From positions 5,958,001-6,022,000 of the forward strand of contig NZ_CP126093.1 in the NCBI RefSeq assembly GCF_030123065.1: 64,000 nt of DNA, read 5' to 3'. The stretch is from Neobacillus sp. DY30. Its GTDB lineage: Bacteria; Bacillota; Bacilli; Bacillales; Cytobacillaceae. The position numbers and the translations under genes were made by a program. This document shows, in pieces, positions 1-64,000 of the stretch (positions within the stretch are counted from its first letter, which is position 1; each line of letters begins with the position of its first letter). Under the pieces are notes generated by a model. It was not told the origin of the DNA. It was given only the letters and a program-made list of their open reading frames with translations, and did not search any database.

Positions 1-1049
1 TTGCTCGTTTGATCTTCTAGCGTTAATGCGTCGATGATTTCATCAAGCTTACCTTCGATGATTTGATCAAGCTTTTGAAGAGTTAAGCCGATACGGTGGT
101 CTGTCACACGGTTTTGCGGGAAGTTGTAAGTACGAATACGTTCAGAACGGTCACCTGTACCAACCGCAGATTTACGGACCTGATCATACTCTGCCTGTGC
201 TTCCTGCTGAAACTTGTCATAGACACGCGCACGTAATACCTTCATCGCTTTGTCTTTGTTTTTATGCTGAGATTTTTCATCCTGGATAGATACCACGATA
301 CCAGTCGGAATATGCGTTAAACGAACGGCTGACATCGTTGTATTAACCGACTGTCCGCCGGCGCCGCTTGAAGCAAACGCATCAAAACGGATATCCTTAT
401 CATGAATTTCTACTTCAACATCTTCTGCCTCTGGTAAGCAAACAACGGTAGCCGTTGAAGTATGAATGCGTCCGCCTGATTCTGTTTCCGGTACACGTTG
501 AACACGGTGGGCGCCATTTTCAAATTTCAATTTGGAATAGGCACCTTGACCATTGATCATAAAGCTGATTTCTTTGTAACCACCAAGACCTGTTGGGTTG
601 GCATCAATTAATTCCGTTTTCCAGCCCTGCGCTTCTGCATAACGGCTGTACATACGGTAAAGCGTACCAGCAAATAACGCAGCTTCCTCGCCGCCTGCTG
701 CTCCGCGGATTTCAAAGATAACGTTTTTGTCATCATTCGGATCCTTCGGAATCATCAGGAACTTCATTTTTGCTTCTAGTTCCTCGATTTGCTTTTCAAG
801 CTCATTGACTTCTTCTTTGACCATTTCACGCATTTCGTTGTCGAGTTTCTCCTCAAGCATTGCCTTGGCATCCTTGAGTTGTTCGCGAACCTCTTTGTAT
901 TCACGATACGTTTGTACAGTCTCTTGTATATCAGATTGTTCTTTTGAATATTCACGAAGTTTTTTTGAATCATTAATAATGGTCGGATCGCTCAAAAGTT
1001 CATTTAGTCTCTCATAGCGATCTTCAACGGATTGAAGACGATCAAACAC
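1..1049 (-). CDS. prfA: Peptide chain release factor 1, 3' end cut by window
   Basis: Release factor that reads UAA and UAG and triggers peptidyl-tRNA hydrolysis on the ribosome. The minus-strand frame starts with a GTG ([18 protein letters not shown]) behind an AGAGGTG ribosome binding site and stays open to the window edge. The catalytic GGQ is encoded at 351-359 (about residues 231-233), within SGAGGQSVN, and the RVPETE-GGRIHTS recognition region precedes it. About 349 codons are present of the usual 355-360, so only a few C-terminal residues are missing. It does not read UGA, which is relevant to the selenocysteine UGA in fdnG further along. Confidence 0.96.
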
Positions 1050-1166
1050 AGTTATTCACCTCTATTTTTGTCCATAACATTCTAATTATAGTATAGGTGA
1101 AAACCCCCGTCAAAACCAAATTCATCCGGAAAAAAATTCAGACGGTGGTTTGGAGGCACATAAACG

Positions 1167-1197
1167 AAAAAAACATGCCCTGAAGCCAGAGCATGTT
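1167..1197 (-). terminator. Rho-independent terminator of the lipoprotein gene
   Basis: Read on the minus strand, an AACATGC stem closes over about 12 nt and is followed by a run of Ts. The stem begins inside the stop codon of the lipoprotein gene. Confidence 0.75.
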
Positions 1198-1651
1198 ATC
1201 GTTCTCTTATGTCGAAGGAATAACGCGGCAGTGCTTGTACAAGTTTTTGGCGAAGGCGATCGATCGCCTTATCGCGTTCTTTGCCATTAAGACTTCCCCG
1301 AGTATCAACGGTTACAGTCATACGATCCCCTGCATTATTAATCCAAATGGATTCGGATCTAAACTCATGGGTGCCATTTACAACGTCTCTCGCAACGTCT
1401 ATATCCCTTCCGAAATCATTTCTGTTCGAGGCATCATTCAAGCCCGTTCCTGTCAAATTGAGGAAGTTTGGATTTTGGTCAGACATTGGACCCATGTCAC
1501 GGTCTGGCATTTTATTAGCCCTGTTGGCCATATAATTCGGGTTCATCGTGTCTTTACGCAAGTCGTAGGCGGTATTGTTCGTGTCGTTTCCTTTCATACA
1601 AGCCGTCAGCATGAGAACAGAAAACAACGAAGGAATTATCCACTTTTTCAA
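1196..1651 (-). CDS. Sporulation-type lipoprotein (YhcN/YlaJ-like)
   Basis: A 151-residue secreted lipoprotein. The N-terminus has two lysines, a hydrophobic stretch and the lipobox LTAC, so Cys18 is the predicted lipidated residue. The middle is rich in Asn, Asp and Met and the C-terminus is a small folded region (VARDVVNGTHEFRSESIWI and following), as in the YhcN/YlaJ family of spore lipoproteins. The start is a TTG placed 6 nt after AGGAGGTG. It sits between tdk and prfA, where Bacillus subtilis carries a small uncharacterised gene. The family assignment is by resemblance and no specific function can be given. Confidence 0.75.
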   Translation of the reverse strand: MKKWIIPSLFSVLMLTACMKGNDTNNTAYDLRKDTMNPNYMANRANKMPDRDMGPMSDQNPNFLNLTGTGLNDASNRNDFGRDIDVARDVVNGTHEFRSESIWINNAGDRMTVTVDTRGSLNGKERDKAIDRLRQKLVQALPRYSFDIRER

Positions 1652-1719
1652 CGCTTACACCTCCTACAACTATCTTTCCCAAGCACCTGAAGGAACGTCC
1701 TAGTAAGATTATGCCAAAT

Positions 1720-1753
1720 AAAAAAAGTGCAAGAAGGCAGTGCCTCTTACACT
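1720..1753 (-). terminator. Terminator downstream of tdk
   Basis: Inverted arms AGTGYAAGARGGCA directly follow the tdk stop codon on the minus strand, and a run of seven Ts follows the hairpin. Confidence 0.8.
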
Positions 1754-2365
1754 TTATTTTACCAAAGGTTCTTGCGTTCGGTAGGATGCAGTTTTAGGTA
1801 CTTCATGATGATGACGGCAGCGCGGCTCATAGGCTTCTGAAGCACCGACTAAAATCACAGGATCATGATAAGAAGCGGGTCTTCCATCAATTAAGCGCTG
1901 TGTCCGGCTTGACGGTGATCCACATACACTGCAGACAGCTTGAAGCTTTGTTACCGTTTCAGCAACCGCCATCAATGCCGGCATTTGCCCAAAAGGTTCG
2001 CCTCGGAAGTCCATGTCTAACCCTGCAACCACGACACGGTGACCGCTGTCAGCAAGCTGCTGAACTACTCTTACAATCCCTTCATCGAAAAATTGCACTT
2101 CATCAATGGCAATAATGTCGATATCCGCCTCTACATGGTGTAAAATCTCTATCGAATGGGAAATCGGCTTCGCATGAAAAGAGTTGCCATTATGGGATAC
2201 GACAGAATGTTCGCTATAGCGATTGTCAATTTTCGGCTTGAAAACAGCTATTTTTTGTTTAGCAAATTCAGCCCGTCTGACACGGCGAATCAATTCCTCT
2301 GATTTTCCTGAAAACATACTGCCGCAGATAACCTCAACCCATCCGAGTTGCTTCATTAAATACAT
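1754..2365 (-). CDS. tdk: Thymidine kinase
   Basis: Phosphorylates thymidine (or deoxyuridine) to dTMP in the cytoplasmic salvage pathway. The 203-residue product has the P-loop GSMFSGKS at residues 15-22, the DEVQFF motif with the metal-binding Asp near residue 90, and the C-terminal zinc ligands as CSVCG plus a Cys-His pair (CRHHH), the type II thymidine kinase layout. An AAGGAG site precedes the ATG. It lies between rpmE and the lipoprotein gene, as in other bacilli. Confidence 0.95.
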
Positions 2366-2437
2366 AAATCGGCGTCTCCTTCCTATGTACGAAACCTATT
2401 ACGTCTATATTTTTGTAATTTAACATGTTTTATTCAA

Positions 2438-2477
2438 TTAAAAAACAGGCAAGTAAGTGTTTCTGCTTGCCTGTTTT
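2438..2477 (-). terminator. Terminator downstream of rpmE
   Basis: Arms AAAACAGGCAAG and CTTGCCTGTTTT flank a loop of about 12 nt just after the rpmE stop on the minus strand, and Ts follow the hairpin. Confidence 0.8.
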
Positions 2478-2483
2478 GTGAAA

Positions 2484-2696
2484 TTATTGTTGTTGGTTCT
2501 TAAGGCCGTATTTTTTGTTGAAACGGTCTACACGTCCACCAGCTTCAGCGAATTTTTGACGACCAGTATAGAATGGATGACATTCTGAACAAGTTTCAAC
2601 GCGAATTTCTTTTTTAACTGATCCAGTTTCAAAAGTGTTTCCGCATGCACAAGTCACCTGTACCATTTTATAATTTGGATGAATTCCTGCTTTCAT
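2484..2696 (-). CDS. rpmE: 50S ribosomal protein L31, zinc-containing form
   Basis: Ribosomal protein of the large subunit. The 70-residue product starts [10 protein letters not shown] and carries C-A-C and C-S-E-C, the four zinc-binding cysteines of the C+ form of L31 (the zinc-free paralogue lacks them). The chosen ATG is the second of two in frame. The first directly abuts the AGGAG site, while the second has normal spacing and matches the conserved L31 N-terminus. The C-terminal NQQQ extends slightly beyond the B. subtilis length of 66. Confidence 0.93.
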
Positions 2697-2861
2697 TCTT
2701 TTCATCTCCTTCCGCCCTGAATCCTTCGAAACAGAGTTATATAAATGCCTGTCTTAAAAACAAGCATCAAATACTAAAAACACACTGTTCACATTATAAC
2801 AAGATGAGTCTATTTTGGCAAGCTGGGTTTTAATGGATTTAGATAATTCTGCATAGATGGG

Positions 2862-3113
2862 TCTGTTGATTTTCGCTCCACTAAGGAATGCTTCCTCGAA
2901 TAATCACCGCAGGGACAGGCGGTCTTTGCCTGTCCGAGGCACTTCGCTTTCCGCAGGCGTTGCGGTGAGCCTCCTCGGCGCTAGCGCCTGTGGGGTCTCA
3001 CCTGCTCCGTACTCCTGCAGGACATTGAAGGGCTTCTCTGAATCCGCCCACGCACGAAGAAAATGCGATAGCATTTTCGAGGAGTCTCCGTGCCTTCCGC
3101 GAAAATCAACAGA
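2862..3113. repeat. Dispersed hairpin element, family 1, full copy
   Basis: A 252-bp element filling most of the rho-rpmE gap (2697-3156). The ends are a perfect inverted repeat (TCTGTTGATTTTCGC). Inside are a hairpin with GGACAGGC arms and the palindrome GGCGCTAGCGCC. A related copy lies at 12439-12629 and an ends-only form at 31233-31258. Short reading frames exist on both strands within it but have no ribosome binding sites. Nothing else was recognised in this gap. Confidence 0.85.
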
Positions 3114-3156
3114 GTTTAAAATCATCTAAACTTGTATACAGACTAGATATTAATAA

Positions 3157-4422
3157 TTAAGATCTTCTTCCCTTTAACTCTTCCCCAATTTGTGCGAAGA
3201 ATTCTTCGTTGGATTTAGTTTGTTTTAGTTTTTTCAGGAAGCGTTCGGCGAAGTCTGGTGAGTCGGACATGGATTTTCTGATTGCCCATAGCTTGTCCAG
3301 ATGGTCTTTAGGAAGAAGCAATTCTTCTTTTCTTGTACCGGAGCGGCGAATATCCATTGCTGGGAAGATACGGCGCTCTGCAAGTGCACGGTCAAGATGC
3401 AGTTCCATATTACCAGTTCCTTTAAATTCTTCATAAATGACATCATCCATACGTGATCCTGTATCCACCAACGCTGTTGCCAGGATTGTTAAGCTGCCGC
3501 CCTCTTCAATGTTTCGGGCTGCACCAAAGAAACGCTTTGGACGGTGGAATGCTGCTGGGTCGATACCACCGGAAAGTGTCCGGCCGCTTGGCGGAATGAC
3601 AAGGTTATAGGCCCGCGCCAAACGTGTGATACTGTCCATCAAAATGACAACATCGCGTTTATGCTCCACTAGGCGCATTGCACGGTCCAATACAAGCTCA
3701 GCGACTTTAATATGGTTCTCAGGGACCTCATCAAACGTAGAGCTGACAACATCACCCGCAACCGAGCGCTCGATGTCGGTAACCTCTTCAGGACGCTCAT
3801 CGATTAAGAGTACGATTAATTCCACTTCAGGGTGATTGGTGGTAATGCTGTTAGCGATTTCTTTTAACAGCATCGTTTTCCCTGCCTTTGGAGGCGCGAC
3901 AATTAAGCCCCTTTGCCCAAATCCAACTGGAGCAACTACATCCATAATTCTTGTCGAGATATATTTTGGAGTGGTTTCAAGTTTCATATGTCGATTCGGA
4001 TAGAGAGGAGTTAATGCTGGGAAGTGAACGCGTTCTTTTGCTGATTCTGGATCTTCACCGTTAACTGCTTCTACATGTAAAAGTCCATAGTAACGTTCGT
4101 TTTCTTTTGGCGGACGAACCTTACCAGATACTTTATCCCCATTCCTTAAATCGAAGCGGCGGATTTGTGATGCAGAGATATAAATGTCTTCCGAACTTGG
4201 TGAATAGTTGATCGGACGTAAAAAACCAAATCCTTCTGACTGGATAATTTCGAGTACGCCTTCCATGAAAAAATAACCTTGCTGTTCCGCACGTGATTTT
4301 AAGATAGCAAAAATAAGTTCTTTTTTCGATAACTTGCTGTAATACGTCACCTTGTATTCGCGCGCAAGCTCATAAAGCTCTTTCAGCTTCATGTTTTCTA
4401 AACTTGATATAGTTAATTCCAT
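3157..4422 (-). CDS. rho: Transcription termination factor Rho
   Basis: Hexameric RNA-dependent ATPase that ends transcription of untranslated RNA. The 421-residue protein has the N-terminal Rho-N helical domain (about 1-45), the cold-shock-like RNA-binding domain (about 50-120, with GFGFLRP), and the ATPase domain with Walker [10 protein letters not shown] and Walker [17 protein letters not shown]. The ATG at 4422 was chosen over a GTG four codons upstream because [20 protein letters not shown] matches the family start, although its ribosome binding site is weak (GTGG). It lies between rpmE and glpX as in other bacilli. Confidence 0.95.
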
Positions 4423-4630
4423 AGTACACCACACTTTAAAATTTTTACTCTATTCCGTTCCCGGAGTTACAAAAGTATAATAGAGGGTCTCAAAATTGAG
4501 GAAATAGTAGAAATGAATAGAATAGCAGAATCTTTATTTTTTATAAAACACTATCTATTGTACCCTTTGTTTTAAAAAATAATCAACTGGAATTTTTCAA
4601 TTGGAGGGGGTAATAGATTCTGGATGGAGA

Positions 4631-4660
4631 TAAGAGACTAGAGTCGATTCTAGTCTCTTA
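4631..4660. other. Perfect 12-bp stem-loop between glpX and rho
   Basis: Arms TAAGAGACTAGA and TCTAGTCTCTTA around a 6-nt loop. No T run follows on the minus strand, so it is not a classic intrinsic terminator of glpX. It lies in the transcribed leader of rho if the two genes are co-transcribed. Confidence 0.7.
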
Positions 4661-4681
4661 CTAAGTATTTGTTATAAAGGA

Positions 4682-5644
4682 TTATCTAATCACTAAATTT
4701 GGTTTCTTTTTCAAGCTATGACGGCCTTCCACAAAACGAACCGTACCTGATTTCGCACGCATAACGATTGAATGGGTAGAACCATAAGATCCCTTAAACT
4801 GAACGCCGCGCAGCAATTCACCATCGGTTACACCGGTGGCTGCAAAAATAGCGTCGTCTCCTTTAACAAGGTCTTCCATACGAAGCACCTTATTGACATC
4901 TAGTCCCATTTTTACACAGCGCGCTAATTCTTCATCTGTTTGAGGAAGCAATTTCCCAATGATTTCACCGCCAAGGCACTTTAAGGCAACGGCTGAGAGT
5001 ACGCCTTCCGGAGCACCGCCAGAGCCGAATAAAATATCAACACCCGTGTCGTCAAAAGCCGTATTGATTGCACCTGCTACATCGCCATCATTAATTAGTT
5101 TAATCCTTGCTCCTGCTTCACGAAGCTGGGAAATAATATGCTGGTGTCGTGGACGGTTTAATACGGTCGCAACCACATCTTCAATATCTTTATTTTTCGC
5201 TTTCGCTACTGCTTTAAGATTATCGAAGACGGAAGCGTTGATATCGACAAGGCCTACTGCTTCAGGACCAACTGCAATTTTCTCCATATACATATCTGGT
5301 GCATGAAGTAAATTGCCATGGTCTGCCACTGCTAGTACAGCAAGGGCGTTCCAGCTCCCTGACGCTAGAATATTCGTACCTTCAAGCGGATCAACCGCAA
5401 CATCCACTCGCGGACCGTAACCATTTCCTAGTTTCTCACCAATATAAAGCATCGGAGCCTCGTCCATCTCGCCTTCACCAATGACAACAGTTCCCTTCAT
5501 TGGGATTGTGTCAAACACATCACGCATCGCTGATGTTGCAGCTCCATCCGCTTCATCTTTTTTCCCGCGTCCCATCCAGCGTGCAGAAGCAAGTGCAGCA
5601 GCTTCCGTTACGCGGACAAGCTCCATTGAAAGACTTCTCTCCAT
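4682..5644 (-). CDS. glpX: Fructose-1,6-bisphosphatase, class II
   Basis: Hydrolyses fructose 1,6-bisphosphate to fructose 6-phosphate in gluconeogenesis. The 320-residue protein shows the class II metal and substrate motifs [10 protein letters not shown] and DPLEGT, plus the late GSGGAPEGV loop. The start [17 protein letters not shown] has a GGAG site and matches the family; an in-frame extension of 15 residues upstream has no site. It lies between murA and rho, the B. subtilis ywjI position. Confidence 0.94.
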
Positions 5645-5724
5645 GTTCTCCGGTCCCCCCAAGTTTTCTATTATACTGATCAATATCATTAGTATAACAT
5701 ATTTAGAGGATTAGTATAGCTTAT

Positions 5725-7014
5725 TTAAGTGTTCTTTAGTTGTTCCACTTCTTCTTTTGTTAAAGCTTCCCGCCAAACGGTTGCACCTAAGCCATTTAGT
5801 TTTTCAACCAGCTGGCTGTAACCGCGGTCAATATGATCAAGACCTGTGACTTCAGTAATACCCTCGGCCATAAGACCGGCAATAAACAGCGACGCCCCTG
5901 CTCTTAGATCACTCGCCTTCACCTTCGCACCTTGAAGCTTTACAGGTCCGCTAATGATCGCTGAGCGGCCTTCCACTTTAATGTTGGCATTCATTCTTCT
6001 TAATTCATCAATATGTTTAAAACGGGCACCATAAATAGTATCCGTTACTACACTAGATCCGGCTGCTTTTGTTAACAGCGTCGTAAACGGCTGCTGCAGA
6101 TCCGTTGGAAAACCAGGATAAACGAGTGTTTTAATATCAACAGCTTTCAACTTTTCCGAACTGCTGACAAACACTTGATCATCGCCTGTTTCAATTGTTA
6201 CACCCATTTCTCTCAGCTTGGCAATCAATGATTCTAAGTGCTGCGGAATAACATTATCAATTAAAACGCCTTCCCCCATGGCTGCACCTAAAATCATATA
6301 AGTGCCGGCTTCAATCCGGTCAGGGATAATGGTATGACGACAGCCATGCAGCGTATCGACACCATCAATTCGGATAACATCAGTTCCAGCACCTTTTATC
6401 TTGGCACCCATATTGGTTAGAAGGGTTGCGACATCAATAATTTCCGGTTCTTTTGCAGCGTTTTCAATTATGGTCCTGCCTTTAGCTCTGACGGCCGCCA
6501 ACATAATATTAATGGTAGCACCAACACTGACGACATCGAGATAAATACGTGCGCCGCGAAGCTCGTCCGCACGCAAATAAATCGCTCCCTGCTCATTTGT
6601 TACCTGAGCGCCGAGTGCTTCAAAGCCTTTAATATGCTGATCAATTGGGCGTGGACCAAGATGACATCCACCAGGTAAACCAATGACAGCCTTTTTAAAA
6701 CGACCGAGCATCGCCCCCATGAGATAGTAGGAGGCACGAAGCTTCTTTACCTTCCCGTTTGGCAATGGCATTGAAATCATCGTCGATGGGTCAACCGTCA
6801 TATCAAAATCATTCGAAAGTTCAACTTTCCCGCCAATTTCTTCGAGTAAGTCCTTCAAAATTTCCACATCGGAAATATCCGGCAGCCCTTCGATTGTTAC
6901 CGGTGATTCTGCTAAAATGGTCGCTGGTATCAACGCAACTGCACTGTTTTTTGCACCACTTATTCTTACGGTTCCTTTAAGCGGATATCCGCCCGCAATT
7001 TTAAGTTTTTCCAT
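5725..7014 (-). CDS. murAB: UDP-N-acetylglucosamine 1-carboxyvinyltransferase (second MurA type)
   Basis: First committed step of peptidoglycan synthesis: transfers enolpyruvate from PEP to UDP-GlcNAc. The 429-residue product starts [20 protein letters not shown] behind AAGGGAG; the 23 residues upstream lack a site. The catalytic Cys lies in [12 protein letters not shown], the fosfomycin target. Position between fba and glpX marks it as the MurAB/MurZ paralogue of bacilli rather than MurAA. The transaldolase gene that lies between fbaA and this gene in B. subtilis is not present here. Confidence 0.92.
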
Positions 7015-7329
7015 TTTCGACTCCCTTCTATGCCATTGGGATGGAATGTGACCTTTTATTAAACAACTAAATTGATAATCCACTTGTCTTTTAGGTAATT
7101 ATTTCCAACAGCAAATTACATAATCCGACAGTTTGTCTATCATCTAGTTTACACCAATATTTAATTTTCATGTATCAATATCAGAAAAAGTTTTAAAAAA
7201 TGGAAAATTTTTCGTTTCAATCCTTAACTAGCCTTTTCGACAAATTTAGCCAAAATTCAGACTACTTATTATAATTTGAAACCGCCCATTTTAAAAATGG
7301 GCGGTTTCTTTGTTGAGTCTTGTTGTATA
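7015..7329. other. Gap between fba and murA
   Basis: An AT-rich 315-bp gap. It holds the fba terminator hairpin at 7278-7308 and otherwise only runs of A and T. No remnant of a transaldolase gene was recognised. Confidence 0.6.
7278..7308. terminator. Terminator hairpin downstream of fba
   Basis: Strong stem GAAACCGCCCAT over a short A/T loop, placed just past the fba stop codon. The T tract on the minus strand is weak. Confidence 0.7.
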
Positions 7330-8187
7330 TTAAGCTTTACCTGAAGAACCGAATTCGCGCATTTTGCCAATAACAGTTGCTTTGATCGCATCACGAGCTG
7401 GGCCTAAGTATTTACGTGGATCATACTCTTCTGGCTTCGCTGCTAATGTTTCGCGAACTGCTTTTGCAGATGCAATTTGGTTTTCAGTGTTTACGTTAAT
7501 TTTCGCTGTTCCAAGTGAAATAGACTTTTGGATATCGTGTGTTGGAATCCCAGTTCCACCATGTAATACAAGTGGAAGACCAGTTGCTTGACCGATTGCT
7601 TCCATTTCTGGGTAACCAAGCTTTGGCTCACCTTTGTAAGGTCCATGTACAGAACCTAGTGCAGGTGCTAGACAGTCAATACCTGTGCGCTTAACAAGCT
7701 CTTCACACTCTTTAGGATCTGCGTAAATAACGCCTTCAGCAACAACATCGTCTTCTTGTCCGCCAACAGTTCCTAATTCAGCTTCAACAGAAACACCTTT
7801 TGAATGAGCGTACTCAACCACTTTTGAAGTAGTTGCTACGTTTTCTTCAAACGGATGGTGAGAAGCATCAATCATAACAGAAGTGAAGCCTGCATCGATT
7901 GCTTCTTTACACTTTTCGAAGCTTGAACCGTGATCCAAGTGGATCGCAACAGGAACAGTAATTTTGTAATCTTCTAATAAACCTTCTACCATTTTTACAA
8001 CAGTCTTGAAACCGCCCATGTAACGAGCAGCGCCTTCAGAAACACCAAGAATAACAGGTGATTTTTCAGCTTCTGCTGCTTGTAAAATAGCTTGTGTAAA
8101 CTCAAGGTTATTTAAGTTGAACTGCCCAACTGCATAGCCTTCCGCTTTCGCTTTGATGAGCATTTCTTTCATTGAAACTAAAGGCAT
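7330..8187 (-). CDS. fbaA: Fructose-bisphosphate aldolase, class II
   Basis: Zinc-dependent glycolytic aldolase that interconverts fructose 1,6-bisphosphate with dihydroxyacetone phosphate and glyceraldehyde 3-phosphate. The 285-residue protein has the zinc-binding HLDHG near residue 85, the glycine loop [19 protein letters not shown] and INVNTENQ, all typical of the family. The ATG follows an AAGGAGG site. It lies directly downstream of spo0F, as in B. subtilis. Confidence 0.96.
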
Positions 8188-8418
8188 TTTGTTTCCTCCT
8201 TGGTATAGGTGTATATCTCCTCGAATTAGGGCTTTCCTATTAAGGATTTCCTACCATTTTACTGATTATGTACGCTCGAGTAAGATAAGTGACCAGTAAA
8301 AGTTCATAAGTAATCATACCAAACAGATTCGTAAAATTCCATTAATGTAGACGAGTTTTTTAAATGTTCACAATGAAAGCGGCAACAGTTTTCGACAATT
8401 ATCTTTTATTAAAAATGA

Positions 8419-8790
8419 CTAATTTGTTTTTTGAGGAATGTGCTTTCTTACCGCTGCACGTATATCATCAATATCAAACGGCTTCGCAAAATGTGTGATT
8501 GCTCCAAGATCCCGCGCTTCCTGAATCATATCCAGCTCCCCGTAAGCGGTCATAATAATCACGCGGATATCTGGGTCAATGACCTTCATTCTTTTTAAAA
8601 TTTCAATACCATCCATACCCGGTATTTTCATATCCAATAGGACGAGATCTGGGTCATGCTTCGTAACAATATCAAGTGCCTGTATTCCATTTGCTGCCTG
8701 AAAGGTTTGATACCCTTCCTTTGAGAATACCTCATTTAATAAAATGCGGATCCCAAATTGGTCGTCAACAATTAAAATTTTCTCTTTCAT
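8419..8790 (-). CDS. spo0F: Sporulation phosphorelay response regulator Spo0F
   Basis: Single-domain response regulator that accepts phosphate from the sporulation kinases and passes it to Spo0B. The 123-residue product has the acidic pair Asp9-Asp10 in ILIVDDQ, the phosphoacceptor Asp53 in [13 protein letters not shown], the conserved Thr in IIMTAYG and Lys in HFAKPFD. There is no output domain, as expected. It is nearly identical in pattern to B. subtilis Spo0F. A sigma-H-like promoter with an overlapping Spo0A box precedes it. Confidence 0.96.
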
Positions 8791-8850
8791 AACTCCACCT
8801 CTTCCACCCTAATTTTATCTATAAATGATTCCTAATTCTTCCACTAAATA

Positions 8851-8879
8851 ATCTTCGACATTTCTATTAAAAATCCTCT
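8851..8879 (-). promoter_or_regulatory. Predicted sigma-H promoter with Spo0A box for spo0F
   Basis: Read on the minus strand, AGAGGATTT (8871-8879) and GTCGAAGAT (8851-8859) are 11 nt apart, close to the sigma-H consensus RNAGGAWWW-N11/12-RNNGAATWW. TGTCGAA at 8854-8860 matches the Spo0A box TGNCGAA and overlaps the -10. Control of spo0F by sigma-H and Spo0A is known in B. subtilis; use of this site is inferred. Confidence 0.6.
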
Positions 8880-8905
8880 ATTTTGTTTGAGGTATTTTAT
8901 GGTAA

Positions 8906-8933
8906 TTGTCTTTTGATTTCAAAAGGCTATAAT
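8906..8933 (+). promoter_or_regulatory. Predicted sigma-A promoter for ywjG
   Basis: TTGTCT (8906-8911) and TATAAT (8928-8933) are 16 bp apart, only about 25 bp before the ywjG start. The -35 is imperfect. Confidence 0.5.
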
Positions 8934-8956
8934 AACCTTGTGAAGGAGGGCTTTAC

Positions 8957-9454
8957 TTGTTAAAAATGTTTACAACCCAATTAACCGGTTTATTTAAACG
9001 AATTGAAGAGAAAGGAGAATTTTCCTTGGAGGACGGTGCCCGCCTGCTAGCCCAGGGACAAAATATTTATGTTGTCGGCTTCAAGGAAATGAAGGGCATT
9101 GAATTTGAAGCATTAGAGGGTGCAGAACCATTAAAAGGTGCTTTAACAAATGTTGACGAAGCGACCAGTGCTGACAGGGTGCTTCTGTTTTCACGGACAT
9201 CCGCTGACCAAGAAGCAGCTGAATTGGCTGGTAAGCTTCATCAAAAAGGAATTCCCTTTGTAGCCGTATCTACATCAATTGAGGACGGAAAACTTGAAGA
9301 GTTAGCTGATGTTTATATTAATTTACAGCTGAAAAAGGGGTTACTTCCCGATGATTTCGGAAATCGGTATGGTTATCCGTCTTTAATGGCAGCATTGTAT
9401 GTTTATTATGGCTTAAAATTTACAATTGATGAGATTTTAGCAGAATATGAATGA
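8957..9454 (+). CDS. ywjG: DUF2529 family protein YwjG
   Basis: A conserved 165-residue protein of unknown function in bacilli. The fold looks like a Rossmann or SIS-type sugar-phosphate domain, with a VYVVGF-like strand, a short loop and alternating helices, but no catalytic motif is obvious. The start is a TTG 6 nt after AAGGAGGG; the first ATG is three codons later with poorer spacing. It is divergent from spo0F and convergent with pyrG, the B. subtilis arrangement. Confidence 0.85.
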   Translation: MLKMFTTQLTGLFKRIEEKGEFSLEDGARLLAQGQNIYVVGFKEMKGIEFEALEGAEPLKGALTNVDEATSADRVLLFSRTSADQEAAELAGKLHQKGIPFVAVSTSIEDGKLEELADVYINLQLKKGLLPDDFGNRYGYPSLMAALYVYYGLKFTIDEILAEYE

Positions 9455-9460
9455 TGGGGA

Positions 9461-9485
9461 ACGGCCTTGGTGTGGCCGTTTTTTG
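9461..9485 (+). terminator. Terminator of ywjG
   Basis: ACGGCC and GGCCGT arms around a 7-nt loop, followed by six Ts, directly after the ywjG stop codon. Confidence 0.85.
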
Positions 9486-9502
9486 TTTTGTACATTTAGA
9501 CA
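9486..9502 (+). repeat. Solitary unit of the TTTTGTACATTT repeat
   Basis: TTTTGTACATTTAGACA lies between the terminators of ywjG and pyrG. The identical 17-mer is the terminal unit of the array at 39468-39579, and a one-base variant ends the array at 20241-20324. Confidence 0.75.
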
Positions 9503-9522
9503 ATATATGGAAACTAACCTCA

Positions 9523-9555
9523 TAAAAAAACCAGTCCCCCAACACAGAGAACTGG
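9523..9555 (-). terminator. Terminator of pyrG
   Basis: CCAGT and ACTGG arms enclose a partly paired loop, followed on the minus strand by seven Ts. It lies just after the pyrG stop codon. Confidence 0.7.
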
Positions 9556-9565
9556 CCCAATTATC

Positions 9566-11272
<1,707 letters not shown>

Positions 11273-11286
11273 TCATTTATTGAAAA

Positions 11287-11326
11287 AATAAAAAAGCACT
11301 CCGCTTACGCAATGTAAGGGGAGCGC
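11287..11326 (-). terminator. pyrG leader attenuator
   Basis: Read on the minus strand, AGCGCTCC and GGAGTGCT arms with inner CTTAC/GTAAG pairs, then TTTTTTA, form an intrinsic terminator about 40 nt into the pyrG leader. The 5' arm holds a pyrimidine tract (CTCCCCTT). In the known B. subtilis mechanism this tract pairs with extra Gs added to the transcript start when CTP is low, which prevents termination. Confidence 0.85.
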
Positions 11327-11364
11327 TCTATAAGCAAATTATGATCCGTTCCTTTTTAAAGGAG

Positions 11365-11403
11365 CCCAAAAAAGATTCTACAAGTGCAGAGATAAAAAGT
11401 CAA
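11365..11403 (-). promoter_or_regulatory. pyrG promoter with GGGC reiterative start
   Basis: On the minus strand, TTGACT (11398-11403), a 17-bp spacer, TAGAAT (11375-11380), 7 nt, then GGGCTCC starting at 11367. This fits a sigma-A promoter whose transcript begins GGGC, the sequence required for slippage-based CTP sensing at pyrG. The -35 starts 3 bp beyond the rpoE stop codon. Confidence 0.85.
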
Positions 11404-11405
11404 GC

Positions 11406-11990
11406 CTATAATAGGTCGTCGTCTTCATCTTCTACTTCGTCTAACTCTTCGTCTTCATCCTCGAGGACCTCATCAAGTTCTTCTTCTTCGTCAAGATCGA
11501 ATTCGTCGTCATCATCGATGACATCATCATCATCGTCTAAATCATCGACATCATCAAGGTCATCTAGTAAATCATCGTCTTCGTCGTCAAGGAGATCATC
11601 CTCATCAGCAAAGTCATCCAGTTCATCGTAATCTTCGTCAATATCATCGAAATCTTCAAGTTCGTCTTCATCGACAACCTTCTTCGCCTTTTTCTTCTTA
11701 GGTTTAATAACAGTAACCACTTCTTCTTCCTGAGTATCCACTGGATACCAAACGCGAAGACCCCAGCGGTTCTCACCTAGTGAAAGAAAGCGGCCATCAA
11801 TATTTATGTCAGTATAAAATTGTGCAATTCTTGATCTAATTTGATCCTCTGTGAGCTCAGTAGCTGCCGCAATTTCATTGATTAAATCATTGAAGGCAAT
11901 GGGCTGTTTACTGTTTTTTAGAAATTCGTACGCTAGCTCAATGAGGGAAAACTCTTTTAATTGCTCTTTTGAGTAACCTTGTAAACTCAA
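11406..11990 (-). CDS. rpoE: RNA polymerase delta subunit
   Basis: Small RNA polymerase subunit of Firmicutes that speeds polymerase recycling and lowers nonspecific binding. The N-terminal HARE-HTH domain covers about residues 1-90 (IAQFYTDINIDGRFLSLGENRWGLR), followed by a KPKKKKAKK basic patch and a tail of about 90 residues that is almost only Asp, Glu, Leu and Val. The tail is longer than in B. subtilis (194 against 173 residues in all). The TTG at 11990 (MSLQGYSKEQL) has correct spacing from AAAGGA; a GTG three codons upstream is too close to the site. Confidence 0.93.
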   Translation of the reverse strand: MSLQGYSKEQLKEFSLIELAYEFLKNSKQPIAFNDLINEIAAATELTEDQIRSRIAQFYTDINIDGRFLSLGENRWGLRVWYPVDTQEEEVVTVIKPKKKKAKKVVDEDELEDFDDIDEDYDELDDFADEDDLLDDEDDDLLDDLDDVDDLDDDDDVIDDDDEFDLDEEEELDEVLEDEDEELDEVEDEDDDLL

Positions 11991-12129
11991 TATCGGCACT
12001 TCCTTTCTCTATTTAACACTCTATGTATGAGTGATAACGGGCAAAATGTTCGCACCAAAGTGCTAGTTTTTTGACATATTCTTCATTATAAACAATATTC
12101 TCCCGTTTATGCTAGTTCTATCTACTGTT

Positions 12130-12327
12130 TTACTTGATTTTTTCCCGTTTAGGCTTGTTATCATCAGGTTTTTCCTCGCTCTTTATCATTTTCAGCTCTT
12201 TCATTGCCTTTATCAAGAAGAAAATAGCCAATACTAGAAAGGAAATGGCACCTAATTGGTGTTGATAGAGATAGTATAATGGCCAGGCTAATATTATTAA
12301 TACCAAAAACATATAGTTTATCTTCAT
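12130..12327 (-). CDS. Small membrane protein of unknown function
   Basis: About 65 residues with two predicted membrane segments (MFLVLIILAWPLYYLY and AISFLVLAIFFLIKAM) and a charged Lys/Glu-rich C-terminal tail. I do not recognise the family. The ATG at 12327 (MKINYMF) was chosen; the ribosome binding site (GAGG-GGG region) is weak. It stands alone between rpoE and the repeat upstream, so the context gives no hint of function. Confidence 0.5.
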   Translation of the reverse strand: MKINYMFLVLIILAWPLYYLYQHQLGAISFLVLAIFFLIKAMKELKMIKSEEKPDDNKPKREKIK

Positions 12328-12438
12328 TTTCAACACCCGCCTCGGGATCCTTTAATGTTCGCTCATCTATTATATAAGAAAAATGGCTAAGATTAGTACT
12401 TGTCAAAAAAATAATTTTGTTGGCCGTTTCAATCTGGG

Positions 12439-12629
12439 CTGTTGATTTGCGCTCCACTAAGGAATGCTTCTTGGAATAATCATCGCAGAGACAAGCGGGT
12501 CTTTGCCTGTCTCGAGGCACTTCGCTTTCCGCAGGCGTTGCGGTGAGCCTCCTCGGCGCTAGCGCCTGTGGGGTCTCACCTGCTCCGTACTCCTGCAGGA
12601 GTCTTCGTGCCTTCCGCGCAAATCAACAG
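12439..12629. repeat. Dispersed hairpin element, family 1, second copy
   Basis: 191 bp with perfect 14-bp inverted ends CTGTTGATTTGCGC. It shares the GGCGCTAGCGCC palindrome and flanking blocks with the copy at 2862-3113. The end arms differ from that copy by one base that is compensated in the other arm. It lacks about 60 bp of the right half. With the terminator at 12665-12708 and the small repeat at 12719-12751 it fills the gap 12328-12755. Confidence 0.85.
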
Positions 12630-12664
12630 GTGCCAATATCAATATTACTTTTGACATATTATAA

Positions 12665-12708
12665 ATAAAAAACAATGGCTTACAAGCTGTTGCTTATTAA
12701 GCCATTGT
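12665..12708 (-). terminator. Terminator of the icmF operon
   Basis: Perfect ACAATGGCTTA stem around a loop of about 15 nt, followed on the minus strand by TTTTTTAT. It ends the acyl-CoA block about 50 bp past icmF. Confidence 0.85.
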
Positions 12709-12718
12709 AATATGTTAT

Positions 12719-12751
12719 GTCTAGCTTCAGCGCCTAGGGGCTTCAGCTTTT
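12719..12751 (-). repeat. Post-stop hairpin element, family 2, short copy
   Basis: Read in the direction of icmF, GAAAAGCTGAAGC starts about 3 nt after the stop codon and the element ends GCGCTGAAGCTAGAC. Only the two ends of the longer element at 21723-21843 remain. Confidence 0.6.
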
Positions 12752-12755
12752 CGTT

Positions 12756-15700
12756 TTACATATTTCTTCTATATTGCCCGCCGACTTCGTATAGTGCTTT
12801 TGTGATTTGGCCGAGGCTGGCGACTTTTACGGTTTCCATTAGTTCGGCAAAAATATTTTTATTGTTGACTGCTGCTGCTTTCAATTTTTCTAATGCTTTG
12901 CCTGTTTGTGCAGCGTGTGCTTGTTGGAAAGCACGTAAGTTAGTGATTTGTAGTTCTTTTTCTTCATAGGACGCTCGTGCCAGCTCCATGCTGTCGATGT
13001 CTTCCTCGGATGGCGGATTTGGATTTAAATACGTATTTACGCCAATAATAGGAAGCTCGCCCGTATGTTTTTTCATTTCGTAATACATGGATTCGTCCTG
13101 AATTTTTCCGCGTTGATACTGGGTTTCCATTGAACCGAGAACACCGCCGCGGTCATTTAAGCGTTCGAATTCTTGCAGTACCGCTTCCTCCACAAGGTCG
13201 GTCAGTTCCTCCACAATAAATGAACCTTGAAGTGGATTTTCATTTTTCGTTAACCCATGCTCTTTTGTGATAATCATTTGAATCGCCATCGCGCGGCGAA
13301 CCGATTCTTCTGTTGGTGTCGTAATCGCTTCATCGTAGGCATTGGTATGAAGCGAATTACAGTTATCGTGCAGCGCCATCAACGCCTGCAAAGTCGTACG
13401 AATATCGTTAAAGTCAATTTCCTGAGCGTGCAGTGAGCGGCCAGAAGTTTGAACATGGTACTTTAGCTTTTGGCTTCGTTCAGCTGCACCATATTTGTCA
13501 CGCATAACGGTTGCCCAAATACGGCGCGCCACTCGGCCAATAACGGTATATTCCGGATCCAAGCCATTGGAGAAGAAGAATGATAGGTTTGGTGCAAAGT
13601 CATCAATTTTCATTCCGCGGCTTAAATAATACTCGACATAGGTAAAGCCGTTTGAAAGTGTAAATGCCAGCTGTGAAATCGGGTTGGCCCCTGCCTCGGC
13701 AATATGATAGCCAGAAATCGAAACAGAATAATAGTTACGTACCTGCTGGTCAATGAAATACTGTTGAATATCACCCATCATTCGTAAGGCAAACTCGGTT
13801 GAAAAAATACAAGTGTTTTGACCTTGATCTTCTTTTAAAATATCTGCCTGCACCGTACCGCGGACAGTTTTTAACGTAAATGCCTTCACTTGGGCAAATT
13901 CCTCAACCGTCAATACGCGCCCCAGCTCTGCTTCTTTTTTCTTCACCTGCTGGTCAATCGCGGTATTCATAAACATCGCTAAAATAATCGGCGCCGGCCC
14001 ATTGATGGTCATTGAAACTGATGTTGATGGGTGGCATAAATCAAAGCCATCATAAAGCTTTTTCATATCATCAAGTGTACAAACATTGACGCCACTTTCG
14101 CCAATTTTCCCAAAAATGTCAGGGCGATAGTCCGGGTCTTCACCATACAATGTCACTGAGTCAAAGGCGGTGCTTAAACGTTTTGCACTATCATCCTTTG
14201 ATAGATAGTGGAAGCGGCGATTCGTTCTCTCCGGAGTTCCTTCTCCGGCAAATTGACGTTTCGGGTCTTCACCTTCGCGTTTGAACGGAAACACTCCGGC
14301 TGTAAACGGATAGGAACCTGGTACATTCTCGCGATACACCCAGCGGAGGATTTCGCCGTAATCCTTATACCTCGGTAAAACGACCTTTGGAATATCAATG
14401 CCTGAAAGGCTCTTTGTTTTTAGCACCGTGATAATTTCTTTGTCACGAATTCTCGTTACAAACTTATCCGCTTTATAAGCAGCCTTTGTTTTCTCCCAGC
14501 CGTCGAGTATTTTTTTCGACTCTGGTGTTAATTTCTCTTCTGTTGTTTGCTTAATAGCTTCTAAGGAAGCAAGAACTTCTGCGTTTGCTTCTGTTTCTTT
14601 AACTGCAGCAATGGCGCCTTCAAGCTGAAATATTTTTCGGGCAATATTTGCCTGTTCCTCAGCCTTTTGGTGATAGCGGCGGACTGTTTCTGATATTTCC
14701 CGAAGATAATAGCGACGGTCCGTTGGAATGATGACATTTTGCTTTTCGACCAATGCAGATTTTGTAAAGGAGGTAACCCAATTGGTACCCATTTTTCCAT
14801 TTACTTTTTCAATTAACGCCGCAAATAACGCATTGGTGCCTTGATCATTAAACTGACTCGCAATCGTACCGTATACAGGCATTTCACTTATGTCTTTTTC
14901 AAACAGCATATGACTGCGCTGGTACTGTTTTTGAACCTGACGAAGTGCATCCTCTGAGCCTTTGCGCTCAAATTTATTGATGACAATTAAGTCAGCAAAA
15001 TCAATCATATCAATTTTTTCAAGCTGTGAAGGCGCACCGAATTCACTCGTCATGACGTAAAGAGAAACATCACAGATTTCCGTAATCTCAGCATCGCCCT
15101 GGCCAATTCCACTTGTTTCAACAATTACAAGGTCAAAGCCAGCTGCCTTCACTACTGAAACTGCGTCTTTAATCGCAAGAGAGAGTTCTGTTTTTGACGA
15201 GCGGGTGGCCAGGCTTCGCATATAAACGTTTGAATTGAAGATGGAATTCATCCGGATACGGTCGCCTAATAGTGCACCGCCTGTTTTTTGCTTGGTCGGG
15301 TCAACGGATAGAATCGCTATTTTCTCGTCCGGCAATTCATTGATAAAACGACGAATTAATTCATCCGTTAAGGAACTTTTACCAGCACCACCTGTACCGG
15401 TGATTCCAACAACGGGAATTTCCTTTGTTAACGATTTAACTTTTTCAAGCAGGCTTTCCGCAGCAGCCGCAGCTTCCCGGTTGCTATCAACATGAAGCTC
15501 GGCAAGGGTAATCAATTTTGAAATCGCATTGACATCCCCGCTTGGCAGCTTTTCGATATGCTCAGCATGATCGGACGTAACGGTTGGGAAGTCGCATTCC
15601 TCAAGCATTCGGTTAATCATTCCCTGAAGCCCCATCGTGCGGCCGTCCTCTGGCGAGAATATCCAGGCAATCCCGTAATCATGTAGCTCCTTAATCTCAC

Positions 15701-16022
15701 GCGGGATAATGACACCGCCGCCGCCGCCATAAATGCGGATGTTCGGTGCACCCTTCTCCTTCAGCAGGTCGTACATATACTTAAAATATTCCACGTGGCC
15801 GCCTTGATAGGATGAAATCGCAATGCCCTGCGCGTCCTCTTGAATTGCCGCATTGACAACTTCCTCGACCGAACGATTATGACCAAGATGGATGACCTCT
15901 GCTCCGCTCGCCTGAAGAATTCTCCTCATGATATTAATCGAAGCATCGTGACCATCAAACAAACTAGACGCCGTTACAAAACGAATATGATGCTTCGGCT
16001 GATAAACCTCCGTCGTACCCAT
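12756..16022 (-). CDS. icmF: Fused isobutyryl-CoA mutase (adenosylcobalamin-dependent)
   Basis: Interconverts isobutyryl-CoA and n-butyryl-CoA (or related branched acyl-CoAs) with adenosylcobalamin. Three parts are fused in 1088 residues: the B12-binding domain (about 10-135, DxHxxG-type motif with His25), a MeaB-like GTPase chaperone domain (Walker A G209-S217, [16 protein letters not shown] as the G4 motif), and the large TIM-barrel mutase domain (about 560-1088). This order distinguishes IcmF from the two-subunit methylmalonyl-CoA mutase. The ATG follows GGGGGAG. It is the last gene of the acyl-CoA block, 27 bp after the TetR gene, which fits branched-chain or short-chain acyl-CoA catabolism. 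Confidence 0.95.
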
Positions 16023-16049
16023 TTGTCTCCCCCTTTGTTTTGGAAAAAT

Positions 16050-16706
16050 TTACTTCGGAACCGTCCCTTTTTTCAGTGACTGACTTACCCCGTTAATTCC
16101 TAAAAACAAATACTCCGTTTGCATTTCAATGTATTCTTCTAACGTAAACAATTTTTGCAGTGTCCAGCGGCGGAAGCTCCACATTTGTCCCTCGACGATA
16201 ATCGTCTGCGAAAGGATTTTAATTTGTTTTTCTTCTAAATGTAGTTCGCCGTTTTCTACACACAGTGTGATGAGTTTTTCGAACATCGCCGCCATTTCAT
16301 TTTCCTTTTTTAACACGTATGGAAGTGCATCCTTGGTAAGTGATTTTGCCTCTTGATACATGACCAGGATTTCTTCCTGCATTTCATCAATAACCCTGAA
16401 ATAATTGGCAATCCCATGCTTCAGACTATCCAATGTACCCTGCTTATGCTCTAGGTCCTCCTGAAGCCGCTCGCTTACATGGTCATAGATACTATCACAA
16501 ACAAGGTAAAGAACATCTTCCTTTGAACGAATATATTCATATAAGGTCCCGATGCTAAAACCTGCCGCTTTCGCAATTTCTCTTGTCGTCGTCCGATGGA
16601 ACCCTTTTTCTTTAAAAAGTGATACCGCCCCTTTGATCATCTGATCCCGTCTTCTTTTTACAAGACGTTCATCTTTCACCGAAGCCTGCACTTCCCGCTT
16701 TTTCAT
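16050..16706 (-). CDS. TetR family regulator of the acyl-CoA block
   Basis: A 218-residue repressor-type protein. The N-terminal HTH (about residues 20-70) reads ...AVSLFKEKGFHRTTTREIAKAAGFSIGTLYEYIRSKEDVL, a classic TetR fold, and the C-terminal ligand domain is helical. It lies between acyl-CoA dehydrogenase and icmF in the same transcription unit, which suggests it senses an acyl-CoA and controls this block. Candidate operators of the form TGAAYG-NN-CRTTCA are at 24044-24057 and, degenerate, at 21565-21578. It could be a FadR or a branched-chain acyl-CoA regulator; the sequence alone does not decide. Confidence 0.88.
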   Translation of the reverse strand: MKKREVQASVKDERLVKRRRDQMIKGAVSLFKEKGFHRTTTREIAKAAGFSIGTLYEYIRSKEDVLYLVCDSIYDHVSERLQEDLEHKQGTLDSLKHGIANYFRVIDEMQEEILVMYQEAKSLTKDALPYVLKKENEMAAMFEKLITLCVENGELHLEEKQIKILSQTIIVEGQMWSFRRWTLQKLFTLEEYIEMQTEYLFLGINGVSQSLKKGTVPK

Positions 16707-16725
16707 CCCTTTTTACCGCCTTTTA

Positions 16726-16765
16726 TCTAGTCTCACGCCCCTAGGCAAGGCGCTTCCGCTTTTTC
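16726..16765 (-). repeat. Post-stop hairpin element, family 2, short copy
   Basis: In the direction of the upstream acyl-CoA dehydrogenase gene, GAAAAAGCGGAAGCGCC begins 1 nt after the stop codon; CCTAGG and an eroded end follow. It fills most of the space between that gene and the TetR gene. Confidence 0.65.
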
Positions 16766-16766
16766 A

Positions 16767-17906
16767 TTACTTAGTGATCATTCTCGAGATAACGAGCCGC
16801 TGGATTTCTTGTGTGCCCTCGTAGATTTGGGTGATTTTTGCGTCGCGCATGAATCTCTCTACTGGGTAATCCTTTGTATAACCGTACCCGCCAAATACCT
16901 GCACCGCTTCTATCGTTACCTTCATCGCAGTGTCACCAGCGAATAATTTTGACATCGCTGATTCTTTACCGTAAGGCAGGCCTTGCGACTCAAGCCACGC
17001 TGCTTGATAGGTTAATAGTCTTGCTGCTTCAATGTTTGTCGCCATATCCGCAAGCTTGAAGGCGATCCCTTGGTTTGCTGCAATGGGCTTGCCGAACTGC
17101 TGACGCTCTTTTGAATAGTCGACCGCAGCGTCAAGCGCACCCTGCGCAATTCCAACCGCCTGAGCCGCAATGCCATTACGACCGCCATCAAGTGTCATCA
17201 TCGCAATTTTGAATCCTTCGCCTTCTTCACCCAATCTGTTGGTGACAGGCACCTTACACTCTTCAAAAATGATTTCCGTTGTAGGTGAAGAACGAATGCC
17301 AAGTTTCTTTTCTTTTTTCCCTACTGAGAAGCCTGGGAAGTCGCTTTCGATGATGAATGCGGTCGTTCCTTTTTGTTTGCTGGACGGATCGGTTAACGCA
17401 AACACGACATAAATATCAGCGATACCGCCGTTAGTAATGAAAATTTTCGAACCATTGAGGATGTAATGGTCACCTTCACGTCTAGCGGTCGTTCTCATAC
17501 CGCCGGCGTCCGAGCCGCTTCCTGGCTCTGTTAAACCGTACCCTCCGATTTTTTTACCTTCTGCCATCGGACGAAGGTATTGTTGTTTTTGTTCCTCGGA
17601 GCCGAATTTATAAATGGGCCATCCTGCTAATGAGGTGTGTGCGGATAAGGTTACACCTGTTGATGCGCAAACTCTTGATAGCTCTTCAACCGCAATACAA
17701 TAGGCAAGATAATCACTGCCGATGCCGCCGTACTCTTCCGGCCACGGAATCCCTGTTAAGCCAAGCTCGGCCATTTTATCAAAAATCTCGCGGTCAAAAC
17801 GCTCTTCCTCATCACGTTCAGCCGCTGTCGGAGCAACCTCATTTTTAGCAAAATCGCGAACCATTTTCCGAATCATTTCATGCTCTTCTGATAAGCGAAA
17901 ATTCAT
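16767..17906 (-). CDS. acdA: Acyl-CoA dehydrogenase
   Basis: FAD enzyme that makes the trans-2-enoyl-CoA in beta-oxidation and passes electrons to ETF. The 379-residue product has the N-terminal helical domain, [11 protein letters not shown] near residue 130, the beta domain and the C-terminal helices with [15 protein letters not shown] holding the catalytic Glu, the short-chain/butyryl-CoA type. The start [15 protein letters not shown] follows AAGGAGG closely. The frame stays open 86 codons further upstream, but that part is the 21-bp tandem repeat and has no ribosome binding site. The product is close to the next gene upstream and probably arose by duplication. The gene symbol is tentative. 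Confidence 0.9.
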
Positions 17907-17940
17907 TTTTACGTCCTCCTTAGGGTAACTACTCTCTTTA

Positions 17941-18108
17941 ACCGTACAGTTATTACGAGAAGGCATATAGTTTCTGCAATGAACCATACAGGTTCTACAA
18001 GAAAGCGTACAGTTTCTGCAAAAAACCATACAGTTTCTACACAAAACCGTACAGTTTCTACAAAAATCCATACAGCTTCTACATAAAACCGTACAGCTTC
18101 TACAATTA
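17941..18108. repeat. Tandem array of eight 21-bp units
   Basis: Eight units start every 21 bp exactly from 17941. The minus-strand consensus is TTTTGTAGAAACTGTAYGG plus two bases. The Y position alternates C and T through most of the array, suggesting a 42-bp double unit. It fills most of the 276-bp gap between the two acyl-CoA dehydrogenase genes. Confidence 0.95.
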
Positions 18109-18182
18109 ACTAGAGAACCTATATGTTCCAATGCGATATCTACACATAATGACCGTATATCCACAAACTACTAATCTACCAA

Positions 18183-19313
18183 CTAAAGATATTTACTAAT
18201 CACAATCCGCTGAATCTCACTGGTACCCTCATAAATCTCGGTAACTTTTGCATCGCGGAAGTAGCGCTCAACTGGATAATCCTCTGTATAACCATATCCG
18301 CCAAACACCTGAATCGCTTCTGTCGCCGTCTCTACAGCTGTTTTTGATGCAAATAACTTCGCAATCGAAGCTTCCATGCCGCATTTCATACCCTGTGCCC
18401 GTAAATCCGCTGCGCGATAGAGTAATAGTCTAGCAGCTTCCACATTCGTCGCCATGTCGGCCAATTTAAAACCAATTCCTTGTTGTGCCGCAATAGGTTT
18501 TCCAAATTGTTGCCGTTGTTTTGCATAGTCTACAGCCGCAGCTAATGCCGCTTCTGCAATTCCTAACGCCTGGGCGGCAATGCCAATTCGTCCGACATCA
18601 AGGTTTGCCATCGCAATTTTAAAGCCTTCTCCTTCTTGCCCCAATAGATTTTCCACAGGCACGCGCATATCCTCAAAAGAAAGCTGTACCGTTCTTGAGC
18701 CATGAAGCCCCATTTTATGTTCATCCTTGCCAATCACGAGGCCAGGTGAGTTTTTTTCTACAATAAATGCCGATATTCCTTTGCTGCCGAGTTCCGGATT
18801 GGTCGAAGCAAAGACGATGTAAACATCCGCTTCACCGCCATTGGTGATAAACATCTTCGAACCATTAATCACATAATGGTCATCCTTGCGTACCGCGCGG
18901 GATTTCATGCTTTTTGCGTCCGATCCTGACCCCGCCTCCGTTAAACAAAATGCGGCCAAATACTCGCCTGACGCTAGCTTAGGAAGAAATCTTTGCTTTT
19001 GTTCATCCGAGCCAAAATACAAGATTGGGTTGGTTCCCACCGATGTATGAACAGACAGAATAACGCCTACAGTCGCACTGACCCGAGAAATCTCGTTAAT
19101 CGCAATGATATAAGAGACAAAATCCATCTCTGCACCGCCGTATTGTTCCGGAACGGGAATACCCATCAAACCAAGTTCACCCATTTTACGAAGAATTTCA
19201 CGCGGAAATTCTCCCTGTTCCATGCGCTCAACAAACGGGGCTATTTCGTGCTCAGCAAAGTCGCGAACCATTTTCCGCATCATTTCCTGCTCTTCTGTAA
19301 ATCTTAGATTCAT
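18183..19313 (-). CDS. Acyl-CoA dehydrogenase (second paralogue)
   Basis: A 376-residue FAD-dependent acyl-CoA dehydrogenase with CLTEAGSGSDAKSM, FITNGGEADVY and the C-terminal IYEGTSEIQRIVISKY, including the catalytic Glu. It resembles the downstream paralogue throughout. It starts 14 bp after hbd with a GGAGATG site, so it is translated from the same message. Short- or branched-chain substrates are likely because of the thiolase, dehydrogenase and IcmF neighbours; the exact chain length cannot be read. Confidence 0.9.
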   Translation of the reverse strand: MNLRFTEEQEMMRKMVRDFAEHEIAPFVERMEQGEFPREILRKMGELGLMGIPVPEQYGGAEMDFVSYIIAINEISRVSATVGVILSVHTSVGTNPILYFGSDEQKQRFLPKLASGEYLAAFCLTEAGSGSDAKSMKSRAVRKDDHYVINGSKMFITNGGEADVYIVFASTNPELGSKGISAFIVEKNSPGLVIGKDEHKMGLHGSRTVQLSFEDMRVPVENLLGQEGEGFKIAMANLDVGRIGIAAQALGIAEAALAAAVDYAKQRQQFGKPIAAQQGIGFKLADMATNVEAARLLLYRAADLRAQGMKCGMEASIAKLFASKTAVETATEAIQVFGGYGYTEDYPVERYFRDAKVTEIYEGTSEIQRIVISKYL

Positions 19314-19327
19314 AGTTTCATCTCCAC

Positions 19328-20179
19328 CTATTCGTATGTGTAGAAGCCTCGACCTGATTTCTTGCCAAGCCAGCCAGCTTTTACATACTTACGCAGCAGC
19401 GGGCATGGACGGTATTTGGTATCTCCAAAGCCTTCATGCAGGGTTTCCATAATATATAAGCATGTATCAAGTCCGATAAAATCGGCTAACGTCAACGGAC
19501 CCATCGGGTGGTTCATCCCAAGCTTCATCACTTCATCAATCGCTTCTTTCGTGGCCACACCTTCATATAGTGTATAAATCGCTTCATTGATCATTGGCAT
19601 GAGAATGCGGTTTGAAACAAATCCTGGGAAGTCATTTACTTCTACTGGAACCTTGCTTAATGTCTTCGTCATATCCTCAATGACTTGGTAGACTTCATCG
19701 GCTGTTGCTAAGCCGCGAATGATTTCCACAAGCTTCATAACCGGCACTGGATTCATAAAGTGCATTCCGATTACTTGTTCCGGGCGTTTCGTTGCCGCCG
19801 CAATTTCTGTAATCGGCAGTGATGACGTATTACTGGCCAGTATGGCGTGTGCCGGGGCCAGTTCATCTAGCTGCGCAAAGAGTTTTGTTTTGATTTCCAT
19901 ATTTTCAACCGCTGCTTCAATGACGAGGTCGACATTGCGGGCATCATTTAGATCCGTTGAGGCTGTAATATGATTGAGAACGTCCTGTTTTTGCTCCTCT
20001 GTCATTCTCCCTTTATCCACATTGCGAGATAAATTTTTACTGATGACTCCAAGCCCTCGCTCCACAAATTCCGGCTTTAAATCATTAAGGAACACAGTGT
20101 AGCCAGCCTGGGCACAAACCTGAGCAATCCCAGACCCCATTTGCCCCGCTCCGATGACCATTACCTTTTCAACTTTCAT
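19328..20179 (-). CDS. 3-hydroxybutyryl-CoA dehydrogenase
   Basis: Oxidises 3-hydroxyacyl-CoA to 3-ketoacyl-CoA with NAD(P). The 283-residue protein has the Rossmann motif [17 protein letters not shown] at residues 10-26, SNTSSLPIT, the catalytic His in [16 protein letters not shown], and [27 protein letters not shown] site precedes the ATG. It is equivalent in role to B. subtilis MmgB. It lies between thiolase and acyl-CoA dehydrogenase, completing a beta-oxidation set apart from an enoyl-CoA hydratase, which is absent from this window. Confidence 0.93.
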
Positions 20180-20240
20180 TACTTCCCCTCCTATTAAGTT
20201 TTATTAAAATAACCTCTAGTTGGTTTTTAGACTATTTGAA

Positions 20241-20324
20241 TTTTGTACATTTTTATCAGTGTTTTGGACAAATACTCTGCAATTTTGTACACTTTTCCAC
20301 TCGTTTTGTACATTTAGGCATTTT
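20241..20324 (+). repeat. Array of four 21-bp TTTTGTACATTT units
   Basis: Units start at 20241, 20262, 20283 and 20304. Each opens with TTTTGTACAYTT (the second is degenerate) followed by about nine variable bases. The last unit, TTTTGTACATTTAGGCA, matches the terminal unit at 39468 and the solitary unit at 9486. It lies between thiolase and hbd. Confidence 0.85.
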
Positions 20325-20338
20325 CTGCCAAACCCACA

Positions 20339-21526
20339 CTACCCTCTCGGAACCTCAATCATCACCGCATCACCCTGGCCGCCGCCGCTGCAAATAGCCG
20401 CAATTCCAATTCCGCCGCCGCGGCGTTTCAGTTCGTGCATTAACGTGATAATAATCCGTGCACCGCTCGCCCCAATTGGATGGCCCAATGCGACCGCACC
20501 GCCATTGACATTGACTTTTTCCGGATCAAGGTTGGCAATTTTTCCACTTGCTAGTGCCACCGCTGCAAATGCCTCATTGATTTCAAATAAGTCAATTTCC
20601 TCTACGGTTTTTCCTGTCTTTTTCAATAAGCTGTTGATGACCAATCCTGGAGTTTGTGGAAAATCCTTTGCGGGAGCGGCCACGGCTGCATGCCCTAAGA
20701 TGATTGCTTCCGGCTTTCGGCCTTCGAGTAACGCTCTTTCTTCACTCATTAAAGTAAGGGCTGCCGCACCGTCATTGATTCCAGGGGCATTTCCTGCTGT
20801 GATGGTACCGTCAGAGTTAAAGACGGATGCTAATTTTGCAAGTTTTTCGATAGAGGTGTCTTTTCGTGGTGATTCATCATGCTGGACGACAACCGGTGCA
20901 CCTTTACGCTGTGGGACGGTGACAGGCACGATTTCTTCTGCTAATAATCCGCCTTCGATCGCGGCAATCGCTCTTTGGTGACTTCTTAATGCCCATTCAT
21001 CTTGAGCTTCGCGGCTGATTTCCATTTCCTTTGCCGTTGAATTTCCGTAGGTTCCCATATGAACGCCTGTGAAGCTGCAGCTTAAGCCGTCATGAATCAT
21101 TAAATCCTTCACAGATGAATCGCCCATTTTTAAGCCCCAGCGTGCTTTTGGTAAAATATATGGGGCATTGCTCATCGATTCCATGCCGCCTGCCACAATG
21201 ACATCTTCATCACCTGCACGGATAATCTGATCCGCTAACGTGACACTGCGCATACCTGAAGCGCAAACTTTATTGATCGTTTCTGTTTTGACTTCCCAAG
21301 AAAGACCAGCCTCTCTTGCTGCCTGACGTGAAGGAATTTGTCCTTGACCGCCTTGTAACACTGTTCCTAAAATCACTTCCTGGACATCATCAGGATTCAC
21401 TCCAGCGCGTGTGATTGCCTCTTTCACTGCAATACCGCCCAACTGTGCTGCTGTCAGACTGCTCAGTGCTCCGCCAAATTTTCCAAATGGTGTTCTAACC
21501 CCGCTCAAAATAACTGTTTTCCCCAT
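20339..21526 (-). CDS. Acetyl-CoA acetyltransferase (thiolase)
   Basis: Cleaves 3-ketoacyl-CoA to acetyl-CoA, or condenses two acetyl-CoA. The 395-residue protein has the nucleophile Cys in [10 protein letters not shown] (about residue 88), [11 protein letters not shown], the NEAFA motif, [16 protein letters not shown] and the final CSGGGQGDA with the catalytic Cys. The ATG at 21526 follows GGGAG. It is equivalent in role to B. subtilis MmgA. It follows fadF after a gap that holds a repeat and a possible operator. Confidence 0.94.
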
Positions 21527-21564
21527 TCCAAGCACACTCCCTATTCTTTAATCCTTTAATTGAC

Positions 21565-21578
21565 TGAACGCTCGCTCG
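21565..21578. promoter_or_regulatory. Possible TetR operator upstream of thiolase
   Basis: TGAACGCTCGCTCG is a degenerate match to the TGAAYG-NN-CRTTCA pattern seen in the fadF promoter. No clear -10/-35 pair was found around it. Confidence 0.35.
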
Positions 21579-21722
21579 GCTATTGTTCAAAAAAAATGTA
21601 AGCGTTTTACTCCCACTATCTATTTTACATAAAAAAGAGCAGAAGTTGAAATATTTTACGCAAAATTCCTAAGATTTTATGAATTCAGGTAACAAAGCAA
21701 CTTCTGCCGTTAAATTTTTTCT

Positions 21723-21843
21723 GTCTAGCTCCGGCACCTAGCACCTCGAGGTCGCTTCGGTCCAACAGGTGAAGTCAAAGTTCGCGACTTCACCTGCTGG
21801 CCCTCCAGCGCTTGTCGGGGCTGAGCAAGGTGCCTCCGCTTTT
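21723..21843 (-). repeat. Post-stop hairpin element, family 2, full copy
   Basis: Read in the direction of fadF, AAAAGCGGAGGCACC starts at the last base of the stop codon, and the element ends GGTGCCGGAGCTAGAC. The centre is a perfect 11-bp stem (21766-21776 with 21786-21796). It occupies the right part of the 317-bp gap before fadF; the left part holds the possible operator and AT-rich sequence. Confidence 0.8.
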
Positions 21844-23943
21844 CTATGCTACGTTTCCACAAACAGCTTTTTCTAAAAGTTCTGCCACATCATAGGTAGA
21901 TATCTTTTCTTCTACTTCTTTCGCCTTTGTTCCGTCAGATAACATGGTTAAGCAGTATGGACATCCAGAACTGATAACAGATGGATTCACAGCAAGAGCC
22001 TGTTCCGTTCTTGCTACGTTAATGCGGTGTCCTGTTTCTTCCTCCATCCACATTAAGCCGCCGCCTGCACCACAGCACATTCCTGTATCTCTGTTTCTTT
22101 CCATCTCTACAAGCTGTACACCAGGGATTGCTTTTAAAATCTCCCGCGGTGGATCGTACACATCGTTGTAGCGCCCTAAGTAACATGAATCATGGAAGGT
22201 AATTTTTTCGTTGACCGCATGTTTTGGCACTAGCTTTCCATCACGAACTAACTGATAAAGTACCTCTGTATGATGGTAAACCTCTGCCTCTAAACCAAAA
22301 TCAGGGTATTCATTTTTGAAAATATTGTAGGCATGCGGGTCAATCGTAACAATCTTCTTAACCTCAGCCTTTTCAAATTCTTCGATATTCTTAGCGGCAA
22401 GCTCTTGGAACAAGAACTCATTGCCAAGACGGCGCGGTGTATCACCTGAGTTTTTCTCTTTGTTTCCTAAAATTGCAAACTTCACTCCTGCTTCATTTAA
22501 AAGCTTTGCAAAAGAAAGAGCGATTTTCTGGCTGCGGTTATCGTAGGATCCCATTGAACCAACCCAGAATAAGTATTCAAACTCTTCGCCTTTTTTGTTC
22601 ATTTCTTTTACTGTAGGGATTTCAACATCCTCGCGAACTTCACGCCAAGTTTCGCGCTCTTTTCTGTTTAAGCCCCATGGATTCCCCTGACGCTCGATGT
22701 TGGTCATGGCGCGCTGTGCGTCTGCGTCTAACTTTCCTTCTGTTAAAACAAGATAACGGCGAAGGTCAATAATTTTATCAACATGCTCGTTCATTACTGG
22801 ACATTGGTCTTCACAGTTACGGCAAGTCGTACATGCCCAAATCTCCTCTTCGGTGATGACATCGCCAATCAAGCTTGGATTATAAGCAAGTGTGGCTGCC
22901 GTTTCTTGGGCACCTTGACCACTTGCAGCAAGTGCAATTTGATTCCCTTTGGTGTTGCCGAACGCAAAAGTGGGCACCCATGGTTGTTTAGAGGTAACGG
23001 CCGCACCATGATTCGTCAGATGATCACGCATTTTTACAATTAAATCCATCGGTGACAGCATTTTTCCTGTACCTGTTGCAGGACACATATTCGTACAGCG
23101 CCCACACTCCACACAAGCGTAAAAATCAATCATTTGGTGCTGCGTAAAGTCCTCAATTTTTCCAACACCGAAGGATTCTTGAGACTCGTCCTCAAAATCG
23201 ACCTTCTTCAACTTACCTGGTTTTTCTAAACGGTTAAAATATACATTTGCCGGTCCGGCTATTAAATGTGCGTGTTTCGATTGTGGTACATAAACTAAGA
23301 AGGTTAGTAAGAATAATAAATGTATCCACCATGCCACATAAAAAATGACAATTGAAGCGGTTTCATTAATTCCCGAAAAAATAAGCGCAATAACCGAAGC
23401 AATTGGCTCTGTCCAAGTGGCCTCGTGACCATGCCAGATTATACTCATACCGTTTCCTACTAGAACGGACAGCATTAAACCGCCAATAAAAATTAATACA
23501 AGACCCGATTTAAAATTGCGCTTTAAGCGGACAAGTTTTTCCACATATCGGCGGTAAAAAGCCCAAATAACCGCAACTAGGATCATCAGTGTAACGATTT
23601 CTTGGAAAAAGGTAAACCCTGCATACAACGGGCCCAGCGGCAAATGAGAGCCCGGCACTAATCCCTTCCAAATGAAATCAATGGCACCAAATTGGACAAG
23701 AATAAAGCCGTAAAAGAACATTACGTGCATGATTCCGCTTTTTTTGTCCTTTAATAATTTCTTCTGACCAAAAACATTGACCCAAATTTTTTGCATTCGT
23801 TCTTTGACTTTGTTGTCAAATTCAACCTTTTTCCCCAGCTTAATGAATTCAATCCTCGTTTTAACCACGTAAACGAATAGACTGATTGCGTAAGCGGTTA
23901 CAGCCAGGAATGCAATGAGGTTCACCCATAAAAGCCCATTCAT
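21844..23943 (-). CDS. fadF: Membrane iron-sulfur oxidoreductase for acyl-CoA dehydrogenation (FadF-like)
   Basis: A 699-residue membrane protein thought to carry electrons from acyl-CoA dehydrogenase/ETF to quinone. Five or so membrane segments fill residues 4-217 (nitrate reductase gamma-like), then two ferredoxin clusters: CVECGRCTNMC at 277-287 and CTTCRNCEDQC near 388. Two heterodisulfide reductase-type CCG domains follow, with CCGAGGGLMW near the end. In B. subtilis the equivalent ywjF (fadF) is in a FadR-controlled operon with acdA, next to rpoE. Here it heads the acyl-CoA block, behind a promoter with a palindromic operator. Confidence 0.92.
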   Translation of the reverse strand: MNGLLWVNLIAFLAVTAYAISLFVYVVKTRIEFIKLGKKVEFDNKVKERMQKIWVNVFGQKKLLKDKKSGIMHVMFFYGFILVQFGAIDFIWKGLVPGSHLPLGPLYAGFTFFQEIVTLMILVAVIWAFYRRYVEKLVRLKRNFKSGLVLIFIGGLMLSVLVGNGMSIIWHGHEATWTEPIASVIALIFSGINETASIVIFYVAWWIHLLFLLTFLVYVPQSKHAHLIAGPANVYFNRLEKPGKLKKVDFEDESQESFGVGKIEDFTQHQMIDFYACVECGRCTNMCPATGTGKMLSPMDLIVKMRDHLTNHGAAVTSKQPWVPTFAFGNTKGNQIALAASGQGAQETAATLAYNPSLIGDVITEEEIWACTTCRNCEDQCPVMNEHVDKIIDLRRYLVLTEGKLDADAQRAMTNIERQGNPWGLNRKERETWREVREDVEIPTVKEMNKKGEEFEYLFWVGSMGSYDNRSQKIALSFAKLLNEAGVKFAILGNKEKNSGDTPRRLGNEFLFQELAAKNIEEFEKAEVKKIVTIDPHAYNIFKNEYPDFGLEAEVYHHTEVLYQLVRDGKLVPKHAVNEKITFHDSCYLGRYNDVYDPPREILKAIPGVQLVEMERNRDTGMCCGAGGGLMWMEEETGHRINVARTEQALAVNPSVISSGCPYCLTMLSDGTKAKEVEEKISTYDVAELLEKAVCGNVA

Positions 23944-24034
23944 TCAATACGCCCCCTTTGTTTTTTTAATCCCAATTGTTTGTTTTTCGTAGAAAATTTC
24001 AAAACAATAAAATTTTCTGACTACTATTAACACC

Positions 24035-24062
24035 ATTATATAATGAATGAGCATTCAGTCAA
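24035..24062 (-). promoter_or_regulatory. fadF operon promoter with operator in the spacer
   Basis: On the minus strand, TTGACT (24057-24062), a 16-bp spacer and TATAAT (24035-24040). The palindrome TGAATGAGCATTCA (24044-24057) fills the spacer and touches the -35, so a bound repressor would block polymerase. It resembles but is shorter than the B. subtilis FadR box. The TetR protein encoded at 16050-16706 is the natural candidate. Confidence 0.75.
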
Positions 24063-24157
24063 ATGATTTCTTAAAATTTATTTGACTTTTGTTCGTGATT
24101 CATACAATAGCCTCAGTTTGGCAAACCTAACAGATATGATTGGAGGAACGATACTGA

Positions 24158-25360
24158 ATGAATTTACCATCCATCGTCATCGCTCTTATACTTCTTATCA
24201 TTGTATGGTTTTACATTGACCTTACCTTAGGAAGAAAAAAGCATCGTTCACTTTTCAGCAAACGGGAAACCCCGATTCTGTACGGAAACTTCGATATTTT
24301 TCCACATGGAAAAGAATTGTTTGCTGACTACTTTCATGAATTAAAAATGGCAAACAGTCATATTCATATTCTTTTTTATATTGTGAGGGATGATCAATTT
24401 AGCCAGCAGTTTCTCGATATTTTAAAAGCAAAAGCAAAAGAAGGCCTTGAAGTTAGACTGCTGGTCGACAGGGTTGGCAGTCATAAGGTGAAAAAGCCGG
24501 CAATAAAAGAATTGCGTAATGCAGGTGTTCAATTTGCCTTTAGCAATCGATTACGGCTTCCATTCCTTTTCTATTCCACCCAGGTACGAAACCACCGTAA
24601 GATTTCGATTATTGATGGCAAAATTGGTTATCTTGGCGGTTTTAATGTTGGTAAAGAATATATTGATCAAGATCCCAAGCTAAGTCCCTGGCGCGATTAC
24701 CATTTAAAAATGACGGGTGAAGGTGTCTCGTACCTGCAGCGTGAGTTTTTCTTGGATTGGAATGAGTACGCTTCTGATGATGTGATTGTAGATTCTCGTT
24801 ATGCTCCTGAGCAGCCCAAAGGGACGGTACCACATCAACTTGTTCCAACGGAAGCAGGACGCCTTGAAGATAAATATTTACAATTAATTCAAAACGCAAA
24901 AAAGTCAATTACCATTGGTACTCCGTATTTTATTCCAAGCAAAAAACTCATGGATGAACTGCTTCGTGCGGCAAAGCGCGGCATTAAGATTACCATCGTT
25001 GTGCCCTATATAACAGATCATATGCTTGTACAAGAAGCTTCATACCGTTATTTACGTAAGATGTTATCAGCAGGGGCGCAGGCTTTTCAGTATAAGAATG
25101 GTTTTTACCATGCAAAATCAATCATTATCGACGATCATCTCTGTGATATCGGTACGGCTAATTTTGATAAAAGAAGTTTATTTTTAAACAAAGAAATTAA
25201 TTGTTATTTTTATGACCCAGCCTTTGTAGATCGGTTTAGGGATGTCCTCCATAAAGATATTCTTGATTCAAAACCACTGAAACTGGAGGACCTTAATAAG
25301 AAAAGCTTTTTCAGGTCGATAAAGGAAGGCATTGCCGGGGCTATTTCATTCTTTTTATAG
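24158..25360 (+). CDS. clsB: Cardiolipin synthase (ClsB/YwjE type)
   Basis: Phospholipase D superfamily enzyme that makes cardiolipin from phosphatidylglycerol. The 400-residue protein has one N-terminal membrane segment (about 3-20) and two HKD motifs: HRKISIIDGKIGYLGGFN in the first half and HAKSIIIDDHLCDIGTANFDKRS in the second. A GGAGG site lies 11 nt before the ATG. It is transcribed away from fadF and is followed after 15 bp by uvsE, as ywjE and ywjD are in B. subtilis. Confidence 0.93.
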   Translation: MNLPSIVIALILLIIVWFYIDLTLGRKKHRSLFSKRETPILYGNFDIFPHGKELFADYFHELKMANSHIHILFYIVRDDQFSQQFLDILKAKAKEGLEVRLLVDRVGSHKVKKPAIKELRNAGVQFAFSNRLRLPFLFYSTQVRNHRKISIIDGKIGYLGGFNVGKEYIDQDPKLSPWRDYHLKMTGEGVSYLQREFFLDWNEYASDDVIVDSRYAPEQPKGTVPHQLVPTEAGRLEDKYLQLIQNAKKSITIGTPYFIPSKKLMDELLRAAKRGIKITIVVPYITDHMLVQEASYRYLRKMLSAGAQAFQYKNGFYHAKSIIIDDHLCDIGTANFDKRSLFLNKEINCYFYDPAFVDRFRDVLHKDILDSKPLKLEDLNKKSFFRSIKEGIAGAISFFL

Positions 25361-25375
25361 TAAGGAGTTTTTGCG

Positions 25376-26332
25376 ATGAAGATTCGTTTCGGCTATGTTT
25401 CAACCGCTATCACCTTGTGGGATGCTTCTCCATCGAAGACACTTACGTTTACTCGCTACCAGCAGTTATCGGAAAAAGAGCGTAAAACTAAATTACTTGA
25501 GCTTACAAGGCTTAATTTAGCCCACACGCTCCGCATGTTCTATTTCAATCTCGCCCATGAAATAGAATTGTATCGGCTTTCGAGTTCGATAGTACCGTTG
25601 GCCACCCATCCAGATGTTTTTTGGGATTTTGTTACCCCCTTTAAGAAGCAGTGGAAAGAAATTGGCCAACTTATTAAAAAAAATAATTTACGGGTTAGCT
25701 TTCATCCAAATCAATATACGTTATTTACCTCTCCGCAGCAAAAAATAACCGATAATGCCGTCATCGATATGGAATATCATTACCGCATGTTTGAGGCCAT
25801 GGGTGTCGAGGATAGAGGGATGATGAATATTCATATCGGCGGAGCCTATGGTGATAAAGCAGAAACCATTGTCCGTTTTCATGAGAATCTAAAAAAGCTT
25901 CCATCACATATTAAGCGCGCAATGACCTTGGAGAATGATGACAAAACCTACAATACCGAGGAGACGTTGATTGCCTGTGAAAAAGAGAGAATCCCTTTTG
26001 TGTTTGATTATCATCATCACATGGCCAATCTTTGTGAACCGCCGCTGGAGAAGCTGCTTCCGAGGATATTTCAGACATGGGACCATGTTGACTTGATTCC
26101 CAAAATCCATATTTCCTCTCCTAAAGGAGAAAAAGAATTCCGATCTCACGCCGATTTTGTGGATCTCGAATTTATCATGCCGTTAATAAAAATGCTTAAG
26201 GAAATTGGACAAGATGTTGACTTTATGATTGAGGCAAAAGCAAAGGACCAGGCTACATTGAAATTAGTCGAAGATGTTAGTAAGGTCCGCGGCTTTAAAC
26301 GAATCAGCGGGGCAGCCATCGAGGTGAAATAA
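25376..26332 (+). CDS. uvsE: UV DNA damage endonuclease
   Basis: TIM-barrel endonuclease that nicks 5' to UV photoproducts. The 318-residue protein starts [20 protein letters not shown] and holds the metal-binding histidines and acids of the family ([54 protein letters not shown]). A TAAGGAG site precedes the ATG. It is probably co-transcribed with clsB. Confidence 0.95.
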
Positions 26333-26398
26333 CTCCCAGCATTTTTTCAACAGGGAATGGTTAAAGTAACTACAGATTCACACAAGGAGGGATTTTCA

Positions 26399-26527
26399 AT
26401 GGAAAGCACCAATCAATTCGTACAAAAATTAGCAGAGAATGAAAAGAAGCAGAAAAAAAATCAAAAGCATGGCAACAACGACCCAGAAAGCAAATTACCA
26501 AACCATAAACATTCACAAGGTGTATAA
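26399..26527 (+). CDS. Small DUF4023-like protein
   Basis: A 42-residue basic protein (MESTNQFVQKLAENEKKQKK, ending in HKHSQGV) behind a perfect AAGGAGGG site, which makes it a convincing gene despite its size. Short Lys/Asn/Gln-rich proteins of this pattern (DUF4023) are common in Bacillaceae. No membrane segment or cysteine is present. Function is unknown; many such peptides are spore-associated, but nothing here proves it. Confidence 0.75.
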   Translation: MESTNQFVQKLAENEKKQKKNQKHGNNDPESKLPNHKHSQGV

Positions 26528-26559
26528 AAAAGAAAGAGTCTCCCATTGCAGGAGACTCT
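26526..26559 (-). terminator. Bidirectional terminator between DUF4023 gene and sspH
   Basis: AGAGTCTCC and GGAGACTCT arms, followed on the minus strand by TTTCTTTTTTA. It serves sspH clearly and may also stop the DUF4023 transcript. Confidence 0.85.
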
Positions 26560-26560
26560 T

Positions 26561-26740
26561 CTACTCTTCAATTAAGTTTAAGACAGGAACCTCTATCTCA
26601 TTCTCCGGATCAGACTTTGTATACACCCGCGCCATCTTCGTATTATCATCCACATGCTGAATAATCACCGGCGTCCCCTCATACGTAACATTAATCATAT
26701 CCATCGACTCAGCAATTTCCTTCGCTCTTCCCACATTCAT
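26561..26740 (-). CDS. sspH: Small acid-soluble spore protein H
   Basis: A 59-residue minor spore core protein. The sequence MNVGRAKEIAESMDMINVTY, then VIIQHVDDNTKMARVYTKSD and VPVLNLIEE, follows the SspH family over its whole length. The ATG at 26740 lies 8 nt after GAGGAG; a GTG three codons upstream overlaps the site. A sigma-G-like promoter lies upstream, consistent with forespore expression. Confidence 0.93.
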   Translation of the reverse strand: MNVGRAKEIAESMDMINVTYEGTPVIIQHVDDNTKMARVYTKSDPENEIEVPVLNLIEE

Positions 26741-26772
26741 CAAGGCCACTCCTCATCATAAAATTACTTCCA

Positions 26773-26803
26773 TAATATTTACCAAAAAGCGGATAAATAT
26801 TCA
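26773..26803 (-). promoter_or_regulatory. Predicted sigma-G promoter for sspH
   Basis: On the minus strand, TGAATA (26798-26803), 18 bp, then AATATTA (26773-26779), close to the sigma-G consensus TGMATA-N17/18-CATAMTA. Forespore expression of ssp genes is established in B. subtilis. Confidence 0.6.
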
Positions 26804-26840
26804 GTGATGAATAAATGGTGTCACCGTCTCTACATTGTTT

Positions 26841-26898
26841 GGTGCCTGTCACCGCTCGTGGACACTTTCCACCCCATATGGACACTATCACCCCAATG
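26841..26898. repeat. GGTGCCTGTCACC element and 20-bp tandem pair
   Basis: A near-palindrome GGTGCCTGTCACC is followed by CGTGGACACT and then two 20-bp units beginning TGGACACT (26859 and 26879). The first part is shared with 30304-30329, where the central five bases are inverted relative to the flank. Confidence 0.7.
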
Positions 26899-26904
26899 GA
26901 AAAA

Positions 26905-26933
26905 GTAAAAATGGCTCCCATAAAGGGAGCCAT
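26905..26933 (-). terminator. Terminator of argS
   Basis: ATGGCTCCC and GGGAGCCAT arms with a 5-nt loop and TTTTTAC following on the minus strand, 8 bp after the argS stop. Confidence 0.9.
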
Positions 26934-26940
26934 GCCAATT

Positions 26941-28611
26941 TTACATTTTTTCTGGTGCGGATACGCCGATTAATGCGAGGGCGTTGCGCAGTGTGATTTG
27001 AACGGTTTTGATTAACGCGAGGCGCGCCTTAGTGCGCTCTGGCTGCTCGCTGTCGAGTACTTTTTCTGCATTGTAAAAGCTGTGGAAGGTTGAAGCCAGT
27101 TCCATAATATAGTTTGTGACGCGGTGCGGTACGCGCTTTAATGCCGCTTCACCGACAGCCTGCGGGAACTCGCCTAGCTTTTTCAATAACTCGATTTCTT
27201 TTTCTGCGCCAATTAAGGAGAAATCCGCATTTTCATCAATTTTTATCCCCTGCTCTTCGCCTGAACGCAGGATACTGCAAATCCTTGCATGTGCATATTG
27301 AGCATAGTACACAGGATTTTCATTGGATTCTGAAACAGCTAAATCCAAGTCAAAGTCCATATGCGTATCCGAGCTTCTCATCGCAAAGAAGTAACGAGTG
27401 GCGTCGAGGCCGACCTCATCGACCAAATCACGCATTGTGACAGCCTTACCGGTACGCTTACTCATCTTCATCTTCTCACCATTTTTGTACAGGTGAACAA
27501 GCTGTATGATTTCGACCTCGAGGGCGTCCGCAGCATAGCCAAGTGACTGAATGGCCGCCTTCATACGCGGAATATAACCGTGATGGTCTGCCCCCCAAAT
27601 GTTGATCAACTTTTCAAAGCCGCGGTCAAGCTTGTCCTTATGGTAGGCGATATCTGGCGTTAAATACGTATAAGAGCCATCCCCTTTAATCAGCACTCGG
27701 TTCTTATCATCGCCGAAATCCGTCGAACGCAGCCAAGTAGCGCCTTCCTCCTCATAAATATAGCCATTGTCACGAAGCACCTTTAATGCCTCATCAATCT
27801 TTCCATTCTTATATAGAGAGGTTTCAGAGTACCACACATCAAAGCGGACACGGAAATCCTCCAAATCTTTTTGAAGCTTTGCCATTTCATACCTTAATCC
27901 ATACTCACGGAAGAACTCAAAGCGTTCCTGCTCATCCACATTCACATACTTATCGCCAAACTCTTCCGCCAGCGCCTTTCCAATCCCGATGATGTCTGCA
28001 CCATGATAGCCGTCCTCAGGCATTGGCTTATCATGACCAAGCGCTTGGAAATAACGTGCCTCTACAGACAATGCCAGGTTATTAATCTGATTACCAGCGT
28101 CATTAATATAATACTCACGGGAAACATCATAGCCTGCTTTCGCTAGAATATTGCAAAGTGAGTCGCCGACTGCCGCACCACGGGCATGACCAAGGTGAAG
28201 GTCACCAGTTGGATTCGCGGAAACAAACTCCACTTGTATTTTCTGATTACCGCCAACTGTTGTTTCCCCGTACTTTTCCCCTGCCTCAAGAACTGTTGGA
28301 ATTAAATCTGTTAGGTAGGCATTATTCATATAAAAATTGATGAACCCTGGACCTGCCAATTCAATTTTTTCAATCGAGGCTTTTGAGCGGTCAAAATTTT
28401 CAATGAGGGCTTCCGCAATCATGCGCGGCGCCTTCTTTGCCACACGTGCAAGCTGCATCGCCATGTTGGTGGAATAATCGCCGTGCGCTTTCTCCTTTGG
28501 TATTTCCAAAATCACATCAGGAATCTGTTCTTCTGCTGCAAGGTTTGCTTTCACTACAGCTGCCCGAATTTCCTCTTTCAATCTACTTTGAACCTGTTCA
28601 ACTATGTTCAT
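26941..28611 (-). CDS. argS: Arginyl-tRNA synthetase
   Basis: Class I aminoacyl-tRNA synthetase charging tRNA-Arg. The 556-residue protein has an N-terminal Add1-type domain, the HIGH motif as HLGHARGA (about residue 130), the KMSKRTGK motif near residue 375 and a C-terminal helical anticodon-binding domain ending in the conserved [11 protein letters not shown]. The GGAGGAG site overlaps the end of ywiB, and the start overlaps the ywiB stop codon by 4 nt, so the two are translationally coupled. Confidence 0.97.
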
Positions 28612-29027
28612 TTCTTCTCCTCCTGAAAAGCTATTTCTAACTGATATGTACTTGCCAGTGCACCCTCCATAGTAAAATCATAAAGAACACTAAAGTGACC
28701 TTTACCATTTTCATAGGAAAAATCTATTTTTTTTGCTTTTGTCACGGTTGCAAACTGGCCAAATGGCATTTCATAGCTGCCATTTAACTTCCGATTCAAT
28801 TCAAACGGCAAACGCATTTTAATGGCACCGCCGCGTAAAATAAGGGCTTCAAGATGTCCCATCTTCACAATGGTTCGGACATTTCCCTCTTCCACCGCTT
28901 CTTCATAACGAAGATACGCAGCATTTCCTTTTTCAAAGTATGTACCAAATACGAGCAATTCAAAAGTCTCATCGTGGTCAATTGTTGTTTTTACGTTAAT
29001 TTTCACAGGGATCTCAGGGATTGACAT
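28608..29027 (-). CDS. ywiB: DUF1934 family beta-barrel protein YwiB
   Basis: A 139-residue conserved protein with a calycin-like beta-barrel pattern (alternating strands such as [23 protein letters not shown] and [12 protein letters not shown]). No signal peptide or catalytic motif is visible and the function is unknown. The start [11 protein letters not shown] follows AGGGTG with 8 nt spacing; a start three codons upstream is less likely. It directly precedes argS, as in B. subtilis. Confidence 0.88.
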
Positions 29028-29126
29028 AAAACGCACACCCTTTTTTAAAAATAAACCTTATTTAGGTCATCCATAGTTTCTATTTAAACACACTTTTATC
29101 ATTATACCTATAGTATGTACACAATT

Positions 29127-29159
29127 CAAAAGATGCCTGCCCCACTATTGGGACAGGCA
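29127..29159 (-). terminator. Terminator of speB
   Basis: TGCCTGTCCC and GGGGCAGGCA arms (one G-U pair) with TCTTTT following on the minus strand, about 10 bp after the speB stop. Confidence 0.75.
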
Positions 29160-29168
29160 CAAAAAATG

Positions 29169-30041
29169 TTATTTCACCCAGCCAAGAAGCATTTCACGAA
29201 TCAATTTGCTGGCAGTGTTTGCCGTTTGCTCAGATGGGTCGTAAATAGGCGCCACTTCAACCAGGTCGCAGCCGACAACGTTCACGCCAGAGCGGGCAAT
29301 TTCATGAATAGAGGCAAGCAGCTCTTTCGAAGTGATCCCGCCGGCATCCACTGTACCAGTTCCCGGTGCATGTGCAGGATCCAACACATCGATATCAATC
29401 GTTACATAAACAGGACGTCCGACAAGCTCCGGAAGGACCTCTTTTAATGGCTGGTGCACTTCAAATTTTGAAATATGCATGCCGTTTTCTTTTGCCCATT
29501 GGAATTCTTCCTTCATCCCAGAGCGGATCCCAAAAGAATACACGTTTTTTGGTCCGATATGTTCCGCAATTTTACGAATCGGAGTGGAGTGGGATAATGG
29601 TTCGCCTTCATAGTTTTCCCTTAGGTCTGTATGTGCGTCCATATGAATAATCGCTAAATCAGGGTATTTCTTATAAACCGCCTTCATAACCGGCCAAGAC
29701 ACTAAGTGCTCGCCGCCCATGCCAAATGGAAACTTTCCAGCCGCTAAAACTTGATCCACGAACTCCTCAATCAAATCCAAGCTCTTTTGCGCATTTCCAA
29801 AAGGAAGCGGAATATCGCCGGCGTCAAAATATTTCACCTCTTCAAGCTCACGATCAAGGTAGGCGCTGTACTCTTCAAGACCGATGGAAACCTCACGAAT
29901 ACGAGCAGGGCCAAAACGCGAGCCCGGGCGATAGCTGACCGTCCAGTCCATCGGCATCCCATAAAGTACAACCTGACTATCTTCAAAACTCGGATGACTC
30001 TTTATAAACACATTACCAGAATAAGTCTCATCAAAACGCAT
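29169..30041 (-). CDS. speB: Agmatinase
   Basis: Ureohydrolase that converts agmatine to putrescine and urea. The 290-residue protein carries the binuclear manganese motifs GGEHLVSW, HMDAHTDLR and TIDIDVLDPAHAPGTGT. It has a GAGG site before the ATG. It is downstream of speE on the same strand, as in B. subtilis, but the two are separated by an array of 52-bp repeats, so direct co-transcription passes through that array. Confidence 0.95.
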   Translation of the reverse strand: MRFDETYSGNVFIKSHPSFEDSQVVLYGMPMDWTVSYRPGSRFGPARIREVSIGLEEYSAYLDRELEEVKYFDAGDIPLPFGNAQKSLDLIEEFVDQVLAAGKFPFGMGGEHLVSWPVMKAVYKKYPDLAIIHMDAHTDLRENYEGEPLSHSTPIRKIAEHIGPKNVYSFGIRSGMKEEFQWAKENGMHISKFEVHQPLKEVLPELVGRPVYVTIDIDVLDPAHAPGTGTVDAGGITSKELLASIHEIARSGVNVVGCDLVEVAPIYDPSEQTANTASKLIREMLLGWVK

Positions 30042-30083
30042 GTTTCTAACCTCACTTATATATGTAATAAAACAGTTGAACCT

Positions 30084-30291
30084 CTATAGTTACCCTAATT
30101 TCAATTTCAACAAGAATACGGTCACTATAAGCTGGCTATAGTGACCCTATTTCCTTTTTCGACTCTGTTACGGTCACTATAAACCCTCTATAGTGCCCTT
30201 AATTCCTATTTCATGCATCCTTCAGTCACTATAACCCGTTTATAACGACCGCAACCTCCATATTTCAAAGTTTTCGGTCACTAACTGTCCG
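30084..30291. repeat. Array of four 52-bp units with hairpins
   Basis: Units begin at 30084, 30136, 30188 and 30240, exactly 52 bp apart. Each has TATAGTGACC near its start and GGTCACTATAA near its end, so unit junctions form hairpins with a loop of about 7 nt; the first junction has a perfect 10-bp stem. The interior of about 25 bp is variable. It fills the speE-speB gap together with the element at 30304-30329. Confidence 0.9.
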
Positions 30292-30303
30292 CCTGAGGTG
30301 TAC

Positions 30304-30329
30304 AGTGTCCACGGGCGGTGCCTGTCACC
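30304..30329 (-). repeat. GGTGACAGGCACC element
   Basis: Read on the minus strand, GGTGACAGGCACC followed by GCCCGTGGACACT. It is the partner of 26841-26866, with the five central bases of the near-palindrome in the opposite orientation. Confidence 0.65.
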
Positions 30330-30359
30330 GATATTTTTTCACCAATATTGTCACCGAAT

Positions 30360-31187
30360 CTACTTAACCAAATCCCCAACAAATTTAGGGAGTACGAAAG
30401 CTGCTTTGTGCAGTTCTTTTGTGTAGTATTTGGTTTCGATTTCGTGGAAGCGGTCTTCACTTACTTCGAGTGGGTCGTATTTTTTGGATCCGATGGTAAA
30501 TGCCCAAAGTCCGCTTGGGTATGTAGGGATGTTTGCTACATATAGACGGGTGATTGGGAAGATTTCTCGAACGTCACGCTGTACGTTACGGATTAAATCA
30601 GCTTTAAACCAAGGGTTATCAGACTGTGCTACAAAGATACCATCTTCTTTCAAAGCTTTAGAAATCCCAGCATAGAATCCTTTTGTAAATAAGTTTACTG
30701 CTGGTCCTACCGGCTCAGTCGAGTCAACCATAATCACATCGTACTCATTTTCACTTTTGGCAATATGCATGAAGCCGTCATCAACTTGAACATCGACACG
30801 AGGGTCGTCAAGCATTCCAGCGATTTCTGGTAAGAACTTTTTAGAGTACTCAATTACTTTACCGTCAATATCTACAAGCGTTGCTTTCCTAACACTTGGG
30901 TGCTTTAAGACTTCACGGATAACGCCGCCATCGCCGCCGCCGACAACTAAAACATTCTCCGGATTTGGATGTGTGAACAATGGTATATGTGCCACCATTT
31001 CATGATATACAAACTCATCTTTAACAGAGGTCATGACCATGTCATCTAATAGAAGCATGTTGCCCCATTCTTCTGTTTCCACCATATCAAGCTTTTGAAA
31101 TTCTGTTTGTTCGGTATGTAAAGTTTTATTGATTTTCATGGTGATACCAAAGTTTTCAGTTTGCTTTTCTGTAAACCAAATTGCCAT
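30360..31187 (-). CDS. speE: Spermidine synthase
   Basis: Aminopropyl transferase that makes spermidine from putrescine and decarboxylated S-adenosylmethionine. The 275-residue protein has [17 protein letters not shown] (SAM-site loop), [11 protein letters not shown], and DSTEPVGPA holding the catalytic Asp. The ATG at 31187 (MAIWFTEKQ) follows AAGGATG with good spacing. With speB it forms the agmatine-to-spermidine branch. Confidence 0.96.
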
Positions 31188-31491
31188 GTCCAACATCCTT
31201 CCGTATCTGTTTTTTGGCTGTGTTAAACTTAGCTGTTGATTTACGCTCCAATCAACAGGTTCTCAAAAGCAACAGTATCCTATAACACAGCCTTTTAATA
31301 AAGCCTTATTTACCATGAATTTCATTCCATTTTTATAGTACCCAAACTATTGAATTACAAACACAAAGAAAAGTCTAGCATAATCTATCAATTTTTTAGA
31401 AATATTTTCTTTTTGGTAGTTTAAAAACACTCTCTTAACTCAATACTGTAACTATGGGTATCTTTAAAATTTGGCAGAGGAGGGTATTGCT
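31188..31491. other. Gap between speE and pbpG
   Basis: A 304-bp AT-rich gap. It holds the ends-only family 1 element at 31233-31258, which sits inside an outer 10-bp inverted repeat GGCTGTGTTA (31216-31225 with 31283-31292). No convincing promoter for pbpG was identified. Confidence 0.6.
31233..31258. repeat. Ends-only derivative of family 1 element
   Basis: 26 bp consisting of the left end of the family (CTGTTGATTTACGCTCCA) joined directly to the right end (ATCAACAG). The interior of 165-225 bp found in the other copies is missing. Confidence 0.7.
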
Positions 31492-33561
31492 GTGGAAATT
31501 ATGACGAATCATGGATTTCGGAAAACGATAAAATACTTGCGTGCATTTATTATCATTAGTTTGATAGGCTTTGGCTGTATGCTGATTGTTTTTCTTGGGA
31601 TCCTCGGTTATGCCAAAATTCTTGGTGCACCGCCGCTAGCTGTCCCGCAATCCACTCTGTTCTTTGCCAATGACGGTACTTTAATCGGTGAGAGCAACAG
31701 CGGCCAAAAGCGTTACTGGGTTCCCCTCGAGGAAATCTCACCAGATTTAATCCATGCGACCATTTCCATCGAAGATAAAAACTTTTATGAACATAATGGC
31801 TTTGATTATAAACGAATTATGGGAGCCATCCTTGCCGATATAAAAGCAGGTGCAAAAGTACAAGGCGCCAGCACCATTACCCAGCAATACGCACGAAACC
31901 TCTTCCTAGAGCACGACAAAACGTGGTCACGGAAATTCCATGAAGCTTTTTATGCCATCCGAATTGAAATGAATTATTCAAAGGAAGAAATCTTAGAAGG
32001 GTACTTAAATACTATTTATTATGGTAACGGTGCCTATGGTGTCCAAGCGGCCAGCCAATTTTATTATGGAAAAAACGCTTCTGAGTTAACCCTGGCTGAA
32101 AGCTCGATGTTAGCTGGTGTTCCAAAAGGCCCTAGTTACTATTCGCCGCTGGAATCATTAGATAATGCTACTAAGCGACAAGCAATTATTTTAAACGCAA
32201 TGGTGGAAAACGGCTATATAAAAAAAACAGCTGCACAACAGGCAAAGCAAACTTCCCTTACCTTTGTCGGTGAATACCCTCATAAACGGGTGGAGGCCGC
32301 ACCTTATTTTCAAGATGCCGTTAAAAATGCCTTAAAAAATCAACTAAACCTAGATGATCGGACAATCGCTCTCGGCGGTTTAAAAGTCTATACCACACTC
32401 GACCTCAAGCAGCAGCAAGAGGCTGAAAAACAAATTCAGGAAACCATTGCCAGTAGTTCTGAAATCCAAGTCGGTCTCGTTGCAATGGACCCGAAAAACG
32501 GGTATGTAAAAGCAATGGTAGGCGGTCGTAATTATGAACAAAGTCCTTTTAATCGAGCCGTTCAAGCGGTTAGACAGCCAGGCTCAACGATAAAGCCAAT
32601 CTTGTATTATGCAGCGCTTAGTCAAGGCTTTACGCCATCTTCTACGATGAGAAGTGAACTAACAACCTTTAAATTGGATGATGGCAGCACAGAATATTCT
32701 CCTCATAACTTTAATAACAAGTATGCGGATGGAGAAATTACACTTGCTCAGGCGCTTGCCGTTTCTGATAACATTTATGCGGTCAAAGCACACTTATTTA
32801 TGGGTGCTGAAACCCTGATTAAGAATGTTAAAAAGTTTGGAATCTCAACGAAAATGGATAAAGTCCCATCACTTGCTCTAGGTACCTCGGGCGTTCGAGT
32901 CATTGACATGGCAAATGCCTACAGTCTCTTTGCCAATGCCGGTAAAAAGGTAACGCCCACACTGATTACAAGAGTAGAAGATTATAATGGCGATGTTATC
33001 TTTGAAAGTAACCATGAAGCTGAACGAGTACTGGATCCTGCAAAAGCCTTTGTCATGACGCATATGATGACAGGTATGTTCGATAAGAAACTAAACGGAT
33101 ATGCGAAGGTAACGGGTAACTCCCTGATTGATGAAATCACACGGCAATATGCCGGTAAATCTGGTTCAACCGAAACAGACAGCTGGATGATTGGCTTTAC
33201 ACCACAGCTGGTAACGGCTGTTTGGGCTGGCCATGATGTTGGGAAGCCAATTACCCTTACCGCTGAAAAAAGCTATGCCAAAAAGATTTGGGTAAAGTTT
33301 ATGGAGGAATCGTTAAAAGGTAAGCCAGTCAAGGCATTTAACCCACCGAAAGAGGGAGTTATAGGTGTTTACGTGAACCCTGAAAACGGCAAGCTTGCTA
33401 CAAAGGATTGCCCTGTTCGCCGGTTTACTTATTTTGTAGCCGGAACCGAGCCGACAGAATACTGTACCGACCATTTAGAACATAAAGAAGATAAAACGAA
33501 AGAAAAGAAAGAGGAAACAAAGGACCCATGGTATAAGCGGATTTTTAATTGGGGTAATTAA
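31492..33561 (+). CDS. pbpG: Class A penicillin-binding protein PbpG (PBP2d)
   Basis: Bifunctional glycosyltransferase/transpeptidase of the outer membrane face, involved in spore cortex or germ cell wall synthesis in B. subtilis. The 689-residue protein has one N-terminal membrane segment (about 20-45), the GT51 domain (EDKNFYEHNGFD, ASTITQQYARN), and the transpeptidase domain with Ser365 in STIK, SDN at 425-427 and KSGST starting at 556. A short charged C-terminus follows. The GTG at 31492 lies 7 nt after GAGGAGGG; a TTG seven codons upstream precedes that site. Confidence 0.92.
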   Translation: MEIMTNHGFRKTIKYLRAFIIISLIGFGCMLIVFLGILGYAKILGAPPLAVPQSTLFFANDGTLIGESNSGQKRYWVPLEEISPDLIHATISIEDKNFYEHNGFDYKRIMGAILADIKAGAKVQGASTITQQYARNLFLEHDKTWSRKFHEAFYAIRIEMNYSKEEILEGYLNTIYYGNGAYGVQAASQFYYGKNASELTLAESSMLAGVPKGPSYYSPLESLDNATKRQAIILNAMVENGYIKKTAAQQAKQTSLTFVGEYPHKRVEAAPYFQDAVKNALKNQLNLDDRTIALGGLKVYTTLDLKQQQEAEKQIQETIASSSEIQVGLVAMDPKNGYVKAMVGGRNYEQSPFNRAVQAVRQPGSTIKPILYYAALSQGFTPSSTMRSELTTFKLDDGSTEYSPHNFNNKYADGEITLAQALAVSDNIYAVKAHLFMGAETLIKNVKKFGISTKMDKVPSLALGTSGVRVIDMANAYSLFANAGKKVTPTLITRVEDYNGDVIFESNHEAERVLDPAKAFVMTHMMTGMFDKKLNGYAKVTGNSLIDEITRQYAGKSGSTETDSWMIGFTPQLVTAVWAGHDVGKPITLTAEKSYAKKIWVKFMEESLKGKPVKAFNPPKEGVIGVYVNPENGKLATKDCPVRRFTYFVAGTEPTEYCTDHLEHKEDKTKEKKEETKDPWYKRIFNWGN

Positions 33562-33605
33562 AATCGAAACCACCCCATTTAGGGGGTCCTTTAGCTAGAT
33601 TAAAC

Positions 33606-33643
33606 GGAAAAAGCTCCGAGGATTGGTCTCCGGAGCTTTTTCC
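33606..33643 (+). terminator. Terminator of pbpG
   Basis: GGAAAAAGCTCCG and CGGAGCTTTTTCC arms around a loop of about 10 nt, 45 bp after the pbpG stop. The stem provides its own T run on both strands. Confidence 0.85.
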
Positions 33644-33719
33644 TGTCCTAGTCTTACAGTGTTTACACACTGCATATATTTTACAACTTTTCGTCAAAAA
33701 TTGCTATTGTAAAAAATGA

Positions 33720-34232
33720 TTATTCTACAGCTAAGCCTTTTTTCAGCTCTTCTGCTGAATTATTCCACATGTCTTGATTGTGGTTTTGAAGGAAATCAGC
33801 TAGGACTTTCTTTGATTTATCGTCCATATGGTCGACGATGATATGACGCTTTAATGACTTATCCATCCTGTTAACGTGCTCAGGAAGTGATTTATAACCG
33901 CGGCGGATTTCGCGGTCTACTGTCATTTCGCATGCCGTTACTCCGGCATAATAAGGACCCTCTTCCTTCCTGTCAACAGTCACCCACACAAGCCAGTACG
34001 GTTTCGCATTCGGAACCTCTTCTTTGGTCTTTAGGAATTTTATTCCCTTTTCAACCACGCTGCGTGCATGCATAGCAGCGACATCAATGACCGCATCACC
34101 GGCCTCGACATCTATAATGACCGGTGAAACATTATCAAGGCTTAATGCACCTTTGCCAAAGCCTTTATGTCCATCCGTCGGATCAGGTTTTATAATATTA
34201 AAGCCAAGTGGTTTTTTCTTATTTTCTTCCAT
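33720..34232 (-). CDS. ywhD: YwhD family protein
   Basis: A 170-residue conserved soluble protein of bacilli with unknown function. The N-terminus (KPLGFNIIKPDPTDGHKGFGKGALSLDNVSPVIID) and the DRKEEGPYYAGV segment are typical of the family. No membrane segment or known catalytic motif is visible. An AGGAGG site precedes the ATG. It follows ywhC by 20 bp and is likely co-transcribed with it. Confidence 0.88.
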   Translation of the reverse strand: MEENKKKPLGFNIIKPDPTDGHKGFGKGALSLDNVSPVIIDVEAGDAVIDVAAMHARSVVEKGIKFLKTKEEVPNAKPYWLVWVTVDRKEEGPYYAGVTACEMTVDREIRRGYKSLPEHVNRMDKSLKRHIIVDHMDDKSKKVLADFLQNHNQDMWNNSAEELKKGLAVE

Positions 34233-34252
34233 TAAAACTCAAAACCTCCTAT

Positions 34253-34915
34253 TTAAAAAAACAAATTATAAAAGAAATTATTTAATCCCTGCCAGAGTCC
34301 AGGGATAATGAATTGGAAAATTGGCTGAATGGTGTAGCGATCTAGAGGAGTAATGACCAAAATCAGAAAGATTAATACACCATACTGTTCAAATTGCGTC
34401 ATTTTTGCACGAATATGATTTGGAGCTAAATCCTCCACAATCCGATAGCCATCCAATGGCGGAAACGGCAATAAATTAAACACAAACAGCACTAGATTAA
34501 GCCAGTTAAAAATCTCAAAAAACTCAAAAATACCGGGAAGATTTACCGCTAACCCTGTTCTGCCTAATCCGAATGCAATAAAAAAACCAAGCGCGCAAAG
34601 GACAAGATTACTCAGAGGACCTGCTACTGAAACTAATATACCTGCAAGGCGCGGCTTTTTAAAGAAAAAGCGGTTAACAGGCACCGGACGAGCCCAGCCG
34701 AATCCGGCTATAAAAATTAAAATCGTCCCAAATGGATCGAGGTGCTTCAGTGGATTTAATGTTAAACGCCCCTGCTTTTGCGCCGTATGATCTCCGAACT
34801 TATAGGCAACAAAAGCATGTGCAAATTCGTGAAACGTAAATGCAATCATTAACGTAATCGCGACATAGGGAATCTCCCTTAAAGAATAAGCAAGAAATCC
34901 TTCCAAATTTTCCAA
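34253..34915 (-). CDS. ywhC: Site-2 protease family membrane metalloprotease
   Basis: A 220-residue membrane protein of the M50 family. The zinc motif HEFAH lies at about residues 29-33 (AFTFHEFAHAFVAYKFGD), and the second motif is FPPLDGYRI around residue 150, with the metal-binding Asp. About five hydrophobic segments are visible. No PDZ domain is present, as in the short S2P-like group. The start is a TTG 7 nt after AAGGGG. The substrate is unknown. Confidence 0.88.
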   Translation of the reverse strand: MENLEGFLAYSLREIPYVAITLMIAFTFHEFAHAFVAYKFGDHTAQKQGRLTLNPLKHLDPFGTILIFIAGFGWARPVPVNRFFFKKPRLAGILVSVAGPLSNLVLCALGFFIAFGLGRTGLAVNLPGIFEFFEIFNWLNLVLFVFNLLPFPPLDGYRIVEDLAPNHIRAKMTQFEQYGVLIFLILVITPLDRYTIQPIFQFIIPGLWQGLNNFFYNLFF

Positions 34916-35020
34916 ATTGGTTCCCCTTCTCCTCTTTTTTCCTATAAGTATACCTTAAACTGGATATAAAATGAAAATGTTTGCTAAACTATCCTTGTAG
35001 TAATCAAAGGAGGAATACAT

Positions 35021-35206
35021 ATGCCATATGTTACAGTAAAAATGCTTCCAGGACGTACAGATGATCAAAAAAGAGCACTTGTTGAAAAGGTGACTGACGC
35101 GGTTAGCGAAACAACTGGCGCTCCAAAAGAGGCTGTTGTTGTTTTTATTGAAGAAATGCAGAAAGAACATTACGGTGTGGCTGGCGTTAGAGCAAGCGAC
35201 AAATAA
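35021..35206 (+). CDS. ywhB: 4-oxalocrotonate tautomerase family protein
   Basis: A 61-residue tautomerase with the mature N-terminal Pro directly after Met (MPYVTVKMLPGRTDDQKRAL), the catalytic base of the family. The AGGAGG site is well placed. It stands between two minus-strand genes. The family isomerises 2-hydroxymuconate-like enols in vitro; the physiological substrate in bacilli is unclear. The stop codon is directly followed by a short family 2 repeat. Confidence 0.9.
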   Translation: MPYVTVKMLPGRTDDQKRALVEKVTDAVSETTGAPKEAVVVFIEEMQKEHYGVAGVRASDK

Positions 35207-35240
35207 GAAAAGTGGAGGCGCCCTGGCGCCGAAGCTGGAC
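35207..35240 (+). repeat. Post-stop hairpin element, family 2, ends-only copy
   Basis: GAAAAGTGGAGGCGCC begins at the base after the ywhB stop codon and is joined to GGCGCCGAAGCTGGAC. The two ends form a compact hairpin; the interior of longer copies is absent. Confidence 0.75.
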
Positions 35241-35248
35241 AATCATTA

Positions 35249-35297
35249 AAAAAGTGTCCGTGTCTTTGAAGGCAGCTTCAAAAACGCGGACACTTTT
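35249..35297. terminator. Bidirectional terminator between ywhB and ywgA
   Basis: Outer arms AAAGTGTCCG and CGGACACTTT with inner TTTGAAG/CTTCAAA pairs; A and T tracts flank both sides. It lies directly after the ywgA stop and 45 bp after ywhB. Confidence 0.8.
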
Positions 35298-35801
35298 CTA
35301 ATTTAGCTTAGCTTTTAATCCAGCTATATAGGTATAGGCCTGGTCAATTTCTTCCTCTGTATAGCGCTGGCTGCTTTTTAACGTAAAAACTTTCTCGGTT
35401 ACTTCTTCTTTCGATAGATTATCAAAATATAAAACCGTCGAAACTAGCTCGAGGAATCTAGCATTCTGTTCGTTCATGTCTTCGAGGCAATCTTGCAGAA
35501 ATGGCATTTCGACCTCATTTAAGCTCAAAAACTCTTTTCCCGCGTCTGTCAGGGTATAGCGATATTGAAAATAACCGCCTTTTTTCTCTTTGATTTCATT
35601 GAGAAAACCCATATTGCAAAGCTCTTCGACACGAAGCGTTAGTTCCTCCGAATATGGACCATAAAAATGAAACTGAAACCGCTCATGGAACGGAAAGCTC
35701 ACCTTTTTTGCAATATATATCATCTTCTGCAGCTTTTTTCTCCCGATGATCTCTCCGGAAACTAAAACAGCCTGCATCAGCTTGGCATGATCTTTTAACA
35801 C
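35298..35801 (-). CDS. ywgA: YwgA family protein
   Basis: A 167-residue conserved protein of bacilli. The N-terminal part (GRKKLQKMIYIAKKVSFPFHERFQFHFYGPYSEEL) resembles a winged-helix or PanA/SocA-type fold, and the rest is helical. No catalytic motif is evident. The GTG start lies 8 nt after AGGAG. It directly follows ywfO by 23 bp and is probably in its operon. Confidence 0.82.
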   Translation of the reverse strand: MLKDHAKLMQAVLVSGEIIGRKKLQKMIYIAKKVSFPFHERFQFHFYGPYSEELTLRVEELCNMGFLNEIKEKKGGYFQYRYTLTDAGKEFLSLNEVEMPFLQDCLEDMNEQNARFLELVSTVLYFDNLSKEEVTEKVFTLKSSQRYTEEEIDQAYTYIAGLKAKLN

Positions 35802-35824
35802 TCTCGTCAGCTCCTACTCCAGGA

Positions 35825-37123
35825 TTATATCTCTAATAGGGTACGTATTTGTTTTTTTATGTCTTTTTGCGAGGATTCGTCCTGTAAAAAATCACCGGGG
35901 TAATATAATTTATGGTCCGTTCTCCTTTTACCAGAGATAGCATCCACAATCTCAGACTCTCGGGAAAGCTCCTTTAATTCCCCGCTTTTCATTAATAAAT
36001 GAATTGGCAAACGTTCCTCTTCTTCACCAGGACGATAAAAATCGTATGGTAAATCAGATGATGAATCGACAACTAAGTAATATTCCGGATCAATTCCTGC
36101 TTTTTCAAAAAGACGGGTCAATTCAGCGAGCTTCTTATATTCCTTCGCTGGATCAAACTCAGCATATTTAAACAGATTTCGGTTCACAAATCGGCGGCAA
36201 AGATCGCTTAATATACCGTCTTCCTCTTCCTGCCAGATTTGAAAATAAAACAAAATAATCGATTCATCTAACTTTAAATAGTCTTCTAGCGTTACACTAT
36301 CCGTAAAGAAAGAATAAAAGTGAATCGGATTATTTTTAAAAGAATAATTGTTTTCATACAGCTGCTTGGCACGATGAAGGATTTTGGTCAAGATTACCTC
36401 GGCACTGCGGGATACAGGATGAAAATAAACCTGCCAATACATCTGATAGCGGCTCATAATATAGTCCTCAACCGCATGCATACCGCTCTTTTTGATGACC
36501 ACTTGGTCTTCCTTCGGCCTCATGACACGAAGAATCCGCTCCATATCAAATTGGCCATAGCTCACTCCGGTAAAATAAGCGTCCCGCTGCAAATAATCCA
36601 TCCGATCGGCATCGATTTGACTGGAGATTAGGCTGACAACCAGCTTTTTAGCAGATGTTTTTGCAATCACTTCAGCGACTTGCTGGGGAAAATCAGGACT
36701 CACCTTTTTTAAAACGGAGTTAACCTCTGTATTACCTAAAACGATGTTTTGGGTAAAGTCTTCGTGGTCAAAATCGAACACTTTTTCAAACGAATGGGAA
36801 AATGGCCCATGCCCCAAATCGTGGAGAAGTGCGGCACAAAGGGTTAGGAGGCGATCATCATCATTCCATTCCGGTCTGCCTGCAAACACATCATCAATGA
36901 TACGGCGGACAATTTCGTATACTCCGAGAGAGTGGTTGAAACGGCTGTGCTCAGCTCCATGGAACGTTAAAAAAGTAGTTCCAAGCTGTTTAATACGGCG
37001 CAGGCGTTGAAACTCTTTTGTTCCGACTAGATCCCAAATCACCCGATCACGTACATGAACGTAGCGATGAACAGGGTCTTTAAACACTTTTTCTTCACTC
37101 AGTTTTTCCGCCGAATATACCAT
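35825..37123 (-). CDS. ywfO: HD-domain phosphohydrolase YwfO
   Basis: A 432-residue HD superfamily protein of the dNTP triphosphohydrolase type. The HD residues are visible as HSRFNHSLGVYEIVR and LLHDLGHGPFSHSFE, with further metal ligands in SSQIDADRMDYLQRDAYFTG. B. subtilis YwfO is associated with nucleoside triphosphate hydrolysis; the substrate here is inferred. MVYSAEKLSEE follows AGAGGG; the 32-residue in-frame extension upstream has no site. Confidence 0.9.
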   Translation of the reverse strand: MVYSAEKLSEEKVFKDPVHRYVHVRDRVIWDLVGTKEFQRLRRIKQLGTTFLTFHGAEHSRFNHSLGVYEIVRRIIDDVFAGRPEWNDDDRLLTLCAALLHDLGHGPFSHSFEKVFDFDHEDFTQNIVLGNTEVNSVLKKVSPDFPQQVAEVIAKTSAKKLVVSLISSQIDADRMDYLQRDAYFTGVSYGQFDMERILRVMRPKEDQVVIKKSGMHAVEDYIMSRYQMYWQVYFHPVSRSAEVILTKILHRAKQLYENNYSFKNNPIHFYSFFTDSVTLEDYLKLDESIILFYFQIWQEEEDGILSDLCRRFVNRNLFKYAEFDPAKEYKKLAELTRLFEKAGIDPEYYLVVDSSSDLPYDFYRPGEEEERLPIHLLMKSGELKELSRESEIVDAISGKRRTDHKLYYPGDFLQDESSQKDIKKQIRTLLEI

Positions 37124-37243
37124 TGCTTTCCCTCTTCCTCTAAACTTTCTTCTATTATATCCCAATTTCCAGCAATTTTCTGCAGGATTTTTCGACAAAG
37201 GGATGAAAAGAAAAATCACCTAAGGCTTATAAGTCATAGGTGA

Positions 37244-37465
37244 TTATTTTAACTTTTTATTAACCTTTTCCATTAATTCCTCTTCCGTTAGGGCAGCAAC
37301 CGGACGGTTATTGACAAAGGCAAATGTTTTCTTCCGGCCAGGTCCACAATAAGATTGGCAGCCAATTTTTATGTCAGCTTCAGTATCCAATTCTTTTAAA
37401 CGAGGGATTAATGTCTTTAGATTCACGGCCTGACAATCATCACAAACGCGGAATTCATTTGACAT
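37244..37465 (-). CDS. DUF1450 family protein (YuzB-like)
   Basis: A 73-residue protein with four cysteines in the arrangement CDDC near the N-terminus and [21 protein letters not shown], the DUF1450 pattern that resembles a small thioredoxin-like ferredoxin fold. AAGGGTGG lies before the ATG at 37465. The function is unknown; a metal or iron-sulfur site is possible from the cysteines. Confidence 0.85.
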
Positions 37466-37724
37466 TACTTCCACCCTTTCTTATCTATTACTACTATTTT
37501 AGCCAATTTCATTACCGTATAACTCCTTAGATATCTTACAATTTCTTTCAATCCATTGCAAGTTGCTTTTCTTTCGCAATCCTTCTAACTCTTTCAGTTA
37601 AAAAAACTATTATCCTTGCAGACATTTTGGTATAAAGCCTGAAAAACTTGTCCAAGATAAGACTAGAACTTTTAAAAACTCATCTTGAGTTAATGGTAAT
37701 TATTATTTAGGGAGTTGAAGAGAT

Positions 37725-38483
37725 ATGAAAGTACGGCAAGATGCATGGACAGATGAAAATGATTTATTGTTAGCTGAAACCGTCCTTCGCCATGTACGTG
37801 AAGGCAGTACCCAGCTGAACGCATTTGAAGAGGTAGGCGACAAGCTAAACCGGACTTCTGCAGCGTGTGGATTTAGATGGAATGCCGTTGTGCGCCATCG
37901 CTATGAAAAAGCATTGCAATTAGCAAAAAAACAGCGTAAACAAAGACAAAGAGTGTTAGGAAAAGACCAAGGCGGAAAGAAAAAGTTACTGTACAATCCT
38001 CCAGTACCGGCTGCTGATGACTTTGAAACACTATCAGTGCCAGTAGAAATGCCTATGGAAGATTCCTATGAAATGCCAGATTTAACAACGGAAGCTGCAT
38101 CTGAAACCTTTGTAAAACCTGAAACCTATGTAAAGCCAGCAGCACAAACGTACAGACCATCCACACCAGCAGCAGGTTTATCACTTGATAGCGTGATTGA
38201 TTACTTACAAAACTTTAATCATGCGAATCTGCAAAATGAAGCATTAAAAAGTGAGAATGAAAGATTGAAGCGTGAAATCGCAGAGCTGCGCAAGCAAAAT
38301 GAGGAAATGGCAGCGAAAATTGAAGGTCTTGAGCAAAATACCGAAACCATCCAGGAAGATTACGAGACACTCATGAAAATTATGAACCGCGCTCGTAAGC
38401 TTGTATTATTCGAAGAAGAAGAAAGACCCGCGACAAAATTCAAAATGGACCGTAACGGAAATTTAGAAAAAGTGGCAGAATAA
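37725..38483 (+). CDS. rsfA: RsfA family prespore regulator
   Basis: A 252-residue transcription factor. The N-terminal Myb/SANT-like domain (residues 1-55, [21 protein letters not shown] and [17 protein letters not shown]) is followed by a basic segment, a flexible Pro/Thr-rich middle and a coiled coil (about 170-225, [20 protein letters not shown] and following). RsfA in B. subtilis is a sigma-F-dependent modulator of the forespore programme. GGGAG precedes the ATG. Confidence 0.9.
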
Positions 38484-38526
38484 AGAGAATGATTGGGAGA
38501 AGAGCTGTAGCACAGTATCCTCTTTT

Positions 38527-38564
38527 AAAAAAGCCGTAAATCCATTTGGTTTACGGCTTTTTAA
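38527..38564. terminator. Bidirectional terminator between rsfA and lipL
   Basis: Perfect AAAAGCCGTAAA and TTTACGGCTTTT arms around a short loop. The convergent genes end on both sides. Confidence 0.9.
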
Positions 38565-39391
38565 ATTTCATTCAGTTTTTCATTTCTCTCGACAATTCTT
38601 TTGTAATAACTTGGGAGAACCTCTAGCTCAAACTCATTCAATTGACCAGCATATAGATGGTCACTGTTATTTTTTAATTGGTTTAATAGACGCAGCATCA
38701 CATCAGAAATGGTGAACGGCGTTTCCAATAGCTCAGAAAGAGAAGCCATTACTTCCGGAACAATCTCTGGATACGTAAACTTCGTTGGCTGCCCGTCTTT
38801 TGCTATCTCATAAAATTTCTGAATTACCTGGGCACGTTCACTTCCGCTGCCATTCACACATAAATAAATTTGAACAGCTACTCCTTTTTTAAGACGGCGC
38901 TGCGAAATGCCGGCAAATTTTTTGCCGCCAATACTAAGGTCATAGCTTCCCGGGCAATAGGAGCCGGCGATTTCTCTTGCTTCAATTGTGTGATTGTAAT
39001 CAGAAAACATGTTTTGAACGAGCTGCCACATCGTATCATATCCTCGGTTGATGTCGATCCCTTTTTCTTTTTCAGGTAAAATCAATGAGATGTTTAAGAC
39101 CCCTTCGTCGAGAACCACCGCTAAGCCCCCGGAGTTCCTGACAATAGACTGATAACCCTGTTCCCTTAGAAATTGCCTTCCTTCTTTTAAAAATGGCAGT
39201 TTGGTATCTTGTATGCCGAGTACGATGGTATTGTGATGAACCCAGGTTCGCGCCGTTGCGGGAGCCTGTCCGGAACCCACTGAGGCACAAAGAGTATCGT
39301 CAACGCCAAAGGACTGTAATGCTTGAAAATGTGTGCCAGCAGTTGACTGATCAATAATCCGCCATTCGGGCTGACGCAATAAACCTTCCAT
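38561..39391 (-). CDS. lipL: Octanoyl-[GcvH]:protein N-octanoyltransferase
   Basis: Moves octanoyl groups from GcvH to the E2 subunits of 2-oxoacid dehydrogenases in lipoate synthesis. The 276-residue protein has the biotin/lipoate ligase fold with [19 protein letters not shown] and the nucleophile Cys in [24 protein letters not shown]. An AAGGAG site precedes the ATG. It is the ywfL position of B. subtilis. Confidence 0.92.
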
Positions 39392-39467
39392 ATCGTTAAT
39401 CTCCTTGAATTAGATAATAAGTTTATTGTAGCAAAAAGTTAGTGTTCGTGTTGCATTTTCCAGTAAA

Positions 39468-39579
39468 TGTCTAAATGTACAAAACACTTCAAAAACTGTA
39501 CATAAGGGTTGAAAAAGTGTACAAAAACCGCCCAAAAATGTACAAAACACCAGATAAAATGTACAAAACCCCTAAAAAT
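39468..39579 (-). repeat. Array of five 21-bp TTTTGTACATTT units
   Basis: On the plus strand, NTGTACAAAA starts at 39475, 39496, 39517, 39538 and 39559, exactly 21 bp apart, with about eight variable bases and an A-rich end in each unit. Read on the minus strand, the final unit is TTTTGTACATTTAGACA, identical to 9486-9502. It lies between pta and lipL. Confidence 0.9.
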
Positions 39580-39626
39580 CCAATTATAAAAGCCAGCCCA
39601 ACCTTGGACTGGCTCCCACTATCAAC

Positions 39627-40598
39627 TTATAATCCTTGTGCCGCCGTGATTAATGCTAGTTTATAAACATCTTCTTCGTTACAGCCGCGTGATAGGTCAT
39701 TTACAGGTTTATTTAACCCTTGAAGGATTGGTCCAACTGCTTCGAAACCGCCTAAACGCTGGGCAATTTTGTAGCCGATGTTTCCTGCTTCAAGACTTGG
39801 GAAGATAAACACGTTCGCATCCCCCTGAAGCGGCGAATCTGGTGCCTTCTTTTTCGCCACAGATGGCACAAATGCTGCGTCAAACTGGAATTCTCCATCA
39901 ATAACTAGAGAGGAGTCACGGCGTTTCGCCTCTTCAACGGCACCTGAGACTCTCTCCGTTTCTGGAGATTTCGCAGAACCTTTTGTTGAGAAGCTAAGCA
40001 TAGCAATTCTTGGTTCCATTCCGAACATGTCCGCTGTTTTGGCACTTTCAATCGCAATCTCTGCTAAATCATTGCTGTCTGGAGCAATATTAATCGCGCA
40101 ATCAGCAAATACATATTTTTCATCTTCACGAACCATAATGAAGACGCCGGATGTTTTTTTCACGCCTGCTTTTGTTTTAATAATTTGCAGTGCAGGGCGG
40201 ACCGTGTCAGCAGTTGAATGTGCTGCACCGCTCACTAAACCGTCTGCTTTATTCAAATAGACAAGCATAGTCCCAAAATAATTTTCATCTAATAGAATTT
40301 TTCGTGCATCTTCTTCCGTTACTTTTCCTTTACGGCGTTCAACAAACGCTGCTACTAGCTCGTCCATTGCCGCATAACTTGCCGGATCATAAATTTCTGC
40401 TGCATCTAAGGAAACTCCGAGCTCCTGGGCCTTTGCCTGAACCTGTTCGATATTTCCTATTAAAATAGGGGTTAATCGCTTTTCTTCCGCAAGCCTGCTT
40501 GCTGCTCTGACAATTCGCTCATCCAAGCCTTCAGGAAAAACGATTCGCATATCACGACCAGATAATTTTTGTTTCAAGCCTTCAAATAAATCAGCCAC
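39627..40598 (-). CDS. pta: Phosphate acetyltransferase
   Basis: Interconverts acetyl-CoA and acetyl phosphate in acetate overflow metabolism. The 323-residue single-domain form has the family motifs (GLVSGAAHSTADTVRPALQII, SGVFIMV, CAINIAPDSNDLAEIAI, FPSLEAGNIGYKIAQRLGG). The start is a GTG 7 nt after GGGAGG. Conserved neighbour of hemQ and lipL in bacilli. Confidence 0.96.
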   Translation of the reverse strand: MADLFEGLKQKLSGRDMRIVFPEGLDERIVRAASRLAEEKRLTPILIGNIEQVQAKAQELGVSLDAAEIYDPASYAAMDELVAAFVERRKGKVTEEDARKILLDENYFGTMLVYLNKADGLVSGAAHSTADTVRPALQIIKTKAGVKKTSGVFIMVREDEKYVFADCAINIAPDSNDLAEIAIESAKTADMFGMEPRIAMLSFSTKGSAKSPETERVSGAVEEAKRRDSSLVIDGEFQFDAAFVPSVAKKKAPDSPLQGDANVFIFPSLEAGNIGYKIAQRLGGFEAVGPILQGLNKPVNDLSRGCNEEDVYKLALITAAQGL

Positions 40599-40831
40599 AT
40601 TAAATCCTCCCTAAATAAATCTACCTCTTTTAGCATACTTTACCTGTTGAAAAATTCAACTTAGGCAGCGTTTACATTACAAATGTTCTTTTATTCAAAA
40701 AACTTCACACTCCTTTACTATTACCTCTTTTCAAAAAAATAACCATAAAGGTTTATTCGAGCGTGTCTTGGTCAAACTATGTTATAGTAAAGATTGTAAA
40801 TAAGAAGAATGATTATTTAGGAGTGATTGTA

Positions 40832-41575
40832 ATGAGTGAAGCAGCTCAAACGCTTGATGGCTGGTATTGTTTGCATGATTTCCGTACGGTTGATTGGACA
40901 ACTTGGAAAATGCTTTCGAGTGATGAACGCCAGTCTGCGATTCACGAGTTTTTAAGTCTAGTTGAAAAATGGAATCACACACAAGATCGTAACGAAGGCA
41001 GCCATGCTTTATATACAATTGTGGGTCAAAAAGCAGATTTCATGATGATGATTTTGCGCCCAACCATGCAGGAACTAAATGAAATAGAAACAGAATTTAA
41101 TAAAACAAAATTAGCGGAATATACCATTCCCGCTCATTCGTATGTTTCCGTTGTTGAGCTGAGCAACTATTTGCCTGCTGGTGAAGATCCGTACCAAAAC
41201 CCGCAAATTCTCGCTCGTCTATATCCTAAGCTTCCTAAAACAGCGCATGTTTGCTTCTATCCAATGGACAAGCGCCGTCAAGGCAGCGACAACTGGTATA
41301 TGCTTCCGATGGAAGACCGCCGCAATATGATGCGCAGCCACGGAATGATTGGCCGTACATATGCAGGGAAAGTAAAGCAAGTTATTACAGGTTCTGTTGG
41401 CTTCGATGATTATGAATGGGGCGTAACGCTTTTTGCTCAAGATGTTCTTCAATTTAAAAAGCTTGTCTATGAAATGCGTTTTGATGAAGTAAGTGCACGT
41501 TTTGGTGAATTTGGTGCCTTCTTTGTTGGTAACCTATTAGAAGAGGAAAGAGTTTCTCGATTCTTACACGTTTAA
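40832..41575 (+). CDS. hemQ: Coproheme decarboxylase
   Basis: Last step of the coproporphyrin-dependent heme pathway of Gram-positive bacteria: oxidative decarboxylation of coproheme to heme b. The 247-residue product of the chlorite dismutase fold has the proximal His170 in [15 protein letters not shown] and the Tyr region [15 protein letters not shown] precedes the ATG at 40832; the frame upstream is open but has no site. Heme made here supports the cytochromes of the formate and N2O respiratory genes. Confidence 0.95.
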
Positions 41576-41580
41576 ATCCT

Positions 41581-41611
41581 AAGTTCTCAGCTCATGCTGA
41601 GAACTTTTTTG
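41581..41611 (+). terminator. Terminator of hemQ
   Basis: AAGTTCTCAG and CTGAGAACTT arms with a 6-nt loop, followed by Ts, 5 bp past the hemQ stop. Confidence 0.9.
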
Positions 41612-41623
41612 TCGTTTGCATAA

Positions 41624-41654
41624 GTCATATTTGCCTATTCCCCTTCATACTAAT
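41624..41654 (+). promoter_or_regulatory. Predicted sigma-E promoter for gerQ
   Basis: GTCATATTT (41624-41632) and CATACTAAT (41646-41654) have 13 bp between them, close to the mother-cell sigma-E consensus. It implies a leader of about 125 nt, which contains a small ATCGGGA/TCCCGAT hairpin at 41694-41710. Confidence 0.5.
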
Positions 41655-41786
41655 AAAACAGCGAGTCTTAAGTTACAGCTCCGATTCTGCTCATATCGGG
41701 AACATCCCGATTGTCACCATTTAAGGCCTTTTGGAGTATGAATAGACTGTTGGGCATTCGTTTAGTCATTTTTAGGAGGGGAAAAC

Positions 41787-42251
41787 ATGAATCAATATTA
41801 TAATCAACAAGGGTATCAGCCTTATCCCGCTAGACAGCAAGCAGGCAATCAATTTCAAGGGCAAGGGCAAGGATTTTTTCCTGGCGGGCAACAGCAAGGG
41901 TTTCCACAGTATCCGCAGCAAGGAGCTCCTGCAGGGACACCTGCAGCTTCACAGCAGCAGGCAATGCTGCCAATTGAGCAATCATACATCGAAAACATTT
42001 TACGCTTAAACAAAGGGAAGTTAGCAACTGTTTATGCAACCTTTGAAGGCAACAACCAATGGAATGCCAAAAAATTTGTTGGTATTGTTGAAGCAGCTGG
42101 ACGTGATCACCTCATTTTAAGTGATCCACAAACAGGTCAGCGTTCCCTCATCCCAATGGTTTCTTTCGATTACGCTACGTTTGATGAAGAGCTTGAATAC
42201 GAATATCCATTTGGTGCTGGACCGGGTTTAAGTACTTTCCCGCCAAGATAA
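41787..42251 (+). CDS. gerQ: Spore coat protein GerQ
   Basis: A 154-residue inner coat protein needed in B. subtilis to localise the cortex-lytic enzyme CwlJ and cross-linked by transglutaminase. The N-terminal 55 residues are rich in Gln, Gly, Pro and Tyr; the folded C-terminal part (IENILRLNKGKLATVYATFEGNNQWNAKKF and following) is the conserved GerQ domain. AGGAGGGG lies before the ATG. The position next to hemQ and ywdK is conserved. Confidence 0.94.
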   Translation: MNQYYNQQGYQPYPARQQAGNQFQGQGQGFFPGGQQQGFPQYPQQGAPAGTPAASQQQAMLPIEQSYIENILRLNKGKLATVYATFEGNNQWNAKKFVGIVEAAGRDHLILSDPQTGQRSLIPMVSFDYATFDEELEYEYPFGAGPGLSTFPPR

Positions 42252-42257
42252 TAGAAA

Positions 42258-42286
42258 AAGGCATTGGAACTCAAATCCAATGCCTT
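42258..42286. terminator. Terminator between gerQ and ywdK
   Basis: AAGGCATTGGA and TCCAATGCCTT arms around a 7-nt loop with T-rich sequence downstream of gerQ; convergent genes. Confidence 0.8.
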
Positions 42287-42294
42287 CTTCTATT

Positions 42295-42666
42295 TTATAA
42301 GTCTTTCACAGTACCAATAATCATTAAAATCCAGCCTGCTAAGAAGGCAACTCCTCCCAGCGGTGTAATCGCGCCCAGCACTCCTACCTTCGTTAAGCTT
42401 AAAACATAGAGACTGCCGCTGAATAGGATAATTCCAACTAAAAATAACCAGCCGGACCAAGTGAAAAATGTACTAGCTGCCACTTTGCCCAGCAGAATTC
42501 CAATCACCAAAAGTGCAGTGGCATGAAACATTTGATACGTAACACCTGTTTTCCAAATGTCCAAATAATAGGGATCTAGCTTATCCTTAAGTCCATGAGC
42601 GCCAAAGGCTCCAAGTGCTACTGCTAAAAAGGCGTTAATTGCGCCAATAATAATAAATGTTTTCAT
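42295..42666 (-). CDS. ywdK: DUF423 membrane protein YwdK
   Basis: A 123-residue integral membrane protein with about four hydrophobic segments. The sequence MKTFIIIGAINAFLAVALGAF, then GAHGLKD, and the C-terminal LGAITPLGGVAFLAGWI identify the DUF423 family. Function unknown. The start at 42666 lies a few nt after GGGGGAG and 13 bp after ywdI. Confidence 0.88.
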   Translation of the reverse strand: MKTFIIIGAINAFLAVALGAFGAHGLKDKLDPYYLDIWKTGVTYQMFHATALLVIGILLGKVAASTFFTWSGWLFLVGIILFSGSLYVLSLTKVGVLGAITPLGGVAFLAGWILMIIGTVKDL

Positions 42667-42679
42667 TTTCTCTCCCCCA

Positions 42680-42970
42680 TTAGAAATCAAATAAAGAGTC
42701 GCCGTTTGCTTCGTCTTCCATTTCTAGTTTTTTTGGCTGGTTTAATGTTACTGGCTGCTGAAAGGATGGCTGTACGGTTACTGGCTGATAGGCAGGGACA
42801 GGATTTAAAGGTGCTGCTTCCGTCTGTCTTTGCTTTTCATCTAGAATCAGTTCGCATAATATTTTAATAGAGTAAACTTTTTCCCGCAAGTTTTCTTGCT
42901 TTGTGCTGTTTTTCGCCAGTGTTAATTCCTCTTCGATTTTCTTTAATAATTTATCTATCGGTATATTCAC
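42680..42970 (-). CDS. ywdI: YwdI family protein (DUF5327)
   Basis: A 96-residue cytoplasmic protein with an N-terminal helical part (IDKLLKKIEEELTLAKNSTK) and a flexible Pro/Gln-rich middle ending in GDSLFDF. Function unknown. It precedes ywdK, as in B. subtilis. This is the last conserved ywd gene before the formate dehydrogenase region. Confidence 0.82.
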   Translation of the reverse strand: MNIPIDKLLKKIEEELTLAKNSTKQENLREKVYSIKILCELILDEKQRQTEAAPLNPVPAYQPVTVQPSFQQPVTLNQPKKLEMEDEANGDSLFDF

Positions 42971-43073
42971 GATTTATAAACTCCTCTATTTGCATTCTTG
43001 CTATCATCATACCAAATTTGCCAGCCAAATAGAAATTCGACATGTTTCACGTGAAACATGTTGGTTTATGTCA

Positions 43074-43104
43074 CAAAAAAACCCGTACCAATTAGGTACG
43101 AGTT
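43074..43104 (-). terminator. Terminator of the formate dehydrogenase/Mo cofactor block
   Basis: AACTCGTACC and GGTACGGGTT arms around a 5-nt loop with TTTTTT following on the minus strand, directly after the moeB stop. Confidence 0.9.
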
Positions 43105-44124
43105 CTATCCTAAAATTCTTTGATAAATAGATTTAGCATAGGTTAGATCCTTTGTCCCGTGAATGAGAGCACGGCCGTCGTTAAAGATAACCATTCGTTC
43201 AGAATCCATTTCTACCGACAAAAGATACGGATTCCCTTTAACGGTATACCCGAGTGTGCTCAGTTGTCCTGCAAGCTTCTCAAGCGATAGTTCACCTTGT
43301 ATCGATGGCCGGATTTGTACGGTATCCCGCCCGCATAAAACCGTCGTTTTTGTCATATTTTCTGCGTCAAGGTACGGATATGTCCTTTCCTCGCCACAGG
43401 ATAAACAGCCGGAAAATTTGGCTTTTCCCATCTTCAAACTCGCATATTGGTTCCGCCATAAGTCAAAGCTCACAAATGAAGTTCGAACCGCATCCCAATC
43501 CTCGACCAGCATTTTCAACGCCTCTGCGCTTTGATGAGAGATCACCATTTGGACAGCAGGCGAGATAATTCCTCCGGTATCACAAGTTAACCCCTGCATA
43601 GGGATGGTCCGTAACAAACAATTTAAACAAGGGGTTTTCCCTGGAATAATCGAAAAACTCATCCCATAACTGCCAACACACGCCCCGTAAATCCAAGGGA
43701 TCTTATATTTTTGTGAAACATCATTAATGGCCATCCGCGTCTCAAAATTATCAGTCGCGTCAATAATCACATCAACATCCTTCACCAAGTCCTCAAGCAT
43801 AGAAGGAGTGGCGTCACCGATAATGGCTTTCACTTCGACGTCCGAATTGATTGCGTTTAACCGTTTTTTTGCTGCAGCCGCCTTCGGAAGCTTCTCAGCC
43901 ACATCCTCTTCTGTATAAAGCTGCTGGCGCTGAAGATTGCTAGCTTCCACATAATCTCTATCGACAATTGTCAGCCTGCCAATCCCTGCACGTGTAAGCA
44001 CCTCTGCGTTGCCAGATCCAAGGGCGCCTGCCCCTATCATTAACACATGTTTCGTACGAATTTTATCTTGTCCTTCTTTTCCGATCCCTGGAAAGAGGAC
44101 TTGCCGTGAATATCGTTCGTCCAT
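43105..44124 (-). CDS. moeB: ThiF/MoeB-type adenylyltransferase
   Basis: Adenylates the C-terminal glycine of MoaD (or ThiS) so it can be thiocarboxylated. The 339-residue protein has the nucleotide-binding MIGAGALGSGNAEVL near residue 27, ASNLQRQQLY, and two CxxC pairs (CLNC and CLSC) for zinc. A C-terminal region of about 80 residues extends beyond the E1 core. The last gene of the block, so it most likely serves molybdopterin synthase here. The ATG at 44124 follows AAGGGG. Confidence 0.9.
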   Translation of the reverse strand: MDERYSRQVLFPGIGKEGQDKIRTKHVLMIGAGALGSGNAEVLTRAGIGRLTIVDRDYVEASNLQRQQLYTEEDVAEKLPKAAAAKKRLNAINSDVEVKAIIGDATPSMLEDLVKDVDVIIDATDNFETRMAINDVSQKYKIPWIYGACVGSYGMSFSIIPGKTPCLNCLLRTIPMQGLTCDTGGIISPAVQMVISHQSAEALKMLVEDWDAVRTSFVSFDLWRNQYASLKMGKAKFSGCLSCGEERTYPYLDAENMTKTTVLCGRDTVQIRPSIQGELSLEKLAGQLSTLGYTVKGNPYLLSVEMDSERMVIFNDGRALIHGTKDLTYAKSIYQRILG

Positions 44125-44224
44125 TCTGTTTTCCCCTTTTCCAAAATCGAACCTATATCTAGGAGGGAAAGTACCCCATCCGAGAGTAATTTCCTTCATG
44201 CGAGAGTATATCTCCCAGCTTTAC

Positions 44225-44458
44225 TCAACCGCCGCTTACTGGCGGGATAAAAGCAACTTCATCACCATCTTGAATCACTTCATCATCCTGGGCAAACTCT
44301 TCGTTAATAGCGGTCATAACGGTATCTAATTTCGGAAGATTGTAATTGAGAGCCAATTCCGCTTTTAATTCAGCAACGGTTTTGCCGCTAGCGTCTAACT
44401 TAAGAAATTCTTCTCCGACTGCATCCCGTAAATGAGCGAAAAACAAAACTTTATTCAT
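44225..44458 (-). CDS. moaD: Molybdopterin synthase small subunit
   Basis: Sulfur carrier that gives the dithiolene sulfur of molybdopterin. The 77-residue ubiquitin-like protein ends FIPPVSGG, the diglycine needed for adenylation by MoeB. The start lies inside the 3' end of moaE (8 nt overlap), so the two are translationally coupled. Confidence 0.93.
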   Translation of the reverse strand: MNKVLFFAHLRDAVGEEFLKLDASGKTVAELKAELALNYNLPKLDTVMTAINEEFAQDDEVIQDGDEVAFIPPVSGG

Positions 44459-44915
44459 TCAAATCGTCCTCCTCTGGTTTGCCGCTTGGATAGGCTACAG
44501 TTTCAAGCTGGTTGCCCATCCACTCTTCGCCATCTTCCCAATGTTCTTTTTTCCAAATAGGCACGATTTCTTTAATCCTCTCAATGGCATAACGATTCGC
44601 CTCGTAGGCATCAGCACGGTGAGGAGTTGAAACGGCTATAACAACCGCGATATCCGTTATATCAAGCCTTCCTACACGATGGGTAATGGCTACTTGAGAA
44701 CCTTCCCAGCGCTCTTCAATTTCCCTGCCGATTTGCTCCAATTTTTTTACAGCCATCGCTTCGTACGCATCGTATATCAAAAATAGTGTCTTTTTTCCTT
44801 TGGTTAATTCACGTACGGTTCCAATAAAAGTAGTAATCGCTCCAGCATTACGCTGAACAACTTTATCTATTACAGATTGAATATCAATCGGTTCTTTTGA
44901 AATTTGAAAATTCAT
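44451..44915 (-). CDS. moaE: Molybdopterin synthase large subunit
   Basis: Catalytic subunit that converts precursor Z to molybdopterin with MoaD. The 154-residue protein has the family pattern AGAITTFIGTVRELTKGKK, HRVGRLDITDIAVVIAVSTPHR and the Lys-rich PIWKKEHWEDGEEWMG. The GAGGTGCACAA site before the ATG is nearly the same as that before fdhE. Confidence 0.94.
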   Translation of the reverse strand: MNFQISKEPIDIQSVIDKVVQRNAGAITTFIGTVRELTKGKKTLFLIYDAYEAMAVKKLEQIGREIEERWEGSQVAITHRVGRLDITDIAVVIAVSTPHRADAYEANRYAIERIKEIVPIWKKEHWEDGEEWMGNQLETVAYPSGKPEEDDLNE

Positions 44916-44927
44916 TTGTGCACCTCT

Positions 44928-46850
44928 TCAGACCAATTTCTTAGGCTCTGCATTTTCCACCACTTCATAGCCGCCGATCTTTTCGACCTGCTGTTTAAAT
45001 TCTGGTGACTGGATCATAGCAATTAACAATTTGCCGTTTTCACTTTCATAGAAGCTTCTTGTCATCACTAAATCATACTCTTCATCTGCAACTGGAACAA
45101 AATCCAGGTTCATTGCTTTCGCTGCAGGATAAATTCCCAGCCCTGCTCCATGTATGTCTCCATTTACCTCTGCGGCTACCGCTAGATGCGAGAACATTTC
45201 ACGATCATAGCCGGTGAATTCTTCTGATGAAATACCGTTTTCCTCTAGCAGCATATCAAACAGAATCCTCGTGCCTGCACCTTTTTGGCGATTGACGAAG
45301 TTCGCCTTTCTCTCAAATATATCTGCCACTGTTTCAATACCAAGCGGGTTGCCCTTTGGCAAAATCCATCCTTGCTTTCTTTTTAAAAAAGGATAGAGGA
45401 CAACATCGAAGCCAGCCAATATTTTCTTAACATATGAGATATTATATTGCTTTGTATTAGGGTCAAGCAAATGAATGCCTGCTACATGGGCCTCTCCTTT
45501 TCGAATCGCCATAATACCAGCCATGCTGCCAACATGGGAAGAAACTATTTTCATATCAGCACGAACCCTCTTTAACTGCGACGATAAAAGGTCAATCGTT
45601 AAATCATGGCTTCCTGAAAACATAATCGCATTTTTAATTTCCTCAAGCGGCCTTAAAAGCTCCACCTCAACGAATTCACCTTGTTCATAGCCAATGACGT
45701 TGGCTGGTACGACCAGCAGGCCATCTGCCCGCACATAGGACATCGTTACACCCGCTGCTCTTGTCAACGGATTCGCGACAAACTGTCCATTCACATAGCC
45801 GATATTCATTCGTACAAAATCTTCCGCACCCATACTTGATACAATCCGGCGGCCAAGCTTTACATTTACCGTTTGTCTTTTTGGCTCAGGTATCTGCAAA
45901 TATTTGCAAATGAGCGGGCGGACAAACCACTCGAGTGCTAGATAGGCTGAAACAGGATACCCCGGAACACCTACGACAATCTTGTCATTTATTTTTCCTA
46001 ATATAACAGGCTTTCCTGGTCTTGCGGCCACACCATGGGTAAAGACTGTGCCAATTTCAGCAATGATATGGACGGTATAATCCTTTGAACCTGCTGACGA
46101 TCCAGCATTGATTACGATAATATCAGAAGTCTCCGCCGCTTCCAGCAAAACCGCCTTAATTTTCTCAGGATCATCCTTCACAATCCGGTGAAGTCTTGGT
46201 TCACCGCCCCAATCCTTTACAAAATTCGCAAAGACTGTGCCGTTAAATTCTATAATATTTCCAGATGAAAGCTTCGAATTCGCCTCAACAAGCTCATTCC
46301 CTGTTGGAATAATCGAGACAACTGGCTTTTTGGTGACGGGAATATGGAGCTGCTGACTTGCTAAAAGAACGCCTAAATCTGCAGGTCTTAATATATGTCC
46401 CTGTGGAAACAGCATTTCCTCCTGTACAATATCCTCTCCGATTGGGCGGATATGCTGCCAAGGGGTCGCCGGCTCAATGATTTCAATCGTTTCTTCATCA
46501 ATCATATCTACGTGTTCAATCATAATGACCGCATTATACGGAGCAGGAATCGCATTTCCTGTATCGACAATGGAAAAATCCTTACCCAATTTAAGCCGTA
46601 ATGGACTTTGCTCATGAGCTGTGTATGTTTTTTCAGCAATCACCGCAATACCATCCATTGCTGACGCATGGTAATGGGGCGCCGATACATTAGCAAATAT
46701 CGGCTCTGCTGTTACCCTTCCAAGTGCATCCGCTGCTGGAATCAGTTCTGTTTCAAGGGGCAGCGAAAACGCCTCGAGAATTTCACGTTTCGCTTCCGAT
46801 CGGGGTTTGTCCTCTAAATATATTTTCCGTTTATAGCGTTTATGGTCCAT
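44928..46850 (-). CDS. MoeA fused to a periplasmic-binding-like domain
   Basis: A 640-residue fusion. Residues about 20-405 are MoeA, the molybdenum insertase (HASAMDGIAV, DTGNAIPAPYNAVIMIEHVD, SIIPTGNELV, NAGSSAGSKDYT, GVPGYPVSAYLALEW). Residues about 410-640 are a PBP_like solute-binding domain (GSHDLTIDLLSSQLKR, GSMAGIMAIRKGEAHVAGIHLLD, NRQKGAGTRILFDMLLEENG), related to the molybdate/tungstate-binding family and to LysR effector domains. There is no signal peptide, so it acts in the cytoplasm. It may sense or deliver the oxyanion during insertion; this is inference. A normal MoeA is encoded directly upstream. Confidence 0.9.
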   Translation of the reverse strand: MDHKRYKRKIYLEDKPRSEAKREILEAFSLPLETELIPAADALGRVTAEPIFANVSAPHYHASAMDGIAVIAEKTYTAHEQSPLRLKLGKDFSIVDTGNAIPAPYNAVIMIEHVDMIDEETIEIIEPATPWQHIRPIGEDIVQEEMLFPQGHILRPADLGVLLASQQLHIPVTKKPVVSIIPTGNELVEANSKLSSGNIIEFNGTVFANFVKDWGGEPRLHRIVKDDPEKIKAVLLEAAETSDIIVINAGSSAGSKDYTVHIIAEIGTVFTHGVAARPGKPVILGKINDKIVVGVPGYPVSAYLALEWFVRPLICKYLQIPEPKRQTVNVKLGRRIVSSMGAEDFVRMNIGYVNGQFVANPLTRAAGVTMSYVRADGLLVVPANVIGYEQGEFVEVELLRPLEEIKNAIMFSGSHDLTIDLLSSQLKRVRADMKIVSSHVGSMAGIMAIRKGEAHVAGIHLLDPNTKQYNISYVKKILAGFDVVLYPFLKRKQGWILPKGNPLGIETVADIFERKANFVNRQKGAGTRILFDMLLEENGISSEEFTGYDREMFSHLAVAAEVNGDIHGAGLGIYPAAKAMNLDFVPVADEEYDLVMTRSFYESENGKLLIAMIQSPEFKQQVEKIGGYEVVENAEPKKLV

Positions 46851-46862
46851 ATTTGTTCCCCC

Positions 46863-48095
46863 TCATCGTGTTGCAATCACAGGCACATAGTCTCCCTGTG
46901 AAATACCCTCTTTTTCTGAAGTGATCTCAACAATTCCATCGCTTTTTACTAATGTTGTAATTAAACCTGATTTCCCAATAATAGGCTCTGCCCACCACTC
47001 TCCCTCCTTCTCGAACAAGCGGACACGGATATAATCTGAGCGCCCCGGTGCAGAAGGAATATTTTTGGTAATCCGTGCAAGTATTCTATCAGGTTTCTTA
47101 TCTATTTTTTCGCCTTTTAATTTTCTTAGTATTTTTTCACCAAACAGCATGAAAATAATCATCGCAGAAGCTGGGTGTCCTGGTAAGCCAATCACAGGTT
47201 TTCCGTTTGCTACCGCAAGAATCGTAGGTTTCCCCGGCTTAATGGAAATGCCATGTACAAACACGCCTGGTGTACCTAGTGATTGAATGACATCTGTGGT
47301 ATAATCCTTCGCACCAACCGAGCTTCCTCCTGAGAGAATTAAGCAGTCCACTTTATCATATAAACTCTGAGCCCTCTGCTGAAATTCTAGATAGTCATCT
47401 TTGACGATTCCACCGTAAACAACCTCAATATTCCATTGTTTCGCGAGGCCTGAAATCGTCAAATAATTGATATCCCGGATCTGACCTTCTGCTAATTTTA
47501 CTGTTTGAAATGGAACAATCTCATCGCCGGATGATAGGTATCCAACTTTTAGCTTTCGATAAACTGTAACAGTGCTAATCCCAAGTGAAGCGATCGCGCC
47601 TAACTCCTGCGGGCGAAGTCTCGTTCCTTCTAAAAGAAGAATCTCTCCCTCACGGATGTCTTCGCCTGCACGAATAATATTTTCACCTGGTGCAACCGGC
47701 TTATAGGTATTTAAAAGACCATCATGGTCTTCACAATGTTCAATCATAATGACGCTGTCACAACCCGGCGGAATCATTCCGCCTGTCGGGACATAGACCG
47801 CTTCCCCTTGATTAACAGAAATAGCGGCAGACTCACCCATTTTGACCTCTCCAACCACTGTTAAAAATCCAGGCATTGATTCGGATGAACCATACGTGTC
47901 TTTTGCTTTAACAGCGTAACCGTCAACAGTTGAGCGATCAAAGCTTGGGACATTTTCCCTTGCGGTGACAGGCACCGCTAAAATATAATCGAGTGCGTCT
48001 TCTAATGAGCGCACTTCCATATGCGTGATGGCAGGTATTTTTTCTTCTATCATTGCAAAGGTTTCTTCGACTGTCTTTACTTTGAAAAATTGCAC
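46863..48095 (-). CDS. moeA: Molybdopterin molybdenumtransferase
   Basis: Inserts molybdenum into adenylated molybdopterin. The 410-residue protein has the MoeA domains with FDRSTVDGYAVKAKD, VPTGGMIPPGCDSVIMIEHCED, LSSGDEIVPF, LSGGSSVGAKDYTTDVI and GLPGHPASAMIIF. The start is a GTG behind AAGGATG. Paired with the fusion gene downstream; the two probably differ in metal or in step. Confidence 0.93.
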   Translation of the reverse strand: MQFFKVKTVEETFAMIEEKIPAITHMEVRSLEDALDYILAVPVTARENVPSFDRSTVDGYAVKAKDTYGSSESMPGFLTVVGEVKMGESAAISVNQGEAVYVPTGGMIPPGCDSVIMIEHCEDHDGLLNTYKPVAPGENIIRAGEDIREGEILLLEGTRLRPQELGAIASLGISTVTVYRKLKVGYLSSGDEIVPFQTVKLAEGQIRDINYLTISGLAKQWNIEVVYGGIVKDDYLEFQQRAQSLYDKVDCLILSGGSSVGAKDYTTDVIQSLGTPGVFVHGISIKPGKPTILAVANGKPVIGLPGHPASAMIIFMLFGEKILRKLKGEKIDKKPDRILARITKNIPSAPGRSDYIRVRLFEKEGEWWAEPIIGKSGLITTLVKSDGIVEITSEKEGISQGDYVPVIATR

Positions 48096-48120
48096 TGTGC
48101 CTTACATCCTTCCTATCTAA

Positions 48121-48714
48121 TCAGCTTCTGAGCCACTTTTTTGCGTCCTCATACTCATGTGGATGATTCATATTGAAAAAGACACGCTCTATGTCTATAC
48201 TACTATAATCCTGCAAATCTTTTTCGGTTAAATAAAGGACATTTAAATGGTCAAGCAGACCTTTTATCGGAAGATGTCCATTTTCAATACATTCTTCAAT
48301 TTTTTTAACACTCTTCTTTTGAAAAACACCACATAAGGTTTGCATTTTTCCATTAATAACTGGTACTAAGGCGTCATAATGGTCAATCTTTTCCACGAGG
48401 GCCGCAGCAAGTTTGCCTGAAACAAATGGCATATCACACGCTACAATGAAATTCACATCATAATCAGAAGCTGATAAGCCGGCATGAAAGCCAGCAAGCG
48501 GCCCCTTGTCCTGATAGTGATCGGACACCATTTTCACGTCCAAGAACTGATAGGCTTCCTTATCATTGGTAACGAGAATAATATTTTCAAAATATACCTT
48601 TAGAGTATCGACCATTCTTTCTATGGTGGTTTTTTCATTTAATTTTAAGAGTGCCTTATTCGTACCCATTCTGCTAGATTTTCCACCTGATAAAATAATA
48701 GCCGCAGCCTTCAT
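48121..48714 (-). CDS. mobA: Molybdenum cofactor guanylyltransferase
   Basis: Attaches GMP to molybdopterin to form the bis-MGD cofactor used by formate dehydrogenase. The 197-residue protein starts MKAAAIILSGGKSSRMGTNK, the nucleotide-binding LxGGxSxRMG motif, with ACDMPFVS as the metal-binding Asp motif. Its presence fits a DMSO reductase-family enzyme in the same block. Confidence 0.93.
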   Translation of the reverse strand: MKAAAIILSGGKSSRMGTNKALLKLNEKTTIERMVDTLKVYFENIILVTNDKEAYQFLDVKMVSDHYQDKGPLAGFHAGLSASDYDVNFIVACDMPFVSGKLAAALVEKIDHYDALVPVINGKMQTLCGVFQKKSVKKIEECIENGHLPIKGLLDHLNVLYLTEKDLQDYSSIDIERVFFNMNHPHEYEDAKKWLRS

Positions 48715-48784
48715 GTAAATGCACCTACTTAATTGGTTTGTTTAGTTTGTCTTTCGGAAGCTCCTATCAACTAGTGCACTTCAT

Positions 48785-49600
48785 TTAACAGGCGCTTTCG
48801 CTTTTCTCATCCCCCACAGCTTGATAGCCATGCTCTTGGGCCACAAAATCAAGATGAATACTATTTAAATCCAGCAAAGCAGCTGATGGCTTGCTGAGAT
48901 ATTGTCTTGTATCGATCACTTTAATATATCCTGTACACTTGTCACAAACCTGGATTTGGGATGAAGCATCGCCCTCAATGGTCAAGAACTGAATCGTTTT
49001 ATGGTCATCATTGCCACAGTGTGTGCATTCAATCCTTTTTGCGTTCCAATGAGCCAGGCAGCGCGGGCAGGTCATCACCTTTTTCCCTTCATCCTTAAGT
49101 ACAGCAAGTCGTGCAGGCTCACCGCAAACTGGACAGCCAGCCCCAGGAACAGCGTGAGTAATTTCGTGCTGAATTTTCTCTGCCGTTAACTGCAGGTATG
49201 GTCGGAGTGCAGTTTCAGCAAGGAACTGCGGAATCCATTCTTCCAATTCATTTTCTTCAGCGAAATTTGTAAAATAAACACTGTTAAATGAAAAAGCTTC
49301 GTCAATCCAGCGAATGGCTGTTTCTTCGTTTAATAGACCGCTTACTCTCGCAAGTTTTGTTTCCCGGTCAGGGTTATTTTTGCTTAAAAGCTTATTTATC
49401 TCCTCTATCCACTGTTGGAATAGTGAAATTTCAAAATTAATAGACGCTAATGCCGCCGCAGGCACCCCTGCTGACATGGCTACTTTATCTAGGTTCGGTA
49501 TAATTGATTCTGAATCAATACTCTCTTTCCAATTCGCTTGAAGTGCTATAATTTCCTTCTGTAAATTCTGATATTCTTTTGAAACAACGGATTTTTTCAT
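48785..49600 (-). CDS. fdhE: Formate dehydrogenase accessory protein FdhE
   Basis: Zinc-ribbon-like protein needed for maturation of respiratory formate dehydrogenase. The 271-residue protein has four CxxC pairs: CPVC, CPRC, CTHC and CDKC. MKKSVVSKEYQNLQKEI was chosen as start behind GAGGTG; ten further in-frame codons upstream have no site. The last codons (EKSESAC) are written in sequence resembling the end of the family 2 repeat, suggesting a repeat insertion altered the C-terminus. Confidence 0.9.
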   Translation of the reverse strand: MKKSVVSKEYQNLQKEIIALQANWKESIDSESIIPNLDKVAMSAGVPAAALASINFEISLFQQWIEEINKLLSKNNPDRETKLARVSGLLNEETAIRWIDEAFSFNSVYFTNFAEENELEEWIPQFLAETALRPYLQLTAEKIQHEITHAVPGAGCPVCGEPARLAVLKDEGKKVMTCPRCLAHWNAKRIECTHCGNDDHKTIQFLTIEGDASSQIQVCDKCTGYIKVIDTRQYLSKPSAALLDLNSIHLDFVAQEHGYQAVGDEKSESAC

Positions 49601-49628
49601 TGTGCACCTCTTTTTAAATTTATAAAGC

Positions 49629-49656
49629 AATGGCTGTCTTATTACAGACAGCCATT
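49629..49656. other. Intercistronic stem-loop between fdnI and fdhE
   Basis: Perfect AATGGCTGTCT and AGACAGCCATT arms around a 6-nt loop. There is no T run on the minus strand, so partial termination or mRNA end protection is more likely than full termination. Confidence 0.65.
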
Positions 49657-49679
49657 TTGGTTATTAGTGATTCAATGGC

Positions 49680-50417
49680 TTACGCGCCTTTTTTCTTATT
49701 CTTGTTCGGACTAGTTGGCTTTTTTGGATTTCCATTTGCGTCAATATCAGGGAAGTTACCTTTTGCAACTTCTTCATCATACCAATCTGGATAGTGTTCT
49801 TTAGCCCACCAAGCAGGTACTTCTCCCGTGATAACACCTGAATATCCAGGTTTAGAGTTTTTGTGAATAACAGATAGATAAACATGTCCTACGACTACCG
49901 CTATTGCAAGGCCAAAACCAACATTGTGCAGTAAATATCCCCATTGGACTACAGCTCTAGGGAAAAATTGCGGGAACCACATTGGAAAGCCTGAACCGAT
50001 AATTAAAATCGCCGTGACAATTTGGATGATTGAGTTAATCTTTTCACCAGCGTTAAAGAATGTTTGCCTTACGTGCTTAAAATTAAAACCGAATAGTTCC
50101 TTTACGAATTCAGTAAAGAACTCCAGGTCGCGCTTCTTCCAAGTAACAAGCTCCTTCATCCAAAGCTTAAAGCCTTTAAAATCAAAGATTACCCAGATAA
50201 GCGTTGGGGATATAAACGCTACTGCGAATATTCTGTGCAGCAACCGTGCACCTTCGGGACCGCCAAGTACCGGATATAACCAGTCAAAAAACTCTGTGTA
50301 CATCGGCAAGGCTGTAATATAAAGTGCGAAGAAAGAAATAGCGTTAACAGCATGTGCCCAAACAAATGCCTTCGAAAAACGTCTTACTTTTACTGTCGAC
50401 TTTTGAGGTTTACTCAT
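49680..50417 (-). CDS. fdnI: Formate dehydrogenase cytochrome b subunit
   Basis: Diheme cytochrome b that passes electrons from the iron-sulfur subunit to quinone. The 245-residue protein has about four membrane segments with heme-ligand histidines in VWAHAVNAISFF, LLHRIFAVAF, LLHNVGFGLA and GHVYLSVIH, and a Lys/Asn/Pro-rich C-terminal tail. The ATG at 50417 follows GGAGGTG and overlaps the end of fdnH by 8 nt. Confidence 0.92.
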   Translation of the reverse strand: MSKPQKSTVKVRRFSKAFVWAHAVNAISFFALYITALPMYTEFFDWLYPVLGGPEGARLLHRIFAVAFISPTLIWVIFDFKGFKLWMKELVTWKKRDLEFFTEFVKELFGFNFKHVRQTFFNAGEKINSIIQIVTAILIIGSGFPMWFPQFFPRAVVQWGYLLHNVGFGLAIAVVVGHVYLSVIHKNSKPGYSGVITGEVPAWWAKEHYPDWYDEEVAKGNFPDIDANGNPKKPTSPNKNKKKGA

Positions 50418-51240
50418 GGTGTTCACCTCCGTCTTCGTTTTTACCGTTCTTTTTCTTACTTATAATCGTATTCGTAATGAAAGCTCCGACAACCGCCATT
50501 GTAGTTGCCCCAATCATCATCTTACCAATTGGCTGTGCATAGTCTTTCCAAATTACAGCAGATGTAGGTACTTTTGGATTTTCAGGTAATCCGTATACAG
50601 ATGGTTTTTCAGCTAATACATAAACAGTATGTGTACCGCCTACACCTTGTGGATTATAAACCTGTGCATTTGGATAACGATCCTTAATTTCCTTTACACG
50701 CTTTTCAGCCTTCGCAACCATTTCAGCCTTGTCGCCGAACTCCATTGCACCTGTATGACAGGTTGTAACACATGCAGGCTGTAAGCCTTCCTCCAAACGG
50801 TCTGTACACATTGTACATTTATTTGCTTTACGGTATTTGTCGCCATTTTTATCAACGTATTCCTTAAGAGAAATCACTTCAAATGGACAGTTATTTACAC
50901 AGTATCCGCAGCCAACGCACTTCTCATGGTCAATCACTACCGTACCAAACTCAGTGTAGCTGATAGCATTCTCTGGACATACCTTTTCGCAGGCAGCATC
51001 GGTACAGTGCATACAAGCGGAGTGACGGAATAGGTAATCCAGGCCGCCTTTAGAATTTTCATGCTCAATATATTGCAATACATTCCAAGTATCTGCAGTT
51101 GTTTTTGCATGTGATTGAGCACTGCCTAGGAAATCCTGCTGTTCTGCCGGAAGGTCATTCCAGTTTTTACAGGCAACCATACAAGCACGGCAACCATCAC
51201 ATTTGGTTACGTCGACAAATTTTACATATTCAGTAGCCAT
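50410..51240 (-). CDS. fdnH: Formate dehydrogenase iron-sulfur subunit
   Basis: Electron transfer subunit with four [4Fe-4S] clusters. The 276-residue protein shows CDGCRACMVAC, CMHCTDAACEKVC, CVGCGYCVNNC and CTMC...CVTTC, and one C-terminal membrane anchor (MMIGATTMAVVGAFITNTII). There is no signal peptide of its own, as expected for a subunit co-exported with FdnG. It starts 3 bp after the stop of fdnG, behind GGAGGG. Confidence 0.95.
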   Translation of the reverse strand: MATEYVKFVDVTKCDGCRACMVACKNWNDLPAEQQDFLGSAQSHAKTTADTWNVLQYIEHENSKGGLDYLFRHSACMHCTDAACEKVCPENAISYTEFGTVVIDHEKCVGCGYCVNNCPFEVISLKEYVDKNGDKYRKANKCTMCTDRLEEGLQPACVTTCHTGAMEFGDKAEMVAKAEKRVKEIKDRYPNAQVYNPQGVGGTHTVYVLAEKPSVYGLPENPKVPTSAVIWKDYAQPIGKMMIGATTMAVVGAFITNTIISKKKNGKNEDGGEHHE

Positions 51241-51242
51241 TG

Positions 51243-54227
51243 TTATGCCCTCCTTACGTCACAGAGGAATGCTTTGTACTCTGGAATGGTTGTATTGGCA
51301 TCCCCGATATGAGGAGTCAGGCGGTTTGCTGTATCCCCAGTTGCGAATCCTTTATAACCAAAATGCCATGGCATTCCGATTTGGTGTACCTTTTTACCGT
51401 CGATGGTATGAGGTTTAAAACGTTTTGTCACCATTGCATAAGCGTTTACTTCACCACGGGCTGATGTGACAATGACTTTATCCTTATTTTTAATACCTTT
51501 TTCTTTTGCTAACTCTTCGCTCATTTCAATATACATATGAGGTACAAGTTCTGATAACCATTCCTGGTTACGAGTCATCGTTCCAGACTGCCAGTGTTCA
51601 CTTACACGGTAAGTGGTAGCAACAATCGGGAAGTCTGCCTTGAAGCCGCGCTTGTTGAATTCACCTTCAAATAGTTGAATGGTTGGGTTAATTTCTTGGC
51701 TTGAGAATTTATTCTTAGTTGGACTTTCAAACGGCTCATAGTGTTCTGGGAATGGCCCATCATTTAAAGTTGGTGCATACAGTCCGCCCAAACCGTCATT
51801 CATCATGATGAATGGATCTTCAAAGCCTGGATCTCCAGGTTTTCTGACTGCTACGAAGTCCGGTACGTCCACCCCAGTCCATTTACCAAGTGCTGCATCA
51901 TACCAAATAACTGCTTTGTCTTTGTTGTATGGTTTTCCACTTGGATCACAAGAAGCACGGTTGTAAAGAATACGGCGGTTCATCGGCCAAGCATATGACC
52001 AGTTTAGATATAAGCTCATGCCGGTATCTTTTTTGTCACGGTTTTTCGCGCGATTCTTTCCTTCTTCCGGATAGAATCCACAATAAATCCAGTTTCCGGA
52101 GCAGGTTGAACCGTCATCTTTCAAGTTACCAAAGCCTGCAATCAGTTTACCTGTATTCACGTCATAACCGTTGATTTCTTTACATACTAAGTCAATGTCA
52201 GGGTGATGTCCTTCACCATAATTCCAATATAATGCATTGATTGGAGCTGCAGATGGGCCAGCTTCATTTTTGTAAAGAGCCTTAATTCTTGTTGCAAGTT
52301 CATGGATGATTTCTAAGTCTGCTTTTGATTCACCCAGTGGCTTAATTGCCTGCCAGCGGTATTGCATCCAACGGGCACTGTTTGATACGCTGCCTTCTTT
52401 TTCATAAGAAGAACATGCAGGAAGAAGGAATACTTCTGTATTAACCTTAGAAGGATCGTTGCCAGCTTCTTTTTGCCAGAAAGCTGATGTTTCGGTTTCC
52501 CAAAGGTCAACTGCTACTAACCATTTCAAGTTGCCTAATGCTTCTTTCTCCTTACCAGCGTTTGGTCCGCCGACTACTGGATTTGTTCCAAATAGGAATG
52601 TTCCTTCTAGAGTACCTTCATACATTGCCTTGAAAAGGTTAATGTGTGAGTAGTTCTTGTTGCCTTTTGGCAGGTATTGATAACAGAATTCGTTATCTTT
52701 TGTTGCATTTGGTCCATACCATGCTTTTAACAAGCTGACGATGAATTTAGGCTTGTTGCTCCAATAACCTGTTTTAGGAGTCTCTTTTTCTAAGTGTCCT
52801 GCTAAAGTAGCATTTAAAGGATCTTTAGAAGTTGGAGCATTTAAGTAACCTGTTAAGTTACCATATAATAATCCAAAATCTGTTGAACCTTGGACGTTAG
52901 ACTCTCCACGCATTGCTTGCAAACCGCCGCCAGGTATGCCTATGTTACCTAATAGAAGCTGTATGATTGCGAATGCACGTACGTTTTGTGTTCCAACTGT
53001 ATGCTGGGTTGTTCCCATAGCGTATAAAATCGTTCCTGCCTTACCTACTTGACCAGTTGCACAGAACGCTTTATAAACTTTTAATAAATCTTCTTTTGGT
53101 GTTCCTGTAACACTTACTACTGTGTCAATATCGTAGCGTGAGTAATGCTTTTTCATTAATTGGAAAACAGATCTAGGATGTTCTAAAGTGAAGTCTTTAA
53201 CTAGCTTTCCTTCAGCATCTTTCTCGAATGCCCACTGTGTTTTATCGTAAGAGCGCTTATCTTCCATATATCCAGAGAATAAGCCATCCTCGAATTTAAA
53301 GCTGTCTTTTACGATACCGCTTGCATTTGTATATTTAGCAACATACTCTTTGTGATAAAGATTATTTTCAAGCGCATATTTGATCATCCCGCCCATAAAA
53401 GCGATATCTGTACCAGAGCGTAATGGTGCATAAATATCTGACATTGACGATGTTCTTGTATAACGAGGGTCAACGCTCACAATCTTGCCGCCATTCTCTT
53501 TCGCTTTCGTTAACCATCTAAAACTGATTGGATGGTTTTCTGCAGGGTTCGCACCCATAATCAACGCACAATCTGTATACTGCAGATCATTCCAACTGTT
53601 AGTCATTGCTCCACGACCAAATGAAGGTGCCAGACCGGCAACCGTAGAACTATGTCATATTCGTGCCTGGTGCTCTAAATAGGTGACACCAAGCCCTCTC
53701 ATCATTTTTGAAAGCAGGTAAGTCTCTTCGTTATCAAGAGCTGCTCCGCCGATGCTTGCTATCGCCTCGGTCTTATTTACTGTCATGCCGTCTTCTGAGA
53801 CAACAAATGTTTTATCACGTGTTTCTTTTGTACGCTTGGCAATGGTTTCATACATCCATTCCCAGTCTTTTTCTACCCACTTATCACTGCCTGGTGCACG
53901 ATAAAGCGGTTTCTTAAATCGTTTTTCAGAGGTATATAATTGTCTGATGGTTGTACCCTTGCTGCATAGTTTTCCTTCGTTAATTGGGTTATCCGGATCC
54001 CCTTCCGTATAAACCACTGTGTTGTCCTTTGTATGGACTAAAATTCCGCAACCAACGCCGCAAAAACAGCAAATGGTTGGCGTTACAGTTGATTTGGCAA
54101 TTTTAAATTCTTTTGTTGCGGCTTGGGCTTTTTTTGTATCAAAGCCTAATTCAACAACAGCCAAAGTTGCCGCAGTAGCTCCTGACAATTTCAAAAATTG
54201 CCGGCGGTTTAAGTTGATTTCAACCAT
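51243..54227 (-). CDS. fdnG: Formate dehydrogenase large subunit, selenocysteine-containing
   Basis: Molybdenum bis-MGD enzyme that oxidises formate outside the membrane. The full product is 994 residues read through an in-frame UGA at 53655-53657 (residue 191), in the context QARI-U-HSSTVAGLAPSFGRGAMTN, the same place as the Sec of E. coli FdnG. The N-terminus has the twin-arginine signal NRRQFLKLSG. The [4Fe-4S] cluster ligands follow (CCFCGVGCG...C). The start MVEIN was chosen because GGAAGGAGAT precedes it; thirteen upstream codons lack a site. SelA, SelB, SelD and tRNA-Sec must be encoded elsewhere; they are not in this window. Confidence 0.93.
53626..53657 (-). promoter_or_regulatory. 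Selenocysteine UGA codon and SECIS stem-loop
   Basis: On the minus strand the UGA (53657-53655) is followed after exactly 11 nt by GGTTGCCGGTCTGGCACC (53643-53626). This folds with a bulged U and the apical loop GGTCT. E. coli fdhF has UGA, 11 nt, then GGTTGCAGGTCTGCACC, with the same bulged U and loop. It is therefore a predicted bacterial SECIS element for SelB. Confidence 0.92.
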
Positions 54228-54275
54228 TTTTCTATCTCCTTCCCAGAATTGAATAGAACATCCCATGAAATGCGT

Positions 54276-54386
54276 AAGCGCCTTGCCCAGGGGCGACAGG
54301 CATAAGACGAGCCGGCTAGAAGGTTGTTTTTTAACCTTCTGGACGGATTGGCTTATGACCCGAGCCCCTAGGCGCTGAAGCTAGAC
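54276..54386. repeat. Post-stop hairpin element family 2, full copy in reverse orientation
   Basis: A long imperfect hairpin between fdhD and fdnG. Outer arms are AGCGCC with GGCGCT, followed by CCCCT/AGGGG and CATAAG/CTTATG pairs, and the centre is an 8-bp stem AGAAGGTT (54318-54325 with 54333-54340). The ends match the copy at 21723-21843 but the central stem sequence is different. The GTCTAGCTTC end faces fdhD, opposite to the other copies. It fills most of the 54228-54428 gap. Confidence 0.8.
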
Positions 54387-54428
54387 ACACTTTTTATCTA
54401 GTTTCTACCTTACTATTGATACCCCCCT

Positions 54429-55190
54429 TCAATGCATCTCGACAGCAGGTATTTCCACTAAATCATTTTCAACTCGGCCTGTTGAGGTATAAATATTCGC
54501 CATTTTCCCTCGTAAATAGCCAATTACCTCTATATTTAAGAACTTAGCCAGCTGAACAGCCTGCTTAGTGGCGGCTGTTCTTGATCCAATAACAGGAAAG
54601 CCAAATTTCGCTGCTTTGGAGAGCATTTCATATGAAACCCTTCCGGTTGTTAATAAAACTAACCGTTCAGGCTGCAAACCCATTCGTATGGTGTGGCCAA
54701 TGATCTTATCGACTGCATTGTGCCGCCCAATGTCTTCGCGGACGATGATAGTGCCTGCTTCATCAACAATACAGGCTCCATGCATACCGCCGGTTTCAAG
54801 ATAAAACGGTGAATTTTGAGCAAATTCACATCGTTTTTTTAATAGATAACTCAATTTATAGCTGTGTTCAGACGAAACCTTTTCAAAGTTTTTCACATCT
54901 GTCATCGAGAAAAAAGTAACCCCGCGGCCGCAGCCTGCAGTATAGTGCTTCTTCTTCGTAAACAACTCTTCTTCATTAAAGCCATTCAGAAGTTCAACAT
55001 GAATGGTGCCCATTTCTTCATTTACCGTGATGGACCCAACATCACTCGATCCGTGAATAAATCCTTCAGAAAACAAATATCCATAGGCCCAATCCTCTAA
55101 ATCATGTTTCGTTAGCTGAAATACAGCAATCTCATACCCATTTAAAACCAGAGTAATCGGATATTCATCAGGACATCCTTTGCGGTACAT
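54429..55190 (-). CDS. fdhD: Formate dehydrogenase accessory sulfurtransferase FdhD
   Basis: Transfers sulfur (from IscS in E. coli) to the molybdenum cofactor, which activates formate dehydrogenase. The 253-residue protein has the loop AGCGRGVTFFS with one Cys, where E. coli has a CxxC pair, and the later REDIGRHNAVDKIIG and TTGRVSYEMLSKAAK...SRTAATKQAVQLA motifs of the family. The ATG at 55190 follows AAAGGAGGG. It is the first gene of the block. Confidence 0.94.
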   Translation of the reverse strand: MYRKGCPDEYPITLVLNGYEIAVFQLTKHDLEDWAYGYLFSEGFIHGSSDVGSITVNEEMGTIHVELLNGFNEEELFTKKKHYTAGCGRGVTFFSMTDVKNFEKVSSEHSYKLSYLLKKRCEFAQNSPFYLETGGMHGACIVDEAGTIIVREDIGRHNAVDKIIGHTIRMGLQPERLVLLTTGRVSYEMLSKAAKFGFPVIGSRTAATKQAVQLAKFLNIEVIGYLRGKMANIYTSTGRVENDLVEIPAVEMH

Positions 55191-55665
55191 TGGTTTCCCT
55201 CCTTTCAGGAAATAACCATCTTGGCGTTTCAATTGTAAGGATGATGCCGAACCTTCTCAGCGACATTTATCACAACGAATACCAGATTGAAATGAATCCA
55301 TTATTCTTTTAAATTTTTTTAATAATCTCGACGCCTTCATTTCAGGACTTTGTCAAATCTCAGACAATTTTGTGACAGATTATCGAATTCTTTCTAGTTA
55401 AATGGTTTTAATACTACGATAGAATGGTAAAGGTTTAATATGTAAGCGATTCCATTTAAAAAGTATATCTTTAGTACTATCGTACGATGAGTACTTTTTC
55501 CCTGAAGTAAGATTTATCACATATAACCATTTAATTAGGGTAAAAACAGTTATTTGTCATTTTTCTGACATAATCACTGTGTTTTGTAAAATTTCTACTA
55601 TATTTTCAGGTTTGTTTTATAATAGGAATAGTGAAATTCACCAACTGTTAATAGGAGGAGTACAT
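55191..55665. other. Divergent gap between fdhD and pdxK
   Basis: A 475-bp AT-rich region with no gene seen. It contains the near-palindrome at 55473-55495 within longer AAAAAGTA/TACTTTTT arms, several GTGA/TCAC half-sites (for example near 55371-55376 and 55515-55520) that do not form a full Fnr box, and a TATAAT at 55618-55623 before pdxK without a good -35. Confidence 0.6.
55473..55495. promoter_or_regulatory. 23-bp near-palindrome upstream of fdhD and pdxK
   Basis: AGTACT, then the 10-bp palindrome ATCGTACGAT, then GAGTACT. Symmetry is perfect apart from one inserted base. It could be an operator for either divergent gene; no known binding protein is assigned. Confidence 0.45.
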
Positions 55666-56493
55666 ATGACTATCAAAAAGGTTATGACCATCGCAGGTTC
55701 AGATACGAGCGGGGGTGCTGGGATTCAAGCAGATATAAAAACATTCCAGGAGCTGGGTGTTTATGGGATGACCGCACTAACTACTATCGTTACAATGGAT
55801 CCAAAGGACTGGCACCATAGTGTGTTTCCAATCTCTGTTGAGACATTAAAACCACAAATCGATACTGTCTTATCTGTAGGGATTGACGCAATGAAAACTG
55901 GTATGCTCGGGACAGTTGAGATCATTGAGTTAGTGGCTAAGGTTATTGATGAACACAAATTGGAGAAAGTTGTAATTGACCCTGTTATGGTGTGTAAGGG
56001 GGAAGATGAAGTATTGAATCCAGAAACAACTGATGCTATGCGTGAACTGTTATTACCGCGTGCATTGGTTGTGACACCTAACCTTTTCGAAGCAGGTCAA
56101 TTAGCCCAAACGGGTCCGGTTAAAACGTTAGAACAGATGAAAGAAGCTGCTGTAAAAATACATGATTTAGGTGCAAAGTATGTTGTCATTAAAGGCGGCA
56201 GCAAGCTTTTAACAGAAGAAAAATCCCTAGACCTTTTATACGATGGCAAAAACTTTACCGTGTTTGAATCAGAGAAAGTGGAAACAAACTTTACACACGG
56301 CGCAGGCTGCACATTCTCATCAGCAATTACTGCAGAACTTGCGAAAGGAAGTTCTGTTGTAGAAGCGGTCGAAGTGGCAAAAGACTTCATCTCAGCTGCA
56401 ATCAGCCAAGGATTCCGCTTAAATGAATTTGTCGGCCCAACTTGGCATGGTGCCTACCGCGGCGCAAAAACGGAATATTGTACAGATTGTTAA
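55666..56493 (+). CDS. pdxK: Pyridoxine/pyridoxal/pyridoxamine kinase
   Basis: Phosphorylates B6 vitamers; ribokinase-like fold related to ThiD. The 275-residue protein has the substrate motif AGSDTSGGAGIQADIKTF at residues 9-26, VIDPVMVCKGEDEVL, and the anion-hole/catalytic THGAGCTFSSAI near the C-terminus. An AGGAGGAG site fixes the start at 55666; a longer frame upstream has none. It corresponds to ywdB in B. subtilis, where sugar-uptake genes rather than fdh genes lie between it and ywdI. Confidence 0.9.
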   Translation: MTIKKVMTIAGSDTSGGAGIQADIKTFQELGVYGMTALTTIVTMDPKDWHHSVFPISVETLKPQIDTVLSVGIDAMKTGMLGTVEIIELVAKVIDEHKLEKVVIDPVMVCKGEDEVLNPETTDAMRELLLPRALVVTPNLFEAGQLAQTGPVKTLEQMKEAAVKIHDLGAKYVVIKGGSKLLTEEKSLDLLYDGKNFTVFESEKVETNFTHGAGCTFSSAITAELAKGSSVVEAVEVAKDFISAAISQGFRLNEFVGPTWHGAYRGAKTEYCTDC

Positions 56494-56505
56494 TCATATA
56501 AAAAC

Positions 56506-56537
56506 AGAGTCGGGCCTTGGGTTCGGCTCTTTTTTTA
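56506..56537 (+). terminator. Terminator of pdxK
   Basis: AGAGTCGGGCC and GGTTCGGCTCT arms (with G-U pairs) followed by seven Ts, about 12 bp after the stop. Confidence 0.85.
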
Positions 56538-56642
56538 GGCAATGATTTCGCTTTTTCAATGTGATTTTAGTATGATAGTTACATTATTAAATAAACTTGT
56601 TTTTTGATTACATACCTTGCAATTGAGAAAGGAGATAGAATT

Positions 56643-56993
56643 ATGGAACCGATTAAGGATTATCGCCAGGTTCAAGAAGCGATTAACGCATACGCGAACC
56701 AGGATGTATACATTCACCTGGAAACTACGAATGGTGCCTATGCTTCACATCACGATCAAACTTTCTTTTCAGCAGGTGCCTATATCCGCAACGCATTGGT
56801 TCGATACGAAATTGGGAAAATCACAGGAAGTGACCCCTATCGTGTTGGCTTAAAAATAAACCTTGGCTGGATTTATGCAGAAGGTCTCACTCATTTTGAA
56901 GTGGATGAGCAAAACCGTTTGCTGCTAGCCGGTCATGATAACAAAGGAAAACTCGCGGTAGCTCTTGAAATCAGTGCTACACCGTTTGAGTAA
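56643..56993 (+). CDS. yojF: YojF family protein (DUF1806)
   Basis: A 116-residue conserved protein that travels with bshB2 in bacilli. The sequence HLETTNGAYASHHDQTFFSA and the beta-rich C-terminal half are typical. No catalytic motif is known. AAAGGAG precedes the ATG at 56643. The gene ends 17 bp before bshB2, so the pair forms an operon. The function is probably linked to bacillithiol but unproven. Confidence 0.9.
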   Translation: MEPIKDYRQVQEAINAYANQDVYIHLETTNGAYASHHDQTFFSAGAYIRNALVRYEIGKITGSDPYRVGLKINLGWIYAEGLTHFEVDEQNRLLLAGHDNKGKLAVALEISATPFE

Positions 56994-57010
56994 AGAAAGG
57001 AGCAGCCTTT

Positions 57011-57679
57011 ATGGAAAAAGAACGTCATGTATTAGTCATCTTTCCACATCCGGATGACGAAGCTTTTGGAGTATCAGGCACCATTGCCACTCATGTACAA
57101 AATGGCACTCCGGTCACATATGCTTGTTTAACCTTGGGCGAGATGGGGCGTAACATGGGTAATCCGCCTTTTACCAATCGAGAAAACCTCCCGAAAATCC
57201 GAAGAGAAGAGCTTAAGGCTGCTGCCGCGGCATTAGGAATTCAGGATTTGCGGATGTTAGGGTACCGTGATAAAACGGTTGAGTTTGAAGATGATGAGAA
57301 ACTTGCGAATGCGATATTGTCATTAATTAATGAGGTAAATCCATCATTGATTATTACTTTTTATCCAGGCTACTCCGTTCACCCTGACCATGACGCCACC
57401 GGTGCGGCGGTTGTCAGAGCCGTTGAAAAGCTTCCTGCCGCCGCAAGGCCTAAACTGCACTGTGTTGCTTTTTCTAACGATTGTGTGGAGAAGCTTGGTG
57501 AGGCCGACATTATCCATAATATTAGTGCTGTTGCCGATAAAAAGCTCGCTGCGATTCAAGCACATCGTTCTCAGACGGAGCAAATGTTTGGTGACGTGAC
57601 AGAAAAGCTGAAAAACCAAGATCCGCAGATGATGGTCTGGATCAATAATGAACGGTTTTGGACGTATAAATTCAAATAA
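57011..57679 (+). CDS. bshB2: Bacillithiol biosynthesis N-acetylglucosaminyl-malate deacetylase
   Basis: Zinc deacetylase of the LmbE family making GlcN-malate, the second step of bacillithiol synthesis. The 222-residue protein has the zinc motif FPHPDDE at about residues 11-17 and the third His in SVHPDHDATG. AAAGGAG precedes the ATG. It matches BshB2 rather than BshB1 by its YojF partner and length. Confidence 0.94.
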   Translation: MEKERHVLVIFPHPDDEAFGVSGTIATHVQNGTPVTYACLTLGEMGRNMGNPPFTNRENLPKIRREELKAAAAALGIQDLRMLGYRDKTVEFEDDEKLANAILSLINEVNPSLIITFYPGYSVHPDHDATGAAVVRAVEKLPAAARPKLHCVAFSNDCVEKLGEADIIHNISAVADKKLAAIQAHRSQTEQMFGDVTEKLKNQDPQMMVWINNERFWTYKFK

Positions 57680-57722
57680 TTCTATGTTTATAAAACCCGA
57701 TATTAGGCGGAAATCACTGAGA

Positions 57723-57840
57723 CGGTCCTCATGAGGCGTCCATGAAGCCCAAACTTAATTATAAAACCTCAAAACGGGTCTCATTACGCGTTCATGAAGC
57801 CCCAATTCAATAGAAAATCTGAAATCGGTCCTCATAACGT
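57723..57840. repeat. Degenerate array with a period of about 52 bp
   Basis: CGGTCCTCAT, CGGGTCTCAT and CGGTCCTCAT start at 57723, 57775 and 57826 (52 and 51 bp apart), each followed by ACG or GAG and, in the first two units, by TTCATGAAGCCC-like blocks. A fourth, weaker unit may precede at about 57671. It fills the bshB2-fnr gap up to the terminator. Confidence 0.7.
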
Positions 57841-57872
57841 AAAAAACCCTCCGCCACTGGCGAAGGGTTTTT
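57841..57872. terminator. Bidirectional terminator between bshB2 and the fnr-like gene
   Basis: AAAAAACCCT and AGGGTTTTTT outer arms with CGCC/GGCG inside. It lies at the stop of the minus-strand regulator and serves both converging genes. Confidence 0.85.
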
Positions 57873-58616
57873 TCAATAGGCAGTATTCATCAGTGCACAA
57901 AGCCGGCACATATCAAGGATGATAATTTTCCTCGATTTCATTTCAATGATTCCCTCTTTTTTCAATTTCGAAAACACCCGGCTTACACTTTCCCTCGTGG
58001 TCCCTACGATTGTGGCAAATTCCTGAATCGTCAAAGGAATTTCAATGTTCCATCTCGAGCTGGAGGTATTAAATTTATTCCCCAGCCGCTCTAACGTCTT
58101 TACTGTCTTCGCATAAACATCTAATAACGCCAAATCTCTTAAGGTTGAGGTCATCTCGCGCAGCGAATCACTCATATATTGAATCATTTGTACTGCAAGC
58201 TCGGGATATTCATGAAGCCCCTTCTCTAATTCAAACTTATCTAAATAGAAGAGCTGACCGTCTTGGAGCATGGTGGCAGTCGCTGGATACAACTCTGAGG
58301 TTTTTGAAAATAAACAAGCCTCTGCAAACACATCACCCTTTTGCTTCATACAAACAATGATCTCATTACCACTTTCATCTTGCTTCGTCAGTTTGACGGC
58401 CCCTGTTTGGATAAAAAATACCCCTTTGGCAACATCATTCTCACAAATAACCTGTACTCCTTTTTTAACGGTTAACAGTTGAATTCGTTTGGCGATAAGA
58501 CGAATCGATTTTGCAGATAAATCCTTAAAAATAACAATTTTCCGCAGAAAGTCCTCCATTTTCAACTCTCTCACTCTTCCTAATGGCTGTTCTTCTAACG
58601 CATGTACGGGATTCAT
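57873..58616 (-). CDS. Crp/Fnr family transcription regulator
   Basis: A 247-residue regulator with an N-terminal cyclic-nucleotide-binding-type domain (about 25-145) and a C-terminal winged helix whose recognition helix is TTRESVSRVFSKLKKEG. Glu-Ser-Arg of this helix resembles the Fnr pattern that reads GTGA half-sites. The C-terminus has only two cysteines (DMCRLCALMN), fewer than the three-Cys cluster of B. subtilis Fnr, so iron-sulfur binding is uncertain. It is divergent from the nos operon, whose promoter has a matching site. GAGGAGGGG precedes the ATG. Confidence 0.9.
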   Translation of the reverse strand: MNPVHALEEQPLGRVRELKMEDFLRKIVIFKDLSAKSIRLIAKRIQLLTVKKGVQVICENDVAKGVFFIQTGAVKLTKQDESGNEIIVCMKQKGDVFAEACLFSKTSELYPATATMLQDGQLFYLDKFELEKGLHEYPELAVQMIQYMSDSLREMTSTLRDLALLDVYAKTVKTLERLGNKFNTSSSRWNIEIPLTIQEFATIVGTTRESVSRVFSKLKKEGIIEMKSRKIIILDMCRLCALMNTAY

Positions 58617-58688
58617 TTTGCCCCTCCTCTCCTTACAACCTTGTTACTTCCCATTGTAGTAAAAATAATCACAACTCGTAGTGATTAT

Positions 58689-58749
58689 CTTCACAAAACG
58701 TTCAATTTTTAAAACACTTACATATCAATACCCTTCACAAAACGTTCAA
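58689..58749. promoter_or_regulatory. Direct repeat in the fnr-nos intergenic region
   Basis: CTTCACAAAACGTTCAA occurs exactly twice, at 58689-58705 and 58733-58749. Its reverse strand contains TTTTGTGAAG, close to the ResD site TTTGTGAAT described in B. subtilis. A further inverted pair AATCAC-N8-GTGATT lies at about 58668-58687. Confidence 0.6.
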
Positions 58750-58764
58750 ACTTACACAAAAAAC

Positions 58765-58807
58765 AGTGAGGTTAATCACAAAATTAAGCTTTAAATCCAT
58801 TTAGGAT
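58765..58807 (+). promoter_or_regulatory. Predicted Fnr-dependent promoter of the nos operon
   Basis: AGTGAGGTTAATCACA (58765-58780) matches the TGTGA-N6-TCACA box in 15 of 16 positions counted with free spacer bases. The -10-like TAGGAT (58802-58807) places a start near 58814, so the box centre is at about -41.5, the position of class II Fnr activation. Confidence 0.7.
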
Positions 58808-58840
58808 GAAATTGTTGAATAGACAGAAGGAGGGGGAAGT

Positions 58841-59284
58841 ATGAAGAAGGCAATTATTAGCTTTGCCATCAGCTTAGTAATTGGTTTTGGCCTTGGATAC
58901 TTAGTGTTTGGTGTCGTTATGGGGGATTCCGATAAACAGCCTCAAGTTGCTCAAACAGAACCAACCGAAGAAACAAGTGGAACGGAAGACCAAAAGGATG
59001 AAGCAAATACTGAAACAGCAACGGTAGATGCCAATAACATTCTTAACAGCAAGGGCTGTCTCGGCTGCCACGCTGTCGATAAACTCGGTTTAAAAGGCGG
59101 GGCTACGGGTCCTGATCTTTCAAAAGCCTTTACTGAAGTTGAAGGAAAGCATGGCAAGCCAATTGATGAATTCTTAAAAGAACCAACGTCAGCAGTTATG
59201 TCGAGCGTAATTGGCGGCAGCCCATTAACAGATGAGGAACGCACACAAATATTAGATATGTTGAAACAAGCATCTGAAAAATAA
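58841..59284 (+). CDS. nosC: Membrane-anchored c-type cytochrome NosC
   Basis: A 147-residue monoheme cytochrome c. One N-terminal membrane segment (about 3-28), an acidic linker rich in Glu, Thr and Asp, and the heme motif CLGCH at about residues 73-77, with a distal Met near the C-terminus (SAVMSSVIGG). It probably passes electrons to NosZ, as in Bacillus nos clusters. AGGAGGGGG precedes the ATG, and nosZ follows after 16 bp. Confidence 0.9.
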   Translation: MKKAIISFAISLVIGFGLGYLVFGVVMGDSDKQPQVAQTEPTEETSGTEDQKDEANTETATVDANNILNSKGCLGCHAVDKLGLKGGATGPDLSKAFTEVEGKHGKPIDEFLKEPTSAVMSSVIGGSPLTDEERTQILDMLKQASEK

Positions 59285-59300
59285 AAAGGTGGTGGAATAG

Positions 59301-61169
59301 ATGAAGAAATGGGTTCCAATTGCTTCTGGATTACTAGCAGGTTTTGTAGCAGCAACGATTTCCTTTGCTGATTTTTCAAAGAGTACAAACACTCAAGTTG
59401 CTTCAAGCAGTACGAAAAGTGACGCAGAAAAGGTTTATGTTCCGTTCGGTGAAAAAGATGATTACTACTTATTTGCGTCAGGCGGCCACTCTGGCCAAAT
59501 GTTTATCTATGGTGTTCCATCCATGCGTCATATCCGTACAGTACCAGTATTCTCACAAGACTCTGCAACTGGATATGGATTTGACGAGCATTCTAAAAAG
59601 ATGATGGGCGGCTACACTTGGGGCGACCTTCATCACCCTGCATTCTCAGAAACAAAAGGTGACTACGACGGTAAATACATGTTTGCCACAGATGTCGGAA
59701 ACAGCCGTGCAGCAGCCATGGATTTAAAAACATTTACGGTAAAAGACATTATTAACGTACCAAATACAAGCGGCCCACACTGTGCGGCGTTCGTTACCGA
59801 AAATACAGAGTACATGTTCCTGCCAACACGTTTCGCGGTTCCAATTGGCTCTGAATACAAGCCTTTAGATGAATACAGCCAGCAGTACCGCGGTGTAATG
59901 TCGGCCGTAACGTTTGATGAAACACAAGAAAAATTAAACATTGCCTACCAAGTTGCCCTTCCACCATGGTCTTACGACTTATCAGATGCTGGTAAGAAGA
60001 GTTCAGCAGATTGGGCAGTTATGACCACGTACAACACTGAAGAAGCAACTACTAATCTAGAAATTAACGCCTCACAGGCTGACCGTGACTTCATTGTTCT
60101 TTTTAACTGGAAAGAGCTAGAGAAAATGGTCGCAGACGGACAGTATGATGAAGTTACCGGCCAGAAAATGATTTTCCCTGAAAAGCATAAAGGCGGTATT
60201 TACCTTGTTCCTGTTGCGAAATCACCACATGGTGTCGACGTAACGCCAGATGGTAAACACTTTATCGCTTCAGGTAAGCTTGCACCGGCGATGACCGTAT
60301 TCTCTTTTGAAAAAGCATTTGAAGCCATTGAAAAACAAGATTTCGCTGGCGAACGTAACGGTATTCCGATTATCAACTACGACTCTATTATGGAAAGAGA
60401 AGTTAATCCTGAAAACGCACTTGGACCGCTTCACACTCAGTTTGATGATAAAGGTATGGCCTACACCACGATGTTCATTTCTTCGGAAATCGTGAAATGG
60501 GATCCAAAAACAGGCGAAACATTAGACCGCGTACCTGTTCAATATTCACCAGGGCACTCTGTAGCAGCTGAAGGCGACACGGTTTCACCTGATGGAAAGT
60601 GGCTGATTGCATTGAACAAAATTGCAAAAGACAGCTATTTATCCGTTGGACCTTCACATCCTGAGTCTATGCAGCTAATTGATATCAGCGGCAAGATGAA
60701 AGTGATTCAATCTTCACCTGTAAACCCTGAGCCGCACTATGCTCAAATTATTAAAGCAGATAAGATTAAGACCATTGAAGTGTATGAGAAGGATGAAAGC
60801 AATAAGCTTGCGACTTATAAGCAAGAAGACGCAAAAATTGTCCGCAATGGAAATGAAGTTCATGTCTACGGTATCGCCATGCGCTCGAAGTTTATCTTTG
60901 ACGCAAAGGCAAAACGCCCTGATGTGATTGAAGTTAATCAAGGAGATAAGGTGTTTATCCACTTAACCAATACGGATTTTGATGAGGATATTACCCATGG
61001 ATTTGCCATCAACAGCTATAACTTAAACATTGAAGTTCAGCCTGGCCAAACAAATACACTCGAATTTACTGCAGACAAAGCAGGAACCTTCCCGCTATAT
61101 TGTACGAACTTCTGCTCTGCACTGCACCAAGAAATGACCGGCTACTTCCTTGTGAAACCTAAGAACTAA
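59301..61169 (+). CDS. nosZ: Nitrous-oxide reductase, clade II
   Basis: Reduces N2O to N2 outside the membrane. The 622-residue protein has a Sec-type N-terminal hydrophobic segment rather than a twin-arginine signal, as in clade II (atypical) NosZ. The beta-propeller supplies the CuZ histidines (DLHHP, SGPHC, SPHGVD, GPLHT, PGHS, EPHY), and the C-terminal cupredoxin has the CuA motif CTNFCSALHQEM. The operon and the absence of nosR also fit clade II. An AAGGTGGTGG site precedes the ATG. Confidence 0.96.
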   Translation: MKKWVPIASGLLAGFVAATISFADFSKSTNTQVASSSTKSDAEKVYVPFGEKDDYYLFASGGHSGQMFIYGVPSMRHIRTVPVFSQDSATGYGFDEHSKKMMGGYTWGDLHHPAFSETKGDYDGKYMFATDVGNSRAAAMDLKTFTVKDIINVPNTSGPHCAAFVTENTEYMFLPTRFAVPIGSEYKPLDEYSQQYRGVMSAVTFDETQEKLNIAYQVALPPWSYDLSDAGKKSSADWAVMTTYNTEEATTNLEINASQADRDFIVLFNWKELEKMVADGQYDEVTGQKMIFPEKHKGGIYLVPVAKSPHGVDVTPDGKHFIASGKLAPAMTVFSFEKAFEAIEKQDFAGERNGIPIINYDSIMEREVNPENALGPLHTQFDDKGMAYTTMFISSEIVKWDPKTGETLDRVPVQYSPGHSVAAEGDTVSPDGKWLIALNKIAKDSYLSVGPSHPESMQLIDISGKMKVIQSSPVNPEPHYAQIIKADKIKTIEVYEKDESNKLATYKQEDAKIVRNGNEVHVYGIAMRSKFIFDAKAKRPDVIEVNQGDKVFIHLTNTDFDEDITHGFAINSYNLNIEVQPGQTNTLEFTADKAGTFPLYCTNFCSALHQEMTGYFLVKPKN

Positions 61170-61179
61170 AATGGATGGT

Positions 61180-61210
61180 AAGGGTATCAATTGTTTCAAT
61201 TGGTACCCTT
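61180..61210 (+). other. Stem-loop between nosZ and nosB
   Basis: AAGGGTATCAATT and AATTGGTACCCTT arms (13 bp with one G-U pair) and a short loop, about 10 bp after the nosZ stop, with no T run. It is probably an mRNA 3'-end stabiliser that favours nosZ expression. Confidence 0.65.
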
Positions 61211-61236
61211 CTCCGTTTAGAAAGGACTTGTTTTAC

Positions 61237-61803
61237 ATGAAAGCAAAAAGATTATCTCTCCTTTCATCGATACTGATTGCCCTTGCTGCCGTTCTTGTCG
61301 GACTTTCATTACTCTTTCCTTGGTGGCAGATGATTTTCTTTGCTCCACAGTATCCAGAAGGATTAAATATTATCGTTTATCCTAATAAACTTGAGGGCGA
61401 AATTGATATTGTTAATGGCCTGAACCACTACATTGGAATGGAAAACTTCAGCGAAGAAAATTTCCCAGAACTAGCATACTTGTCATATTTGGTAATTGGT
61501 TTAGCAATAATCACACTGTTAACAGCCATTCTAAGAAAAAAATCAATGTTATATGGATTGATCGGTTTATTTATCATTGGCGGCAGTCTCGGTGTGTGGG
61601 ACCTTTCAAGTGCGCTTCGTAAATTTGGCACCAACTTAAGCCCAACTGCACCGATTAAAATAGACCCTTTTGTTCCACCGCTATTAGGGCATAATACAGT
61701 TGCAAACTTTGTCACTGAAAGTATTCTTGGGTACGGTGCATATTGCCTTATTGCTGCATTTCTATTATTACTGATTCCGTTATGGAAGGACCGAACAAGA
61801 TGA
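61237..61803 (+). CDS. nosB: NosB membrane protein
   Basis: A 188-residue membrane protein with about four hydrophobic segments (LSLLSSILIALAAVLVGLSL near the start, then three in the second half). It lies between nosZ and nosD, the place of nosB in clade II clusters, and its role there is not established. The ATG at 61237 was chosen behind AAAGGAC; a start 22 codons upstream would lie inside the stem-loop. It overlaps nosD by 4 nt. Confidence 0.85.
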   Translation: MKAKRLSLLSSILIALAAVLVGLSLLFPWWQMIFFAPQYPEGLNIIVYPNKLEGEIDIVNGLNHYIGMENFSEENFPELAYLSYLVIGLAIITLLTAILRKKSMLYGLIGLFIIGGSLGVWDLSSALRKFGTNLSPTAPIKIDPFVPPLLGHNTVANFVTESILGYGAYCLIAAFLLLLIPLWKDRTR

Positions 61804-63140
61804 AAAAACTACTGCTCTTTCTATTCATTTTCTCTATCACTATTCTTGTATATCCTGAGAAAAATAGTGCTGCCGAAAACTTGCAAGCCATGATCGACAG
61901 CTTAGAAGAAGGAGCAGTACTCCAACTTGAAAATAAAACATATGAGGGCAATATTGTCATTAATAAATCATTGACTCTAGTTGGCACTATTAACACGGTG
62001 ATAAAGGGAGATGGAACGGGAAATGTCATTTCCATTAAAGCACCTAACGTGACGATCAGAGAGCTTAGCGTCACAAATAGCAGCATGGACCGTAATTCTG
62101 CTGAGGAGTATGCGGGGATTAAGATTCATACCAACGGGAATATAGTTGAGAACGTTAAGATTTCCGATTCCTTTCACGGAATTTATTTAAGTCAGGCACA
62201 TGAAAATAAAATTAATCATGTTGAGATTAAAGGTAAGGGCAAGGGAGAAATTGCCGCACAGGGTAATGGAATTCATATCTATTACTCCAATCATAACCTG
62301 TTAACACATAACACCATAGAAGGCACACGTGATGGCATGTTTTTTGACTACGGCAACAAAAATGAAAGCTATCAAAATAAGATTAGTCATACACGGTACG
62401 GCCTGCATTACATGTACTCCGACGAGAATATTTTTAAGAATAATACCTTTACGATGAATACGGGCGGCGCTGCGGTCATGAATTCGAACCACTTAGTTTT
62501 AGAAGATAACCAATTTATCGTAAACTATGGCAACCAATCTTTCGGATTACTGCTGCTGCAAGCCAATGATAATCAAATTAAAAACAATACGTTCTACATG
62601 AACCAAAGAGGCATTTACATCGATCAGGCCACTCGAAACAATATGGAAGGCAATAAAATCTCCCAAAACCAGATCGGGATTGAACTTTGGGCAAGTTCCA
62701 ATGAACAAATTTTTTCTAAAAACCTAATTACTGAAAATACAATTCCCGCTGTTACCATCGGTGGAACTGGTGAAAACAACTTCTGGAGTCATAATGGCAA
62801 AGGAAACGATTGGGGAAGAGCTTTCCCGCTCACCGATTTAAACCAAGATCGCATTGGGGACTTTCCTATAACGTATCACTCTTCTTTATATCTGCTGTTA
62901 GAAGAACAAGAATTATCTTATTTATTTTTAAAAAGTCCTGCACTGCCTATCTTTGAAAAAATGAATGCAGTCTTGATGGACGAAAAGATTATGTTTTATG
63001 ACCCTCACCCGCTGGCCGCTGCTAAAGGCAATAACCATTTGGTGTTAATAGCGGCTTTAGTGCTGGCCGCAGTGTTAATTTTACTAAAAGGGAGACATTT
63101 ACTATGCATTACATTTGGAAGGAATGGAAGGAAAACATAA
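61800..63140 (+). CDS. nosD: NosD copper-centre maturation protein
   Basis: Right-handed beta-helix protein needed to assemble the CuZ centre of NosZ. The 446-residue protein has an N-terminal signal peptide (MKKLLLFLFIFSITILVYP), a central region of beta-helix repeats rich in N, G and I (IEGTRDGMFFDYGNKNES and similar), and a C-terminal membrane anchor (VLIAALVLAAVLILL). The start overlaps the nosB stop as ATGA. Confidence 0.9.
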   Translation: MKKLLLFLFIFSITILVYPEKNSAAENLQAMIDSLEEGAVLQLENKTYEGNIVINKSLTLVGTINTVIKGDGTGNVISIKAPNVTIRELSVTNSSMDRNSAEEYAGIKIHTNGNIVENVKISDSFHGIYLSQAHENKINHVEIKGKGKGEIAAQGNGIHIYYSNHNLLTHNTIEGTRDGMFFDYGNKNESYQNKISHTRYGLHYMYSDENIFKNNTFTMNTGGAAVMNSNHLVLEDNQFIVNYGNQSFGLLLLQANDNQIKNNTFYMNQRGIYIDQATRNNMEGNKISQNQIGIELWASSNEQIFSKNLITENTIPAVTIGGTGENNFWSHNGKGNDWGRAFPLTDLNQDRIGDFPITYHSSLYLLLEEQELSYLFLKSPALPIFEKMNAVLMDEKIMFYDPHPLAAAKGNNHLVLIAALVLAAVLILLKGRHLLCITFGRNGRKT

Positions 63141-63901
63141 GAGGAAAAGGCTTATGGCTCGCTTTAAGCATTATCGTTCTGATTTCAATTAGTATCTTGT
63201 TTCGTTCCACTGCCCTTTCATTTGATAAAGGCTTCTATGTGCTCTTGATTAACTTGTTTGATACCATTATTTACTTTATTCCAATCCTCTGTTTATTTAT
63301 CGGAGCCTTTTCGATTTTTCAAGAAAAGGAACAAAAGACGCTAATCATGCTGCTGACTAAGAAAGACAGCTATGCGAGTTTTTTACTGCGAAAGAGCCTA
63401 GGACTCTATACCGTTGTCCTTGTTCCCATCTTAGTCTGGTTTTTTCTCTATTTATTATTGCTTAAGTTTAACTTCCAGCTTGATATGAAGGCATATTTTA
63501 TCTTTATTTTAGCCATTGTGACCCTGTCGCTCGTGTTCCTGCAAATGGGAGCAGCCATCGGAAGCTTTAGCCGTTCCAGAATGCAGATTATTGGGTATAC
63601 CATATTTATCTGGTTTTACTTTTTCTTCTTGCATGACTTTCTTTTACTATCACTATTGCCTGACGTTACCTATGTAAATGTAAAAGTATTTTCAGCCGGC
63701 TACTTCTTAAATCCATTGCAATCTGTACGAATGTTCCTTGAAACAGGCATGGGTGTTTACTCCTTCGGTCACATGTCAAGGCTTCTCCAAGCCTTCATGT
63801 GGACAAAGCCTGTATTCTTTTTAATCGGAAATCTAGTATTTTGGTTCATCACTTCTATTGCAGCAGGTATTATTTTCCACCGTAAGGAGGGCTTTGAATG
63901 A
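63104..63901 (+). CDS. nosY: ABC transporter permease NosY
   Basis: Membrane subunit of the Nos ABC transporter that, with NosD and NosF, supplies sulfur or copper-centre building blocks to NosZ. The 265-residue protein has about six hydrophobic segments and the ABC-2 permease layout with FQEKEQKTLIMLLTKK after the second. It overlaps nosD by 37 nt and nosF by 4 nt, so translation is coupled. AAAGGGAG precedes the ATG. Confidence 0.9.
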   Translation: MHYIWKEWKENIRGKGLWLALSIIVLISISILFRSTALSFDKGFYVLLINLFDTIIYFIPILCLFIGAFSIFQEKEQKTLIMLLTKKDSYASFLLRKSLGLYTVVLVPILVWFFLYLLLLKFNFQLDMKAYFIFILAIVTLSLVFLQMGAAIGSFSRSRMQIIGYTIFIWFYFFFLHDFLLLSLLPDVTYVNVKVFSAGYFLNPLQSVRMFLETGMGVYSFGHMSRLLQAFMWTKPVFFLIGNLVFWFITSIAAGIIFHRKEGFE

Positions 63902-64000
63902 TTACGGTATCTGGTTTAAATCAATCCTTCGGGAAAAAATTGATTCTGGATTCGGTTAATATTGCAATTCAAAAACATGAAGTTTGCGCCTTGGTTGGCC
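63898..64000 (+). CDS. nosF: ABC transporter ATP-binding protein NosF, 5' end only
   Basis: The first 34 codons before the window edge read MITVSGLNQSFGKKLILDSV, the start of an ABC ATPase with the A-loop region before the P-loop; the frame ends CALVG, the beginning of Walker A. It follows nosY as ATGA. Identification rests on context and this start. Confidence 0.85.
   Translation, partial: MITVSGLNQSFGKKLILDSVNIAIQKHEVCALVG

What the first reader, a model, noticed from the sequence alone, without database searches (positions are those of the whole stretch)
53626..53657. Formate dehydrogenase selenoprotein with a near-copy of the E. coli fdhF SECIS
The fdnG frame is broken only by an in-frame UGA at the Sec position of FdnG. 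Exactly 11 nt later lies GGTTGCCGGTCTGGCACC, with the bulged U and GGTCT loop of the E. coli element at the same distance. Both the UGA and the RNA structure are conserved while the flanking codons differ. Selenocysteine use is uncommon in Bacillaceae, so standard gene calling would report two broken genes. Basis: the stem-loop is seen; SelB recognition rules are known from E. coli; use here is inferred.
Basis: partly seen in the sequence, partly recalled or inferred. Interest (0 to 1): 0.8.

Follow-up and report, generated by a model that had tools for sequence, protein, structure and literature searches.

The report
Selenocysteine formate dehydrogenase in a Neobacillus
A bacillus appears to read a stop codon as the rare amino acid selenocysteine in its formate dehydrogenase, using a small RNA hairpin and a complete decoding machinery elsewhere in its genome; this is a textbook system, but it is common rather than rare in this bacterial family and is often stored in databases as a shortened gene.

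Summary
On the minus strand an in-frame TGA (53655-53657) interrupts fdnG (TIGR01553, 1266 bits) at the Sec position, and the hairpin GGTTGCCGGTCTGGCACC (53626-53643) starts exactly 11 nt later. The same genome has selA, selB, selD and tRNA-Sec, and two more predicted selenoprotein genes, SelD and a second FDH. The stated refuting test therefore fails.

The hairpin is under selection. TGA is kept in 78 of the 80 named homologues examined; the hairpin codons are nearly frozen synonymously; both Cys homologues among the 80 have lost it; distant elements covary.

Two corrections. The element is closer to the fdnG type (Rfam SECIS_3, 58.2 bits, gathering 63) than the fdhF type (SECIS_2, 21.3 bits). 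Sec is common in this lineage: 166 of 193 held genomes of the window's family have selA, selB and tRNA-Sec together.

Extra: a Cys clade nested among Bacillaceae Sec enzymes; the hairpin is gone in both of its genes whose DNA was seen.

Sec insertion itself is inferred. A new member of a known kind, of modest interest.

The parts
51243..54227 (-). fdnG, formate dehydrogenase-N alpha subunit, predicted selenoprotein; 994 residues with Sec at codon 191 when started at ATG 54227, which follows an AAGGAG ribosome-binding site (the mechanical ORF starts at 54266)
   Evidence: TIGR01553 1266.3 bits (cut-off 814.2), TAT signal PF10518 25.6 (cut-off 22.7), molybdopterin domains; best solved relatives by sequence are chains named selenocysteine-containing FDH alpha (such as 8cm4), with E. 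coli 1kqf also matched
53655..53657 (-). in-frame UGA, Sec codon (residue 204 of the mechanical ORF)
   Evidence: TGA in 78 of 80 named homologues
53644..53654 (-). 11-nt spacer between UGA and hairpin
   Evidence: same length in E. coli fdnG, fdoG and fdhF
53626..53643 (-). SECIS hairpin GGUUGCCGGUCUGGCACC: stem GGU-GCC/GGC-ACC, bulged U, GGUCU loop
51249..51254 (-). AGGAGG inside the last codons of fdnG, the likely ribosome-binding site of fdnH; the only two of the 206 control codons as frozen as the hairpin (codon 220, left out of the control, is also frozen: GCA in 74 of 76)
50410..51240 (-). fdnH-like iron-sulfur beta subunit
   Evidence: TIGR01582 233.6 bits (below cut-off 334.7), Fer4 domains
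49680..50426 (-). fdnI-like cytochrome b gamma subunit
   Evidence: PF01292 60.3 bits over cut-off; TIGR01583 81.8 bits (below cut-off 115.85)
48785..49630 (-). FdhE-like accessory protein
   Evidence: PF24860 33.0 bits over cut-off 27; TIGR01562 51.7 bits (below cut-off 187.65)
54429..55232 (-). FdhD sulfurtransferase
   Evidence: PF02634 223.9 bits; TIGR00129 173.8 bits over cut-off 140.9

Best explanation
This is a normal bacterial selenoprotein gene: a TAT-exported, respiratory formate dehydrogenase (FDH-N type alpha subunit) of a bacillus whose FdnG is nearest to that of Neobacillus niacini strains. Seryl-tRNA-Sec (selC) is turned into Sec-tRNA-Sec by SelA with selenophosphate from SelD. 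SelB carries it to the ribosome and, through its C-terminal winged helices, binds the hairpin that starts 11 nt after the UGA, so the UGA is read as Sec instead of stop. The enzyme would oxidise formate and pass electrons via FdnH and FdnI to the quinone pool. Shown here: gene, UGA, hairpin, complete set of sel genes, conservation, covariation, co-occurrence. Inferred, from what is known of E. coli: Sec insertion itself, SelB binding and enzyme activity.
For: UGA at the Sec position of a TIGR01553 protein. selB 354 bits (cut-off 242) with SelB-wing_2 and SelB-wing_3 domains; its C-terminus matches SelB chains 1wsu, 1lva and 2ply. tRNA-Sec 63.3 bits (gathering 47), called tRNA-SeC(tca) by ARAGORN. 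selA 566 bits; selD 403 bits with its own in-frame TGA. A second FDH has UGA + 11 nt + hairpin; the exact 15-mer GTTGCCGGTCTGGCA occurs only in these two genes of the 6.14 Mb genome. TGA in 78 of 80 named homologues; synonymous freeze. Hairpin better than 95% of synonymous variants in 55 of 57 distinct Sec elements and 2 of 13 Cys. Core pairs: 28 double-change cells against 12.3 in shuffles, 0 of 2000 as high. Of 121 family genomes with an FdnG relative, 117 have selA + selB + tRNA-Sec and 0 have none of the three.
Against: No direct evidence of translation. Hairpin free energy is unremarkable against dinucleotide shuffles. SECIS_3 falls 4.8 bits short of its gathering score. Across distant homologues the fixed register pairs fully (six pairs) in only 12 of 57 distinct Sec elements and in all four core pairs in 34 of 57. 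The slid control (+1) also gives 23 double-change cells, against 28 observed, though with fewer pairs formed (53% against 74%), probably because some elements pair in a shifted register; the shuffles do not keep relatedness. For the window's own element, 3% of uniform synonymous variants fold as well (0.4% with the gene's own codon usage). Four of 121 FdnG-bearing genomes lack at least one of the three sel genes, all in assemblies 66-88% complete.
Confidence: 0.96

Rival explanations
1. The TGA is a sequencing error for TGT/TGC or a pseudogene mutation; the enzyme would be a Cys enzyme or dead.
For: Two of 80 named homologues do carry TGT or TGC at this site.
Against: TGA in 78 of 80 named homologues from many assemblies; hairpin codons frozen synonymously; the two Cys homologues among the 80 have lost the hairpin.
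Confidence: 0.01
2. The UGA works as a real stop: 203 aa and 787 aa polypeptides are made separately, as many database entries suggest.
For: 114 of the 120 best database entries listed are 725-789 aa long, as expected for pieces that begin after the UGA (checked by reading 2 of them).
Against: The break at residue 204 falls inside the molybdopterin domain (residues 116-659), while the best solved relatives are single chains named selenocysteine-containing; co-occurrence with sel genes (117 of 121) and the hairpin would be unexplained.
Confidence: 0.01
3. The UGA is read by SelB-independent near-cognate suppression (Trp or Cys inserted), with the hairpin only a pause element.
For: Not excluded by any sequence test here.
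Against: selA, selB and tRNA-Sec track the gene across the family, and the hairpin has the loop letters of the E. coli fdhF element.
Confidence: 0.02

Closest known systems
E. coli fdnG/fdoG SECIS (compared directly; Rfam RF01989 SECIS_3 is the matching model)
   Same: Orthologous gene and site, 11-nt spacing, and the same six-pair register with U bulge and 5-nt loop can be drawn.
   Different: Loop GGUCU instead of AGUCU; stem letters differ at several places; 58.2 bits against a gathering score of 63.
E. coli fdhF SECIS (Rfam RF01988 SECIS_2 consensus resembles it)
   Same: 11-nt spacing, bulged U, GGUCU letters in the loop.
   Different: The window element is one nucleotide longer on the 3' side with an extra C-G pair; 21.3 bits against gathering 70.
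Moorella thermoacetica SelB with its SECIS (chains 1wsu, 1lva, 2ply)
   Same: The window genome's SelB C-terminus matches these chains by sequence (E about 5e-9). That they are the Moorella protein, and that the Moorella fdhA hairpin shares the UUGCCGGUCUGGCA core, is recalled and comes from no call.
   Different: A distant match (39.7 bits); the Moorella RNA could not be checked because the paper is not held.
Formate dehydrogenase O alpha subunit / selenocysteine-containing, Mesobacillus selenatarsenatis (name carried by database entry P0038)
   Same: Same protein family; a source already named it selenocysteine-containing.
   Different: Stored as a 787-aa piece that begins after the UGA.

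Membership tests
Formate dehydrogenase-N alpha subunit (TIGR01553) | Full-length HMM match over curated cut-off | tested here: met
   1266.3 bits against 814.2, residues 19-1005
Formate dehydrogenase-N alpha subunit (TIGR01553) | Twin-arginine export signal | tested here: met
   PF10518 25.6 bits against 22.7; NRRQFLK motif
Formate dehydrogenase-N alpha subunit (TIGR01553) | Adjacent FDH-N beta and gamma subunits | tested here: inconclusive
   The best NCBIfam matches are TIGR01582 (233.6, cut-off 334.7) and TIGR01583 (81.8, cut-off 115.85): the expected families, but below their curated cut-offs
Bacterial selenoprotein with SECIS | In-frame UGA aligned with Cys or Sec of homologues | tested here: met
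   205 TGA, 8 TGT, 8 TGC at the site in 221 loci, which are not independent and include repeats of the same genes
Bacterial selenoprotein with SECIS | Hairpin about 11 nt downstream, kept by selection | tested here: met
Bacterial selenoprotein with SECIS | selA, selB, selC, selD in the genome | tested here: met
Bacterial selenoprotein with SECIS | Se found in the purified protein | not testable with these tools
   no laboratory data
Rfam RF01989 SECIS_3 | Score at or above gathering (63 bits) | tested here: not met
   58.2 bits, E 1.6e-13; works like it but is not a formal member
Rfam RF01988 SECIS_2 (fdhF type) | Score at or above gathering (70 bits) | tested here: not met
   21.3 bits

The most novel reading that the evidence does not exclude
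In Bacillaceae the Sec enzyme is ancestral and one Sec-to-Cys switch founded a derived clade (5 distinct proteins seen). Both of its genes whose DNA was seen have lost the hairpin, and the residue at codon 210, inside the hairpin, changed from Ala (78 of 78 Sec homologues) to Pro (5 of 5 Cys), as if released from the RNA's coding constraint. In both assemblies where such a Cys gene was located, a Sec copy is present too, so the pair could be a selenium-replete/selenium-poor isozyme switch, and the RNA element would have shaped the protein sequence next to the active site.
Probability: 0.3. Interest if true: 0.45.

Novelty: new member of a known kind. Interest (0 to 1): 0.28.

Why it matters
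It points to a practical error: in the best 120 database entries the Sec form of FDH-N appears only as shortened proteins (114 of 120, judged by length and coverage), so formate respiration in these bacilli is easily missed. It also shows the selenocysteine genes as a near-constant trait of one family of bacilli (166 of 193 held genomes), with one genus (13 of 13 held genomes) lacking them. The nested Cys clade gives a natural comparison for how a SECIS decays once it is not needed. The mechanism itself is known.

Tried and rejected
Rfam at gathering threshold over the whole window gave no SECIS; only the permissive local scan did. Single-sequence folding z-scores were weak. For the genome's other two predicted selenoproteins the synonymous-variant test is weaker: 5.6% of variants fold as well for the FdhF-like hairpin, and 6.8% or 16.8% (two stretches) for SelD; their Sec status rests on the UGA position and, for the FDH, on the shared 15-mer. 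In one search two Cys genes, L211 and L237, fold better than 95% of their synonymous variants, against the trend. The alignment used wrong coordinates for one row (L110) and was not used. The place at 3108555 found had no locus and was not examined. Sequencing error, true stop and plain suppression were considered and rejected (see rivals).

Literature: searches joining selenocysteine or selenoprotein with Bacillales, Bacillaceae or Neobacillus found 0 papers, 1 tick-flora paper seen in the listing only and 0 papers. Searches listed general selenium, translation and other papers, of which I saw only the listings and starts of abstracts unless named here. Passages (not whole texts) were seen of PMC1794560 (its Table 2 counts 3 Bacillales selenoproteins of 3 families; its abstract reports Sec-to-Cys switches mostly in FDH and SelD), PMC13188914, PMC9312934, PMC11881835, PMC1242214, PMC5029168 and PMC4513850. 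No claim is made that the family-wide extent is unreported; supplementary tables were not open.

Full report
What is there. On the minus strand the two table-11 ORFs 53655-54266 and 51243-53606 are one reading frame broken only by TGA at 53655-53657. Read as U it gives a 1007-residue protein; the better start is ATG 54227 with an AAGGAG site, which puts Sec at codon 191. The protein is formate dehydrogenase-N alpha (TIGR01553, 1266 bits, cut-off 814), with a TAT signal and molybdopterin domains. Its best solved relatives by sequence are FDH alpha chains named selenocysteine-containing; E. coli FdnG 1kqf follows. Downstream lie fdnH-like, fdnI-like and fdhE-like genes, then ORFs that look from their translations (no search run) like molybdopterin-cofactor genes; fdhD lies upstream.

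The hairpin. Eleven nucleotides after the UGA starts GGUUGCCGGUCUGGCACC, which folds as GGU(U)GCC/GGC-ACC with a GGUCU loop. E. coli K-12 fdnG, fdoG and fdhF have the same spacing; the register fits fdnG/fdoG, while the loop letters are those of fdhF. Rfam scores it 58.2 bits for SECIS_3 (gathering 63, E 1.6e-13) and 21.3 bits for SECIS_2 (gathering 70). So it is fdnG-like and formally just below the family threshold; 'near-copy of fdhF' is only loosely right. Free energy alone is not exceptional.

Selection on the RNA. The scan of named genomes found 323 relatives and kept the best 80; at the Sec site 78 have TGA, one TGT and one TGC. Over the 78, the seven codons that carry the hairpin have a mean top-codon share of 0.967, against 0.513 for 206 other conserved, at least fourfold-degenerate codons (codons 205-226 left out; among those, codon 220 is also frozen at 0.974). 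Only two of the 206 reach 0.95; from the low-entropy list they are codons 1005-1006, AGGAGG, the likely ribosome-binding site of fdnH. They hold 57 distinct Sec and 13 distinct Cys elements. 55 of 57 Sec elements fold better than 95% of their uniform synonymous variants, against 2 of 13 Cys (L211, L237; Mann-Whitney p 6e-7). For the window's own element the share of variants that fold as well is 0.4% with the gene's own codon usage and 3% with uniform usage. The four core pairs show 28 double-change cells against 12.3 in shuffles (0 of 2000 as high) and 74% pairing against 63% (0 of 2000). The count of pair types is less clear (10 against 7.1; 33 of 2000 as high), and the +1 slid control has 23 double-change cells with 53% pairing. 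All four core pairs form in 34 of 57 elements, and some of the rest pair in a register shifted by one.

Machinery. The window's 6.14 Mb single-contig genome (listed as 100% complete, 7.16% contamination) has one match over cut-off each for selB (354 bits; winged-helix domains; C-terminus like chains 1wsu, 1lva, 2ply), tRNA-Sec (63.3 bits), selA (566 bits) and selD (403 bits, with its own in-frame TGA). A second FDH (692-codon open frame) has TGA + 11 nt + CGTTGCCGGTCTGGCAAC; the 15-mer GTTGCCGGTCTGGCA occurs exactly only in these two genes. That gives three predicted selenoproteins; I ran no genome-wide search for others. Of five other located molybdopterin-enzyme relatives, four have Cys and one another residue at the site.

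Spread. Of the window's family 193 genomes are held: selA is over cut-off in 172, tRNA-Sec in 171 (stricter filters used) and selB in 170. All three occur in 166, none in 19, a mixture in 8. Of 121 genomes with an FdnG relative (E <= 1e-100), 117 have all three and none has none; the 4 mixed ones are 66-88% complete. 49 genomes have all three without such an FdnG. One genus (13 of 13 held genomes) lacks all three. Across the phylum 98 of 398 sampled genomes have an FdnG relative. An older survey listed only 3 Bacillales selenoproteins (PMC1794560, passages).

Annotation. Of the 120 best database proteins listed (of 7825 over threshold), 114 are 725-789 aa, cover 73-78% of the query and lack the N-terminal Fe4S4 domain in their precomputed Pfam list; two of them were read and begin after the UGA. 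Six are full length, and all six carry Cys. One entry is already named selenocysteine-containing (P0038).

Cys copies. In an 82-row tree (thinned from 115; quick method, midpoint root) the Bacillaceae Cys proteins (7 rows, 5 distinct) form one clade (SH-aLRT 100) nested among Bacillaceae Sec proteins; a sixth, P0112, is separate. Both genes seen as DNA, L087 and L089, have lost the hairpin and lie in assemblies that also hold a Sec copy (L098, L097); one of these is a metagenome bin, and in the other the Sec copy is on a 6.7 kb contig, so mixing is possible. All five proteins have Pro where the 78 Sec homologues have Ala at codon 210. Over all 221 loci the 16 Cys loci come from 14 genomes, of which 8 also have a Sec copy in the set (by contig and handle). 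Sec-to-Cys change in FDH is a known event type (PMC1794560, abstract passage).

Verdict. Real, well supported, mechanistically ordinary: a new member of a known kind.

Noticed in passing
L017:8103-8198 and 8272-9291 (G000:C1 near 2104102): tRNA-Sec is followed directly by a disrupted frame that looks like a tyrosine recombinase (judged by eye), as if the tRNA gene had served as a mobile-element attachment site.
   Followed up: no
G000:C1 2.10, 2.54, 3.39, 4.09 and 6.01 Mb: sel genes and selenoprotein genes are scattered around the chromosome; only selA and selD lie near each other (divergent, about 1 kb apart with one small ORF between).
   Followed up: partly
L262:6624-8681 minus: Second predicted Sec formate dehydrogenase (FdhF-like), near two transporter-like ORFs and a sensor-kinase-like ORF; its hairpin can pair as a perfect six-pair stem without the U bulge.
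   Followed up: partly
L211: A Cys (TGT) homologue that still has a good SECIS-like hairpin, possibly a remnant of a Sec ancestor or a recent switch (L237 also folds well).
   Followed up: partly
G165-G177 (genus g20 of the family): All 13 held genomes of this genus lack selA (over cut-off), selB and tRNA-Sec, a lineage-wide absence inside a Sec-using family.
   Followed up: partly
window 58841-63901: A nitrous oxide reductase gene (TIGR04246, 891 bits) with ORFs that look like a cytochrome c, NosD and a membrane permease lies close to the FDH operon, with a CRP/FNR-type regulator (57873-58616) between them.
   Followed up: partly
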